A stretch of 50,382 nt of DNA from Candidatus Lutacidiplasma silvani (GTDB lineage Archaea; Thermoplasmatota; Thermoplasmata; Lutacidiplasmatales; UBA184): assembly GCA_022750295.1 (NCBI GenBank), contig JAKIVZ010000017.1, positions 1 through 50,382 on the forward strand, in the 5' to 3' direction. The translations under genes and the position numbers were made by a program. The notes beneath the pieces are model-generated. The model worked only from the letters and a program-made list of their open reading frames with translations. It ran no database searches and was not told the origin of the DNA. Every line of letters starts with the position of its first letter. Position 1 is the first letter of the stretch. Shown piece after piece: positions 1-50,382 of this stretch.

Positions 1-885
1 CTCCTGTTCCTCGCCGCGGGCTCGGTCATCCACGCCGTCGGCACGCAGGACCTGTTCAAGATGGGCGGGCTCCGCAAGTCGATGAAGGTCACGTCGGCGG
101 CGTTCCTCGTGGGGGCGCTCTCGCTCTCCGGGATCCCGCCGTTCGCCGGGTTCTTCTCGAAGGACGACATCCTCGCCTCGGTCTACTCGTCGGCGCAGTC
201 GAACCCCGCGTACTGGCCGTTCCTCCTCCTCGCCTACGCGACGGTGTTCCTGACGGCCTACTACATCTTCCGCGCCTGGTACCTCGCGTTCGGCGGGGAG
301 AAGACCCGCGACGCGACCCTCCCCCATGGCCACGAAGGGCCGTGGACGATGCAGATTCCGCTCTACGTGCTCTCGGCCCTCGCGGTCGTCGCCGGGCTCT
401 TCGCGTTCGTGCCATCGTTCGCGTCGCTCTTCTCGATCGGAGGGGTCGGGGGCGTCCCGCCGACGTTCGGCACGACCGAGGTCCTGCTGTCGGCCGTTTC
501 GGTCGGTCTCGGCGTCGCCGGCATCGCCTTGGCGATGGTGCTCTGGGGGAACGGCCGCGTGTTCGTCCTCGCCCCCGACTCGGCGCTCCAACCGGTCCGG
601 ACGATCCTCCTCGAGCGGTACTACGTCAAGCGATTCTACGACTGGGTCGGACTCCGCGTCGTCTACGGCGGAAGCCGGGTCGCGGACTTCTTCGAGCGGT
701 ACGTGATCGACGGGACGATCCACGGGTTCGAGCGGCTCGGGACGTCGGTGTCGAACTCGATGCGCCGAGGCCAGAGCGGCCTCGTCTCCGACTACGCGAG
801 CTACGTCGTCCTCGGCGTGATCGGCCTCCTCCTCCTGCTCCTGTTCGTCGCACCGTTCGCCCTCGCCTACGTCGGAGGGCCGTGA
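1..885 (+). CDS. nuoL: NADH-quinone oxidoreductase subunit L, C-terminal part
   Basis: The open frame runs in from the left edge without a start, so the gene is 5'-truncated by the window; 294 codons plus stop are present. NuoL is the distal proton-pumping antiporter-like subunit of respiratory complex I in the cytoplasmic membrane. The fragment begins inside the Mrp-type core (AAGSVIHAV, then KMGGLRKSM and SGIPPFAGFFSKD, all typical of NuoL). It then has several membrane helices, a long amphipathic stretch matching the lateral helix region, and a final helix near the C-terminus. The ATG at 61 is an internal Met, not the start. nuoM and nuoN follow, the usual order of this operon end. Confidence 0.93.
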   Translation, partial: LLFLAAGSVIHAVGTQDLFKMGGLRKSMKVTSAAFLVGALSLSGIPPFAGFFSKDDILASVYSSAQSNPAYWPFLLLAYATVFLTAYYIFRAWYLAFGGEKTRDATLPHGHEGPWTMQIPLYVLSALAVVAGLFAFVPSFASLFSIGGVGGVPPTFGTTEVLLSAVSVGLGVAGIALAMVLWGNGRVFVLAPDSALQPVRTILLERYYVKRFYDWVGLRVVYGGSRVADFFERYVIDGTIHGFERLGTSVSNSMRRGQSGLVSDYASYVVLGVIGLLLLLLFVAPFALAYVGGP

Positions 886-886
886 C

Positions 887-2365
887 CTGACGCTCCCGGT
901 CCTCTCGCTGATCCTGGTGACGCTCGTCGCCGGGACGATCCTGACGTTCCTCGGGAAGGAGCGGGCGAAGTACATCGCCCTCGGGGTCTCGGTCGTCTTC
1001 CTCCTCGAGGTCGCCGGGCTCCTCGCGTCGTACACCGCGTGGCCCGGCCCCTCGAACGGGAGCCCCGGGTACGCCGACCTCGAGTCGTACCCGTGGATCC
1101 ACCTCTCCTGGCTGACGATCAACTACACCGTCGGCGTCGACGGGATCTCCCTCGTGATGATCCTCCTGACGGCGTTCCTCCAGATCGCGACGGTCATCTA
1201 TTCGTGGGGGGAGACGAGGCAACCGGCCGCGTACTTCGGCCTCATGCTCCTGACGTGCCTGGGCTGCTTCGGGGTGTTCATCTCTCTCGACGTCCTCCTG
1301 TTCTTCCTCTTCTGGGAAGCCGTCCTGATCCCGATGTTCTTCCTCATCGGGTTCTGGGGGGGCCCGCGCCGCCGCTACGCGGCGTTGAAGTTCTTCGTCT
1401 ACACCCACGTCGCGTCGATCGTGATGCTGGTCGGCCTCCTCGCCCTCGTCTTCTACTCGGGGTCGACGTCGTTCGACTTCTCCTCGATCTACGTGGCGGC
1501 CCACGGTCTCTCGGCGACGGTGCAGGTGTTCCTGTTCCTCGCGCTCCTCTTCGGCTTCGGGGTCAAGTTCCCGATCGTCCCGTTCCACACCTGGCTCCCG
1601 GATGCGCACGTCGAGGCCCCCACGGGCGCGTCGGTCCTCCTCGCCGGGCTCCTGCTCAAGCTCGGCGGGTACGGACTCATCCGGTGGGCCGTCGAGATCC
1701 TGCCGACCGGAATGAGCCACCTCACGTGGCTCCTCTACATCATCGCGTTCTCGATGATCGTATGGGGCTCGGTCGTGGCCCTCGCGCAGCGGGACCTGAA
1801 GCGGCTCGTCGCGTACTCGTCGATCAACCACATGGGCATCGTCCTCCTCGCGATCGCCGTCTATTCGCAGCTCGGGCTCCTCGCCGCGGTGCTCCTCATG
1901 TTCGCCCACGGGGTCGTGAGCGCGCTCCTGTTCATGGTCTCGGGAAGCGTCCACCACACGTTCGGGACCCGGGACATCTCCCAGCTCGGCGGGATCACCC
2001 CGGTGACCCCGGTCCTCGCCACCATGGCGATGGTGGGGTCCCTCGCCTCGCTCGGTCTCCCGGCGCTCATCAGCTTCCCCGCCGAATTCACCGCGCTGCT
2101 TGCGACGTGGGACCGGATCGGCTACTGGGTGCTGGTGCCGCTGGTCATCCTGGTCGTCACCGCCGCCTTCTATCTCTGGATGATGCAGCGGGTCCTCTTC
2201 GGCCCGAAGCGGAACCTCCCCGCGATCGTCCACGACCTCCCGTGGTTCGAGTCGGCCGGGATGGGGATCCTCGTCGCACTCATCGTCGTCTACGGGATCC
2301 TTCCCGGATTCCTCATCAACGTGATCGTGAACTCGCCGGTCTACGGGTTCCCGGGGTTCCCGTAG
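887..2365 (+). CDS. nuoM: NADH-quinone oxidoreductase subunit M
   Basis: Antiporter-like proton-pumping subunit of complex I, with about 14 membrane helices. The first canonical start in frame is GTG 917, but I place the start at CTG 887. The frame reads LTLPVLSLILVTLVAG, a normal NuoM N-terminus, and GGAGG at 874-878 lies 8 bases upstream. With this start the conserved Glu in LFWEAVLIP becomes residue 144, the number of the essential Glu144 of E. coli NuoM. The conserved channel Lys in GVKFPIVPFH is residue 227. The HTWLPDAHVEAPTGASVLLA block is intact. It sits one base after nuoL and 9 bases before nuoN. Function is certain; the non-canonical start is an inference. Confidence 0.93.
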   Translation: MTLPVLSLILVTLVAGTILTFLGKERAKYIALGVSVVFLLEVAGLLASYTAWPGPSNGSPGYADLESYPWIHLSWLTINYTVGVDGISLVMILLTAFLQIATVIYSWGETRQPAAYFGLMLLTCLGCFGVFISLDVLLFFLFWEAVLIPMFFLIGFWGGPRRRYAALKFFVYTHVASIVMLVGLLALVFYSGSTSFDFSSIYVAAHGLSATVQVFLFLALLFGFGVKFPIVPFHTWLPDAHVEAPTGASVLLAGLLLKLGGYGLIRWAVEILPTGMSHLTWLLYIIAFSMIVWGSVVALAQRDLKRLVAYSSINHMGIVLLAIAVYSQLGLLAAVLLMFAHGVVSALLFMVSGSVHHTFGTRDISQLGGITPVTPVLATMAMVGSLASLGLPALISFPAEFTALLATWDRIGYWVLVPLVILVVTAAFYLWMMQRVLFGPKRNLPAIVHDLPWFESAGMGILVALIVVYGILPGFLINVIVNSPVYGFPGFP

Positions 2366-2374
2366 GAGGAGGCG

Positions 2375-3931
2375 ATGATGGACACGACGTTCGTCGCGAC
2401 GTTCGCCCCGATGGTCATCGTCCTGGGCGCGGCCCTCGTCATCTTCCTCCTCGACGTTCTCGGCGTCCGGCAACTCGAGGCGTTCGGTGCCGTGGCCGTC
2501 TCGGCGACCGCGATCGCGCTCCTCGCGGTCCTCGCGGACCTCGGCTGGGCCCCGCTCGCGATCCTCCGGACGATCCCGGCGAGCGCCGTCGACGCCCCGC
2601 TCGGCCCCTCGCTGTACGGCGTCACGAGTCTCGGCCTCGTCTTCCAGGCGATCTTCCTCACGAGCGCGCTCCTGGTCTCGCTCGCCTCCCTCTCCCGCCC
2701 GAGCGACGAGAAGGGCGCGGCCGTGTTCTTCGGCCTCCTCCTGATGGCGACCGTCGGGATGCTTCTGGCCGCGGTCGCTTCCGACCTGATCTTCCTCCTC
2801 CTCTCCGTCGAGATCACCGGGATCGCGACGTACCTCCTCGTCGGCTACACGCGCAAGGACGCGCGGAGCCTCGAAGCCGCGATGAAGTTCTACATCGTCG
2901 GCGCCCTGTCGTCCGCGCTGTCGTTCTTCGGCGCCTCACTGCTGTTCGGGGCGTACGGCGGGACGAGCTTCTTCACGCTCGAGAACGGCACCGGGGTCGT
3001 CGGATACCCGGCGCTCGCCCTCGCCGGCTTCGCGCTCCTGATCGCCGGGCTCGGGTTCAAGCTCACTCTCGTTCCGTTCCACGCGTGGGCGGTCGACGTC
3101 TACGACGGGGCGCCCGACGACGTCTCGGCGTTTCTCGCCGGTGGGTCGAAAAAGATCGGGATCTTCGCCTTCTTCCTGGTCTTCGTGGGTCCGGTCGTCC
3201 TCGCACCGACCCTCGGCCAATGGTGCGCGGGGGGACACTGCGCGACGATCACGCTTCGGCCGACGATCGAACTCGCCCTCGGCATCATCGCCATCCTGAC
3301 GATGACCGTCGGGAACCTCCTCGCCCTCCAGCAGAAGGAGATCAAGCGGCTGCTCGCCTACTCGTCGATCAGTCAGGCCGGGTACATGCTGATCGGGGTC
3401 GTCGTCGGGACCGCCCCGGCGCTCGCCGGTGCGACCCTCCAGGTGTTCGCGCACGTGTTCATGAAGGCGGGCGCCTTCCTCGTGGTCGCGGCGGTCCTCG
3501 GCCTCGGGGTCGGTCCGCGCGTCGACGACTGGCGCGGCCTGGCGACACGGCGTCCGTACCTGATGTTCGCGTTCGCCGTCACGCTCCTCAGCCTGGCCGG
3601 GATTCCGCTCACGATCGGGTTCGTCTCGAAGTTCGTCCTCTTCTCGGCCGCCGTGCAGGCGGAGGGATGGTTCGTCTGGCTGGCCGTCGCCGGACTCCTG
3701 AACAGCGCGCTCTCGGTGTTCTATTACGCCCGGGTCCTGAAGACGATCTACCTCGACCCGTTGCCGGAAGCCGCGGCAAAGTCGCCCCGGATCGACGACC
3801 CAATCGGGCTCGGTCGGTCGGCGGCGATCGCGATCGCCGTCCTCGCGATCGTTGCGTTCGGGATCGACCCTCAGCTCGTCCTCGGCGGATTCCAGTCGGC
3901 CGCGACCCACTTCCTCCTCGTCGGGGCGTGA
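2375..3931 (+). CDS. nuoN: NADH-quinone oxidoreductase subunit N
   Basis: Third antiporter-like membrane subunit of complex I, 518 residues. Hallmarks are the Glu in LLSVEITGIATY, the Lys in GFKLTLVPFHAW, and the SIKRLLAYSSIS-type segment (EIKRLLAYSSISQAGYML). GGAGGAGG just upstream of the twin ATGs at 2375 and 2378 is a strong ribosome binding site; either Met could be used. It is the last nuo gene. The following geranylgeranyl reductase begins a few bases after the stop, so respiratory and isoprenoid genes appear co-transcribed. The electron donor of this complex cannot be told from these three membrane subunits. Confidence 0.94.
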   Translation: MMDTTFVATFAPMVIVLGAALVIFLLDVLGVRQLEAFGAVAVSATAIALLAVLADLGWAPLAILRTIPASAVDAPLGPSLYGVTSLGLVFQAIFLTSALLVSLASLSRPSDEKGAAVFFGLLLMATVGMLLAAVASDLIFLLLSVEITGIATYLLVGYTRKDARSLEAAMKFYIVGALSSALSFFGASLLFGAYGGTSFFTLENGTGVVGYPALALAGFALLIAGLGFKLTLVPFHAWAVDVYDGAPDDVSAFLAGGSKKIGIFAFFLVFVGPVVLAPTLGQWCAGGHCATITLRPTIELALGIIAILTMTVGNLLALQQKEIKRLLAYSSISQAGYMLIGVVVGTAPALAGATLQVFAHVFMKAGAFLVVAAVLGLGVGPRVDDWRGLATRRPYLMFAFAVTLLSLAGIPLTIGFVSKFVLFSAAVQAEGWFVWLAVAGLLNSALSVFYYARVLKTIYLDPLPEAAAKSPRIDDPIGLGRSAAIAIAVLAIVAFGIDPQLVLGGFQSAATHFLLVGA

Positions 3932-3935
3932 GGTC

Positions 3936-5036
3936 GTGGAGACCTTCGACGTCGTCGTCGTCGGGGCGGGCCCGGCGGGGAGCCTCGCGGCCCGGTTCGC
4001 GGCGCTCGGGGGGGCCCGGACCCTCCTCGTCGACCGCCGGACCGAGCTCGGCGAACCGGTCCAGTGCGGCGAGTACGTCCCGTCCCCGGAGGAGCTCGCG
4101 ACGATCTTCCCGTTCCCCGACGTGATCCGCGAGGCGTTCGACGTCCCGCCGGAGACGGTCCTCCGGGAGACGACCACGATGGCGTGCATCGCGCCGGGTG
4201 GGCGACGGTTCGCCTTCCCGCTCCGGGGCGCGACCGTCTCGCGTCGGGCGTTCGACAAGGCGCTCGCGGCCCGGGCGGAAGGCGCGGGCGCGGAGCTCCG
4301 GTTCCCCGCCGGCGTTTCCCGGGTCCGGGACGACCTCGTCGAATTCGTGGGCGGCGACTCCGTCCGCACGAAGGTCGTGGTCGGGGCCGACGGGCCCCTA
4401 TCGACCGTCGCCCGGTCGGTCGGGTTCTCCATTCCGCGGGAGATGTACCGGATGATCACCGCCTCGGCGGCGGGCGAGTTTCCGCCCGAGATCGACCTCT
4501 ATTTCGGGTCGGTGGCGCCCGGCGGGTACGCCTGGATGATCCCGCGGGCCCACGACGCGAACGTCGGGATCGGCGTCCGCTACCTGCCCCGCGGGGAGAC
4601 CCTTTCCACGCTCCTCGACCGATTCCTGAGGGACGCCGGGTGGGCCGCGGCGACCGACCGGACCCGCTGGTGGGTGCCGCTCGGCCCGCCGCCGCTCTCC
4701 GCGGTCCGGGGACGCGCGATGTTCGCCGGCGACGCCGCGAACCTCGTGATGGCGACGAACGGCGGCGGCATCCCGACGGCGATGGTCTCGGGCCGGGACG
4801 CCGGGGTCGCCGCGGCCGATCACGTCCGGACCGGCGCTCCCCTCACCGAGTACGACCGGTTGTGGCGGCGGCACCTCTACGAGCCGTTAAGACGCGGGTT
4901 CCGACTGAAGGAGTTCGGCGACCGGTTCGTGGAACGCGACTGGCTCGTCGCCCTCGGGATGCGCTATATCGGGTCGGACGGTCTCGATGCGATGATGCGG
5001 ATGCGGCGACCGCGCCGTCTGGGAGGAGCGTCGTGA
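3936..5036 (+). CDS. geranylgeranyl reductase family FAD-dependent oxidoreductase
   Basis: Flavoprotein that reduces prenyl double bonds, in archaea usually of digeranylgeranyl-glycerophospholipids and sometimes of menaquinone side chains. The start is GTG 3936, which puts the FAD-binding VVVVGAGPAGSLAARF at residue 5 onward; a longer open frame upstream overlaps nuoN and is not used. Further marks are the LLVDRR end of the second beta strand, the family QCGEYV cysteine motif, and a C-terminal FAGDAANLV block that contacts FAD. Length is 366 residues, within the family range of roughly 350-450. Its position between nuoN and a prenyl synthase suggests it acts on the product of that synthase. 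Whether lipid or quinone is the substrate is not shown. Confidence 0.88.
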   Translation: METFDVVVVGAGPAGSLAARFAALGGARTLLVDRRTELGEPVQCGEYVPSPEELATIFPFPDVIREAFDVPPETVLRETTTMACIAPGGRRFAFPLRGATVSRRAFDKALAARAEGAGAELRFPAGVSRVRDDLVEFVGGDSVRTKVVVGADGPLSTVARSVGFSIPREMYRMITASAAGEFPPEIDLYFGSVAPGGYAWMIPRAHDANVGIGVRYLPRGETLSTLLDRFLRDAGWAAATDRTRWWVPLGPPPLSAVRGRAMFAGDAANLVMATNGGGIPTAMVSGRDAGVAAADHVRTGAPLTEYDRLWRRHLYEPLRRGFRLKEFGDRFVERDWLVALGMRYIGSDGLDAMMRMRRPRRLGGAS

Positions 5037-6094
5037 CGTCCCCCGCCTCGCCGTCCGCGGAACCGGCGGACCTCCCACTCGACGTTCTCGTCAGCCAGAC
5101 GATCGGGGAAGACCTGACCGCCCAGCTCACGGAGATCCTCCCGCTTCTCGTTCGGGACCTCGCGGACGTCGACCGACGGATGCAGGACGTCCTCGGCGCG
5201 ACGTACCCGAGGCTCACCGACGCCGCGAAGTACGCCTGCAGCGCCGGCGGGAAGCGGGTCCGCCCCGTTCTGATGGCGGCCCTCCATCGCGCGCTCGGGG
5301 CGAACGACACCGGTCCGATCCATTCGCTCGCGGCGGCGTTCCAGCTGATCCACACCGCGACGCTCGTCCACGACGACGTGATCGACCACGCGGAGATGCG
5401 GCGCGGTCGCCCCTCGCTCCCGCAGGCGTTCGGCCTTCCGCTGGCGATCGTCTCCGGCGACTACCTGTTCGTCCGCGCGTTCGAGCTCGCCTCGGAGTAC
5501 CCCCGCTCGATCATCATGCGATGCGGCGAGGCGTGCGCCGACCTCGTCGAGGGCGAGGTGCTCCAGGAGAGCGGCCGGTTCGACCTCACCGCCGGCCGCG
5601 AGCACTACTTCCGGGTCGTCGAGCGGAAGACCGCCGCGATCGTCGCCGCCGCCCTCGCGTCGGTCGCCGAGATCCAGGGGAGCCCGCCCGCCGTCCAGGA
5701 CGCCGCCGCCGGGTACGGTCGGTCGCTCGGCGTCGCGTTCCAGATCCGCGACGACCTCCTCGACGTGTACGGCGACTCCGACATCCTCGGCAAGCCGCTG
5801 TACGGCGATTTCCGGGAGGGGAACCCCACGCTCCTCAGCCTCGAGACGTACGAGTCGCTCGACGGCGCCCGCCGGGCCGAGTTCGAGCGGCTCTTCGGAC
5901 TCCGCCGCAAATCTCCGGGCGACCTTCTGCGGCTCCGCGCGCTCGTCGACGCCTCCGGGGCATCGGCCCGCGTCGCCGACACCGCCCGCCAGTGGGCCGA
6001 GCGCGCGACCCGCTCGCTGGAGACGCTGCCCCCGTCCCCGTTCCGGATCCTGCTCGAACACATGGCGTGGGGCGCGGCCGAACGGCGCTTCTGA
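5033..6094 (+). CDS. trans-prenyl diphosphate synthase (GGPP/polyprenyl synthase type)
   Basis: Class I prenyltransferase that condenses isopentenyl diphosphate onto allylic diphosphates. The start GTG 5033 overlaps the preceding TGA by four bases (GTGA) and has GGGAGGAG at 5021-5028. The protein has 353 residues. Visible motifs are GGKRVRP near residue 74, the first aspartate-rich motif DDVID at 114-118 followed by the usual R-R-G, and the second motif DDLLD at 240-244 (QIRDDLLDVYGD). The chain-length pocket cannot be judged by eye, so GGPP and longer products are both possible. Its coupling to the reductase and nuo genes suggests a supply of membrane lipid or menaquinone side chains. Confidence 0.9.
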   Translation: MTSPASPSAEPADLPLDVLVSQTIGEDLTAQLTEILPLLVRDLADVDRRMQDVLGATYPRLTDAAKYACSAGGKRVRPVLMAALHRALGANDTGPIHSLAAAFQLIHTATLVHDDVIDHAEMRRGRPSLPQAFGLPLAIVSGDYLFVRAFELASEYPRSIIMRCGEACADLVEGEVLQESGRFDLTAGREHYFRVVERKTAAIVAAALASVAEIQGSPPAVQDAAAGYGRSLGVAFQIRDDLLDVYGDSDILGKPLYGDFREGNPTLLSLETYESLDGARRAEFERLFGLRRKSPGDLLRLRALVDASGASARVADTARQWAERATRSLETLPPSPFRILLEHMAWGAAERRF

Positions 6095-6151
6095 TCCGAC
6101 CGTCGCCGGTGCCCGGACGCGTTCCGCCGACGGGGACTGTTGTCGCCTAGG

Positions 6152-6157
6152 TTATTG
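6152..6157 (+). promoter_or_regulatory. TATA box for the 6181 gene
   Basis: TTATTG centred about 27 bases before ATG 6181, inside the 86-base gap after the prenyl synthase. The spacing fits a leaderless archaeal transcript and supports the small gene downstream. Confidence 0.55.
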
Positions 6158-6180
6158 GCCCGGTCGGCTCCCCGACGGCG

Positions 6181-6462
6181 ATGGCGCAATGTCAGGTCCG
6201 AGCGGCGTCGACCTACGCGTTCCCCAAGGGGTCGACGTCGGTGGAGGATCGTCGGATGACGCTCGAGATGGAGTGCCGCGAGCCGGCGACGTACACGGCG
6301 AAGATGTCGAGCGCCGCGAAGGGCCGGTCCCGCGTGGGGTCGGTCGCCCAGGATTTCCTGCTCTGCGAGAATCACGCTCAGCTCGTCGTCCAGGTCGACC
6401 GGGAACTCCTCGAAGAAGGATGGGCCACATCCCTCCCCGAGAAACCGCAGTTCCTTCCCTGA
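6181..6462 (+). CDS. small Cys/His protein, putative metal-binding
   Basis: A 93-residue protein I do not recognise. It has a TATA box about 27 bases before its ATG, which argues that it is real. A Cys at residue 33 is followed after 29 residues by Cys and, two residues later, His (EC-x29-CxxH). The same C-x29-C-x2-H spacing, with a shared KGRS, occurs in the 80-residue protein at 11680-11922. The two may be members of one small metal-binding family. No membrane segment or signal peptide is visible. The function is unknown. Confidence 0.6.
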   Translation: MAQCQVRAASTYAFPKGSTSVEDRRMTLEMECREPATYTAKMSSAAKGRSRVGSVAQDFLLCENHAQLVVQVDRELLEEGWATSLPEKPQFLP

Positions 6463-6558
6463 GCCCGGCCCGCTTCGGGGGATCGGTTCGGGGCCCGCCC
6501 GGCCCCTCGAACGAAAGCTACTTGTCTCGTCCGCCGGGTCCCGCTCCGAGTACCGGCC

Positions 6559-7011
6559 ATGTCGACCACGACCCGATCGGCGGCCGCCTCGACCGGCGCG
6601 CCCGAGGTCCAGCATCTCCCTCCGCAGTGGGAGCCGACGCCGGTCCGGCCCTCCCTCCCCATCGGGGTCGCGGTCTTCTCGGTCCTCATCGCGCTCCTCG
6701 GGCTCGTCGTGCTCGCGAGCGGGATCCTGTTCCTCCTGAACGCCTATCTGGGGACGGCGATCCCGACCCAGCTGCTCATCGTCCACCAGGTCGACATCGT
6801 CGGCGCCGCGGTCCTGGTCCTCCTCGGGGCCGTCCTCATGGGCGTCGCGACCGCCCTTTGGAACCAGGAGGCCTGGGCGCTCTACACGACCGTCGTCGCC
6901 CTCTTCCTCGGTCTCGGGTACCTGTTCTTCACGTCGACGATCACCGTGATCTTCCTGGTCTTCCTCGTCCTCTTCGTCTACCTCCTCGCGGTGCGGCACC
7001 ACTTCTTCTGA
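6559..7011 (+). CDS. four-helix membrane protein, unknown function
   Basis: A 150-residue integral membrane protein. The N-terminal 30 residues are hydrophilic and proline-rich. Four hydrophobic segments follow at about 34-58, 74-97, 101-120 and 124-145, and the protein ends in a short basic tail (VRHHFF). Its TGA overlaps the ATG of the nitrilase gene by one base, so the two are likely co-translated. I recognise no catalytic motif. Confidence 0.75.
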   Translation: MSTTTRSAAASTGAPEVQHLPPQWEPTPVRPSLPIGVAVFSVLIALLGLVVLASGILFLLNAYLGTAIPTQLLIVHQVDIVGAAVLVLLGAVLMGVATALWNQEAWALYTTVVALFLGLGYLFFTSTITVIFLVFLVLFVYLLAVRHHFF

Positions 7012-7844
7012 TGGAGATCGCGCTCGCGGAACTGGCTCCCCGGCCCGGGGAGGTGAAGGCCAACGTCGCCCGGGTCGCCGACGTCGTCCGGGGCACCGCG
7101 GCGAGCCTCGTCGTCTTCCCGGAGCTCTTCCTCTCGGGGTACCGCGTCGGCGACCGTTTTCACCGGCTCGCGCTGCAGGCCGACGACGCCCGGCTTCTGC
7201 CCATCGCCGAGGCCGCCCGGGCCTCCGGACGCGCCGTTGTGGTCGGCGCGCCGATGGTGGGCCCCCGCCGGGGGGAGATCTCGAACGGGGTGCTGCTCCT
7301 CCGGCCCGACGGGACCCTCTTCGTCCAGGGGAAACGGTACCTCCCGACCTACGGTCCGTTCGAGGAAGGGAGCGTCTTCTCCCCGACCGACTCGAGCGCT
7401 TCGGCGCCGCTCGGCGCGGAACGGCTCGGCCTCTCGATCTGCTACGACGCGTTCTTCCCCGAGGTGTTCCGGGCGCTCGCCCTCGACGGGGCGGGGCTGT
7501 TCGTCTGCGTCTCGGCGGCGCCGGTCACGTCCCGACGACTCTTTGAAAAGGTCCTGCCGGCGCGGGCCGTGGAGAACGCCGCCCCCCTCGTCTACGTGAA
7601 CCGGGTGGGGGTCGAGGACGGCGTTGTCTTCGGGGGAGGGTCGGTCGCGTTCGACGCCCGCGGCGAACCGATCCCGATCCACCCGGTCTCGGGGGTTCCG
7701 CTCGGCTCCGACGAGCGGCTGGTGACAGTCGAGCTCGACACGAGCGAAGCCGCCCGGTGGCGACCGTTCCGCCCCGTGCTCCGGGACGTCGCCCAGCGGC
7801 CAGGGCGTCCTCCGTCGACGTCAACTCGAACGCCGGAGTTATAG
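7011..7844 (+). CDS. carbon-nitrogen hydrolase (nitrilase superfamily)
   Basis: A cytoplasmic amidase-type enzyme of 277 residues that hydrolyses a non-peptide C-N bond. The Glu-Lys-Cys triad is complete: Glu38 in VVFPELFLSGY, Lys108 in QGKRYLPTYGPFEEG, and Cys144 in LSICYDAFFPE. The ATG at 7011 overlaps the stop of the membrane protein gene by one base and starts the protein directly at the first beta strand (MEIALAELAP). The FEEG after the lysine resembles the stand-alone relatives of the NAD synthetase glutaminase domain, but the substrate cannot be named. The last codons contain the TATA box of top6B. Confidence 0.88.
   Translation: MEIALAELAPRPGEVKANVARVADVVRGTAASLVVFPELFLSGYRVGDRFHRLALQADDARLLPIAEAARASGRAVVVGAPMVGPRRGEISNGVLLLRPDGTLFVQGKRYLPTYGPFEEGSVFSPTDSSASAPLGAERLGLSICYDAFFPEVFRALALDGAGLFVCVSAAPVTSRRLFEKVLPARAVENAAPLVYVNRVGVEDGVVFGGGSVAFDARGEPIPIHPVSGVPLGSDERLVTVELDTSEAARWRPFRPVLRDVAQRPGRPPSTSTRTPEL
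7839..7844 (+). promoter_or_regulatory. TATA box for top6B
   Basis: TTATAG, coinciding with the stop codon of the nitrilase gene and centred about 28 bases before GTG 7869. This spacing implies a leaderless top6B mRNA. Confidence 0.6.
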
Positions 7845-7868
7845 CGAGGGCCGGACCCTCGCGCACCG

Positions 7869-9887
7869 GTGCCCCCGGCGAAGTCGCTCGCGCAGCAGCT
7901 CGCGGCCAAGCAGCGCGAGATCTCGGTCGCGGAGTTCTTCGAGCGGAACCGCCAGATCCTCGGGTTCGACAACCCGCTCCGGGCATTGCTGACCACCGTC
8001 AAGGAGGCGGTCGACAACTGCCTCGACGCCTGCGAGGAGGCCCAGGTCCTTCCCGACATCAAGGTCGAGATCTCCAAGGAGGGAGTCGACCGGCTGAGGG
8101 TCGCGGTCGAGGACAACGGCCCCGGCGTCCTCAAACGCGAGATCCCGAACGTCTTCGGTCGGCTTCTCTACGGCTCCCGGTTCCATGCCAATCGCCAATC
8201 CCGGGGGCAGCAGGGGATCGGAATCTCCGCGGCCGTCCTCTACGCCGGTCTGACGACCGCCCGTCCGGCAAAGGTCACCAGCAAGGTCGCCGAGGAAGAG
8301 GCGGCCCACGTCGTGGAACTCCTCATTGACACCCAGAAGAACCTCCCGCGGGTCGTTTCGGAGGACCTCGTCCTCTGGGATCGCCCGAGTGGGACCCGGA
8401 TCGAACTCGTCCTCAAGGCGAAGTACCAGCGGGGGCGGCAGTCGCCGTTCGACTACCTGAAGGGCACGGCGATCGTCAACCCGCACGCCCGATTCACCCT
8501 CGTCGAACCGGACGGCACCCGAGTCACCTACGAGCGGGCGTCGACCGAGGTCCCCCCGGTCCCGAAGGAGGTCGCCCCCCACCCGTACGGACTCGAGCTC
8601 GGCGAGCTGGCCTACCGCCTGAAGGCGACGAACCAGCCCACGATCCTCGAACTCCTCCAGAAGGAACTCGCCGGGGTGTCGCCCCGCGCGGCGCGCGAGA
8701 TCCTCGACCGCGCCGGGTTGCCCGGCAAGACCAAGCCGGCCGAGGTCCATGGCGAACCGCTCGAGAAGCTCCTCGCCGCGATGCACGAGGTGCCGCTGGT
8801 CGCCCCCACCTCCGAATGTCTGTCGCCGATCGGCCCGATGCTCATCAAGCGGGGACTCCGGAACGTCCTCGGGGAGGTCCGGCCGGAGTTCTACGCCCCG
8901 CCAGTCAGCCGCCCGCCGAAGGTCCGCGGGGGATTCCCGTTCCTCGTCGAGGTCGGTCTCGTCTACGGCGGCGCGTTGCCCGCCGACCAGCCGATCCAGC
9001 TGCTCCGGTTCGCGAACCGGGTCCCCCTCCTCTTCCAGCAGGGGGCGTGCGCGGTGACCAACGCCGTACAGAACCTCGACTGGCGCCGGTACGGCCTCGA
9101 CCAGAAAGGGGGACAGGGGCTCCCGAGCGGCCCCTGCCTCCTCCTCGTGCACGTGGCCTCCACGAAGATCCCGTTCACCAGCGAGGCCAAGGAGGCGATC
9201 GCGGAGGACCCGGAGATCGACAAGGAGATCACCCTCGCGCTGCAGGCCGCGGCCCGCCACCTGCGGACCCACATCTCGCGCCGGACCCGCCGGGACCTTG
9301 CGGGGGAGAAGTTCGCGATCATCCTCAAGATCTTGCCGAAGCTCGCCGAGAAGACGAGCTCGCTCGTCCACAAGCCGGTCCCGGACCTCACCCCGGTGAT
9401 CACCCGGATCATGGACGTCGTGAACGTCGAGACGACCGTGGCCCCCGTCGGGGACACGATCCGCGCGGGCACCGACGTGACGAACTACACGCCGCGGGCG
9501 CGCGTCCTCGAGGTGTTCGTGGAGATGCCGCCGGAGCTGCTGCCGAAGGCGCAGCATCGGCCCGCACCCGAGGGGACCGACACCGAGCTCGGCCGCGCCT
9601 GGTGGACCCTCGAGAAGCTGCCCCCGAGCGGGAAGGTGTCGATCGAGGTGACGTTCCCGAAGGGGACCGAGGTCGAGGCGTCCGACCTCTCCTGGTACAT
9701 CGCCGGCGTCGACGAGGCGCACCTGCTCGGGGCGGAGCCGCTCCCCGGGGACTGGGACGTCCGGTTGCCGAGGGCGGTCATCGAGGCGGCGGAGGCCGGG
9801 CTGGAACCGTTGCCCGGAACCGAAGAAGCGGAGGTGGACTACGATGCCGCGGAAGGGAGCGCGAGAGTCGAAGACGACGAAGGGTGA
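7869..9887 (+). CDS. top6B: DNA topoisomerase VI subunit B
   Basis: ATPase subunit of the archaeal type IIB topoisomerase, which relaxes and decatenates DNA together with subunit A. The GTG start (7869) yields 672 residues. The GHKL ATPase fold is intact: the N motif is [10 protein letters not shown], the G1 box is VEDNGPGV, and the G2 lid is [12 protein letters not shown]. The helix-two-turn-helix and transducer regions follow, with the transducer lysine region near [12 protein letters not shown] longer C-terminal tail is rich in Glu and Pro. top6A begins inside the last 44 bases. The length exceeds the roughly 530 residues of Sulfolobus but is common in euryarchaeal lineages, where a C-terminal extension occurs. 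Confidence 0.95.
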
Positions 9888-10983
9888 CGACGCCGCGTCC
9901 CCCCGGGTCGACGCGCTGAAGCCGACGCTCGAGCTCGCCCGGTCGATCTACGACCAGCTCGACGCCGGCGAGATCCCTCGGATGCGCCTCCCGCTCCGCA
10001 CGAAGCAGAACATCCAGTTCCAGATGCGGGAGGGGGTCTGGAAGCTCGGTCGGGCCCTCGGGACCCGGAGCGCTCGGAAGCTCGACGGGGCGCTGATGCT
10101 GCTCCGGACGTTCTACCTCGTCGATTTCATCAACGAGATGGCGAAGGAGGGGAAGACCTCCACGCTGCGGGAACTGTACTACATCAGCGAAGGGTGGGAA
10201 GAGGGGAAGTTCCACAGCGAGGACGAGTCGAACCTCCTCATCGAGGACCTCGAGGTCCTCTGCGAGCGGCTCCGCGAGGATTTCCGGGTCCACCCGGAGG
10301 AGAACGGCGCCTCGGTGATCGGCGACCTCACGATCCGGGAGACGAACCGCAAGGGGATGGTCAAGAAGATCAACTGCCGCGACGACGTCGGCGACGGCGG
10401 GTACGCGATCCCGTTCAATGTCGAGAAGGAGAAGATCGAGTTCGTCTCCTCCGGCGCGAAGTTCGTCATCGCGATCGAGTGCGGCGGCATGGTCGACCGG
10501 CTCGCCGAGAACGGCTTCGACGAGGACCACAAGGCGATCCTCCTCCACCTGAAGGGCCAGCCAGCCCGGTCCACGCGCCGCTTCCTGAAGCGCCTGAATG
10601 AGGAACTGAAACTTCCCGTCGTCGTCTTCACCGACGGCGACCCGTGGTCGTTCCGGATCTTCGCGAGCGTCGCCTACGGCGCGATCAAGACCGCCCACAT
10701 CTCCCAGTACCTCGCGACCCCACAGGCCGAGTTCCTCGGGGTCACGGCGTCGGACATCGAGAACTACAAACTTCCCTCGGACAACCTGACCGACCAGGAC
10801 GTCCGGGCCCTCCAGGCGGAGCTCACCGACCCCCGGTTCAAGACCGCCGAGTGGCGGAGCGAGATCGAGCTCATGCTGAAGAACGGCAAGAAGGCCGAGC
10901 AGCAGTCGCTCGCGAAGTACGGCCTCAACTACGTGACGGACACGTACCTGCCGGAGAAGCTCGCCGAGATGGGCGTCGGCTAG
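9844..10983 (+). CDS. top6A: DNA topoisomerase VI subunit A (Spo11-like)
   Basis: DNA-cleaving subunit of topoisomerase VI, 379 residues. The winged-helix CAP domain carries the catalytic tyrosine in [13 protein letters not shown] (Tyr112 or Tyr113). The TOPRIM domain shows the acidic residue in VIAIECGGM and the DxD in [10 protein letters not shown]. The start ATG 9844 lies inside the end of top6B (44-base overlap) with GGAGGTG about 8 bases upstream, so A and B are made from one mRNA and likely translationally coupled. The end of the gene converges on a minus-strand gene 39 bases away. Confidence 0.96.
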
Positions 10984-11022
10984 GATCGCATCCCACGAAT
11001 CGTCGGAGGGGCGAGAGCGGCC

Positions 11023-11430
11023 CTAGGGAAGCGAGCCCAAGGCGCCCGAACCCCACGCCGCCGCGTCCCGTTTCGGGACGTACACCCAACCGCCATTCGG
11101 ACGAGGAAACCGGACCCAGTCGACCCCCTGCTCGGAGAACTCGGTCTTCTCCGCCGCGGCCTCCACGGCGGTTCCGCTCCCGCGATGCCCGGGGTGAACT
11201 CCATCGGGTGCGATCAGCATGAGGTCCGAGGCGAGGTCGTGGACGATCCAGGCCTTGGGGACGGCGAGCACGAGCTTGACGAGCTTGGGCCGGAACTGCG
11301 ACTCGCTCTCGGTCTCCGTCCGGTGAAAGATGGCGTACTCGACCTCCCCAACGGTCTCGGTCCGGTCGAACTGGAACGACTTGAGGACGAACTCGAGGAC
11401 GTTCGTTTCGAGGTCGGCGTCGTCCACCAT
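11023..11430 (-). CDS. hypothetical protein
   Basis: A 135-residue soluble protein I do not recognise. Its N-terminal half has alternating hydrophobic and charged residues that suggest beta strands. The middle (KLVLAVPKAWIVHDLASDLMLI) is the most hydrophobic part and the C-terminus is rich in Gly and Trp (PNGGWVYVP). ATG 11430 lies 27 bases after TTTATC (11455-11460 on the opposite strand), good support for a leaderless gene. It is divergent from the eL41 gene and convergent with top6A. Confidence 0.7.
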   Translation of the reverse strand: MVDDADLETNVLEFVLKSFQFDRTETVGEVEYAIFHRTETESESQFRPKLVKLVLAVPKAWIVHDLASDLMLIAPDGVHPGHRGSGTAVEAAAEKTEFSEQGVDWVRFPRPNGGWVYVPKRDAAAWGSGALGSLP

Positions 11431-11454
11431 CGCGAGTACGAGCAGGGTCCGATG

Positions 11455-11460
11455 GATAAA
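11455..11460 (-). promoter_or_regulatory. TATA box for the 11430 gene
   Basis: TTTATC on the minus strand, centred about 27 bases before ATG 11430. It shares a 119-base divergent control region with the eL41 promoter. Confidence 0.6.
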
Positions 11461-11504
11461 CGGCCGTCGGCCGCCGCCGTCGACGGTGCTCCGTCGGGCA
11501 ACCC

Positions 11505-11511
11505 TTTTAAA
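11505..11511 (+). promoter_or_regulatory. TATA box for the eL41 gene
   Basis: TTTTAAA flanked by C and G runs. A start site about 26 bases downstream would leave a leader of roughly 16 bases before ATG 11550. Confidence 0.6.
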
Positions 11512-11549
11512 GGGGGGACGGTAGGGCGGGCCGTTTCGGACGAGATCGG

Positions 11550-11657
11550 ATGAAACGGAGCTCGCGCGTATGGAAGAAGCGCGGCCACATGCGGTGGAAA
11601 TGGCGCAAGAAGCGGATGCGCCGGCGCATGCGGGCGCAGAAGATGCGGAAGCAGTAG
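11550..11657 (+). CDS. rpl41e: 50S ribosomal protein eL41
   Basis: A 35-codon gene below usual ORF cut-offs. The product is almost wholly Arg, Lys, Met and Trp. Its last 22 residues, starting MRWKWRKKRMRRRMR, match the signature of eL41, the smallest ribosomal protein of eukaryotes and many archaea, a single helix bridging the subunits. The frame opens at ATG 11550; an internal ATG at 11589 would give a 22-residue form closer to the usual size of about 25. The promoter at 11505-11511 fits the upstream start. The first 13 residues may be an extension of this lineage. Confidence 0.8.
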   Translation: MKRSSRVWKKRGHMRWKWRKKRMRRRMRAQKMRKQ

Positions 11658-11679
11658 GCTAACGCGCGAACCCTTTCGC

Positions 11680-11922
11680 TCAGGGGCGGGGCGCACCCGC
11701 CCCCGAGCCGCTCGAGCCCGAGCCGATCCGGCCCCCGCCGAGCCGGTCGAGCTGGCGGTCCTTCTTCGTCGCCTTCTTCCATTCCTTGTAGTGGACCTTG
11801 CAGAGCGCCGCGCTCCGGCCCTTGTCGGAGATCTGCTCGAACGCCCGACGCGCCTCGGCGACGGCGAGGTGGCGGACCGCCTCGCCCCCGCACTCGGGGA
11901 TGACGCAGACGTCGCTGCTCAT
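11680..11922 (-). CDS. small Cys/His protein, putative zinc-binding
   Basis: An 80-residue protein with Cys6, Cys11, Cys41 and His44 (VIPECGG and ALCKVHYKEW), a plausible single zinc site, followed by a Lys-rich helix and a Gly/Ser/Pro tail. The start ATG overlaps the sucD stop by four bases (ATGA), so it is the third gene of the sucCD operon. Cys11-x29-Cys41-x2-His44 matches the spacing of the protein at 6181. No role in succinyl-CoA synthetase is known to me; it may only be carried by the operon. Confidence 0.72.
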   Translation of the reverse strand: MSSDVCVIPECGGEAVRHLAVAEARRAFEQISDKGRSAALCKVHYKEWKKATKKDRQLDRLGGGRIGSGSSGSGAGAPRP

Positions 11923-12803
11923 CGGCCCGACGGCTTCGGGAGGTACTGCTCGACGAGCGCCGGGATCTCGTACGGGAACTTCGCCACGTGGGCTCCGACC
12001 GCCTGCAATGCCGTCAACTTGCTCTCGGCCGTCCCCTTGCCGCGAGCGATGATCGCCCCGGCGTGCCCCATGCGCTTGCCAGGCGGAGCGGAGCGGCCCG
12101 CAACGTAGGCGACGACGGGCTTCGTGAAGTGGTGGCCGATGAACTCGGCGGCATCTTCCTCGGCCGTCCCGCCGATCTCCCCCACGAGCACGACGAGGTC
12201 GGTGTCCGGGTCCTTCTCGAACAGGGGAAGGGCGTCGACGAACGAGGTGCCAACGACCGGGTCTCCCCCCAGTCCGAGGCAGGTGGACTGCCCGAGCCCC
12301 CGTTCCTTGATCCCGTTCACGATCTCGTACGTGAGGGTCCCGCTCCGGCTCACGACCCCGACCCGGCCAGGACGGAAGACGACGTTCGGGATGATCCCGA
12401 CCTTCGACTTCCCCGGCGCGGCGATCCCCGGGCAGTTCGGCCCGATGATCCGGGCGCCCTTCGACCGACCGTAATGGTACATCGTCAGCATGTCGTGGAA
12501 CGGGATGTGTTCCGTCACGATCACGGCGAGGCGGATGCCGGCGTCGACCGACTCGAGGAACGCGTCCTTCGCGAAGGGGGCCGGCACGAAGATGCAGGTC
12601 GCGTTCGCCCCGGTGTTCCGGACCGCCTCCTCGACGGAGTTGAACACGGGGACCCCCTCGACCGACTGGCCGCCCTTCCCGGGCGTCGCGCCGGCGACGA
12701 CCTGCGCGCCGAACGCCCTCATGTTGCGGGTGTGGACGGTGCCCTGGTGGCCGGTGATCCCCTGGACGAGGACCTTTGTCTCGGCGTCGACCAGGACGCT
12801 CAT
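11919..12803 (-). CDS. sucD: succinate-CoA ligase (ADP/GDP-forming) subunit alpha
   Basis: Alpha subunit of succinyl-CoA synthetase, which interconverts succinyl-CoA and succinate with nucleotide phosphorylation in the citric acid cycle. The 294 residues begin with a CoA-binding Rossmann fold (QGITGHQGTVHTRNM). The active-site His that is phosphorylated is His247 in GKRMGHAGAII, the same number as in E. coli SucD counted from Met. GPNCPG and the SRSGTLTYE block are intact. It starts within the last four bases of sucC and ends within the start of the small Cys/His gene. Confidence 0.96.
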   Translation of the reverse strand: MSVLVDAETKVLVQGITGHQGTVHTRNMRAFGAQVVAGATPGKGGQSVEGVPVFNSVEEAVRNTGANATCIFVPAPFAKDAFLESVDAGIRLAVIVTEHIPFHDMLTMYHYGRSKGARIIGPNCPGIAAPGKSKVGIIPNVVFRPGRVGVVSRSGTLTYEIVNGIKERGLGQSTCLGLGGDPVVGTSFVDALPLFEKDPDTDLVVLVGEIGGTAEEDAAEFIGHHFTKPVVAYVAGRSAPPGKRMGHAGAIIARGKGTAESKLTALQAVGAHVAKFPYEIPALVEQYLPKPSGR

Positions 12804-13933
12804 GCCGGCCCTCCCGCCGCCGCCACGACCGCCTGGACCGACTCCTTCAGGTCGGAGAGCGACGTGACGCCGGCCGCGCGGAGGATCGCGACCCCTTCGG
12901 CCTCGTTGTTACCCCGGATCCGGGCCACGAGCGGGAACTTGGCGTCGGGTGGAACCTGGCGCATTGCCTCGACGAGACCCGTCGCGACGGTGTCGCAGCG
13001 CGTCACGCCTCCGAAGATGTTCAGGAAGACCGCCTTCGGCTTCGCCTGGGCCATGAGCAGGAACGCCTCGGTGACCTTCTTCGGGTCGTCGGTGCCCCCG
13101 AGGTCGAGGAAGACCCCGGGTTTCCCACCGAATTCGGCGAGGACATCGAGGGTCGCCATCGTGAGACCCGCGCCGTTCGCGATGACGCCGATGTTGCCGT
13201 CGAGCTGGACGAACGCGATCTCCTTCTCCCGCGCGATCTCCTCGAGCGGGGTCCGGTCGTCCTTGACGTCGGCAAACTCCGGGTGCCGGAACGACGCGTC
13301 GTCCTCGATGATCACCTTCGCGTCAAGCGCCACGACCCGGTCGCCGACGACCGCGAGGGGATTGATCTCGACGAGCTCCGCGTCTTCCTCCTCGAAGATC
13401 TTCCAGAGAAGGTCGAGAAGCGAGTCGACCGACCGGGCGACGGGGCCCGTGACACCCAGCGCGGCGATGAGCTGGCGCTTCTGGTATCCAAGGAGACCTG
13501 GGAATGGGTCGACGTGGACCCGGACGATCGCCGATTCGTCGACGGTTTCGACCTCGACCCCACCCTGCGCGCTTGCCATTGCCAGCGGCAGCCGGCGGCT
13601 CCGGTCGAGGGTGAGGGAGACGTAGAGCTCCTTCGCGATCGGGAGCTTCTCCTCCAAGAGGACCTCCCGGACGACCTCGCCCTTGAATTCGAGCCCGAGG
13701 ATCGCCTGCGTGGCGGCCTCCGCCTCCGCGACGGTCGAGGCGAAGCGCACGGCGCCGCCCTTTCCCCGACCCCCAGCGAGAACCTGGGCCTTGACCACGC
13801 ACGGAAGGGGGATTCCGGCAGACTGGAGCGCCGCCGCCACCTCGGAGGGCGAGCGGACGACGTGCCCCTTCGGCAGGGGGACCCCGTACTTTCGGAAGAT
13901 CTCCTTGCCCCGCCACTCTGCGAGCTTTACCAT
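12800..13933 (-). CDS. sucC: succinate-CoA ligase (ADP-forming) subunit beta
   Basis: ATP-grasp beta subunit of succinyl-CoA synthetase, 377 residues. The N-terminus (LAEWRGKEIFRKYGVPLPKG) and the VVKAQVLAGGRGKGG nucleotide-binding segment are typical. The C-terminal part holds the GGVTRCDTVA loop that meets the alpha subunit active site. It is the first gene of a sucC-sucD-small protein operon with four-base overlaps. A TATA-like ATTATTA (13971-13978 region, minus strand) lies 38-45 bases upstream, so a short leader is expected. Confidence 0.96.
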   Translation of the reverse strand: MVKLAEWRGKEIFRKYGVPLPKGHVVRSPSEVAAALQSAGIPLPCVVKAQVLAGGRGKGGAVRFASTVAEAEAATQAILGLEFKGEVVREVLLEEKLPIAKELYVSLTLDRSRRLPLAMASAQGGVEVETVDESAIVRVHVDPFPGLLGYQKRQLIAALGVTGPVARSVDSLLDLLWKIFEEEDAELVEINPLAVVGDRVVALDAKVIIEDDASFRHPEFADVKDDRTPLEEIAREKEIAFVQLDGNIGVIANGAGLTMATLDVLAEFGGKPGVFLDLGGTDDPKKVTEAFLLMAQAKPKAVFLNIFGGVTRCDTVATGLVEAMRQVPPDAKFPLVARIRGNNEAEGVAILRAAGVTSLSDLKESVQAVVAAAGGPA

Positions 13934-13970
13934 CGGTCGGTCCCTCTCGGGCTCGCCGAGGCGGGAGGGG

Positions 13971-13978
13971 TAATAATG
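13971..13978 (-). promoter_or_regulatory. TATA box for the sucCD operon
   Basis: CATTATTA on the minus strand, about 40 bases before ATG 13933 in a 64-base gap between coaBC and sucC. The only AT-rich stretch in that gap. Confidence 0.5.
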
Positions 13979-13997
13979 CGAACGATGCCCGGCCGCG

Positions 13998-15329
13998 TCA
14001 GGGGGCCCGGGGCCGGATCTGTCGGCGGGTGGCGGCCCGGTGCCGAGGCGCCGGCTCCTCCGGGGACGCCCGTTTCGACCGCGAGGCGGGGGCCCGCGAG
14101 GGCCTCGACAGGGCCGGACCCAGAAGGTCCAAGAGTCGTCCGGCGACCTCGGGTTTCGTCCCGGAAAGCCAACGCGCCGGGCCGCTCGGCCCGACTAGCG
14201 CGACCCGCGTTTCGGGAGCCCCAAGGGACGCCCGGTCGTTCGCGACGACCCAATCGAGCCCATTCTCCCGAAGCGAACGCCGGGCCTCCGTTTCGAGGGC
14301 CGGGCCATCGCGCCCGGACTCGAGCTTGAACCCAATCAATCGGTGAGGCGCCGGGACCGCCCGCCGAAGCTCGGGGAGGATCTTCGGGGCGGCCCGCAAC
14401 TCGAGCCGGAGGACGTCGGCCCCCCGGGAGGCGATCTTGCCGGGGCGTCGATCCAGCGTGAAGTCCGAAAGCGCCGCCGGCACAAGGACCGCATCCGCGA
14501 CTCCGAGCGCCGTCGACCGGGCCGCTACCAGCGCCCGGAGGTCGCCGACGCTCCGCCAAGGGTACGTAGGCAGGAACCGCGGGACCGGGACTTGCATCGC
14601 TCCGTTCCAGAGCTCGACCGTGGCGCCCCGGTAGTGCGCCTGGACGGCGAGTTGGACCGCCGTCTCCCCGGAGCTCTCGTTCGTGACCGACCGGACGTCG
14701 TCGATCGACTCGCGGCTCGCTCCGCCGATCACCACCACGTTCTTGCCCGCCCACGGGCCGGTGGCCAGCCGGTGGAGCACCGCGGCGGCGACTTCCTCCG
14801 GGGAGGCGAGCTTCTCCTCCCCCTCGGCAGAATCCGGGCGGACGATGCCGACGCCCCACGAGACGAGCCGCTCCAGGCTCCCGCGGACCGCCGGATTCTG
14901 ACCCATGTGGGCGTGCATCGCTGGGGCGACCAGGATCGGGACGCCCCCGCCGAGCGCGACCGAGGCGCAGGACGTGACCGCGGTGTCGTCGATCCCGTGG
15001 GCGATCTTCGAGATCGTGTTCGCCGTCGCCGGCGCGATCAGGAGGAGGTCGGCCCGGTCTTCCCCCGGTCCGAGGAGGCTGACGTGTTCCACGTCGCCGG
15101 TGAGCCGAACGATGGTCGGGTGCCCCGTCGCGAACGCGAGCGCCTCCTCGCTGACGATCCGGGTCGCCTCCGGGCTCAGCACCGCCCGGACCTCCGCGCC
15201 GTGGCGGATCAGTTCGCGAACGATCCGTGGCGTCTCGATCGCCGCGATCGAGCCCGAGACCCCGAGAACGATCCGTCGGCCGGCGAGCAACATCGAGCGT
15301 CGACCGTGGATCACGCGGCTCGGGTGCAT
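13998..15329 (-). CDS. coaBC: bifunctional phosphopantothenoylcysteine decarboxylase / phosphopantothenate synthase
   Basis: Coenzyme A pathway enzyme that joins 4'-phosphopantothenate to cysteine and decarboxylates the product, using FMN in the CoaC part. The 443-residue protein is the archaeal type: the N-terminus MHPSRVI...LGVSGSIAAIETPRIVREL fits it closely. CoaC landmarks are the catalytic His in DVEHVSLL, IAPATANTISK, and VAPAMHAHM. The Cys of the bacterial flap is absent, as in the archaeal homologues I recall. The CoaB half starts near residue 195 (VVVIGGASRESID) and includes AALSDFTLDR. The last 45 residues are a basic Arg/Pro/Ser tail. The start is divergent from the HAD gene. Confidence 0.92.
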   Translation of the reverse strand: MHPSRVIHGRRSMLLAGRRIVLGVSGSIAAIETPRIVRELIRHGAEVRAVLSPEATRIVSEEALAFATGHPTIVRLTGDVEHVSLLGPGEDRADLLLIAPATANTISKIAHGIDDTAVTSCASVALGGGVPILVAPAMHAHMGQNPAVRGSLERLVSWGVGIVRPDSAEGEEKLASPEEVAAAVLHRLATGPWAGKNVVVIGGASRESIDDVRSVTNESSGETAVQLAVQAHYRGATVELWNGAMQVPVPRFLPTYPWRSVGDLRALVAARSTALGVADAVLVPAALSDFTLDRRPGKIASRGADVLRLELRAAPKILPELRRAVPAPHRLIGFKLESGRDGPALETEARRSLRENGLDWVVANDRASLGAPETRVALVGPSGPARWLSGTKPEVAGRLLDLLGPALSRPSRAPASRSKRASPEEPAPRHRAATRRQIRPRAP

Positions 15330-15391
15330 GGACGTCGTTTCCCGGGAGGGCGGGCGGGGGAAAAGGTCGGCCGTCGCCCCGCCCCGGTCCG

Positions 15392-15397
15392 CTTATC
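15392..15397 (+). promoter_or_regulatory. TATA box for the HAD phosphatase gene
   Basis: CTTATC centred 27 bases before ATG 15422, in the 92-base divergent region shared with coaBC. This placement decides the start in favour of 15422 over the longer open frame. Confidence 0.6.
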
Positions 15398-15421
15398 CCC
15401 CGAATCGGTTCGGCGGGGCCG

Positions 15422-16291
15422 ATGGCCCGGCGTGCCCCCGAATCCGACCCGGCGACGGAGGCTCCCGAGGGCGGAGCCCCGCTCCCGATGGCCGGCGGCG
15501 CGACCTCGCAGTTCGCCGAGATCTCCCGGGTCGTCCTGAAGGACCAACCTCCGGTCGAGCCGACGCAGCTCGCGCGCGGGGCGGTCATCTTCGACGTCGA
15601 CGGGACCCTCCTCGACGACATGGGTCCGATCAGCGAACTCGCCGGCAAGCTCCTGTTCGACTCGTTCGGCACCCCCGAGGCCGAGGGACGTCTCCACTAC
15701 CTCGCGACGACGGGGATGCCGTTCGAGGCCCAACTCTCGCAGCTCTACCGGAACGCGACCGACGACGAGCGGCGCTCGGTCGCGCGCACGTTCCACATGC
15801 GCAAGGTGCAGGAGGCGTACGCGATCGCGAAGCCGTTCCCGGAGATGCCCCGGACCCTCAAGCGGCTCGCCGGCGCGGGATGGACCCTGGCGGTCTCGAC
15901 GGGAGCCGAGCGGGAGATGGCCGACCTGGTTCTCGAGCGGGAGGGGCTCCGGTACTGGTTCGAGGACGTCCTCGGCTCCGGTCAGGGCACGAAGCGGGAG
16001 CACCTCGCCGAGTACCGCCGACGGTACCCCGGGGTTCCTCTCGTCCTCGTCGGCGATTCCCGGTTCGACCTCGAGGCCGCCCAGTCGGTCGAGGGGGTCG
16101 TCGCCGTCGCCCGCGCCTCGCGGCTGCAGAGCTGGACGCTCAGCCCGGACGACCTGAAGCGGTGGGGTGCCGCCTGGGCCGATTATTCCCTCTCTGGACT
16201 TCCCGAGGCGTTGGACGCGCTGTTCCAAGCGTCCGCCCTCCCGTCGGAGAAACCTACGAAAGGCGGGAGCCGCCGCCGGAAGACCCGGTAG
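15422..16291 (+). CDS. HAD-superfamily phosphatase
   Basis: A 289-residue hydrolase of the haloacid dehalogenase fold, resembling phosphoglycolate and phosphosugar phosphatases. The nucleophile and acid/base are Asp58 and Asp60 in IFDVDGTLLDD. Motif II is in AVSTGAEREM, and motif IV is VGDSRFDLEAAQS. A helical cap domain lies between motif I and II. The first 50 residues are a polar extension before the fold, so the start could be later, but the TATA box 27 bases before 15422 favours this one. The substrate is unknown. The 3' end touches the tRNA-His gene on the other strand. Confidence 0.85.
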   Translation: MARRAPESDPATEAPEGGAPLPMAGGATSQFAEISRVVLKDQPPVEPTQLARGAVIFDVDGTLLDDMGPISELAGKLLFDSFGTPEAEGRLHYLATTGMPFEAQLSQLYRNATDDERRSVARTFHMRKVQEAYAIAKPFPEMPRTLKRLAGAGWTLAVSTGAEREMADLVLEREGLRYWFEDVLGSGQGTKREHLAEYRRRYPGVPLVLVGDSRFDLEAAQSVEGVVAVARASRLQSWTLSPDDLKRWGAAWADYSLSGLPEALDALFQASALPSEKPTKGGSRRRKTR

Positions 16292-16399
16292 GGCCGGGAC
16301 CGAGAGTCTCCGAGAGCGGGGGTGGGCCCCGTCCTCGTTTGAACCCGGGTCGAGGGATCCACAGTCCCCCAGGATAGGCCAAACTACCCCATCCCGGCC
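16292..16399 (-). tRNA. tRNA-His (GTG) with a putative 32-base T-loop intron
   Basis: On the minus strand the 5' acceptor strand GCCGGGA (16398-16392) pairs with TCCCGGC (16299-16293). An encoded G-1 (16399) faces C73 (16292), the histidine identity pair. The D arm has A14, R15 and G18G19. The anticodon stem GGGGA/TCCCT encloses CTGTGGA with anticodon GTG. The T stem CCGGG (16348-16344) finds its partner CTCGG only at 16304-16300. The T loop TTCAAA is interrupted after position 59 by about 32 bases (16337-16306). Removing them restores TTCAAAT and a five-pair stem. The insert forms its own CGGGG/CCCCG hairpin. CCA is not encoded. Confidence 0.85.
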
Positions 16400-16423
16400 G
16401 CAATCGTCCGAGGTCGGGGCGAG

Positions 16424-16433
16424 AAGAAAAGGC
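16424..16433 (-). promoter_or_regulatory. TATA-like box for tRNA-His
   Basis: GCCTTTTCTT on the minus strand, about 28 bases before the tRNA 5' end at 16399. It lies in the spacer between the methyltransferase stop and the tRNA, the only AT-rich stretch there. Confidence 0.45.
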
Positions 16434-16457
16434 TTACGACGAACGCGTCGCGGCGGG

Positions 16458-17150
16458 CTACCGATAGGCCCAGACGACCGCCTGTCCGAAGAACCGCCAG
16501 GGGACATCGACGTGAGCGAACCCGGCCCGTTCGAGCCGCCGGAGTTCCTCGGAGAGGGTGCACGGGTGGTCGAACGCCTCGTGCTCGTGCCAGACCCTCT
16601 GCAAGCTTTGGGACGTCGGCCGACCGTTCAGTTCCTGGGCCACCTGGCCGAACCGGGAGTCGAACACCGGGTCCTCGGGAAGATGGTCGTCGGCGTCCCC
16701 GAAGTACCCGCCCGGCGCGAGGGACCGGCGGACCTTCCGGAAGAGCTTCCACTTCGCGGCGTCCTCGAGGTGGTGGATCGCGAGGGAGGAGACGACCGCG
16801 TCGTACTTCTCCGCGTCCGGAAACTCGGCGAGGTCGCCCTGGACGAGCGTGACCCGGTCCCGGAACCGCCGGAGCTTCGTTCGCCCGAGCGCGATCATCC
16901 GTCGGGAGAGGTCGACGCCGACGAGCTCGGCGTGGGGAAACCGCGCGAGCATCCGGACCGCGAGCGTCCCCGTCCCGACCCCCAGCTCGAGAACCCGGAA
17001 TCGGCGTGTCGGCGCGAACGGGACCCCCCAGAGGAGGGTCTGGTGGAGCTCGTCGTACCCCGGCATCGTCTCGACCGCGGTCCGGTCGTAGCCGGCCGCC
17101 TCCCGGTCGAACTCCGCCTCGCTCCGACCGAGCCGGCCGGTTCGCGCCAT
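16458..17150 (-). CDS. class I SAM-dependent methyltransferase
   Basis: A 230-residue Rossmann-fold methyltransferase. Motif I is VLELGVGTGTLAVRM, motif II ends at VGVDLSRRM, and the motif around YDAVVSSLAIHHLED with LAPGGYFGDADD follows the usual order. The C-terminal part ends in AVVWAYR. A longer open frame exists upstream, but ATG 17150 is chosen because TTATG on the opposite strand (17173-17177) gives a TATA box 25 bases upstream. The acceptor substrate cannot be told; the fold is of the ubiquinone/small-molecule type. Its stop faces the tRNA-His promoter. Confidence 0.83.
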   Translation of the reverse strand: MARTGRLGRSEAEFDREAAGYDRTAVETMPGYDELHQTLLWGVPFAPTRRFRVLELGVGTGTLAVRMLARFPHAELVGVDLSRRMIALGRTKLRRFRDRVTLVQGDLAEFPDAEKYDAVVSSLAIHHLEDAAKWKLFRKVRRSLAPGGYFGDADDHLPEDPVFDSRFGQVAQELNGRPTSQSLQRVWHEHEAFDHPCTLSEELRRLERAGFAHVDVPWRFFGQAVVWAYR

Positions 17151-17172
17151 CGACCCTGCCAGCGTCCCGCCC

Positions 17173-17178
17173 TTATGT
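17173..17178 (-). promoter_or_regulatory. TATA box for the 17150 methyltransferase
   Basis: ACATAA on the minus strand, about 25 bases before ATG 17150. It decides the start of the methyltransferase. Confidence 0.5.
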
Positions 17179-17225
17179 CGTCGCGCCCGGCGGGGCTGGG
17201 GTTCGACCCCCGATGCGGAGGGGGG

Positions 17226-17231
17226 CTTATC
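17226..17231 (+). promoter_or_regulatory. TATA box for the S9 peptidase gene
   Basis: CTTATC centred 28 bases before ATG 17257, divergent from the methyltransferase promoter 50 bases away. Confidence 0.6.
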
Positions 17232-17256
17232 CGCCCTCCCGTGTCGCGGACTTCCA

Positions 17257-19074
17257 ATGGCCGAGTCGGGCCCGGGTTCGCTCCGGGATCGGTTGCGCAC
17301 GTGGTTCGACGTCGCCGCTTCGTACAGCCCGTCGATGTCGTTCGACGGGGAGTCGGTCCTCTACCTCGCGGACCCCGGGGAGCTCCCGCAAGCGTTCCGG
17401 GTTTCCGCCGGCGGCGGCACGTCGGTCCCGATCTCGCCCGTCCGGCGCCGCGTCGGCACCGTGCAGGCCTCGCCTACTGCCCCGAACGCGATCGTGACCG
17501 TCGATGCCGGCGGGGACGAGCACTGGCAGCTGGCCCTCCTGAACGGGATCGATTCGCCGAAGGCGTCGCTCCGCCCCCTGACCGACTCCCCCAAGGTGAT
17601 CCACTCGGCCGGTCGGTGGCGACCGGACGGACGGGAGTACCTCTTCGCCTCGAACGCCCGCGACCCCCGATTCTTTGACGTCTCGTCGATCCCGGTCGAC
17701 GTCCCGAACCCGACCCCCCAACTTCTGCTCCAGGGAGACGCCCTCCACGACGTCCTGGCCGCCGACGCGGACCGGGTCCTCATCGGCCGGATGACCACGA
17801 ACCTCGACGTCGACCTCCTCCTGCGGGAGGGCGACCGGGTCACCCATCTCAACCCCCACGACACCGAGGAGTCGGTGTTCGCGGCCGACCTCGCCCCGGA
17901 TGCGGTGTACGCGGCCGCGAACCCCGGTCGGGAGTTCGCCGCCCTGGTCCGGTACCGCCCCGGACGGAGCGGCCACGAGTTCCTTCGCGAGTACCCGGGG
18001 GACGTCGAACTGGTCCGGACGAGCCCCGACGGCCGATTGGTGCTCCTCGCGGTGAACCGGGACGGGTGGTCCGAGCTCCACCTGTACGAGCCGTCGACCG
18101 GGACCGACCGGCCGTTCCCGACCTCCCCTCATGGCGTGGTCAGCCACGTCTCGTGGGCTCCGGACGGAACCGCGTTCACCCACGACCTCTCCTCCGTGGA
18201 CGGGATCGAGGTGTACCGCCGCTCGGTCGAGACCGGCAAGCCCCGTCGCCTCACGACGTCGGCCCGCCCGGTCCCCGTGCGGACGAGTCCGCCGAAGCTG
18301 GGCACGTGCCCGGCGTCCGACCGGGTGGTCGTTCCCTATTGGGAGTATGAGCCGGTCGGCCCGGTCCGGGGCACCATCCTCGAGGTCCACGGGGGCCCCG
18401 AGGCGCAAGCGCGCCCCGGCCTGAACCGGTTCCGCCAGTTCCTCGTCGCCGAGGGGTGGCGGGTCGTCGTCCCGAACGTGCGCGGCTCGACCGGATACGG
18501 GCGAACGTTCGTCCACCTGGACGACGTCGAGCGCCGGATGGACAGTGTCCGGGACCTGCACGACCTCGTCGAGCACCTCGTCGGCCGCCGTCGGGCCGAG
18601 CGGGGCCGCGTCGGGATCGTTGGCGGGAGCTACGGCGGGTTCATGGTCCTGTCCTCGCTCGCCACGTATCCGGAACTGTTCGGCGCCGGCGTCGACATCG
18701 TCGGGATCGCCAACTTCGTCACGTTCCTCGAGGAGACCGGACCGTGGCGCCGCGCGGTGCGGGAGGCCGAGTACGGCCGACTCGACCGGGACCGCGCGTT
18801 CCTCACGTCGATCTCCCCGGTCCACCACGCCGCCCGGATCACCGCCCCGCTCCTGGTCATCCACGGCCGGAACGACCCGCGGGTTCCCGCGCGCGAGGCG
18901 GAGCAGATCGTCACCACGCTCCGGGGCCTGGGACGCACCGTCGAGCTCCTCATGTTCGAGGACGAGGGGCACGGCATCGCCGGCCGGGCGAACCGCGAGA
19001 CCGCCTACGGCCGGGCGGCCGAGTTCCTGGCCGAGCAGATCGGCGCGACCCCGGCCGCGAAGTCGGATCGCTAA
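17257..19074 (+). CDS. S9-family (prolyl oligopeptidase/acylaminoacyl) serine peptidase
   Basis: A 605-residue cytoplasmic peptidase that cleaves short peptides or acylated residues. The first 370 residues are beta-propeller-like, with repeated strand pairs such as LYLADPGELPQAFRV and SHVSWAPDGTAFT. The alpha/beta hydrolase domain starts near GTILEVHGGPEAQ. The triad is Ser458 in VGGSYGGFM, Asp540 in HGRNDPRVP and His572 in EDEGHGI. No signal peptide is seen. The gene has its own TATA box 28 bases upstream, so the mRNA is leaderless. Its stop overlaps that of the convergent methyltransferase by four bases. Subfamily (acylaminoacyl peptidase versus dipeptidyl peptidase) is unresolved. Confidence 0.9.
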   Translation: MAESGPGSLRDRLRTWFDVAASYSPSMSFDGESVLYLADPGELPQAFRVSAGGGTSVPISPVRRRVGTVQASPTAPNAIVTVDAGGDEHWQLALLNGIDSPKASLRPLTDSPKVIHSAGRWRPDGREYLFASNARDPRFFDVSSIPVDVPNPTPQLLLQGDALHDVLAADADRVLIGRMTTNLDVDLLLREGDRVTHLNPHDTEESVFAADLAPDAVYAAANPGREFAALVRYRPGRSGHEFLREYPGDVELVRTSPDGRLVLLAVNRDGWSELHLYEPSTGTDRPFPTSPHGVVSHVSWAPDGTAFTHDLSSVDGIEVYRRSVETGKPRRLTTSARPVPVRTSPPKLGTCPASDRVVVPYWEYEPVGPVRGTILEVHGGPEAQARPGLNRFRQFLVAEGWRVVVPNVRGSTGYGRTFVHLDDVERRMDSVRDLHDLVEHLVGRRRAERGRVGIVGGSYGGFMVLSSLATYPELFGAGVDIVGIANFVTFLEETGPWRRAVREAEYGRLDRDRAFLTSISPVHHAARITAPLLVIHGRNDPRVPAREAEQIVTTLRGLGRTVELLMFEDEGHGIAGRANRETAYGRAAEFLAEQIGATPAAKSDR

Positions 19075-19685
19075 CGGGCGGCGGCCGGTCCGGTCCCGAC
19101 CCGGTACGGGCGTCGGTCCAGGCGGACCCGCCAGGCCTGGACCCGCTCGTCGCGGAGGTTGGTCTCGAACGTCGCGGGGCGGACGTCCGCGACGACGAAC
19201 CGGTCGGCGAACACCGGCGCAAACTCGTCGGCCCGGACCCGCCGCGGTCCGCCCCAGTTCGGTTCGGCGTCGCTGAAGCACAGCAAGTACGCCGAGCCCC
19301 CGGGACGTAGCGCCTCGAAGAGGCTCGCGGCGTACCGGGTTCGTTCCTCGTCCTCGAAGACATGGAACAGGCCGCAGTCGAGGACCGTGCGGTAGGTCGT
19401 CCCGAGCGACCCGAGCGCCAGCGCGTCGGCGACGTCGAACGGGACCGACAACCCCCGGACCTTGGCCTTCTCCCGGGCGAGCGCGATCGCGGTCGGAGCG
19501 CCGTCCACCCCGCGGACCTCCAGGCCGCGGAGGGCGCACGCGAGGGCGGCCTCCCCGGTGCCGCATCCGACGTCGAGGACCGGCGGAACGACCGCTCCCG
19601 AGTCGAGCAAGGCGACGATCTCCGCCTGAGCTCGGCCGATGTCCCACGGGGGTCGCCCCTCCCGATACAGGTCTTCGAACGTCAT
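19071..19685 (-). CDS. class I SAM-dependent methyltransferase (thiopurine/tellurite-type)
   Basis: A 204-residue methyltransferase. MTFEDLYREGRPPWDIG is a family start for small methyltransferases that act on thiols, halides or tellurite. SAM-binding motif I is VLDVGCGTGEAAL, and VLDCGLFHVFEDEERTRY is the conserved central segment. The start ATG 19685 overlaps the stop of the DUF429 gene by four bases (ATGA), so the longer upstream frame is rejected. The exact acceptor is unknown. It converges on the S9 peptidase with a four-base overlap of stops. Confidence 0.85.
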   Translation of the reverse strand: MTFEDLYREGRPPWDIGRAQAEIVALLDSGAVVPPVLDVGCGTGEAALACALRGLEVRGVDGAPTAIALAREKAKVRGLSVPFDVADALALGSLGTTYRTVLDCGLFHVFEDEERTRYAASLFEALRPGGSAYLLCFSDAEPNWGGPRRVRADEFAPVFADRFVVADVRPATFETNLRDERVQAWRVRLDRRPYRVGTGPAAAR

Positions 19686-20407
19686 CGTCGGCCCGGGCGA
19701 GGGGAGACCGAACGCCCAGTTTGAGCCTTCCCGGCGCGGAACCGTGCGAGGACCGCCGCCTTCGGGGCCAGTACCATCCAACCTTCCGAGGGGTCGCCCA
19801 CGGCGACGAAGTCGCCGGCCAAGTAGCGGTCCCCGAGGTAGGCGGCCGACGTCGCGTCGAGTTCGTCGTGCGTCGTCCGGTCGTCCTCAATGCCGCCCCA
19901 GAGCCCGCTCCGGACCAGCCCCGCCCGGAGCGCATCGACCCCGGCGCCCTTTCGCGGGATCCCGAGAAGGTCCTGACTCGCCCCAGGGTACCCCTCGATC
20001 GTCCGGAACCCGTCCGCTTCGAGGAGGGCCCGGAGACGGATCCCCCGGGCGGTGAGCGCCCGCATGGGACCGAGGGAGATCGGGAAGAAGCGGATCCCGA
20101 GCCTCAGGAGGAACCGGTCCGAGGCCCGAAGATGGGGTGGCCCGGGGGTCTCGATGCTGAGTCGACCCTTCGGAAGGAACAGGGGGGCGTCGATGCTCAC
20201 CACATCGGGCGCCGACCGCGCTACGGCGGCGACGATCTCGGCGTCGGTGTGGAGAACGGCCGTCTCCGTGCGGCCCCCGGGTTCGAGTCGACAGAATCCA
20301 GTTCGGCGCCCTTCGCTCCCCGCGAGGTCGAGTCCGACGGAAACCCCCGACGACGGTGGTGTTGACCGGCGTCGTACCCTCGATCGGCGTGGCGAACTCT
20401 CGCGCAT
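19682..20407 (-). CDS. DUF429-type protein (predicted RNase H-like fold)
   Basis: A protein of about 241 residues. After an Arg/Ser-rich first 20 residues the conserved core begins at GVSVGLDLAGSEGRRTGFC, followed by DVVSIDAPLFLP and the C-terminal HDELDATSAAYL acidic motif. This pattern of spaced Asp residues fits the DUF429 family, predicted to have an RNase H-like fold, with no proven reaction. The start is uncertain. ATG 20407 lies 29-34 bases from TAATAT and would be leaderless. GTG 20416 and TTG 20419 are alternatives close behind a GGAGG. It is first of a two-gene operon with the methyltransferase. Confidence 0.78.
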   Translation of the reverse strand: MRESSPRRSRVRRRSTPPSSGVSVGLDLAGSEGRRTGFCRLEPGGRTETAVLHTDAEIVAAVARSAPDVVSIDAPLFLPKGRLSIETPGPPHLRASDRFLLRLGIRFFPISLGPMRALTARGIRLRALLEADGFRTIEGYPGASQDLLGIPRKGAGVDALRAGLVRSGLWGGIEDDRTTHDELDATSAAYLGDRYLAGDFVAVGDPSEGWMVLAPKAAVLARFRAGKAQTGRSVSPRPGRR

Positions 20408-20435
20408 CCGACCCACCAATCCTCCGGAGGGGTTC

Positions 20436-20441
20436 TAATAT
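20436..20441. promoter_or_regulatory. bidirectional TATA element
   Basis: TAATAT lies 25-30 bases before GTG 20466 on the plus strand and about 30 bases before ATG 20407 on the minus strand. It is the only AT-rich block in this 58-base divergent gap, so it may serve both genes. Confidence 0.55.
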
Positions 20442-20465
20442 CGGATTCCCCGGACGAGTCCCTTG

Positions 20466-21605
20466 GTGACCGACCCCCAGGTCCTTCCGCCCCGGCCGAC
20501 CCCCACCCGACCCCGCTGGTGGAAGAGCCCGCTGTTCCTCCTTCTCCTTCTGACCCCCGGGATCCCGGAGTACCTCACGGGCTCGAGTTCGGCGACGGCG
20601 ATCGCGCTCAACCCGGCGGGGTTCGCCCTCCAGCTCGCGCTCAACGCGGCCCTCTACACCGCCGGGGCGCTCCTCATCCGCGAAGCCGTGGTCCGGTGGA
20701 AGAAAGGATGGGCGTCGGTCCTCCTGCTCGGTGCCGCCTACGGGATCGCCGAAGAGGGACTCGCCGTCCACACCTTCTTCGAGGCGGGCGGGAGCCCGGT
20801 CGGGATCCTCGGCGCGTACGGTCGGCTGTTCGGCGTGAACTGGGTCTGGGTCTCGGGCCTGACCGTCTTCCACGCCGTCTACAGCATCGCGCTGCCCCTG
20901 CTGATCCTCGGCCTCGTCTACCCGGAGACCAAGGGGCGACCGCTCGTCGGAACGCGCGGGCTCCGGTTGGCGGCGATCGCCTTCGTCGCCGATGTCGTGC
21001 TCCTCTCGATCCTGGTCGGAAGCCACCCCGACGCCGCCCAGACGCTGTTCTTCCTGGCGGTCGTGGGGGTGCTCGTCGCCCTCGCGTATCGGGCGCCGGC
21101 CGGGCTCCTCGCTCCCCGGCCCGGCGCCTCGAAAACGAGCCCGACCCGGCTCGCGATCCTCGGCGGCAGCTGGTTCCCACTGTGGATTGTGGCGGGTTCG
21201 ATCCTGCCGTTCACCCGCCTCCCGCCCGTTCTCGATGCGGCGGTCCTCGCGGCGGGGGAGCTCGCCATCCTCGGACTGGTGGGGCGCGGGATCGGACGCG
21301 ACGACGCGGAGTGGTCGGCGCTCGCGTTCGCCACGGGACTCATCGCGATCCTCGTTCCCTGGGAGGTCCTCCTGGTGGTCGCGAGCGACCCCTTGGCGCT
21401 CGTCCTCGGGATCCTCTCGGTGGTGGGGCTCGTCCTCCTCCGCCCGTCGGTCCGAGCCCGCTCCCATCCGCCGCAGATTCCGTTCGGGGTCTTCCCTCCC
21501 GAAAGTCCCGTCGGAGCCGAACCGGGTCGTTCCGGCTGGAACGCGGCGTCTCGGGTTCCGGCCCGAGGAGGGAACGGGCGCGAGATGCGAAGGGGGGACG
21601 TCTAG
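20466..21605 (+). CDS. polytopic membrane protein, unknown function
   Basis: A 379-residue protein with roughly nine to ten hydrophobic segments between residues 20 and 325. After them comes a polar tail of about 50 residues rich in Pro, Arg and Gly that is not membrane-like. A paired-acid motif GIAEEGLAVHTFFEAGG sits after the third segment and a His in LTVFHAVYS in a later one. The EE...H arrangement recalls intramembrane CPBP-type proteases, but the rest of that signature is not seen, so I do not assign it. GTG 20466 is preferred to TTG 20463 because of the TATA box 28 bases upstream. Confidence 0.78.
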   Translation: MTDPQVLPPRPTPTRPRWWKSPLFLLLLLTPGIPEYLTGSSSATAIALNPAGFALQLALNAALYTAGALLIREAVVRWKKGWASVLLLGAAYGIAEEGLAVHTFFEAGGSPVGILGAYGRLFGVNWVWVSGLTVFHAVYSIALPLLILGLVYPETKGRPLVGTRGLRLAAIAFVADVVLLSILVGSHPDAAQTLFFLAVVGVLVALAYRAPAGLLAPRPGASKTSPTRLAILGGSWFPLWIVAGSILPFTRLPPVLDAAVLAAGELAILGLVGRGIGRDDAEWSALAFATGLIAILVPWEVLLVVASDPLALVLGILSVVGLVLLRPSVRARSHPPQIPFGVFPPESPVGAEPGRSGWNAASRVPARGGNGREMRRGDV

Positions 21606-23761
21606 TTCGAGGGGCCGGCCCCGGGTCCCCGCCGACGTCGCGCGGCAACCACGACAAGCCCCACCGCCGCGATCCCAACGGCTCCGACGAGCGCCCAGTC
21701 GGTCGTCCCGAGTCCCTCGAAGGTCGTCGAGGTCGGGGTCGAACCGGGCCCGGGGGCCGGCTTCGGCGCGAGCGTGATGTTGAGGGCCGTGACGGTCCCG
21801 GCTCCCAGGGAGACGTTCGCTTGGAACGGCAGGTATCCGGCCAGCGTCGCATCGACCGTGTAGTTCCCCGCCGGGAACGACGCCGAGTACTGGCCGTTGG
21901 TGAGGTTCGTGGCGACCCCGGCGACCGTCAGCGACGAGGTCGCCGGGAAGACGGATCCGTAGAGCTCTCCTGGGGAGACCGCGAAGAACACGTCGACGAA
22001 GGCAGGAGCGCCGACCACGGGAGCGACCCCGCTCGCCGGGGAGAGCGTGACCGCACGGGAGGTGGTGACCGTGTACGGGTACGAGCCGTTCGGGAGGGAG
22101 ACGAATAGGATGCTCGATGTGCCCGAGATCGTCTGTCCATCGATCAAGACACTCCAGCGGACCCCGCCCGGGTCGTTCTGGGCCACGAACTCGGACGGGT
22201 AGACGGTCAGGAACCAATCCAATTGCACGATCGTCGACCCCGACCCGACCTGGGTCCGGCTCGTGTACGCGGCGAGGGAGTACCCCGGAACTCCTCCGAC
22301 CCGGTACGTGTAGTTCCCGGCCGGCAACTGCGTCGACAGCTCCCCGAGGGCTCCGGCGAGCGGGACCCCGCCCACGCTCACCGACCAGTACTGCCCCGCC
22401 GGGAGGCCGTTCGAGATGAACTCCACCTCGTAGAGTGGCACGGGCACGAGGGTGATGGCGCGGAACTCCCCCGGGACGAGCGTGACGTTCGTCGACCCCA
22501 CGATCGTCCCGTTCAGTTCGAGCCCGATGGAGTAGTTCCCCGGGGCGAGGGTCATGTTCGCGAGTCCGCCGATGTAGGGGACATCGGCCCCGTTCACGAC
22601 TAGGGTCGCCGCCTCGACCGAACCGGTTGCGACCCGGAGCGTCGAAGTGGTCCCCGGTCCGAACAGGCCACCCAGCTGTCCGCTCCCGTTCGTCGCGTGG
22701 GTGACCAGCTCGCCCGAGCCGTTTCCCGCGCTGACCGTCTCGACTACGTTGGAGATCCGCTCGGCCGTGTTGCTGCCGTGGTCGTACGCCGCCCGCACGC
22801 CCTGGAAGTTGTGGCCGTTCCAGACGGAGAGGCTGAGGTTGACGTTCGCGGAGACCGCCGTCTGGGAGAGCCCACCGCCCGGTCCGCTGAGGTCCCACTC
22901 GGCGTCGAAGTACCCGCCGAGCGGCGTGTAGGCGAATCCGTCGACCAGGAACCCTTCGTTGACCCCGACCGTCGTGAACGGGAACGTGACGTTGTCGAAC
23001 GTGACCCAACCCGAACCGTCGTCATACTCGAACGCAACACAGGGACTGCCGGACGCGTTCGTCGAGACGACTCGAGCCGTGAAGGTGAGCGGTTCGGAGA
23101 GGACGACGTTCGAGCCCGGGTACCCGTACGCCACGTCGGAGTAGTAGACGTTCGAGCTCACCGTGCCGTTTCCCGCGACGCTAGAGCTGTACAGCTCTCC
23201 CGTCCCCGCCGAGAGGTTCCAGACATTGTCCTCCCACGTGATCACTTGCGAATTCGTGTCAAAGTACGCCACGTCCTGAATCCAGAACGCATACGTCGAC
23301 GACCCGCTGGTCAGGACGTCCACGACGTTCAGTTGGAACGTCATGTTCGTTCCGGAGTCTCGCTGGTCCACCGCCAGCTGGTCGATTGTCGCGGTGCCCT
23401 GGACGAGCGGGGTCGCGTACGAGTAGCCGATGCCGCTCGGAGTCACCCCGTAATCGGTAATCCCCATCGGCGCGGGCTCCGACGTATACGTTTCGTTGGG
23501 GTTGATCACGAGGCCGCCCGGCGGGAGGCCGCTCGCCGTCGCTCGCGGAGCGGAAAGCGGGGCCACCGATAGTTCGTTCCGGGAAGCGACCCCAGCGGGT
23601 TCGAGGCCCGAGGGACCGCGGTTGCGGGTCGGGAGGCCCGCCGGATTCCCCCCCGCGGCCACGAGCGGGAGGACCGAAGCGACCGTCAGGACCACGACAA
23701 CGAGCGCCGAGGCTCGGGCCGAACCGGAAGTCGGCCGCCACCGTCGAATCGGCCGTGGCAT
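21602..23761 (-). CDS. thermopsin-family secreted protease with C-terminal beta-sandwich repeats
   Basis: A 719-residue exported protein. Residues 1-38 are a signal peptide (basic start, then [18 protein letters not shown]). The segment with [13 protein letters not shown], and later [12 protein letters not shown] and NVWNLSAG, matches thermopsin (peptidase family A5), acid proteases of thermoacidophilic archaea. From about residue 350 there are several beta-sandwich repeats of the PEGA/carboxypeptidase-regulatory kind ([25 protein letters not shown]), including an [17 protein letters not shown] module. A C-terminal helix ([18 protein letters not shown]) and RRRR anchor it. Many N-x-S/T sequons are present. 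Its TATA box is at 23781-23788. Confidence 0.85.
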
Positions 23762-23780
23762 AAGGTCCTGAAAATGGTTC

Positions 23781-23788
23781 TGTACTTA
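23781..23788 (-). promoter_or_regulatory. TATA box for the thermopsin-like gene
   Basis: TAAGTACA on the minus strand, centred about 24 bases before ATG 23761. Confidence 0.5.
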
Positions 23789-23956
23789 GGGAGGCCGTCT
23801 CGCCACCGACTGCGAGACTCCCGAGGACGCGTACGGGGTGAGACGCCGGAGTCCTCCAGCCGAGCCGGTCCGCTATCTGCTATGATCAGACTCGGGGTGT
23901 CGAAATTCGATGCCCGACCATCCGACCACCTGGGCCGAGCGGCGGGGAGGGCGCCG

Positions 23957-24820
23957 GTGACAGAACGGCCCCGTGCGACCGCCTCTCGGCGCCCGGTCGC
24001 GTTGGTGACGGGAGGCGGCACGGGCCTCGGGCTCGCGACGGCCCGACGTCTCGCGGCCGACGGCTACGATCTGGTCCTCGCGAGCCGCTCCGAAGCTCAC
24101 CTCTCCTCGGGGAGCGGCGCGCTTCGCCGCGCGGGGGCGCGGATTGTCACCGTTCCGACCGACGTGCGGGATCCCGGCCAGGTGGACCGATTAATCGGGC
24201 GAGTCGGAACGGAGTTCGGTCGGCTCGACGTCCTCGTCAACAACGCCGCGGGGAACTTCATCGCCCGCGCCGAAGCGATCTCGCCGAACGGATGGCGGGC
24301 GGTCGCCGGTATCGTCCTGGATGGAACGTTCTTCGTAAGTCGTGCGGCGTTCCCGCTCCTCGCGGCCCGCCGCCGGTCGAGCATCGTGAACATCGTCGCC
24401 TCGTACGCCTGGATGGCCGGTCCCGGGACCGCCCACTCCGCCGCGGCGAAGGCCGGGGTCGTCGCCCTAACGCGGACCCTGGCGGTCGAATGGGCGCCGC
24501 ACGGGATCCGGGTCAACGCCGTCGCGCCTGGGCCGGTCCGGACCGAGGGGACCGACGCCCGGCTCTGGACCGACCCCAAGGTCGTGGAGGCCGTGACCCG
24601 GGGAATCCCGCTCGGGCGCTTTGGCACCCCGGAGGAGATCGCAGACGCCGTCGCCTTCCTGTGCAGCCCCCAGGCGGCGTACATCACGGGACAGGTGCTC
24701 GCGGTTGACGGAGGCCAGTGGCTCGGTACCGGCGTGATGGACCTCCTCGGCACGGTCCCGCGACCGTCGAAGTCCCCGCGACGGCGGGCCCGGGCCGCCC
24801 GCAAAGAAACTCTCTCATAG
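23957..24820 (+). CDS. short-chain dehydrogenase, 2,4-dienoyl-CoA reductase-like
   Basis: A 287-residue NAD(P)-dependent oxidoreductase. Cofactor motifs are TGGGTGLG and NNAAGNF. The classical YxxxK is not present: Lys165 is preceded by Ser161 at minus 4 and by Tyr150 at minus 15 (SYAWMAG... HSAAAKAG). The same Tyr, Ser and Lys spacing is the catalytic set of mammalian 2,4-dienoyl-CoA reductase (Tyr199, Ser210, Lys214). [10 protein letters not shown] and [19 protein letters not shown] also fit that group. This suggests a role in unsaturated acyl-CoA metabolism. GTG 23957 gives a family-size protein; ATG 23882 in the same frame is possible. The last 25 residues are a basic tail. Confidence 0.85.
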
Positions 24821-24823
24821 TAC
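24816..24823 (+). promoter_or_regulatory. TATA box for the AIM24 cluster
   Basis: CATAGTAC, about 28 bases before GTG 24848. It overlaps the SDR stop codon (24818-24820) and probably drives the run 24848-27037. Confidence 0.55.
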
Positions 24824-24847
24824 CACGGGTTCGACCGACCGACGACC

Positions 24848-25495
24848 GTGGAACTCGAGTGCTTGCCGGGGCTCGTGCCGACCGTCCTCGCCACGCTCGC
24901 CCCGAACGAATCGATCTACTGCGAGCACGGAATCCTCCTGTTCAAGGACCCTCCCGTCTCGGTCTCGCGCAAGACGATCGCCGGCGGCGGACTTCTCCAG
25001 ACCCTGGAGCGGACGACGGTCGGCGGAATCCCGTACTTCCTGACCGAGTTCACTGGTCCCGGGCACGTCGGGCTCTCGCGCGACGGGACCGGGGAGGTCC
25101 GGATCCTCGAGCTCCCCCCGGGCCAGACGATCGACGTGGCCGAGGGGTCGCTCCTCTGTGCCGACGCCCGGATCCAGTACGGGATGGAGTACGTGAAAGG
25201 GACCCACCGCCCCGGCCGCATGGCCGGTCTTTGGCTGGACCGGCTGACCGGACCCGGCCAGGTGGCCATCCACGGGTACGGGAACGTGATCTCGATGACC
25301 CTCGCCCCCCACGAGGTCATTCACGTCGACCTCGGCGGACTCCTGTGGAAGGACGGCGGCGTCGCGGCCAAGACGGTGAATCTCCCGTTCGGCGGCGGTC
25401 TTCTCGGCAAGCTCGAGGCGTACGAGGTCCTCGAGTTGACCGGCCCGGGAAGGGTCGCCATCCAAAGCATCGACCCGAAAGCACCCCACTTCTGA
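24848..25495 (+). CDS. AIM24-family protein, copy 1
   Basis: A 215-residue beta-rich soluble protein of the AIM24/TIGR00266 type, named after a yeast mitochondrial protein; its biochemical function is unknown. Repeated blocks of the form TGPG-x-V/A are visible at TEFTGPGHVGLS, DRLTGPGQVAIHGYGN and LELTGPGRVAIQ. There are also two Gly-rich turns (IAGGGLLQTL and FGGGLLGKL). The layout is that of two similar half-barrels. It starts with GTG 24848 after a TATA box and is followed 16 bases later by a zinc ribbon gene with a strong ribosome binding site. Confidence 0.85.
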   Translation: MELECLPGLVPTVLATLAPNESIYCEHGILLFKDPPVSVSRKTIAGGGLLQTLERTTVGGIPYFLTEFTGPGHVGLSRDGTGEVRILELPPGQTIDVAEGSLLCADARIQYGMEYVKGTHRPGRMAGLWLDRLTGPGQVAIHGYGNVISMTLAPHEVIHVDLGGLLWKDGGVAAKTVNLPFGGGLLGKLEAYEVLELTGPGRVAIQSIDPKAPHF

Positions 25496-25511
25496 AGGAG
25501 GAAAGAGAACG

Positions 25512-25700
25512 ATGCCCGTCCCCGAGGAGTTCGTCAAGAAGCGGACCGAGGTCACGATCAGCCGCGCGTCCCTGCAGGACCTGAGCTGCAAGGGGTGCGG
25601 CGCGAAGATCGAGGCGAAGAACATCGAGGGCGGCTACGCCCGTTGCGAATACTGCGGTGGGGCGTACGCGCTCGCCGTCGACGACCGGCCGGTGGGGTAG
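25512..25700 (+). CDS. small zinc-ribbon protein
   Basis: A 62-residue protein with one zinc ribbon: Cys26-x2-Cys29 (CKGCGAK) and Cys45-x2-Cys48 (CEYCGG). The start is supported by AAGGAGG at 25495-25501, 10 bases upstream. It lies between two AIM24 paralogues in the same orientation, so it is probably co-expressed and may assist the same process. The function is otherwise unknown. Confidence 0.8.
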   Translation: MPVPEEFVKKRTEVTISRASLQDLSCKGCGAKIEAKNIEGGYARCEYCGGAYALAVDDRPVG

Positions 25701-25709
25701 GAGCGTTCC

Positions 25710-26372
25710 GTGCAGGCCGACTCGGTGGGCGGGATCGCGCCCGCGGTCCTCGTGAGCCTTCGGCCCGGCGAGAAGGTGCTCGCCGCCCACGGCCTGATGC
25801 TGTACAAGGAGCACCAGGTGCAGGTCCACCGGCGGACGATGAAGTCGCTCGGGGTCAGCCGCTCGCACCTGATGGGGATGCACGCCCTCGGCGACAGCGA
25901 GGAGAGCTACTTCTTCGCCGAGTTCGAGGGACCCGGCCACGTCTCGTTCTCGCGGGACAAAGGGGGCGAGATTCGGGTGATGCAGCTCGCACCGGGGCAG
26001 ACGATCCGCCTCCGCGACGGGCACCTAATCTGCTTCGACGAGACGGTCCGCTACTTCCCGATGGTGCTCGCGCAGTATCCGGCACCGTACCCCGACGCGA
26101 ACGGCCAGCGACCGGTGACGTACCTGTTCGCCGACGAGCTGACGGGCCCCGGCACCATCGTCTACCAGTCGTACGGCAACATCCTTTCGTTCGACCTGAA
26201 ACCCGGCGAGGCGATGCGGACGAGCGTCGTCGGACTCCTCGCGTCCGCCAACACGGTCCAGCTCCGGGTCGACTGGTTGGCGTCCCCGACGATGTCGTCC
26301 ACGGGGTCGGTCCCCGTCCCGGTCCTCGACCTCTCCGGCCCGGGCACCGTCCTCGTGCACAGCGGGGAGTGA
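25710..26372 (+). CDS. AIM24-family protein, copy 2 (divergent)
   Basis: A 220-residue paralogue of the flanking AIM24 proteins. The same TGPG pattern is seen in FEGPGHVSFSRD, DELTGPGTIVYQSYGN and DLSGPGTVLVH. The LAPGQTIRLRDGHL segment aligns with LPPGQTIDVAEGSL of copy 1. It differs by a longer central loop (about residues 112-130, with AQYPAPYPDANGQRP) and lacks the GGGLLGKL turn near the end. The start is GTG 25710, nine bases after the zinc ribbon stop. Confidence 0.83.
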   Translation: MQADSVGGIAPAVLVSLRPGEKVLAAHGLMLYKEHQVQVHRRTMKSLGVSRSHLMGMHALGDSEESYFFAEFEGPGHVSFSRDKGGEIRVMQLAPGQTIRLRDGHLICFDETVRYFPMVLAQYPAPYPDANGQRPVTYLFADELTGPGTIVYQSYGNILSFDLKPGEAMRTSVVGLLASANTVQLRVDWLASPTMSSTGSVPVPVLDLSGPGTVLVHSGE

Positions 26373-26377
26373 CGTCG

Positions 26378-27037
26378 ATGCAGGTCGAGGTGAAGGGGGA
26401 GTTCATCCCAGTCGCCCTCGCCACGCTCGGCCCGGGCGAGCAGATCTTCTGCGAGGGGGGGCTGATGGTCTTCTCCGACCCGACGATCGGCTTCGGAATC
26501 CGATGGATGACGCAAGGGGGCGTCCTCGGCGCGATGAAGCGGACCCTCGTCGGCGGACTCCCGTTCCAGCTCCACGAGTACACCGGACCCGGCTACGTCG
26601 CGTTCAGCCGGTTCCGCCCGGGGGAGACCCGGGTCGTCACCCTCGACGCCGGGAAGGGGGTCGATGTCGCGGAACATTCGCTGCTGCTCGCGACGAACGG
26701 GATCGGGTACGAGACGTTCTACGTCGCGGGGACCGGCCGGATCGGCCGGATGATCGGGTTCTGGATGGACCGCCTCACGGGCCCGGGGACGTTCGCGTTC
26801 CAGGGCCACGGGAACATCCTCAAGTTCACGCTCGCGGAGAAAGAGGCGATGGACATCGACCACGGCTCGCTCCTGATGAAGGACGCCTCGGTCACCGTCC
26901 GCGCCTACAACCAGCCGCTCGGAGGAGGGCTCGTGGGGCACGCCCTCAGCTTCGAGGCGCTCCGCGTCGAGGGGCCGGGGGAGATCTACCTCCAGACGGT
27001 CGACCCAACGAAGCACGCGCCGGGGACCCCCGGCTAG
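26378..27037 (+). CDS. AIM24-family protein, copy 3
   Basis: A 219-residue AIM24 protein, closer to copy 1 than copy 2: GGVLGAMKRTLVGGLPFQL aligns with GGLLQTLERTTVGGIPYFL, and DRLTGPGTFAFQGHGN with DRLTGPGQVAIHGYGN. ATG 26378 is preferred over GTG 26369 because GGGGAG at 26364-26369 lies 8 bases upstream. It is the third AIM24 gene of the cluster. No membrane segment or export signal is visible. Confidence 0.85.
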   Translation: MQVEVKGEFIPVALATLGPGEQIFCEGGLMVFSDPTIGFGIRWMTQGGVLGAMKRTLVGGLPFQLHEYTGPGYVAFSRFRPGETRVVTLDAGKGVDVAEHSLLLATNGIGYETFYVAGTGRIGRMIGFWMDRLTGPGTFAFQGHGNILKFTLAEKEAMDIDHGSLLMKDASVTVRAYNQPLGGGLVGHALSFEALRVEGPGEIYLQTVDPTKHAPGTPG

Positions 27038-27068
27038 GACCACTGCGCTCCGGGGTACGGAACCAATC

Positions 27069-27542
27069 GTGGCGAAGACCGCGGAACCGGACCCACCCTG
27101 GGACCCGCTCGACGGGTCCGGGATCGACGACCGTCCGGTCGCCTTCGGGTTCCTGCTCGGGTACCTCGACCTTGCGTTCCGAGGGGTCCAGGAGTACGCG
27201 ACGTACCGCGAGCTCGTCCTCGGGCCGTGGCTGGAGGTCGAGCGTCGCCGGGGCGGGTTCGGGCTCCGGCAATGGCGCCGGACGGTCCACGAGCGCTCGA
27301 TGTTCTCCGTCCCCGAGCACCTCGGGTCGATCCGGGTCCGGATGGACTTCCGCGACCCCCCCGGCCTTCTCCGCCGTCGGGCCCCCGGACCGGAGCCGGT
27401 CGACGCCCGTCGCCAGGTCGAACTCCGGGTCGGGACCCCGAAAATCTCGCTCATCGTCGACGCGGTCGACGAGGGTCGGGCGGTCCGACTGCTCGGGCTC
27501 GCCCGCGAGGTCGCCGAACGGTTCCGGCGACAGCTCGACTAG
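27069..27542 (+). CDS. hypothetical protein
   Basis: A 157-residue soluble protein that I do not recognise. It begins with GTG after a 31-base gap from AIM24 copy 3. It contains an amphipathic N-terminal half (VAFGFLLGYLDLAFRGVQEYATYREL), an Arg-rich middle with a Trp pair, and a C-terminal helix (AVRLLGLAREVAERFRRQLD). No cysteine cluster or catalytic motif is seen. It may belong to the AIM24 operon by position only. Confidence 0.65.
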   Translation: MAKTAEPDPPWDPLDGSGIDDRPVAFGFLLGYLDLAFRGVQEYATYRELVLGPWLEVERRRGGFGLRQWRRTVHERSMFSVPEHLGSIRVRMDFRDPPGLLRRRAPGPEPVDARRQVELRVGTPKISLIVDAVDEGRAVRLLGLAREVAERFRRQLD

Positions 27543-27949
27543 CGTCGAACATCGGCGACCTGGTGACGCGAACCCGGGGATGCCACGGACTCCGAGTCGT
27601 GGAGCCCGATTCCTCTCAGCCAGAACGGCGCCGTGTCTTCGGGTCGGATCGGCGATGCGTCCGGCCCGCCTCCCCGGTCCCCGAACCGGGTCGCTTCTCC
27701 TTCGGCAACGACCACTTCTGAGTCGGGCCCTCACCTTCGTCCCCAGGACCCCCGGCTCCCCGACCGCGTTTCCACCGGTCGGGCGGGATCCATCTTCGTT
27801 CTGCCGGCCGCCCCGGGGCTCGGCGTCCGGATCCGACCCCAGTTGGCCCAGGGGAGTTGCGGGCCACCCACCCACGAGTCCGGGCGTGCGCATCGGCGAG
27901 TGTCGGGGATGTTAAAGGCCGAGACCCCGTGACAGGAGCTGGAGAACCA
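27543..27949. other. intergenic region without a recognisable gene
   Basis: About 400 bases. Open frames here have the composition of chance GC-rich frames. An imperfect inverted repeat (CCACGGACTC with GAGTCGTGG, 27580-27600) follows the preceding stop by about 40 bases but has no T run, so a terminator is not supported. The TATA box GTTAAAG (27911-27917) of the next gene is at the right end. Confidence 0.5.
27911..27917 (+). promoter_or_regulatory. TATA box for the thioredoxin-fold surface protein
   Basis: GTTAAAG, centred 36 bases before GTG 27950; transcription would begin near 27940, after GTG 27929. This favours GTG 27950 as the start. Confidence 0.5.
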
Positions 27950-29735
27950 GTGCGCGCGGGTCCGGGATTGCGAAAGCTCGCGGCGCTCGGGGCCGTAGTG
28001 ACCCTCCTGCTTCTGCCGGTCGTCCTTTCCGCGGTTGGAACCGTCGGGTATCCCGGCGCCGGGCTTCCTGCGCCCACCGCCGCGGGGAGCGCGAACCTCG
28101 GGATCCCGGCCCCCGGGAGGCTGCCGGCCCACCCCGCACCGGCCGCGAGCTATCCGCGAACCGTCTTGGTGGAGGCGTTCACCGGTGTCTGGTGTATCCA
28201 TTGTCCTGCGGAGTCGCAAGCCCTGTTCAATCTCAGCCGGAACGAAAGCCCCAACGTCCTTGCCGTTGCCGAATTGCACGTCTGCGCCTTCGCGCCGGGA
28301 TCCGGACCCTGCCTCGACAGTTACGAGCCGGCCGACAACACCTCCGCCGAGCGGGGGTCGTTCTACGACGTCTGCGGATACCCCGACGTTTTCTTCGATG
28401 GCGAACAACCGACGTGTGGTGCGACCAATTCGGCGAGTCAGATGGAATCCGAGTACTCCGCGGCCATCTCCAACGCCTCGAACTTTCCGGGGAACGTCTC
28501 GATCGTGCAGGCGGCCAGCTTCACCCCCGGGGGCGTTACGGACCTCGCCGACGTGAACTCATCGATCACCGGCTCGTTCAACGCGATCACGTACCTCGTC
28601 GAGTACATCGGAAAGCAGAACGTCAGCAATGGGTACGGCCCGCACGAAATCGGGTGGGTCGTCCGAGAGACGCTGGAGAACCACCCGGTGACCCTGACGG
28701 CCGGAACGTGGACCGCGATCACGGCCCTCGGGAGCCTGAATTCGTCGTGGAACCCCGCGAACCTCAGCGTCATCACCTTCGTCCAGCAGAATTCGACCAG
28801 GATCATCGAAAACGCCAACCTCGCTCTCGTCACCAACCGAAGCGCCCGATTCAGCCTCGCATTCGATGAGACCGGTCTTCCCGCCGGTACCCCGTGGTCG
28901 GTCGACCTGAACGGCACTCGGTTGAATGGGACGGGATCCTCCCTCCGATCCTCCGGACTTCCCCCGGGCACCTACAACTTCACCGCGTCGGCGTCCGGAT
29001 ATCGGGCGAACGTTGGCTCGACGAATCGATCCTCAGGCGCCGTGACGGTCGACACCCCGAACGAGACGGTTGGGGTGACCTTCGTCCTCGGGCCGCCCGA
29101 ACTCTTTCCGCTGATCTTCCACGAATCCGGTCTACCGGCCGGGACCGGTTGGGGGGTTCTCCTCGGGAGCGGGTCGGAGACTTCGTTCTCCCAGAACGTC
29201 ACGTACGCGGAGTCGAACGGCAGTTACGGCTACGTGGTCCTCTCGCCGTCCGGGTACGTTACGACCTACCCCGGTCCCGCGACGGTCAACGGGAGCCCCA
29301 CTGTCGTCCCGGTGACGTTCCACCCGCAGACGTACCCGATCGTATTCATCGAGTTCGGCCTCCCCGCGGGCTCGAACTGGAGCGTCACGGTTTCCAATCG
29401 AACGACCGGGTTCAACTCCACGGAGAGCTCCGTCACCAGCTCCATCATCTTCTTCCTGCCGAACGGAACCTACCAAATCGCGTTCACGCTACCCCCCGGG
29501 TACGCGGGGAACGCGTCGGCGACCAACCTTTCCGTCGCCGGCACCAGTGGATCCGGGCCCGTAGTGCACGCCCAGGGTCCGACGGCCCGTGCCGGAACCT
29601 CGCCCGGGTCGGCCGGCCCCTGGATGGACGCCATGGAGTGGATCGCCCTGGGCGCGGGGGGCGGCCACCGGGGCGGCACTCCTGATCTTCGTCATCCGCC
29701 ACCGGCGCGAAAAGCCTCCCGAGCCGGCGGTCTAG
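27950..29735 (+). CDS. secreted thioredoxin-fold (Omp28-like) surface protein, frameshifted near its end
   Basis: Signal peptide after the start (LRKLAALGAVVTLLLLPVVL). The redox-type motif FTGVWCIHCPAE (CxxC) with FDGEQPTC fits an Omp28-like thioredoxin fold. Three beta-sandwich modules follow, each opening F-x-E-x-GLPAG-x-x-W (DETGLPAGTPWSV, HESGLPAGTGWGV, IEFGLPAGSNWSV). The uninterrupted frame runs on to 29842 with a proline-rich, non-membrane tail. Removing one G from the run of six at 29656-29661 instead gives AATGAALLIFVIRHRREKP, a normal C-terminal membrane anchor, ending at TAG 29733-29735. A sequencing error or a real frameshift is therefore likely. Start GTG 27950 has GGAG 6 bases upstream; GTG 27929 is possible. 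Confidence 0.82.
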
Positions 29736-29912
29736 GCCCGGAACCGGCGGAATCGGATCGCTCTCGGAAGGCCGGGCCCGGTGACGTCGGCACGCCCGGG
29801 ATCACCTTCCCTGCGAAGTCGGTAGCCCCACCACGTCCCTGACGGATTCCCAACCTCCGAATCGAAAGATCGCTCCCGAGATCCCTTTCGTTTCCCAAGA
29901 TCAGGCGCACGC

Positions 29913-29919
29913 TTATTTT
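29913..29919 (+). promoter_or_regulatory. TATA box for the GNAT gene
   Basis: TTATTTT, centred 25 bases before ATG 29941, the strongest AT-rich block of the 205-base spacer after 29735. Nothing else is recognisable in that spacer. Confidence 0.6.
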
Positions 29920-29940
29920 CTGCGCGCCGGTTCCGCTTCG

Positions 29941-30537
29941 ATGCCGTTGCGTTCGCGCCACCCCGTCGAGGAACCGGTGGTCGTGCGACGGGCCACCCTC
30001 GCCGACACGGACCTGCTGGTGGCGCACCGGCTCGCGATGTTCCGCGAGATGGGCGACCATCCGGCCCGGGCGCTCGCCCGCCACGCGCCCGCCTACGTCG
30101 GGTGGCTGGTCCCGCGGATCGCCTCCGGGGAGCTGGTCGCCTGGGTCGCGGAGGACACGAAGCAGCGGCCCCTCGGCAGCGGGGCCGTCTGGTTCCAGCC
30201 GTCCCAGCCCCGGCCCGGGTTTGACGACGTCCGGGTGCCGTACGTCCTCTCCGTCTACACCGACCCCCGGGCCCGGGGACGTGGGATCGCCACGACGATC
30301 GTCCGGCGGGCGCTCGCCCTCGCCCGACGTCTCGGCTACGCGCGCGTCACCCTCCACGCCTCGTCCCAAGGCCGAGGCGTGTACGAGCGGATCGGGTTCG
30401 AGCGCACGACCGAGCTCCGGTACTGGCTCGACCCGGCCCAGCAGCGTCGGACCGACCGGAAGCGGGCCGCCGAGGCCGCGGCCGCGAAGCGGGCCGCGGT
30501 CAGAGCGAAGGGACGTTCCGTTCGAGCGCGAACGTGA
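29941..30537 (+). CDS. GNAT-family N-acetyltransferase
   Basis: A 198-residue acetyl-CoA-dependent transferase. The pyrophosphate-binding motif A is DPRARGRGIATTIVRRAL, preceded by the strand VPYVLSVYT. Motif B ends in GVYERIGFERTTELRYWL. The last 35 residues are a basic Ala/Arg/Lys tail that may touch nucleic acid or a ribosome. The acceptor is unknown. It is leaderless (TATA box 25 bases upstream) and overlaps the 3' end of the convergent hydrolase by 38 bases. Confidence 0.85.
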   Translation: MPLRSRHPVEEPVVVRRATLADTDLLVAHRLAMFREMGDHPARALARHAPAYVGWLVPRIASGELVAWVAEDTKQRPLGSGAVWFQPSQPRPGFDDVRVPYVLSVYTDPRARGRGIATTIVRRALALARRLGYARVTLHASSQGRGVYERIGFERTTELRYWLDPAQQRRTDRKRAAEAAAAKRAAVRAKGRSVRART

Positions 30538-31315
30538 GCACCGCGCCCCCGTACAGCGCGGGGTGGCTGATGTGGGGAAAGTGGCCGGCTCCCCGGAGCG
30601 TTTGTCGGGTGACGTTCGGGAGCGCGTCGGCGACCGCTTCGGCGATCCGGACCAGGTAGGTCGGGCTGACGTCCCCGTGCGTGACGAACGCGGGGAGGTC
30701 GATCCCCGCGAGGAGCGACGGGTCGAGGTCGGCCCGTTCAAGCGCCGAGAGCTCGTCCGGCCACGCCGGGGCGCCGTCCCGGAAGGCGGCCTGCGTCTCC
30801 GGCGGCAGCCGCCCGAACCCGCCCGGTCCCGTGACGAACCGCTCCGCGAACTCCCGGGCCGCGTCGTCGGGAACGGCGGAACGGAACTTCTTCGCGTACG
30901 CGTCGAGCTCGACGCGCGCGCTGCGGACCTCCGGGCGCTCCTCGATCGGGGGCCACGCGACGAGCGGAGGTTCGTGGACGATCACGCTCCGGACCAGCTC
31001 GGGCCGTCGGATCGTAAGGGAGAGGGCGACCGCGGCGCCGTAGGAGATGCCGAGGAGATGGGCGGGAAAGTGGTCGGCCTCGACCAGGAGGTCGGCGAGC
31101 TCGTCGGCCTCCCACGCGACCGACCGGATCCCGGGGACGGGGGGACTCTCGCCGTGGCCGCGGCGGTCGTACCGGAAGATCCGGAATCCGTCGGAGAGGA
31201 CCGGGACGAGACGATCCCACGACGAGCGGTCCGACCACGAGCCGTGGATGAGGGCGATCGGTTCGGTGCCGGTCCCGACGAGGTCGAACGACAGGCCGCC
31301 GGGTCCCTCCGCCAG
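30500..31315 (-). CDS. alpha/beta-fold hydrolase
   Basis: A hydrolase of about 271 residues. The oxyanion strand LIHGSWSDRSSWD, RYDRRGHGES, the nucleophile elbow GISYGAA, an acidic residue in FVTHGDVSP and the His in GAGHFPH form the classic order. The start is uncertain. A TATA-like CATTTATCC (31351-31359, minus strand) would start RNA near 31328, but no ATG, GTG or TTG in frame follows before the fold. CTG 31315, behind a G-rich GGGGGGAAG, gives a clean N-terminus (AEGPGGLSFDLVG). The substrate is unknown. Confidence 0.83.
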   Translation of the reverse strand: MAEGPGGLSFDLVGTGTEPIALIHGSWSDRSSWDRLVPVLSDGFRIFRYDRRGHGESPPVPGIRSVAWEADELADLLVEADHFPAHLLGISYGAAVALSLTIRRPELVRSVIVHEPPLVAWPPIEERPEVRSARVELDAYAKKFRSAVPDDAAREFAERFVTGPGGFGRLPPETQAAFRDGAPAWPDELSALERADLDPSLLAGIDLPAFVTHGDVSPTYLVRIAEAVADALPNVTRQTLRGAGHFPHISHPALYGGAVLTFALERNVPSL

Positions 31316-31350
31316 CCCGCTTCCCCCCGGGGGCCGGACTCGCGCGGGTC

Positions 31351-31359
31351 GGATAAATG
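31351..31359 (-). promoter_or_regulatory. TATA box for the alpha/beta hydrolase
   Basis: CATTTATCC on the minus strand, about 39 bases before CTG 31315. It rules out starts in the long open frame upstream. Confidence 0.5.
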
Positions 31360-31524
31360 GCTCGATTCCGTCGGGAGGGCCCTCGCGAGCGAACCGGGCG
31401 GGCTCCCCCGGCGCCCGGCACGGGTTCGGACGTCCGGCCGCGCGGGAGCGGGGACGACGAACCACGGGATCCAGACCCCGTTCCGACGCACGGGACGGAC
31501 GGCCCGCGGGATTTGGGAGTGCGG

Positions 31525-31531
31525 ATTTATA
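31525..31531 (+). promoter_or_regulatory. TATA box for the 31557 gene
   Basis: ATTTATA, centred 29 bases before ATG 31557, one of the best TATA boxes in the window. It defines the start of the coiled-coil protein. Confidence 0.65.
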
Positions 31532-31556
31532 CGCATTGCGGAACCTCGTTCCTTCG

Positions 31557-33296
31557 ATGCCCTCGAATTCAACACTCGCCGCCCGGCACCGGCCCGCCCG
31601 ACCCGGCCGCGCCCCACCGCTCGCCGACGGGGCCGACGGGCCGAGGGAGGTGACCCTCGGCTTCGCGCTCGGCGTCGACGGGGGCGGACAGCCCCGCGAG
31701 CTCCCGGACACCGTCGTTCTCGCCACGATCCTCGCCAGCGTCGAGGCGGAGCGGTCCGGTCTCTCCCAGCGGCTCCACCTCGGCCCGACCGAAGCGGTCG
31801 AGGCGGTGGCGAACGTCTACTGGCCGCTCGTCGTCCTCCCGGCCCCGACGCCGGGCCGGGTCGCGATCTTCGATGGGACCGGCGTCTGGCGACGGACGTT
31901 CCGGTACTCGCTCCTCCCGCCGCTCGCCCCGCTCCACGCGACGCTCGAGCGACCCGGGACGCCCGTGGAGCTTCTGACTACGCTCGAGGGGCTCCGCCCG
32001 CGGTTCGCCGAGGACCCGGGGGCGGAGGTCCTGGCCGTCGAGGGGTTCCTCCCCGTCGACCCGCCGCTCCTGTTCGACGTTCTCGCCCAAGCCGAATTCC
32101 GGCGGGAGCCCCAGTCCCCCCACCCGGGGTTCCTCCCCGCCCGCCACGACCTTCCCTGGTACGCGGCCGCCGTCGAGCAGATGGGTCGGTGGCTCGACCG
32201 GTTCGGCGCCGACCTCCAGCAGCTCGAGACCTTGAAGGCGGCGGTCGCCGGGCGGCTCGGCGGCGCCTTGGTGGACTCGGACGCCGAGACCGATGCGATC
32301 CGGGCCGACGGCAAGCGGCGGCTCGACCGGGGCCTTCACGAGTTGACGCGGGAGTCCGACCGGCTCCACGCGGCGGTCCAGGCCGAAGTGCGGCGCGAGG
32401 CGGAGGTCGTCCGCCTCGGGCAGGCGACCGTCGCGCGCGGCAACATCGAGCAGCGGACCGCCGACGTCCTCGCCGCCCGGTCGCTCGACCGGGGCTCCGA
32501 CGCCGCCGGGCACCAGGTCCGGGGACGTCGGGCCGCCGCGGAGGTCCGGGACGCCCATCGGGCGATCCGAGAATCGCTGGAGCGCCTCGAGGCGCTCCAC
32601 GAGCGGGAGCGGGCGGCCGTGGTCGCCCTCACCGGGCGCGTCACCGCCGTCGAGCACGCGGAGGCCGAACGGCTCGCCGAGCGGGAACTGTTCCGCGACC
32701 AGCTTTCGGGGGTCGGGAATCAGGTCGTCACGGCCCTCGACGGCCACCTCGCCGCCCGGTCGCTCCAACGGGACGTCCTCCAGCAGTACTTCCTCGCCCC
32801 CACCGCGCCGCCGAGCGTGCGCGTGATCTGGTTCCCCCTCTGGGTCGCCCTGCTGCGGGGCCCGCGGGGGCTCCGGGCGAGCGTCTTCCCGCCGATGCGG
32901 CTCCGCTCGGGCCACGACCTCGGCTCGGCGCTCAAGGGGCTCTTCGGCGGAGCCGTCCTCCCGCTCGAGCCCCGGACCGCCCAGTTCGACGGAGCCCTCC
33001 GCCGCACCCTCGAGGAGGCGCTCGCCACCGACCCGTGGCTCGCGCACGCCGCGTTCGAGATCGTCCGGGGCGCGGACGTCCTGGTCGACCCCGACCTGCC
33101 GATGCGCTTCCGCACCGGCCTACGGGAGCTCGAGCAGGCCGGGTGGATCGGCGCGAAGGCGTCGCGCCGCCTCGATTCGGCCTACGAGGAGATCGTCCAC
33201 GACCGGTTCACGGCGACCGGCGGGGCCACCGAGCCGTCTGCCCTCGAGTCGACGGCCCCCGTGAGCCACCGCCGGCCTCCCGCCGCCATCGCGTAG
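31557..33296 (+). CDS. 579-residue coiled-coil protein of unknown function
   Basis: Soluble, with no signal peptide and no clear membrane helix. Residues 1-205 form a mixed domain with a WPLVVLPAPTPGRVAIFDG strand region and an aromatic-rich patch (FRYSLLPPL). Residues about 210-400 are Glu/Arg/Ala-rich heptads (LQQLETLKAAVAGRL, RESLERLEALHERERAAVVA), a long coiled coil. A C-terminal domain follows (VIWFPLWVALLRGPRG, then LEEALATDPWLAHAAFEIV). A globular-coil-globular layout suggests a scaffold or a vesicle/DNA-organising protein, but I recognise no family. It is leaderless, and no partner gene adjoins it on this strand. Confidence 0.8.
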   Translation: MPSNSTLAARHRPARPGRAPPLADGADGPREVTLGFALGVDGGGQPRELPDTVVLATILASVEAERSGLSQRLHLGPTEAVEAVANVYWPLVVLPAPTPGRVAIFDGTGVWRRTFRYSLLPPLAPLHATLERPGTPVELLTTLEGLRPRFAEDPGAEVLAVEGFLPVDPPLLFDVLAQAEFRREPQSPHPGFLPARHDLPWYAAAVEQMGRWLDRFGADLQQLETLKAAVAGRLGGALVDSDAETDAIRADGKRRLDRGLHELTRESDRLHAAVQAEVRREAEVVRLGQATVARGNIEQRTADVLAARSLDRGSDAAGHQVRGRRAAAEVRDAHRAIRESLERLEALHERERAAVVALTGRVTAVEHAEAERLAERELFRDQLSGVGNQVVTALDGHLAARSLQRDVLQQYFLAPTAPPSVRVIWFPLWVALLRGPRGLRASVFPPMRLRSGHDLGSALKGLFGGAVLPLEPRTAQFDGALRRTLEEALATDPWLAHAAFEIVRGADVLVDPDLPMRFRTGLRELEQAGWIGAKASRRLDSAYEEIVHDRFTATGGATEPSALESTAPVSHRRPPAAIA

Positions 33297-33327
33297 GGCG
33301 AACCGACGGCCTGCGGTCCCCGGTCCC

Positions 33328-36300
33328 CTACGGCGACTTGGGCGGGGTTTCCGCGGTGGTTGCCGTGGCGGCCGTCGTCCCGGTCGTCGCCGGGGCGGCC
33401 GGGTCGGTCGGTCCGCGGCGCATGAGGATCGCGGCGGCGACGATCACGATGACGACGACGACGATCGCGATCCACAGGAGAGGGTTCTGGTCGAGCGGGG
33501 TCCCGCTCGAGGTACCGGGCGTGCTTCCGCTCGGATTGACCCGGACGCTCGTCGACCCGCCGAGGGTCTTCCCGTCGAGGGTCGCGTTCGCGTAGACGGT
33601 CGCGTTCCCGGCGTGAGTCGTCGTGAGCGTGGTCGTCGATCCGGAGGTCGTGGAGAGGCTCCCGACCGGCCCGGCAATCGCCCACAAGACGGTACCCCCG
33701 GTCGGGCACGGAGCGGGCGAACACGCCAGGGTGGCCGTGAACGTCTCCGTGGTCCCCACGGTCACGGCGGGCGCGCTCGGCGTTACCGAGACTCCGACGA
33801 GGACCGGGGTGGCCGTCTCGACCGAGACGTTGATGGCCGCCGCGGCGATCGCGACCCCGCTCAGGGTCCCGGTGACGTTGACCCAGCCGCTCTCGTTCGT
33901 CGTCCCCGCGGTGAAGTTCGTGGACGCACCGGTCGCGGACCCGAACGTGCCGAGGGTCGAAGGAGCCACGGTCCATGCGAAGGTGGTCCCGGTGGGGCAC
34001 GCGAGGCTCGCCGAACACCCGGGCGTGGCGAACAGGTCCGTGGTCGCCCCGGCGCCGGTGGTCAACGACAGGGGAGAGACCGTTACCGACGTCAGAATCG
34101 GGAGGACGATCGCGATGCTCGACATCGCGGTGGCGTTCCGGCCGCCCAGCATGGCCGTGACGGAAACGACCTCCGTCCCGACGACCCCGGCCGAGGATCG
34201 GAACGTCGTCCCGGATCCGGTCGTGGGGGCGACCGACCCGAGCGACGGGGTGGCGGCGCTCCAGAGGAACGTCGCGCCCGCCGGGCACGGGAGGCCGCCG
34301 GTGCAGCCGACGGTCCCCTCGAGGGCCGCCGATTGGCCGGCGTACAGCTGGCTGGGGGCGTTGTCGATGGTGGCCCCGGTGAGCGCGGGCACGACCGAGA
34401 TCGGAACGGTGGGGCTGACGACCGACGTGCCGTTCAGCGTCGCGTTCACGGTGAGGTTGGTGGTCCCGAAGACAGCGGCTCCGGCCGCGAACGTCACCGT
34501 GGTTCCGTTCGTGGCGTTCAGCGTGCCGAGCGAGGAGTTCGAGAGCGACCAGACGAACGTGGTGCCGGCGGGGCACGTCGTGTTCCCGATGCACCGTACC
34601 GTCGCGTTGAACTCGGCCGCCCCGCCGGGGGAGAGCACGTCGCTCGCCGGCGCGATCGACGCCGCGACCAGCGGACTCGGAGCGGGGACGGTCCCGAGGG
34701 CGTAGAGGGTCCCCGGTCCGGTCACGGTCACCATCGTCGTGGACAGCGAGGGGGTCGCGACGACGAGCCGGCCCCACGACGCTGTCCAGTCGACGAAGCG
34801 GACGTTCGTGCCGAGCACGACCGAGAGCGAGTAGGTCCCGTTCGCGAGCCAGACCGTTCCGTCCCCGCCGAGGGCGGTCCCGTTGACGGTCCCGACCGGG
34901 TTCCCCACCGGGGAGTTCGCCACGAAGGTCACCGGGTACGTCAGCGGGGCGAACGTGGCGTTCAAGGTCGCCGCCGTCGGGCCGACGATCGTGACCAGCC
35001 AGACCCACGGGGACCACGGCTGGGTCGTCGGCGTGGTCCCCTGGACCAGCGACGCCGTCCCATTCGTCACGGTGAGGCCGCGGACCACATACCCCGGGCT
35101 CGGGGCCTGGACGACGTAGAACGTCCCGTTCGGGACTCCGCCGGTTCCATTGGTGAGGGGCCCGGTGGCGTACCCGAGGTCGACCGATCCGGCGCCCGAA
35201 GGGTAGACCGTGAGATTTCCGAGGACGGTGCCGCCGGCGACGAAGTTGGCCGTGAGTGTCAGGGGGGCGACCCCGGTGGAGTTGAGCACCACGTTGGTGG
35301 TGAATCCGAACGGGTGGCTCAGGTAGGCCGCCGTCCCGTTGCTGACCGACCAGTTCGCGAAGCTCCAGCCCGCGGCCGGCGTCGCGACGAGTCCGAAGAC
35401 CGCCGGGTCGCCGGGCGAGGCGGAGGAGGTGTTCAAAACGAACGTCGTCCCCGAGGGGACCGCGACCGCCGAGACGTTCTCGGGGGCGTTCCACGTGACC
35501 TCGCCGGCGCCCGCGGTCGTGTTGAGCGTCACGTTCTCGAGCGTGTACCCCACGGCCAAGATCTCGGAGAGGCCGCCCTCGAGCGTGACCCACGTGGTCT
35601 GGGAGAAGTTCGTCATCACCGCGAGCCCACCGTATTCCCACGTCTGGAACCGACCGCCGGGGGCCGGCGCGTAGGAGAGGGTGTACGAGCCGGGCAAGAG
35701 CGAAGCGAACGACGCCCCGCCCGAGTAATTCGACCCGTCGAGCCGGACGATGTCGGCGGGGTTCGGCGTATAGATCAGAACCCCGGCGTACGCGACCGCC
35801 TGGGTGTACGTCGCCGTCACGTTCCCCGTCGAATCGACCGGGACGTCGAGGATCGTGTTCGGAAGGGTGGGCGTGGAGAGGCGAAGGGCGCCGCTCGTCT
35901 GCCAGCCGGTGAAGTTGTACCCGGACGGCGGTTCGGCCGCGAGCGAGTAGAGACCGGGGTGGAGGTCGAGCGTCGTGCCGTTCGTGACCTGCCAGGTGTC
36001 CAGGGCGGCGTGAGCGCCGAAGCTGGCGCTCGAGAACCCGGCGACGACCGAGACGTTCGCTTCCCCGTTCGCGGAGAGGAACGTGACGTTCGCATCGTTC
36101 CCCCCGCTCGACCCGATCGCCGCGAAGTTCGCCGTCAGAACGCAGGGCCCCGTGACGTCGACGTTCGTGTACGCGTCCGCCGTCGAAGCGACCGACGCGC
36201 CCCCGCCGACCCCCCAGTCCACGAACTCGTACCCCGCCGCCGGTTGGGCGTCGAGCGAGTAGTTGCCGGCGCTGACGTTGTCGAACACGCGGACCGTGTT

Positions 36301-37902
36301 CGGCACGGTGCGGTCGAGGAAGTCCACGGTGCCGTTTCCGGAGCCGGTCGAATCGACCGTCACGGTCGACGACGACCCGCAGCTCGGGACCGACTCGTTC
36401 GTCGGCAGGTAGTACCCGAGCCCCGCCGCATTCGCGGTCGTCGCCTGCTGGAATTCGAGCGCCTTGCCGAAGTCGTCGGAGGTCGTCGGGTAGTCGGTGG
36501 CGCCGAAGTTGTACGCGTCGGTCGAGCACGAGAAGCTGTACCAGGGATACGCGCAGTAGGCGCTCGTCTCGTGCCCGAGGCAAGTCCACGAGCCGAGCCC
36601 ATCGTCCCCGTCGATGAAACCGAGCCCCCCGAGGTCCTGCGTGAACCCGACCTGGGCGGCGGTCTGGCGGGTCGCCGCGTTGAAGAACGTCGGCGCGTGG
36701 ATCTCCCACGGCTGGAGCGTATCGTTCGCCCACGAACCGGGGTCGTAGCTCGGGCACGGGACCGCTCCGTCGAGGGCGGTCGACGGGGGGGTCCCGGGGC
36801 TGCACCCGTCGTAGCTGTTGTTCTCGGGGATGAGCGGGTTCGCGGCGTGGCCCGTCTCGAACGCGAAGGAGACCGGCGTCTCGCCGCCGGGCGTCCACCA
36901 GAGCGAGTTCGCCCACCCGCTCGTCGAGTACGCCGGGTCGACCGGGTAGTTCCCGGAGGAGTTGTACATCGTGAGGACGGACGACTGACCCGAGGAGTCG
37001 TCCTGGACGGAGATGTTCTCCCCGTACGGGTCCCCGATCCAGCCGTTCATCGTGACGTTGATCGAGTCGCCCTGGGTCATCTGGAAGTACGCCCCGTGTC
37101 CGCCGTGCTGCATCAGCGGCGAGTAGTAGCACGGGGTCTCGAACCCGGTCGACGCCTGGATCTGCCACGCGACCGCCGCTCCGTCCCACACCCCGTCGAC
37201 GGTCCCGGTCGGGTTCGACCAGCTGGAGTCCGGGTAGAATTGGAGCTCGAGGAAGCACTGGTCCATCCACGCGTACGGGTCGGTGAGGGTCATGCCGAAC
37301 CAGATCGCGATGTACAGGCTCGACTGGTTCGCGGTCGGGCTCCGGTCGACCGGGAGCTGGAGGTTCCACGTGACGTTCCCGCCGCTCCCGGGGAGCGCCG
37401 AGTACGGGTCGATCCCGGGCTCGTCGTGCCCGTAGCAGCTTCCGTAGTACTGGGACTGCCCGGCCACCGACGGCCAGACGCCCGCGCACCGGTCGTTGAG
37501 GTCGCTCTGGTCGCCGCCCCACCACCCTCCGGAGCCGGGCTGCGGGAGCTCGGGGGTGGGAGCCCCCGGCGGGGTCGGGCCCCCCCACGACGCCGGATGG
37601 GGGCCGTGAACCTGGAAGGTGACCCGGGGAGTCACCCAGGAGGTCGGGGCGAGCGAAGCGGCCGCGGGGGCGACCGAGGGGGGAACGCCCGCCGTCCCGG
37701 CCGCTGCCGGGGAGTGCCCGCCCGCGACCCCGGGGGCGGCGGGGGTCGACGCGCCGGCCGCGGACGGAAGCGCGGCGTAGCTGCCGATCAAGACCGCGCA
37801 GAGGACGACCACCAGGATCGCGCGCTCCGCACGAGCCACCCATCGATTCGAGGCACCGGACGCGAACGCCGCCATCGGGCCACCGACTCCCTTCCGCTTC
37901 AT
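33328..37902 (-). CDS. giant cell-surface protein with InlB-like and Ig-like repeats
   Basis: A 1,524-residue exported protein. A signal sequence lies near residues 25-50 (AILVVVLCAVLIGSYAALP). Residues about 80-500 form a Trp/Cys/Gly-rich globular domain (WWGGDQSDLNDRC, SCYGHDEPGIDPYS). Residues about 530-1080 hold roughly six InlB/PEGA-like repeats with a F-x-x-W core (FVDWGVGGG, FTGWQTSG, FANWSVSNG, FVDWTASWG). Residues about 1090-1440 hold four Ig-like repeats, each with a Cys pair before CPxG-x-x-x-x-W. A final helix (LWIAIVVVVIVIVAAAILM) anchors it. Many N-x-S/T sequons fit the nearby glycosylation genes. The start is ATG 37902; the frame is open far upstream but overlaps the GNAT gene. 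Confidence 0.85.
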   Translation of the reverse strand: MKRKGVGGPMAAFASGASNRWVARAERAILVVVLCAVLIGSYAALPSAAGASTPAAPGVAGGHSPAAAGTAGVPPSVAPAAASLAPTSWVTPRVTFQVHGPHPASWGGPTPPGAPTPELPQPGSGGWWGGDQSDLNDRCAGVWPSVAGQSQYYGSCYGHDEPGIDPYSALPGSGGNVTWNLQLPVDRSPTANQSSLYIAIWFGMTLTDPYAWMDQCFLELQFYPDSSWSNPTGTVDGVWDGAAVAWQIQASTGFETPCYYSPLMQHGGHGAYFQMTQGDSINVTMNGWIGDPYGENISVQDDSSGQSSVLTMYNSSGNYPVDPAYSTSGWANSLWWTPGGETPVSFAFETGHAANPLIPENNSYDGCSPGTPPSTALDGAVPCPSYDPGSWANDTLQPWEIHAPTFFNAATRQTAAQVGFTQDLGGLGFIDGDDGLGSWTCLGHETSAYCAYPWYSFSCSTDAYNFGATDYPTTSDDFGKALEFQQATTANAAGLGYYLPTNESVPSCGSSSTVTVDSTGSGNGTVDFLDRTVPNTVRVFDNVSAGNYSLDAQPAAGYEFVDWGVGGGASVASTADAYTNVDVTGPCVLTANFAAIGSSGGNDANVTFLSANGEANVSVVAGFSSASFGAHAALDTWQVTNGTTLDLHPGLYSLAAEPPSGYNFTGWQTSGALRLSTPTLPNTILDVPVDSTGNVTATYTQAVAYAGVLIYTPNPADIVRLDGSNYSGGASFASLLPGSYTLSYAPAPGGRFQTWEYGGLAVMTNFSQTTWVTLEGGLSEILAVGYTLENVTLNTTAGAGEVTWNAPENVSAVAVPSGTTFVLNTSSASPGDPAVFGLVATPAAGWSFANWSVSNGTAAYLSHPFGFTTNVVLNSTGVAPLTLTANFVAGGTVLGNLTVYPSGAGSVDLGYATGPLTNGTGGVPNGTFYVVQAPSPGYVVRGLTVTNGTASLVQGTTPTTQPWSPWVWLVTIVGPTAATLNATFAPLTYPVTFVANSPVGNPVGTVNGTALGGDGTVWLANGTYSLSVVLGTNVRFVDWTASWGRLVVATPSLSTTMVTVTGPGTLYALGTVPAPSPLVAASIAPASDVLSPGGAAEFNATVRCIGNTTCPAGTTFVWSLSNSSLGTLNATNGTTVTFAAGAAVFGTTNLTVNATLNGTSVVSPTVPISVVPALTGATIDNAPSQLYAGQSAALEGTVGCTGGLPCPAGATFLWSAATPSLGSVAPTTGSGTTFRSSAGVVGTEVVSVTAMLGGRNATAMSSIAIVLPILTSVTVSPLSLTTGAGATTDLFATPGCSASLACPTGTTFAWTVAPSTLGTFGSATGASTNFTAGTTNESGWVNVTGTLSGVAIAAAAINVSVETATPVLVGVSVTPSAPAVTVGTTETFTATLACSPAPCPTGGTVLWAIAGPVGSLSTTSGSTTTLTTTHAGNATVYANATLDGKTLGGSTSVRVNPSGSTPGTSSGTPLDQNPLLWIAIVVVVIVIVAAAILMRRGPTDPAAPATTGTTAATATTAETPPKSP

Positions 37903-37982
37903 ACCCCTTCGCCCCGCGAGGCTCCCGGACCGAGCCGGACGGAGCCGGGACGCCCACCGGACCCCCGGGTCCGGTCGACGGC

Positions 37983-38981
37983 TCACCCGATCGCCAGGTC
38001 CGCGTTGGTGAGGCCGAGTCGGCCGGCGTGCAGCCACCGGGCCCCGAGCGTCGAGGGGTCGGTGACGAACCCGACGTGCTCGTAGAGCCGCTGGGCGCGC
38101 CGGTTCGCGCACGTGACGACGAGGCGCGGCTCCGGTCGGCCGGCGGCGCGGAGCGCGGCGACCGACGCCCCGAGCAGCCGGGTCGCGTGCCCTCGGCCCC
38201 GTCCCCGGGGGTCGACCATCACCTGCGTGATCAGCGGTCCGCCGTGGTCGTTGACGAGGGTGGCCCCGACGGGCCCCTCGGCGTCCACGGCGAGGAACGA
38301 CGCGAACGCGAGCCACTCGCCGACCGTCGTGCCGAAGAGGGCGGCGGTTCCGGCCCGGGCGTCGGTCATCGGGTCCCGGTGGCGCTGGAACAGGGCGGTG
38401 TCGACCCGGTTGTCGTCGTACGCCCGTACCGTGAGGGCCGCAATCGTCTCGGCGTCGTCGGGGCGCACCGGGCGGAGCCGGACGCCGGGGGCCGATGGCG
38501 CCGACGGGGGCGGCCGGTCGCCGGGGAACCGCATGTCGACCCGGTGCACGGCGACGAACCCGAGGGGTCGGACCGCTTCGACGAACGCGGCCGGGTCGTG
38601 GCCGGCCGGCGGGTCCGGCAGTTCGACGAGCGGGCCGAATCCGTCGGGACGGTCGAGGCGCGTGACGAAGGCGCGGACCGCGGCGGCGTTTCGGAACTCG
38701 TCGGCGAGGTAGGCGATCTCGACGCGGCCGCCGACCTCGCCGGAGGGGAGGCCGAGGGCGATGCCGACCGCGTCGTCCTTCGGGCCGACGAACAGTCGCC
38801 CGACGAACCGTCCGTCGGCGAGCGCCGCGGTCGCCCAGTCGAGCAGCGTGGCGCTCCAGGGGGTCCCCCCGGTCGCCGCGGCCTGGGCCCATTCGGTGAG
38901 CAACCGTCGGGTCTCGGAGGGGGCCTCGGTGGCGTCGACGAGCGCGCCGGCCGCGCGGGGAGCCCCGCCGGCCGTCGTCAC
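37983..38981 (-). CDS. tandem GNAT-domain acetyltransferase
   Basis: A 332-residue protein with two GNAT-like halves. The N-terminal half (to about residue 155) has AIGLPSGEVGG and VEIAYLADEF-type strands but a degenerate acetyl-CoA loop. The C-terminal half has a full motif A (QVMVDPRGRGRGHATRLL) and ANRRAQRLYEHVGF. Two-domain GNATs occur in mycothiol synthase-like and aminoglycoside acetyltransferase-like groups; the substrate is unknown. GTG 38981 overlaps the stop of the DUF457 gene by four bases, showing operon coupling. Confidence 0.82.
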   Translation of the reverse strand: MTTAGGAPRAAGALVDATEAPSETRRLLTEWAQAAATGGTPWSATLLDWATAALADGRFVGRLFVGPKDDAVGIALGLPSGEVGGRVEIAYLADEFRNAAAVRAFVTRLDRPDGFGPLVELPDPPAGHDPAAFVEAVRPLGFVAVHRVDMRFPGDRPPPSAPSAPGVRLRPVRPDDAETIAALTVRAYDDNRVDTALFQRHRDPMTDARAGTAALFGTTVGEWLAFASFLAVDAEGPVGATLVNDHGGPLITQVMVDPRGRGRGHATRLLGASVAALRAAGRPEPRLVVTCANRRAQRLYEHVGFVTDPSTLGARWLHAGRLGLTNADLAIG

Positions 38982-39970
38982 GCGAGCTCCTTCCGCCAGA
39001 GCGGCACCCGCCAGGAGCTCTTCGCGCGGGTCGACCCGTCGGCGGCGAGGTCGACGGTGACGCCCGCCGACCGGCCGAACGCGGAGAATTCGAGGCTGTA
39101 CCAGTGGACCTTCCAGGCGCCGGGTCCGGCGGGGACCGCCTCTCCGAAGCTGTACGTCTGGTCGAGGACGTCGCTCTCCTTCCGGGCGACGCCGTACGTC
39201 CGCGCGAGCGCCTCGTCGGCGTCCTTCGCCGGCCCGGCGACGGGGGGGGCCTCGAGCGGGACGTCGACGACGTACGGCCCCTTCGTGACCCCGCGGCCGA
39301 ACACGTACCGGGCGAACGACGTCCGCATCCGCCCGTCCTGCTTCGATTCGCTCAGGAGGAGCCAGACGAGCGGGTTCGTGGTCGGGACCGGAACGTCGAA
39401 GTCGCCGACGAGCTTCTTTCGACGGCCCACCACGTACCGGGCCGACGCCCGGACGCCGAAGTACGCGACGAAGAACACCATCAGTCCGTAGACGGTGAGC
39501 AGGTACAGCTCGAAGGCGACGTGGCCCCGCTCGACCCCGAGCAGGACGTAGAACGAGGCGACCGACACGACGAGCGTGATGAAGTTGATCGCCCGGTCGG
39601 CGTCGACCTCGAGCGGCTGCTCGGAGAACGGCAGGAACGGGGCGACCGAGTAGTGGGTGAACCCGTCCTCGAGCATGTGGCAGACCCCGCCCGCCATCAT
39701 GACGGCGAAGAAGACGAGCGGGTCGCCGCCGTGGGAGAGCATCGGGGCGATCCAGAGGCCGCCGACGAGCGCGAAGACGGTGACACCGAAGATCGAGTGG
39801 GTGATCCCGTGGTGGCGGAGGATCGGGAACCGCTTCGCGAGCGGAAACACGAGGACGTCGGCGTCGGGGAGGCCGCCGGCGATCGCGCCCGCGATGAGGT
39901 AGTTCGGCTGGTAGCCGACGAGGCCGAAGGTGAGGAGGTACGCCGTCAGGACGTGGGTGAACAGGTCCAC
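38978..39970 (-). CDS. membrane-bound metal-dependent hydrolase-like protein (DUF457/YdjM type)
   Basis: A 330-residue membrane protein. The first 190 residues carry about five helices with the family's metal-ligand pattern: an N-terminal TH (MDLFTHVL), GGLPDADV, HHGITHSIFG and a later HMLEDGFTHYS. The C-terminal 140 residues are soluble and not part of the common family core. E. coli YdjM belongs here, but the reaction is unproven. The start is GTG 39970, 19 bases after the aEF-1beta stop; the end overlaps the GNAT start. Confidence 0.83.
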   Translation of the reverse strand: MDLFTHVLTAYLLTFGLVGYQPNYLIAGAIAGGLPDADVLVFPLAKRFPILRHHGITHSIFGVTVFALVGGLWIAPMLSHGGDPLVFFAVMMAGGVCHMLEDGFTHYSVAPFLPFSEQPLEVDADRAINFITLVVSVASFYVLLGVERGHVAFELYLLTVYGLMVFFVAYFGVRASARYVVGRRKKLVGDFDVPVPTTNPLVWLLLSESKQDGRMRTSFARYVFGRGVTKGPYVVDVPLEAPPVAGPAKDADEALARTYGVARKESDVLDQTYSFGEAVPAGPGAWKVHWYSLEFSAFGRSAGVTVDLAADGSTRAKSSWRVPLWRKELA

Positions 39971-39989
39971 GGTCGGGAGTCCGGGCGCG

Positions 39990-40256
39990 TCAGAGCAGCC
40001 CTTCCTCCATCACCTCGACCGACTCGACGTGCGGCACTTTCGCGAACGCCTGTTCGGTCGCTTCGAGGATCCCGCCGGAGTCGGCCATGACGACGCTGAC
40101 GAGGAGCGCCTTCAACCCGAACGCGATGTCCTTGACCTGCATTCCCCGGACCTGGACTCCCTGGGGCAGGGCGGTCCGGACCCCCTCGGCGACCGCCTTC
40201 ATGTCGGTCTCGACGCCCTGCGGCATCAGGCGGAAGAGCACCGCGACCTGGCCCAT
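39990..40256 (-). CDS. ef1b: translation elongation factor aEF-1beta
   Basis: An 88-residue nucleotide-exchange factor for aEF-1alpha that promotes GDP release after aminoacyl-tRNA delivery. The whole archaeal length is present, starting MGQVAVLFRLMPQGVETDM, with DIAFGLKALLVSVVMAD in the core and the acidic HVESVEVMEEGLL end. ATG 40256 has GGAG a few bases upstream, between the Zn-ribbon stop and the start (8-base gap). The preceding Zn-ribbon gene is the usual archaeal neighbour. A longer open frame upstream belongs to the other gene's region. Confidence 0.93.
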   Translation of the reverse strand: MGQVAVLFRLMPQGVETDMKAVAEGVRTALPQGVQVRGMQVKDIAFGLKALLVSVVMADSGGILEATEQAFAKVPHVESVEVMEEGLL

Positions 40257-40264
40257 GGAGGCTC

Positions 40265-40435
40265 CTAGGGGCCCTGGAAGCCGCAGTTCGGGCACGTGTA
40301 GAGGACCGACTGGTCCCGGCACCGGGCGCACCGTCCCAGGGTGGCGGCGCCGCAGTCCGGGCACGGGAACGTCGTCGTGCCCCGGCCGCCGAGGGCAACC
40401 CCGGAGGAGGTGCAGCGCGTGTCCGGTGCGGTCAT
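40265..40435 (-). CDS. Zn-ribbon protein linked to translation (COG2888/HVO_2753 type)
   Basis: A 56-residue protein with two zinc fingers: Cys25-x2-Cys28 with Cys48-x2-Cys51 (CPDCG, CPNCGFQGP) and Cys8 with Cys36-x2-Cys39 (CARC), the layout of archaeal COG2888 proteins, described as RNA-binding proteins involved in translation. The gene is placed directly before aEF-1beta, as in many archaea. It starts 22 bases after the stop of the surface-protein gene and has no TATA box of its own that I can see, so it may be transcribed from the oligosaccharyltransferase promoter. Confidence 0.87.
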   Translation of the reverse strand: MTAPDTRCTSSGVALGGRGTTTFPCPDCGAATLGRCARCRDQSVLYTCPNCGFQGP

Positions 40436-40457
40436 CGAGGTTTTCCGTCGGTCGGGC

Positions 40458-41294
40458 TCACTTCTTGGTGCGCCCGCGACGAGTCGCGGCGACCTGCGTG
40501 AAATATAAAAAGACCACGCCGACGAAGAGCCCGAACCCGGCGACGTACCAGAGTTCGTAGTTCGGAGCGGGCCCCGCGACGTAGAACGACTGGCTGATCG
40601 AATCGGCCCCCCCGGCGAACGTGACGAGCCCGTGCTCCTCGGCGAGCGAGACGGTGAACGTGTGCCACCCGGGCGAGAGGTTCGGGTCGACGTAATTGAA
40701 GACAACCGGGTAATGGGTCCCCGAGGCGAGGGTCCCGACCGAGATCTGGCCCACCGGAGCGCCGTCGAGGAGGACCGTCAGGTCGAACGGACTCACCGTT
40801 CCCCCGGCGCCGGCGACGACGGTCGCGACGAACCGGTACGGGACGACCACGTTGACGGTGTAGGAGAGGTTCGTCGTCGCGTTCGTCGAATTGAGCTCGG
40901 AGGTGACGAGGACGTAGAGGGTCAGCTGCTGGCTGACGTTGCCGGCCTTCAGCGAGAGCGTGACGGTTCCGTTCGGCATCGAGCCGCCGGAGGGGCTGAA
41001 GAGGACGGTCGAGGTGTTCGTCCCGGCGACGGAGGCGTTGTACGAGTAGACCCCGACCTCGGTCCCATTCGCGGCGACGGCGGGTCCGCCCGTGGCGTTG
41101 ACCACGTACGACGCGTTGCCCGAGAGACCGACGTTGACCGGGCCCGCGATCGAACCGGAGAGGGACCCGTACCCGGCGTTCGTCCCCCGGGCCCCGGGAA
41201 CTCCAAGGGGGCCCGGAACGAGCGACGCCAGCGCCAGGATCGCGACGACCGAGGCGAGCCACGGCAACGACCGGACGGTTCTCCCCCGGCTCAT
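40458..41294 (-). CDS. sequon-rich membrane-anchored surface protein
   Basis: A 278-residue exported protein. The signal peptide is near the start (LPWLASVVAILALASLVPG), and one C-terminal helix (LWYVAGFGLFVGVVFLYFTQV) with an RRGRTKK stop-transfer tail anchors it. The outer part is beta-rich and packed with N-x-S/T sequons (for example GNVSQQL, NSTNATTNLS). ATG 41294 overlaps the stop of the oligosaccharyltransferase gene by four bases. It may be a substrate or accessory of that enzyme. I see no known domain. Confidence 0.8.
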   Translation of the reverse strand: MSRGRTVRSLPWLASVVAILALASLVPGPLGVPGARGTNAGYGSLSGSIAGPVNVGLSGNASYVVNATGGPAVAANGTEVGVYSYNASVAGTNTSTVLFSPSGGSMPNGTVTLSLKAGNVSQQLTLYVLVTSELNSTNATTNLSYTVNVVVPYRFVATVVAGAGGTVSPFDLTVLLDGAPVGQISVGTLASGTHYPVVFNYVDPNLSPGWHTFTVSLAEEHGLVTFAGGADSISQSFYVAGPAPNYELWYVAGFGLFVGVVFLYFTQVAATRRGRTKK

Positions 41295-44200
41295 CGCCGC
41301 GTCCACCTCCGGGTCTTCACCCACCGGTAGACGCCGACGACCACGAGGAAGGCCCCCGCGGGGACGAACACCAGGGCCGGGACGAGCCAGGTGGGGTACG
41401 GGCTCGGCGACCCGAGGTTCGGGCCGGTGACGAGCGCCGTCGAATTGTTGAGCGAGATCGTGAGGGCCGGGACACCGAGGGTGACCGAGCGGGAGAGCCC
41501 ACCGGAGAGGTTGCTGACGGTCGCCGAGACCGTCACCGAGCCGGGCGGGAGCGCCTGCTGGTTCGGGGAGGTGAGGACGACCGAGAAGGTGGTGTTCGAG
41601 TCGGGCGTGAGCTCGTTCGGCTCGGGCGCGATCGACGTGCCCTGGTGGATGGTCGCGTTCCAGCCGAGCGAAGCGAGCGCGGCGGCGTTGGCGATCGTGA
41701 GGGTCGTTCCTTCGACGAGGTTCCCGCTGTTCAGGACGTAGAACGGAAGGGACGCCGTGTACGGGCCGACCGAGTCCCCGATCGAACTCGCGGCGCCGAT
41801 CGAGAGGCCGGCGACCGGAGTGATCGAGATCGTCGGGACCGGTTGGGCGAATCCGACCGGAGCGTGCGTGACCGCGTTCTCCGCCTCGAGCTGGACCGAC
41901 GGCTGGAGCGTGTCGGTGCCGCCGGGGACCACGATCCGGACCTCCCCTCCGACCGAACTGTTCCGGCCAAGGACGCCGAGCTGGACGGTCGCCGGCGAGA
42001 ACGTGAAGTTCCAGTACGAAGGGCTTCCGACGAACGTCAGGTTCTCCGGGACGTTCCCCGTGTTTCGGATCGTGTAGGCGAAGGTCACGGTCGCCCCGGA
42101 CGCCGGAACCGTGGCCGTCGCGGGCGCGATCGTCGTGAAGTCGACCGTCGAGGCGAACTGGTAGCTCAGCGCGAGCCCGGTCGCCGCGTTCCCGTCAAGG
42201 AGGGCGACCATCGACGTCGCCGTGGCATTGACGCTGACCCCGTAGGGGACGCCGGTGGTGGCGCCGGTGACCGCGTACGTCCCGGGCGGCAGGACCAGCG
42301 GGACCGGGGTCGCCACGGGCGTGTTCGCGAGCGTCAGGGTGGTGCCCTCGGGGGAGGTGACGCTCAGGGTCGCAAACTGCGCCTGCGACCCGGAGGGGAC
42401 CACGATCGAGACGGTGTCGGTCCAGCTGAGCCGGAGGTGGACGACGAGCGACGGGATCGCCGCGCCGGTGACGATCACGGACGAGAGGTTGGCGTACGGG
42501 ACGCCGTCGGACGCTGTCGCGTGGAGCGTGTAGTTCCCCGGGACGAGCGACGTCGAGAACAACCCGTTGGTCGTCGTCAGGGACGTCACGTTCGTCGAGG
42601 GGAACGGCCCGACGAGCTGCACGGTGCCGGGGAGCGGGGAGCCGAACCCGGTGGCGACCAGGGTGCCCGCGACGGGGGTCTCGACGGTCGTGGTGACGAA
42701 CGGCACGATGCAGGTGGCGTTCGGACCGGCCCCGACCACGCAGCCGACGAACGAGGGTGCGACCGCGATGGACACGTACTCGGCGCCGGAAGAGTCCGGA
42801 AGCAGGACGGTCGCGTTCGCCTCGATCGGATAGGTCGTGTTCGGAGGGAGCGAGATGGTGAAGTGGCCGCCCGTCGCCGTGACCGGCGTCACGACGCCCG
42901 CCGGTCCCTGAACGTTCAGGACGACGGTGGCGTTGAGCGGGGCGCCGCGCGTTGTGACCAGGGAGCCCGCGACCGGGATCCCGAGGACGGTGAGAGAGAT
43001 CGCGCTCGAGAGGTGGCCGGTCGCGTTGACGACGACGCTCGTCATCGTCGCCGCGGTGCCGTTCCCCTGCGTCGGCGCGGACGCGTAGACCGAGTACGTG
43101 CCGGGGGCGAGGTAGAATCCCTTCTCGAACGTGGCGCCGCCGACCGTCACGTTCATCCTCGACGAGGAGAGCCGGACCGTCACCGACGTGTTCAGGACGT
43201 CGCTGGGGAGGACCAGGTGGCCGACCGCCTTGACCTGGGAGAAAAGGCTCAGGGTGACGTTCGTGCTCGTCGTCCCGAGCGGGATCGTCAGGTTCAGCGA
43301 ATTCGGGGGAAGGAGGAGTCCCGTTCCGCTCGGGGAGTTCGCCCACGCGGTGATCCGGTAGCTTCCCGGGACGATCGAGAACGCGAACGTCGGCCCTCCG
43401 ACCTTCACAGTCGAGACGGCGGGGCTGCCGAGGGCCGTGAAGTTCACGGTGATCGGGGTACCGGTGGGGAGCCCCGTCACCGCGAGATCGAGGGGCACCG
43501 GGGCGAGGGCGAGCGGGATCTCGCCGAGCGTTCCGAGCTCCTGGGCGCTGAACGTGCAGGTGCGATACGGCTCGAAGCCGCTCGCCGTCGCCGTGATGCA
43601 GAACGAACTGCCCGTGGGGACGCGGGCGGGGAGGACGACCGAAACGTTCCCGAACGAGTCGGCCACCACGGTCACGTTGGCGTCCAGCGGCGTTTCGCTG
43701 AAGACGACGCGCGCTCCTCCCGCGGGGTACGGCGCCCCGCCCGACGACGGGGTCGCCACGACCGCGCTCACGAGCTCGCCCGGACCGAGCGTGATCGGAA
43801 GGACGGTGCCGTACGTCAGGTGGACCGTGGTCAGGGCGGCGACGGGAGGAGCGCTCGAATTGGGGACGCTCGCGCTCGCGAGGACCGTGAACTGGCCGGA
43901 GGGGAGCCAGATCGAGTACGACTGCGAGATGTTCGCGAACGTGGAAACCTGATCGCCCGACGAGTCGTAGACGGTGATTTCCGTCGTGGCCGGGCCCGCG
44001 CTCGTCGACGGGGCCCCCGCGACGGTTCCGGAGAGCTGGATCGCCGGACCGACCGCCAGGGACGGCAGGAGGTTCCCGCTCGAGTTCAGATACGCCGTCG
44101 AGAATCCGGCGTACCACGTCGAACCGTTCAGGCCGAAGGCGTACACCGAGTAGTTGCCAAGCGGCAGGGTCGCCCGGACGACGCCGTCCGGGCCGGTGAG

Positions 44201-47200
44201 GACCACGGAGCTGTTCGACTTCGCGGGGGTCGCGCCCGGCGGGGCCGCCGCCGACGCGTTCGCGGGCGCGGGACGGACCGAGGTCGGGACGGAGAGCTCG
44301 GTGAATCGGACCGGGAAGCCGGCGACCGGGTTCCCGTTCAGGAGGACCTGCTCGTCGACGGTCACCAGCGGCACGAGGGTGAGATTGAGGGTCGCGATAC
44401 CGCCGGCGCCCCCGATCGCGAACGTGACGCCGACGAGACCGAGCGACGTCCCCGGCGCCGAGGCCTGGACCGTATAGTTCCCCGGCGGGAGGTTCTGGAC
44501 GGAGAAGTTCCCGCTCGCATCGGCCGTCGCGGTGGCCACCACACCGACCGGCCCGGAGACCGTGATCGCGGTCTCGGGGGCGGCGAATCCGGAGCTGAAG
44601 TCGACGTGACCGTTGAGCGTCCCGGGGGTCAGCCCGATCGTCTCGTTCGCGGTCTTTCCCGGGAGCGCGTAGACGTTCGACTCCGGGAACGTGGCCCCGT
44701 GGTACGCGATGGAGAAGTTGTAGACACCGGGGGGGACGTCGGTCATGTCGAACGCCCCGCTGGCGTCGGTGGTCGCGGTGACGTTCGTGAGCCCCGGACC
44801 GTAGAGCGTCGCGGTCGCGCCCGTCACGATCGGGTCGGTGCTCCGGATGAACGACGAGTTGTTCGCGGTGTTCCAGTAGACGAACCCACTGACCGTCGAC
44901 GGGTGGATGACGATTGGGGTGACCATCGTGGGGGCGTCGAGCGAGAGACCCGTGGCGTTCGGGATCGTCACGTTCAGCGCCGCGAGGGTCGTCGCCCCCG
45001 CCTGGGTCAGGCCGTCGACGGCGCCGGTGGTGACGTTCACCTGGTCGTTGCCGGGGGGAAGGACCACCGAGTACGTCCCGTTCGACCCCGTCACCGTCGT
45101 CATATGGGGGATCCCCCAGCTGTCGTAGACGGTCACGCGGGCGCCGCCGACGGGGGTTCCGTCCGGGAGCTGCACGGTACCGGTCATCGTCTGACCGGGG
45201 TAGTATTCGAGCATCGCCTCGCCGCCGCCGAAGTACGAGCTGTCGGAGGTGTCGGCCGTCCCGTTCTGCGCCTTCGCGAGCGCCTCGGCCTGGGGGAGGT
45301 TGTACGCGGAGAAGCAGCTCGAGCCGTCGGTGGCGTTCGCCTGGGGGCACTCGTAGGCGGTCCGGTAGACCACCTGGAAGTGGGACAGCATCCAACCCGG
45401 CTCGACCGGGTCGGCACCGACCGCGTTGTTCGTCAGCCCGGGGATCCCCTGGCTCGACGAGCCGATGTCGGTCCCGTTGAACCCGAAGTAGACCCGGTAG
45501 ATCATCGACGAATAGAACGCCGGAAGATAGTTGATGTTGTACTGGACCGCCGTCACCCCGGCGGGGAGGTCCGACGGCGAGTAGGTGTTCCCATCGGAGC
45601 CGAGGATCGAGAGCGTATAGTACGCGGTCGGCGCGCCGCCGGCGCCGATCACTCGGTCGGTGAGGTCGGCCGGAGCGTAGAAGATCCCCGTGTTCGAGCC
45701 GCTGAACGGGATCAGCCGAGAGTCGACCATTGCGTACCGGATCGACCACCCGGTGTACGATTGCACGTCGTTGTACAACTGGGCCACCCCGTTCGTGGAG
45801 AGGGTCGTGGAGAGGTAGTACCCCATCGCGTCGTACATCGCATTCTGCCCGTCGAGCTCGCTCGGGTCGACGGGGAGGTATCGCTCGGGGTGGGCGAGGA
45901 CCATCGCGATGTCGTCCGAGGTGTTGACCATCAGGGTGTGGACGGTCGCGACGTTCACGCCGTCGCGGGCGAGAAGGTCGTTGAGGGTCGCGGGGAAGTA
46001 CGGCTGGTGGGTCTTCGCCTGCTCCGCGGAGAGGAGGGTCGTGGCGAGGATCGCAATCGCCTGCGACTCGTTCTGCGAGAGCAGGAAATTCCCGGCCGGG
46101 TCGATCCCGTTCTGGAAATTGTCGGCGACGGTCGGGTGGTCTCCCTCGGCGACCGCCTGGAATCCGTAGTCCCACCAACTGACGAACGCCGGACGTTGCG
46201 GTTCGGGTAACTGCGAATCTTGGGTGGCGAGCCAATTGTACCCGGCCTCGTCGTACTGGTTCGGGGTATCGAGCTCGGTCCCCGCCGCCCCGAGGTAGTA
46301 CGTCGAAGCGTTCGCCGGGGCGACCCGGACCGGGACCGGGAGCGAGTTGTAGATTTGGGTCGAGTACGTCCCCTTGTCGTTGTACGGGATTCCCGCGTCA
46401 ATCGAGTACCAGACGTTCGGGACCAGGATCACGACCACCAGGGCCATGACGAGGATATGCCGCCCCTTGATCGAGCGGCGGAACGCCGCGAACTGACTCC
46501 GCCGGTCGGAGAGGGAAGCGACGTTCCGCCGAAGGGTCGGATACCCCCCGACGTCGAGCGCCCGGACGATCGCCTCGGCGGGGAGGAGGGCGAACCCGGC
46601 CGAACCGATGAAGAAGAACTTCGCCGCCGAGAGCGGCAGGTAGATCGACAGGATCGCGAAGACGATGAACATCACCTGGACGCGCCGGAACCGGTCGCGG
46701 ACGGTCCGCCAGGCGAAAAGGCCGAGGCCCACGAACGCGAGGAAGAACGTGACGACCCCGTACCCGAGGATCAGCGAGTCGATCGACGGGGCCTGCGCCT
46801 CGGCGACCGTCGAGTAGACGAGCGTCTTGACGAAGTACCCCTGCCCCGTGATGATCGCGGTAAAGTCGGCCGGGTCGAACAGGAAGAGCGCGCCGATCGC
46901 GACCGCGGCGGTCCCGAGCAGGACGGGGAGCGAGACCACCCAGGGAGTGTCCCGGAGCAGGAAGAACGGGAGAAGGACGAGGAGCGCCCCGAAGAACACG
47001 AGCGCCGGCTGGTCGAACCAAACGCGGCCGAGCCCTTGGAAGTAGTAGTACGGTACGGCCATCGGGAATCCGATGAGACCGACCAGCCAGGTCAGCGTGT
47101 AGAGGCCGAACGAATCGACCCGCCGCATCCGTTCGAGGATGAGCTGGATCGCGAGGAACACCACGATCGCCGCGACGAGGAACGAATACCCTTGCCACGC

Positions 47201-47917
47201 CAGCATCACGGTGCCGAACGCGACGCCGGTGAACACGGCCCATTTCACGGCCGTTCGTTCGTTCCGGTAGTACGCCCGGAGCGCCGGAAGGAATTGCCGC
47301 GGTTGCCGGTAGTCTTCGACCCACCGCTTGCTGCCGGCCGCCTTGATCGTCCGGAGGTAGGCGTACAGGGCGATGAGGATGAAGAACGTGTAGAACGAGA
47401 GATAATTCGCGTAGCCGAACGTCGAAGAATCGATGCTCGCGACGACGATCGGGTAGAGGAGAGCCGCCATCAGCCCCATCCGCCGGGAGCTGACCTCCTT
47501 CCCGAGGAGGTACACCGGGAAGACGCCGAGCGCGGCCCAGAACGGGGCCTGGAAGTCGAGGAACCACGCGCCGGCGAGCTGGGCGCCCGTGGTCCCGCCC
47601 CCGAAGAGCGGGGCGAAGATGATCCCGAGGATCGCGTTCATCCAGTCGAACAGCGGCTCGCGCGGGTTGACGGCCCCGAACGGATAGTGGAGCGACGCGT
47701 CGAGGCCGAGATTCTGATGATTGAGAATGATGTAGTCGGTGACCCGGTAGTGGTAGAACGAGTCGGAACCGCCCGCGAAGAGGTACTGGGGCCCGTACTG
47801 CTGGAGGAGCGGGACCACGTAGAGCGTGCGGACCAGGAACGAGATCGAGAACGCCCCCAGCAGGATGGCGATGGTCCACCCGTGGCGACGCCACCAACTG
47901 GTTTCGGGCAGTCCCAT
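41291..47917 (-). CDS. aglB: AglB/STT3 oligosaccharyltransferase fused to a giant extracellular repeat region
   Basis: A 2,208-residue membrane protein. Residues 1-900 are an AglB/STT3-type catalytic subunit, which transfers glycan from dolichol phosphate to Asn-x-Ser/Thr. It has 12-13 helices, the first acidic motif GGSDSFYHYR near residue 50, the TIxE-type STVAEAQAP near 372, and WWDYG at 580-584. Known AglBs end soon after their periplasmic domain (about 800-970 residues). Here about 1,300 residues of CarboxypepD_reg/PEGA-like beta-sandwiches follow from GTVQLPDGTPVGGARVTVYD onward (residue 905), then an NEW3-like module (TIRNTGNVPENLTF) and a terminal helix (WLVPALVFVPAGAFLVVVGVY). No stop or frame break separates the parts. 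A TATA box lies at 47964-47972. Confidence 0.9.
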   Translation of the reverse strand: MGLPETSWWRRHGWTIAILLGAFSISFLVRTLYVVPLLQQYGPQYLFAGGSDSFYHYRVTDYIILNHQNLGLDASLHYPFGAVNPREPLFDWMNAILGIIFAPLFGGGTTGAQLAGAWFLDFQAPFWAALGVFPVYLLGKEVSSRRMGLMAALLYPIVVASIDSSTFGYANYLSFYTFFILIALYAYLRTIKAAGSKRWVEDYRQPRQFLPALRAYYRNERTAVKWAVFTGVAFGTVMLAWQGYSFLVAAIVVFLAIQLILERMRRVDSFGLYTLTWLVGLIGFPMAVPYYYFQGLGRVWFDQPALVFFGALLVLLPFFLLRDTPWVVSLPVLLGTAAVAIGALFLFDPADFTAIITGQGYFVKTLVYSTVAEAQAPSIDSLILGYGVVTFFLAFVGLGLFAWRTVRDRFRRVQVMFIVFAILSIYLPLSAAKFFFIGSAGFALLPAEAIVRALDVGGYPTLRRNVASLSDRRSQFAAFRRSIKGRHILVMALVVVILVPNVWYSIDAGIPYNDKGTYSTQIYNSLPVPVRVAPANASTYYLGAAGTELDTPNQYDEAGYNWLATQDSQLPEPQRPAFVSWWDYGFQAVAEGDHPTVADNFQNGIDPAGNFLLSQNESQAIAILATTLLSAEQAKTHQPYFPATLNDLLARDGVNVATVHTLMVNTSDDIAMVLAHPERYLPVDPSELDGQNAMYDAMGYYLSTTLSTNGVAQLYNDVQSYTGWSIRYAMVDSRLIPFSGSNTGIFYAPADLTDRVIGAGGAPTAYYTLSILGSDGNTYSPSDLPAGVTAVQYNINYLPAFYSSMIYRVYFGFNGTDIGSSSQGIPGLTNNAVGADPVEPGWMLSHFQVVYRTAYECPQANATDGSSCFSAYNLPQAEALAKAQNGTADTSDSSYFGGGEAMLEYYPGQTMTGTVQLPDGTPVGGARVTVYDSWGIPHMTTVTGSNGTYSVVLPPGNDQVNVTTGAVDGLTQAGATTLAALNVTIPNATGLSLDAPTMVTPIVIHPSTVSGFVYWNTANNSSFIRSTDPIVTGATATLYGPGLTNVTATTDASGAFDMTDVPPGVYNFSIAYHGATFPESNVYALPGKTANETIGLTPGTLNGHVDFSSGFAAPETAITVSGPVGVVATATADASGNFSVQNLPPGNYTVQASAPGTSLGLVGVTFAIGGAGGIATLNLTLVPLVTVDEQVLLNGNPVAGFPVRFTELSVPTSVRPAPANASAAAPPGATPAKSNSSVVLTGPDGVVRATLPLGNYSVYAFGLNGSTWYAGFSTAYLNSSGNLLPSLAVGPAIQLSGTVAGAPSTSAGPATTEITVYDSSGDQVSTFANISQSYSIWLPSGQFTVLASASVPNSSAPPVAALTTVHLTYGTVLPITLGPGELVSAVVATPSSGGAPYPAGGARVVFSETPLDANVTVVADSFGNVSVVLPARVPTGSSFCITATASGFEPYRTCTFSAQELGTLGEIPLALAPVPLDLAVTGLPTGTPITVNFTALGSPAVSTVKVGGPTFAFSIVPGSYRITAWANSPSGTGLLLPPNSLNLTIPLGTTSTNVTLSLFSQVKAVGHLVLPSDVLNTSVTVRLSSSRMNVTVGGATFEKGFYLAPGTYSVYASAPTQGNGTAATMTSVVVNATGHLSSAISLTVLGIPVAGSLVTTRGAPLNATVVLNVQGPAGVVTPVTATGGHFTISLPPNTTYPIEANATVLLPDSSGAEYVSIAVAPSFVGCVVGAGPNATCIVPFVTTTVETPVAGTLVATGFGSPLPGTVQLVGPFPSTNVTSLTTTNGLFSTSLVPGNYTLHATASDGVPYANLSSVIVTGAAIPSLVVHLRLSWTDTVSIVVPSGSQAQFATLSVTSPEGTTLTLANTPVATPVPLVLPPGTYAVTGATTGVPYGVSVNATATSMVALLDGNAATGLALSYQFASTVDFTTIAPATATVPASGATVTFAYTIRNTGNVPENLTFVGSPSYWNFTFSPATVQLGVLGRNSSVGGEVRIVVPGGTDTLQPSVQLEAENAVTHAPVGFAQPVPTISITPVAGLSIGAASSIGDSVGPYTASLPFYVLNSGNLVEGTTLTIANAAALASLGWNATIHQGTSIAPEPNELTPDSNTTFSVVLTSPNQQALPPGSVTVSATVSNLSGGLSRSVTLGVPALTISLNNSTALVTGPNLGSPSPYPTWLVPALVFVPAGAFLVVVGVYRWVKTRRWTRR

Positions 47918-47963
47918 CGGTCGCCGACTCTCCGATAACGGCGCGGCGCGAGACCTAGGCCCC

Positions 47964-47972
47964 GTATAAATA
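47964..47972 (-). promoter_or_regulatory. TATA box of the oligosaccharyltransferase operon
   Basis: TATTTATAC on the minus strand, centred 51 bases before ATG 47917, which leaves a leader of about 24 bases with GGAGAG before the start. Among the best TATA boxes seen here. Confidence 0.65.
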
Positions 47973-47986
47973 GGCACCGGACGAAT

Positions 47987-48049
47987 GGGCTTTGAAATCT
48001 GACCCTCAAAACTCGGCGATTTGATTTCACAGGGCCGGATTCGATTTCA
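47987..48049. repeat. intergenic repeat element, copy A
   Basis: GGGCTTTGAAATC (47987-47999) is followed by two near-identical 12-mers, GATTTGATTTCA (48018-48029) and GATTCGATTTCA (48038-48049), whose starts are 20 bases apart. The element lies between the oligosaccharyltransferase TATA box and the end of the 48058 gene. Copy B at 48652 has the same layout. Confidence 0.55.
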
Positions 48050-48057
48050 GGGGGGTC

Positions 48058-48333
48058 TCACGAACGGGCCGTGTGAACCGTGGCGCTGGCGATCGCCCCG
48101 AAGGTAATGCCGATGACCAGCTCCATCATCACGATTAAGTCGGCGGCTAGAGTCGTTTGTCCCCAGTAAAGAGTGAGGACGTAGAGCGCGGCGAGAAGCA
48201 TGATCGTGACGATGAACACCGTCGAAAGCAAACCGAGTTTGTAGCTCGGTGCGATTGCCCGTTCGTACTCCCCGAGGGTCGGAGGCGGAGGCGCCGGGGG
48301 TGGGGACTGGCTCGGGAGGCCCCCCGTCGCCAT
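48058..48333 (-). CDS. small two-helix membrane protein
   Basis: A 91-residue protein with a Pro-rich N-terminus and two membrane helices (LLSTVFIVTIMLLAALYVL and about LIVMMELVIGITFGAIAS). ATG 48333 lies one base from the stop of the zinc-ribbon membrane protein upstream, so the two form an operon. Base composition is less GC-rich than in the main genome part. The function is unknown. Confidence 0.65.
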   Translation of the reverse strand: MATGGLPSQSPPPAPPPPTLGEYERAIAPSYKLGLLSTVFIVTIMLLAALYVLTLYWGQTTLAADLIVMMELVIGITFGAIASATVHTARS

Positions 48334-48334
48334 C

Positions 48335-48541
48335 CTATGGTCGCTCCCCGCAGTTTCTACACCGATTCGCGTCTTCGGCGACGAAGGCACCGCAATAGCC
48401 GCACCGATTCTGGCCGCCCCCGGTGAGCGCCTTGAAGATTAGGTATCCAAGCGCGGCCCCGCCAAGGGTGGCGAGAATCGTCCCCATCGGGTTGTCCGTC
48501 GGTTGCTGTTGGCGAGGAACGCGCTGAATGGGGGTAGCCAT
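48335..48541 (-). CDS. small membrane protein with C-terminal zinc ribbon
   Basis: A 68-residue protein: one membrane helix (TILATLGGAALGYLIFKAL) followed by a CxxC-x(n)-CxxC ribbon (RCGYCGAF, NRCRNCGERP). ATG 48541 is chosen over GTG 48547 because TAAAAG on the opposite strand lies 27 bases upstream. The pairing with the next small membrane protein suggests a membrane-associated regulatory or assembly role, but nothing specific is shown. Confidence 0.7.
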   Translation of the reverse strand: MATPIQRVPRQQQPTDNPMGTILATLGGAALGYLIFKALTGGGQNRCGYCGAFVAEDANRCRNCGERP

Positions 48542-48564
48542 CGCCACCCAGAATCGACGGGCTG

Positions 48565-48571
48565 CTTTTAG
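48565..48571 (-). promoter_or_regulatory. TATA box for the 48541 gene
   Basis: CTAAAAG on the minus strand, about 27 bases before ATG 48541. Between it and the 48738 gene lie about 170 bases, holding repeat copy B. Confidence 0.5.
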
Positions 48572-48651
48572 CTGGCCGGGGACCAGCGGACCCGGCGCAA
48601 CGACCTGAGAGAGTGGAACGATCTCTCGACGAGAAGCGGCTCCAATCGGTA

Positions 48652-48715
48652 GGGCTTTGAATCGGAACCGGGGCCGGGCACGGGGTTTCGATTCAGACCG
48701 TTGAGTTTCGATTCA
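48652..48715. repeat. intergenic repeat element, copy B
   Basis: GGGCTTTGAATC (48652-48663) followed by TTTCGATTCA at 48686-48695 and again at 48706-48715, starts 20 bases apart. The distance from the first block to the repeat pair is nearly that of copy A (33 and 34 bases). The rest of the 190-base spacer 48548-48737 shows no gene. Confidence 0.55.
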
Positions 48716-48737
48716 CCCTGTCGGAGGAGGCGGGGGG

Positions 48738-49361
48738 TCACTTCGGCGGGGCGATGGCAAGTCGCACCGACCCGTTCGGCGTATCAACCTCAAGAGGGTT
48801 CTTCTGGCTGATCTCGCCGACCTCCAATAGAAGTGGCTTGAAGTCCATGACTTCGCCAAGCACCAGTAGGCGCCAGTTCTCGTTATCGATGATTCGTGCG
48901 TGGGAAGCGGTCGTGGGCGTCGGCGCCTGTCCGACCCAAGGCTGAATCGTCACGGGTCCAACAGTCTGCCCAACTTTCAACGCCAGCCACTTGTCCAGCT
49001 CCTTGTCAAGGTGTACGAGTGAGTGACGGACTTGGACGTTTGCGTTCTCCAACCGAGACGACCCGTTTTGTACGCCATACAGCGCCCGGAGTCGCTCACC
49101 TCGCGCCTCGCGTCCACCGCCAGCATCGGGAAAGAACAGGTCCGAAAGTATGCCGACGGCCACTGCGAATCCCTGGAGGTCCGATACGATTTGAAGAGAG
49201 GCAATCATCGGCGCTTCCGGGCCGCCCGTTGGGACCGTTTCGAGCCGGCTCAAAGCCCGGTTCCACGCCTCCGTAGCGGCGAAGCACTGCTGGAAGACTT
49301 CGTAGACGTACGGCCCCATCGAGCCGACGACGTACGGCTTGCCCTGCGACACTGGGTTCAT
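48738..49361 (-). CDS. hypothetical protein
   Basis: A 207-residue soluble protein. It has a hydrophobic helix-rich first half (QIVSDLQGFAVAVGILSDLFF), a charged middle (HLDKELDKWLALKVGQTV), and beta-like strands toward the end (WRLLVLGEVMDFKPLLLEVGEI). I do not recognise the family. It begins 17 bases after the transposase stop on the same strand. No promoter of its own is convincing, so it may be read from the transposase mRNA or be cargo of the element. Confidence 0.6.
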   Translation of the reverse strand: MNPVSQGKPYVVGSMGPYVYEVFQQCFAATEAWNRALSRLETVPTGGPEAPMIASLQIVSDLQGFAVAVGILSDLFFPDAGGGREARGERLRALYGVQNGSSRLENANVQVRHSLVHLDKELDKWLALKVGQTVGPVTIQPWVGQAPTPTTASHARIIDNENWRLLVLGEVMDFKPLLLEVGEISQKNPLEVDTPNGSVRLAIAPPK

Positions 49362-49378
49362 CGGACCGAGGGCCCCAG

Positions 49379-50314
49379 CTACAATCTCGAAGCCGGCTTA
49401 TCATGCTTCACGAACTCCGGGGCGATCCCATTCTCGAACATCTCGTGGACCACGACCGTGAGGTTGTAGGCGATGAGCTTACAGATTACCTCGTTCACCT
49501 GAGCCGTCGGCGTTCGCGACCGGATGTTCTCGCCGAACTTTCGCTTGAGTGCCGAGAAGACGGACTCGACGTTGCTTCGGCGGTGGTAGTTCCGGTCGAA
49601 CTCTTCGCGGTTGGCCTGGAAAAGGTGGAAGGCCTTTCGCCACGCCGACGGAGAGGTATGGTGGCGGCCACGCGAAACGGAGTTCGACTTGAACGGGATG
49701 TAGGGCTGTACGCCGAGGTCGGACGCGAGTTGGTAGCTGTCCATAGAGAGGTACGCCTTGTCTGCAGCAACGATCGACGGATGGAACCCATCCTCGAGGA
49801 CCCCGTGCAGGAGCGGGGCGAACTGTGGGGAGTCACCTGTGTTCGTCTCCGAGACGACGGCACGAATCACGACATGCGTTCGCGTCCCAACCATCGCATG
49901 GACCTTGAGCCACTTCTTCTCACGCTTTTCTTTGTGTTTCTCCTCGCGCCACCCACCGAAGGATGTCGTCTGAATCCCCGTGCTGTCTGGGGCAACCGCT
50001 CCGCCTTCCTCGAGGGCGGCGAGGGGGGCTGCACTGAGCTGGAGAAGTCGGTAGAGGATTGGCGTCACCTCGGGTCGGACGAGGAGATTCGATGCCACCG
50101 CGTAACTCGGAACGCGGTAAAGTAGCCCCCGATCCGCAACGTTCTGATAGACGCCGCACGCTCGTCTCGCGGACATCCCGGAGTAGATTTTCAAAATTGT
50201 GCAGTACAAGTCGTCGCCGACGGGAGTCGGTGCTGGCCCTGGCAAACCGGGGGTTCGCGGAAAGTCTGGAACTTCGGACACCAGATCGCGGAGCAGGGTG
50301 TCAAGAAGTCGCAT
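49379..50314 (-). CDS. IS4/IS5-type DDE transposase
   Basis: A 311-residue DDE transposase. The catalytic acids are Asp110 (VAPDSTGIQ), Asp185 (VAADKAYLS) and Glu250 within the Y-x2-R-x3-E-x6-K signature (YHRRSNVESVFSALKRKFG), as in IS4/IS5 groups. All three are present, so it could be active. TTAATTAA at 50341-50348 lies about 30 bases upstream. No convincing terminal inverted repeats or target duplication could be found, so I annotate only the gene and not an element. Lower GC than the neighbours suggests recent arrival. Confidence 0.88.
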   Translation of the reverse strand: MRLLDTLLRDLVSEVPDFPRTPGLPGPAPTPVGDDLYCTILKIYSGMSARRACGVYQNVADRGLLYRVPSYAVASNLLVRPEVTPILYRLLQLSAAPLAALEEGGAVAPDSTGIQTTSFGGWREEKHKEKREKKWLKVHAMVGTRTHVVIRAVVSETNTGDSPQFAPLLHGVLEDGFHPSIVAADKAYLSMDSYQLASDLGVQPYIPFKSNSVSRGRHHTSPSAWRKAFHLFQANREEFDRNYHRRSNVESVFSALKRKFGENIRSRTPTAQVNEVICKLIAYNLTVVVHEMFENGIAPEFVKHDKPASRL

Positions 50315-50340
50315 CTCCTCGGTCTGACCCTTAGGGTCCG

Positions 50341-50348
50341 TTAATTAA
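50341..50348 (-). promoter_or_regulatory. TATA-like element of the transposase
   Basis: TTAATTAA, palindromic, centred about 30 bases before ATG 50314. The remaining 34 bases to the window end contain only a GC-rich near-palindrome (CCCCGCGCGTGGGG). Confidence 0.5.
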
Positions 50349-50382
50349 CAATCGCTCTGTTTAGCCCCGCGCGTGGGGTTGG

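Follow-up and report, generated by a model that had tools for sequence, protein, structure and literature searches.

A giant oligosaccharyltransferase with a membrane-anchored arm of beta-sandwich domains and an adjacent partner gene in Thermoplasmata

We analyzed a 50,382-nucleotide stretch of DNA from Candidatus Lutacidiplasma silvani (contig JAKIVZ010000017.1), hereafter the window, in which a gene for a giant oligosaccharyltransferase (OST) is followed on the minus strand by a small partner gene (Table 1). The OST frame runs from its ATG to its stop without a break, bearing out the preliminary description of this DNA, which had claimed a single uninterrupted frame. As read from the sequences, the fusion of an AglB-type core to an extended repeat region and a further anchor is real and conserved. 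Close to the end of the window, a transposase-like frame was recognized by eye (49379-50314, minus strand). A search for plasmid relatives gave no match.

Table 1. Features of the giant OST locus (positions in the window; residue numbers of the OST).
Feature	Position	Strand	Description	Basis or conservation
Partner gene	40458..41294	-	278 residues from ATG; signal-like segment, Ig-like and CARDB-like beta domains, membrane helix, basic tail	
Giant oligosaccharyltransferase gene	41291..47917	-	ATG at 47917, stop at 41291; 2,208 residues and stop; one uninterrupted frame	
STT3/AglB core, residues 1-907	45197..47917	-	Membrane helices, then outer WWDYG domain	Profile and fold
Arm, residues 908-2165	41423..45196	-	Beta-sandwich domains: CarboxypepD_reg-like, then other Ig-like; 44 sequons	
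C-terminal membrane helix	41330..41386	-	Residues 2178-2196; model helix 2178-2202	Hydropathy and model
Basic tail	41291..41329	-	Ends KTRRWTRR, then stop	Sequence read
First DXD motif, residues 49-53	47759..47773	-	GGSDS	Kept in 65/65 order rows
Second DXD site, residues 170-173	47399..47410	-	ANYL	Alignment
TIXE motif, residues 370-373	46799..46810	-	TVAE	Alignment
WWDYG motif, residues 581-585	46163..46177	-	WWDYG	Kept in 65/65 order rows

The Pfam profile PF02516 (STT3) matched residues 51-449 with 34.5 bits, passing its cut-off of 24.5, and the AglB core model matched residues 556-624 slightly under its own (23.6 bits, cut-off 27). The best named match was TIGR04154, the archaeosortase A system-associated OST, over residues 17-956 (E 3.6e-67), but its 227.4 bits are half the cut-off of 450 and the arm lies outside the model. 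Residues 1-1200 were modelled by AlphaFold2 with a pLDDT of 89.6 and a pTM of 0.80, and a fold search with this model retrieved Archaeoglobus AglB 7e9s (E 2.8e-27, TM-score 0.68 by target length). Thirteen transmembrane helices characterize the STT3/AglB family; in the window OST, membrane helices were read from hydropathy and from the model. The AglB-like core with WWDYG and a TIxE-type motif, described earlier from the letters alone, is therefore present, with WWDYG starting at 581 and TVAE at 370-373. The window OST has the core fold, the first DXD, the TIXE-type Glu and WWDYG in common with A. fulgidus AglB (7e9s, 3waj, 5gmy) and PF02516, whereas it is about 2.5 times as long, adds the arm, the second anchor and the partner, and reads NYL at the second DXD. 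Six archaeal AglBs of the same family and with the same motifs range from 754 to 1,054 residues in the table of PMC5131992, none of them near 2,200. The unusual length pointed out beforehand holds against a typical AglB, but it is ordinary inside the protein's own phylum, as indicated by the family survey below.

The arm is a stretch of beta-sandwich domains about 1,260 residues long. Pfam profiles matched CarboxypepD_reg to five stretches of it (E 2.1e-25), and no PEGA family was among the 13 Pfam matches listed; from the proposed CarboxypepD_reg/PEGA-like domains, only the former can be retained. With PF02516 in the core and CarboxypepD_reg in the arm, both halves were recognized by profiles, and AlphaFold2 was confident for both as well (1-1200 and 1010-2208). 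The model of residues 1010-2208 (pLDDT 87.8, pTM 0.56) contains 89 strands and one terminal helix, which at about seven strands per domain would amount to roughly 13-15 domains. When the arm was used in a fold search, the matches listed were only generic Ig-like and macroglobulin-like chains with a low TM-score. The first arm domain (about 908-985) is conserved almost like the core, with a mean majority identity of 0.72 at positions 913-960, compared with 0.61-0.86 in the core and 0.37-0.58 over most of the arm, and its residues D932 and H938 are invariant across 70 sequences. The second membrane anchor that had been suggested was found as a hydrophobic segment (2178-2196) ahead of the basic tail, and a C-terminal membrane helix was seen by hydropathy in P0001 and in 34 of 36 long relatives. 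According to the positive-inside rule, the basic tail would face the cytoplasmic side. The arm is held at the membrane by both ends, through the enzyme on one side and the final helix on the other.

Among known proteins, the anatomy of the arm is like that of NOMO, a translocon protein of eukaryotes that combines a series of Ig/transthyretin-like domains with a C-terminal helix. PF23194 matched residues 1501-1545 with an E value of 1e-5 and 26.2 bits, under its cut-off of 27. NOMO is, however, not fused to a transferase, and it was absent among the best 50 fold matches of the arm listed.

To place this architecture among archaea, relatives were surveyed at the level of the order, the class and the phylum. 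Within the order, 100 of 106 genomes contain the core. Eighty named order relatives were fetched, of which 18 run into a contig end and 62 have a complete frame. All 62 complete frames measure 2,190-2,427 codons and carry the same fusion, none of them being represented by two separate proteins, which rules out a frameshift or an assembly join near residue 900 and answers the call for a survey of related genomes made in the preliminary description. One genome of the order (G101) has a TAG within the matched stretch. The nearest named relatives are the MAGs AcS13-54 and AcS1-3, which share 82% of the core, against 62% for UBA184, which PMC9287336 assigns to the order Lutacidiplasmatales, taken here as that of the window. 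Across the class, the core was present in 371 of 399 genomes and frames of 1,840 codons or more in at least 30 of 35 families; for f4, f7, f12, f24 and f34, no frame of that length was among the matches listed, which contig ends may explain. Outside the class but in the same phylum, frames of more than 2,000 codons occur in at least 15 of 29 families, the longest forms (f47 and f55) reaching about 3,200-3,300 codons. Short forms of about 1,000-1,430 codons stood alone in 14 of these 29 families, among the matches listed, suggesting that the arm is dispensable for the enzyme as such. Hence, the long architecture occurs in much of the phylum but not throughout it.

The motifs of the order were read from an alignment of 65 rows, in which one locus is present twice. 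The TIXE site is TVAE in 63 rows and TIAE in two, its Glu being kept in all 65, and the second DXD is NYL in 61 rows and DYQ or DYL in four. Most other families of the class and phylum have DHD at this site; f19, which we take to be the Thermoplasmataceae (including Thermoplasma and Cuniculiplasma), has GR-any-H. The metal ligands of A. fulgidus AglB are Asp47, Asp161 and His163, and Glu360 belongs to TIXE, as given in PMC8342417. Compared with the second DXD of that enzyme, N and L replace D and H (61/65), and the window OST, with ANYL, lacks the canonical form of the metal site. As both metal-binding residues of the second DXD are lost in these rows, activity is not assured, and how an OST works with such an altered site becomes a pointed question for enzymology.

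We then compared N-glycosylation sequons with shuffled sequences. The 44 sequons of the arm exceed the 14.4 expected, a count reached in none of 2,000 shuffles, and reversing the motif gave 15 occurrences in the arm. For the core, six sequons against 3.9 expected were not significant. In the order relatives, arm sequons were above z 1.64 in 62 of 62 (mean 39.5 vs 14.0 expected), and the partner of the window has 11 where 2.7 are expected. The window also encodes a very large exported protein (33328-38892, minus strand; a 1,854-codon frame that contains Flg_new_2 repeats and, at its C-terminus, a helix), the true start of which is probably later than the frame start. Its sequons (47 vs 15.8 expected) are enriched like those of the arm, and since the enrichment is common to another exported protein, the arm appears to be a normal glycosylated surface protein in this organism rather than a special one. 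The possible self-glycosylation raised earlier is strengthened by an arm count about three times the shuffled expectation, but this excess does not single out the arm.

The partner gene begins within the end of the OST gene: in the window, the OST stop and the partner start overlap as ATGA, and GGAGGTGG lies shortly ahead of the partner ATG, inside codons of the conserved basic tail of the OST (41294-41329, minus strand). Because the DNA of this RRW tail holds GGAGGTGG, part of the tail conservation may serve partner translation. A partner was found directly downstream of the OST in 129 of 140 loci (91/102 and 38/38, one locus being counted twice). The 11 loci without it are L062, L165-L168, L171, L172 and L173-L176. 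L062 and L167 end too early for a partner, and L173-L176, the four loci checked from short-AglB families, have none; in L171 and L172, which hold the very long forms of f47 and f55 (3,178-3,197 codons), a 410-codon frame with subtilase-like motifs (by eye) comes next instead. Full-length partner matches at E 5e-26 or better were obtained in 108 of 108 Thermoplasmata genomes and in 4 of 186 others, using a profile built from some of the families searched; weaker matches elsewhere in the phylum mainly cover the CARDB part. A C-terminal helix was predicted in 90 of 91 partners, as was an N-terminal hydrophobic segment. At E 0.1 or better, the CARDB profile matched 38 of 41 members, the strongest match reaching 6.6e-12, and the partner of the window itself scored 15.3, under the cut-off of 22.7. 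The TRAP family (TRAP_beta) was considered as the identity of the partner and rejected, as it matched one of 41 members with an E value of 0.0079, about what chance would give over 41 scans.

Overlap at the stop codon was compared with that of other frames of at least 250 codons in the same loci, excluding L215 (not an OST) and L137 (a duplicate). ATGA was present at the stop of 61 of 138 OST frames and 162 of 925 other frames; counting ATGA, GTGA and TTGA together, the numbers were 96 of 138 and 382 of 925. The overlap was rejected as proof of coupling, since the control frames overlap often too. In many relatives, the OST is followed in the same order by the partner, a zinc-ribbon gene, a gene that we presume from its family to be EF-1-beta-like, and a YdjM-family gene (38978-41294, minus strand, in the window). 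By tblastn over 120 loci, these were found in 81, 67, 67 and 55 loci, respectively.

A different picture was obtained for family f8, which we take to be the gut-associated Methanomethylophilaceae, including Ca. Methanoplasma termitum. WWDYG was intact in none of its 25 rows, and the DXD Asp and the TIXE Glu were both kept in none of the 24 readable rows. Two f8 loci with all motifs are exceptions, L195 (genome G368, complete) and L216 (genome G208, partial), while L161 of f29 is a further case of decayed motifs. The partner adjoins the OST in all 26 decayed loci. The methanogenesis marker mcrA was found in 9 of 10 f8 genomes tested, in 5 of 5 of f22 and f29, and in 0 of 6 of f19. At most one STT3-like frame per genome was detected with PF02516 in 20 f8 genomes; as this profile misses an intact relative (G135), its silence in f8 is weak evidence. 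The median sequon ratio was 1.21 in decayed rows (n = 25) and 2.18 in intact rows (n = 48; Mann-Whitney p 6e-9, kinship uncorrected), leaving out L173-L176 (short), L137 (duplicate of L103), L180 (partial), L215 and L216. Four intact rows have no clear sequon excess (L195, 0.62; L163, 1.07; L199, 1.18; L147, 1.24), and sequon loss was consequently dismissed as a clean marker of catalytic loss, being a trend from which L195, among others, departs. Kinship links these rows, and the catalytic loss amounts to one or two events. Arm and partner kept without catalysis may be read as a scaffold that outlived its transferase. Fewer glycosyltransferases have been reported in host-associated Methanomassiliicoccales (PMC9723798).

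Taken together, we favour a reading in which the arm, with the partner, is an outer scaffold that its own enzyme glycosylates, and we assign to it a probability of roughly 45% from sequence comparison and models. The gene encodes a membrane OST of the STT3/AglB family with a built-in arm, a chain of domains leading from its outer domain back to the membrane, and the enzyme would be made together with a small single-pass partner of two beta domains. It would transfer N-glycans to exported proteins, its own arm and the partner presumably among them, either in cis or between neighbouring copies. Once glycosylated, arm and partner might shield the cell as an outer scaffold at the membrane, and this scaffold could also keep acceptor proteins close to the active site. 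The anchoring at two ends, the conservation together with the partner and the retention without catalysis point to a scaffold more than to a tether or a simple substrate feeder. The preliminary description had the repeats reaching into the S-layer and holding the enzyme there. A chain of so many Ig-size domains could indeed span tens of nanometres, but a free tether is unlikely for an arm with both ends at the membrane, and the architecture occurs in f19, taken to include species without an S-layer (PMC12448462 and PMC5155288); we regard this tether as very improbable.

A somewhat unlikely alternative is that arm and partner are built-in accessory subunits, comparable to the extra subunits of the eukaryotic OST, which bind exported chains and hand them on to the active site and have no role in a coat. 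The near-core conservation of the first arm domain and its invariant D932 and H938, as if packing on the catalytic part, speak for it, as does the adjacent and linked partner gene. It is harder to reconcile with arms and partners that persist where the catalytic residues are gone, or with a partner that has no significant match to a known subunit (TRAP_beta in 1/41). The same persistence would be deceptive if the methanogen OSTs that look dead were active through substitute residues. With at most one STT3-like frame in each of the 20 f8 genomes, N-glycosylation there would need this protein, and the motifs were read in columns of aligned, divergent rows; yet the motifs are absent so uniformly (0/25 and 0/24), and the sequon excess is so low in f8, that we find activity improbable. 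Equally improbable, in our judgement, is a lineage-specific expansion of little consequence, in which the C-terminal beta domains of an ordinary AglB multiplied and drifted. Faster evolution in most of the arm than in the core, an arm length that differs among families and the occurrence of short forms in the phylum are all as expected from drift, but length and final helix are nearly constant in the order and much of the class, and truncation would be expected somewhere if the arm were neutral. The scaffold reading can also be carried further: the self-glycosylated arch with its two anchors, together with the partner, would make up much of the unordered exterior layer of Thermoplasmata, and in the methanogen family the enzyme would be dead and the coat function all that is left. 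We consider this extended form rather unlikely.

In Cuniculiplasma and Oxyplasma, a dense, unordered exterior layer of about 20 nm, likely of glycoprotein, has been described (PMC12448462). The accessible part of that paper reports that S-layer-like genes were not found, leaves the composition of the layer open and does not contain the wording AglB or oligosaccharyl-; an AglB gene is reported in Cuniculiplasma (PMC5155288). Both genera belong to the same class as the window, and the link between their exterior layer and the giant OST is our own inference. No description of a giant OST with arm and partner was found in the accessible text of the open-licence literature searched. New with respect to the earlier observation are the partner gene coupled to the OST, the change in the second DXD and the f8 family without catalytic residues. 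If the scaffold reading is true, a whole archaeal class would have its N-glycosylation enzyme at two to three times the usual size, and there would be a named candidate for the exterior protein layer of about 20 nm of the wall-less Thermoplasmatales, the composition of which is left open in PMC12448462. The giant OST and its partner are a concrete candidate for part of an archaeal cell coat, and f8, in which the catalytic residues were lost yet arm and partner were kept, offers a natural experiment.
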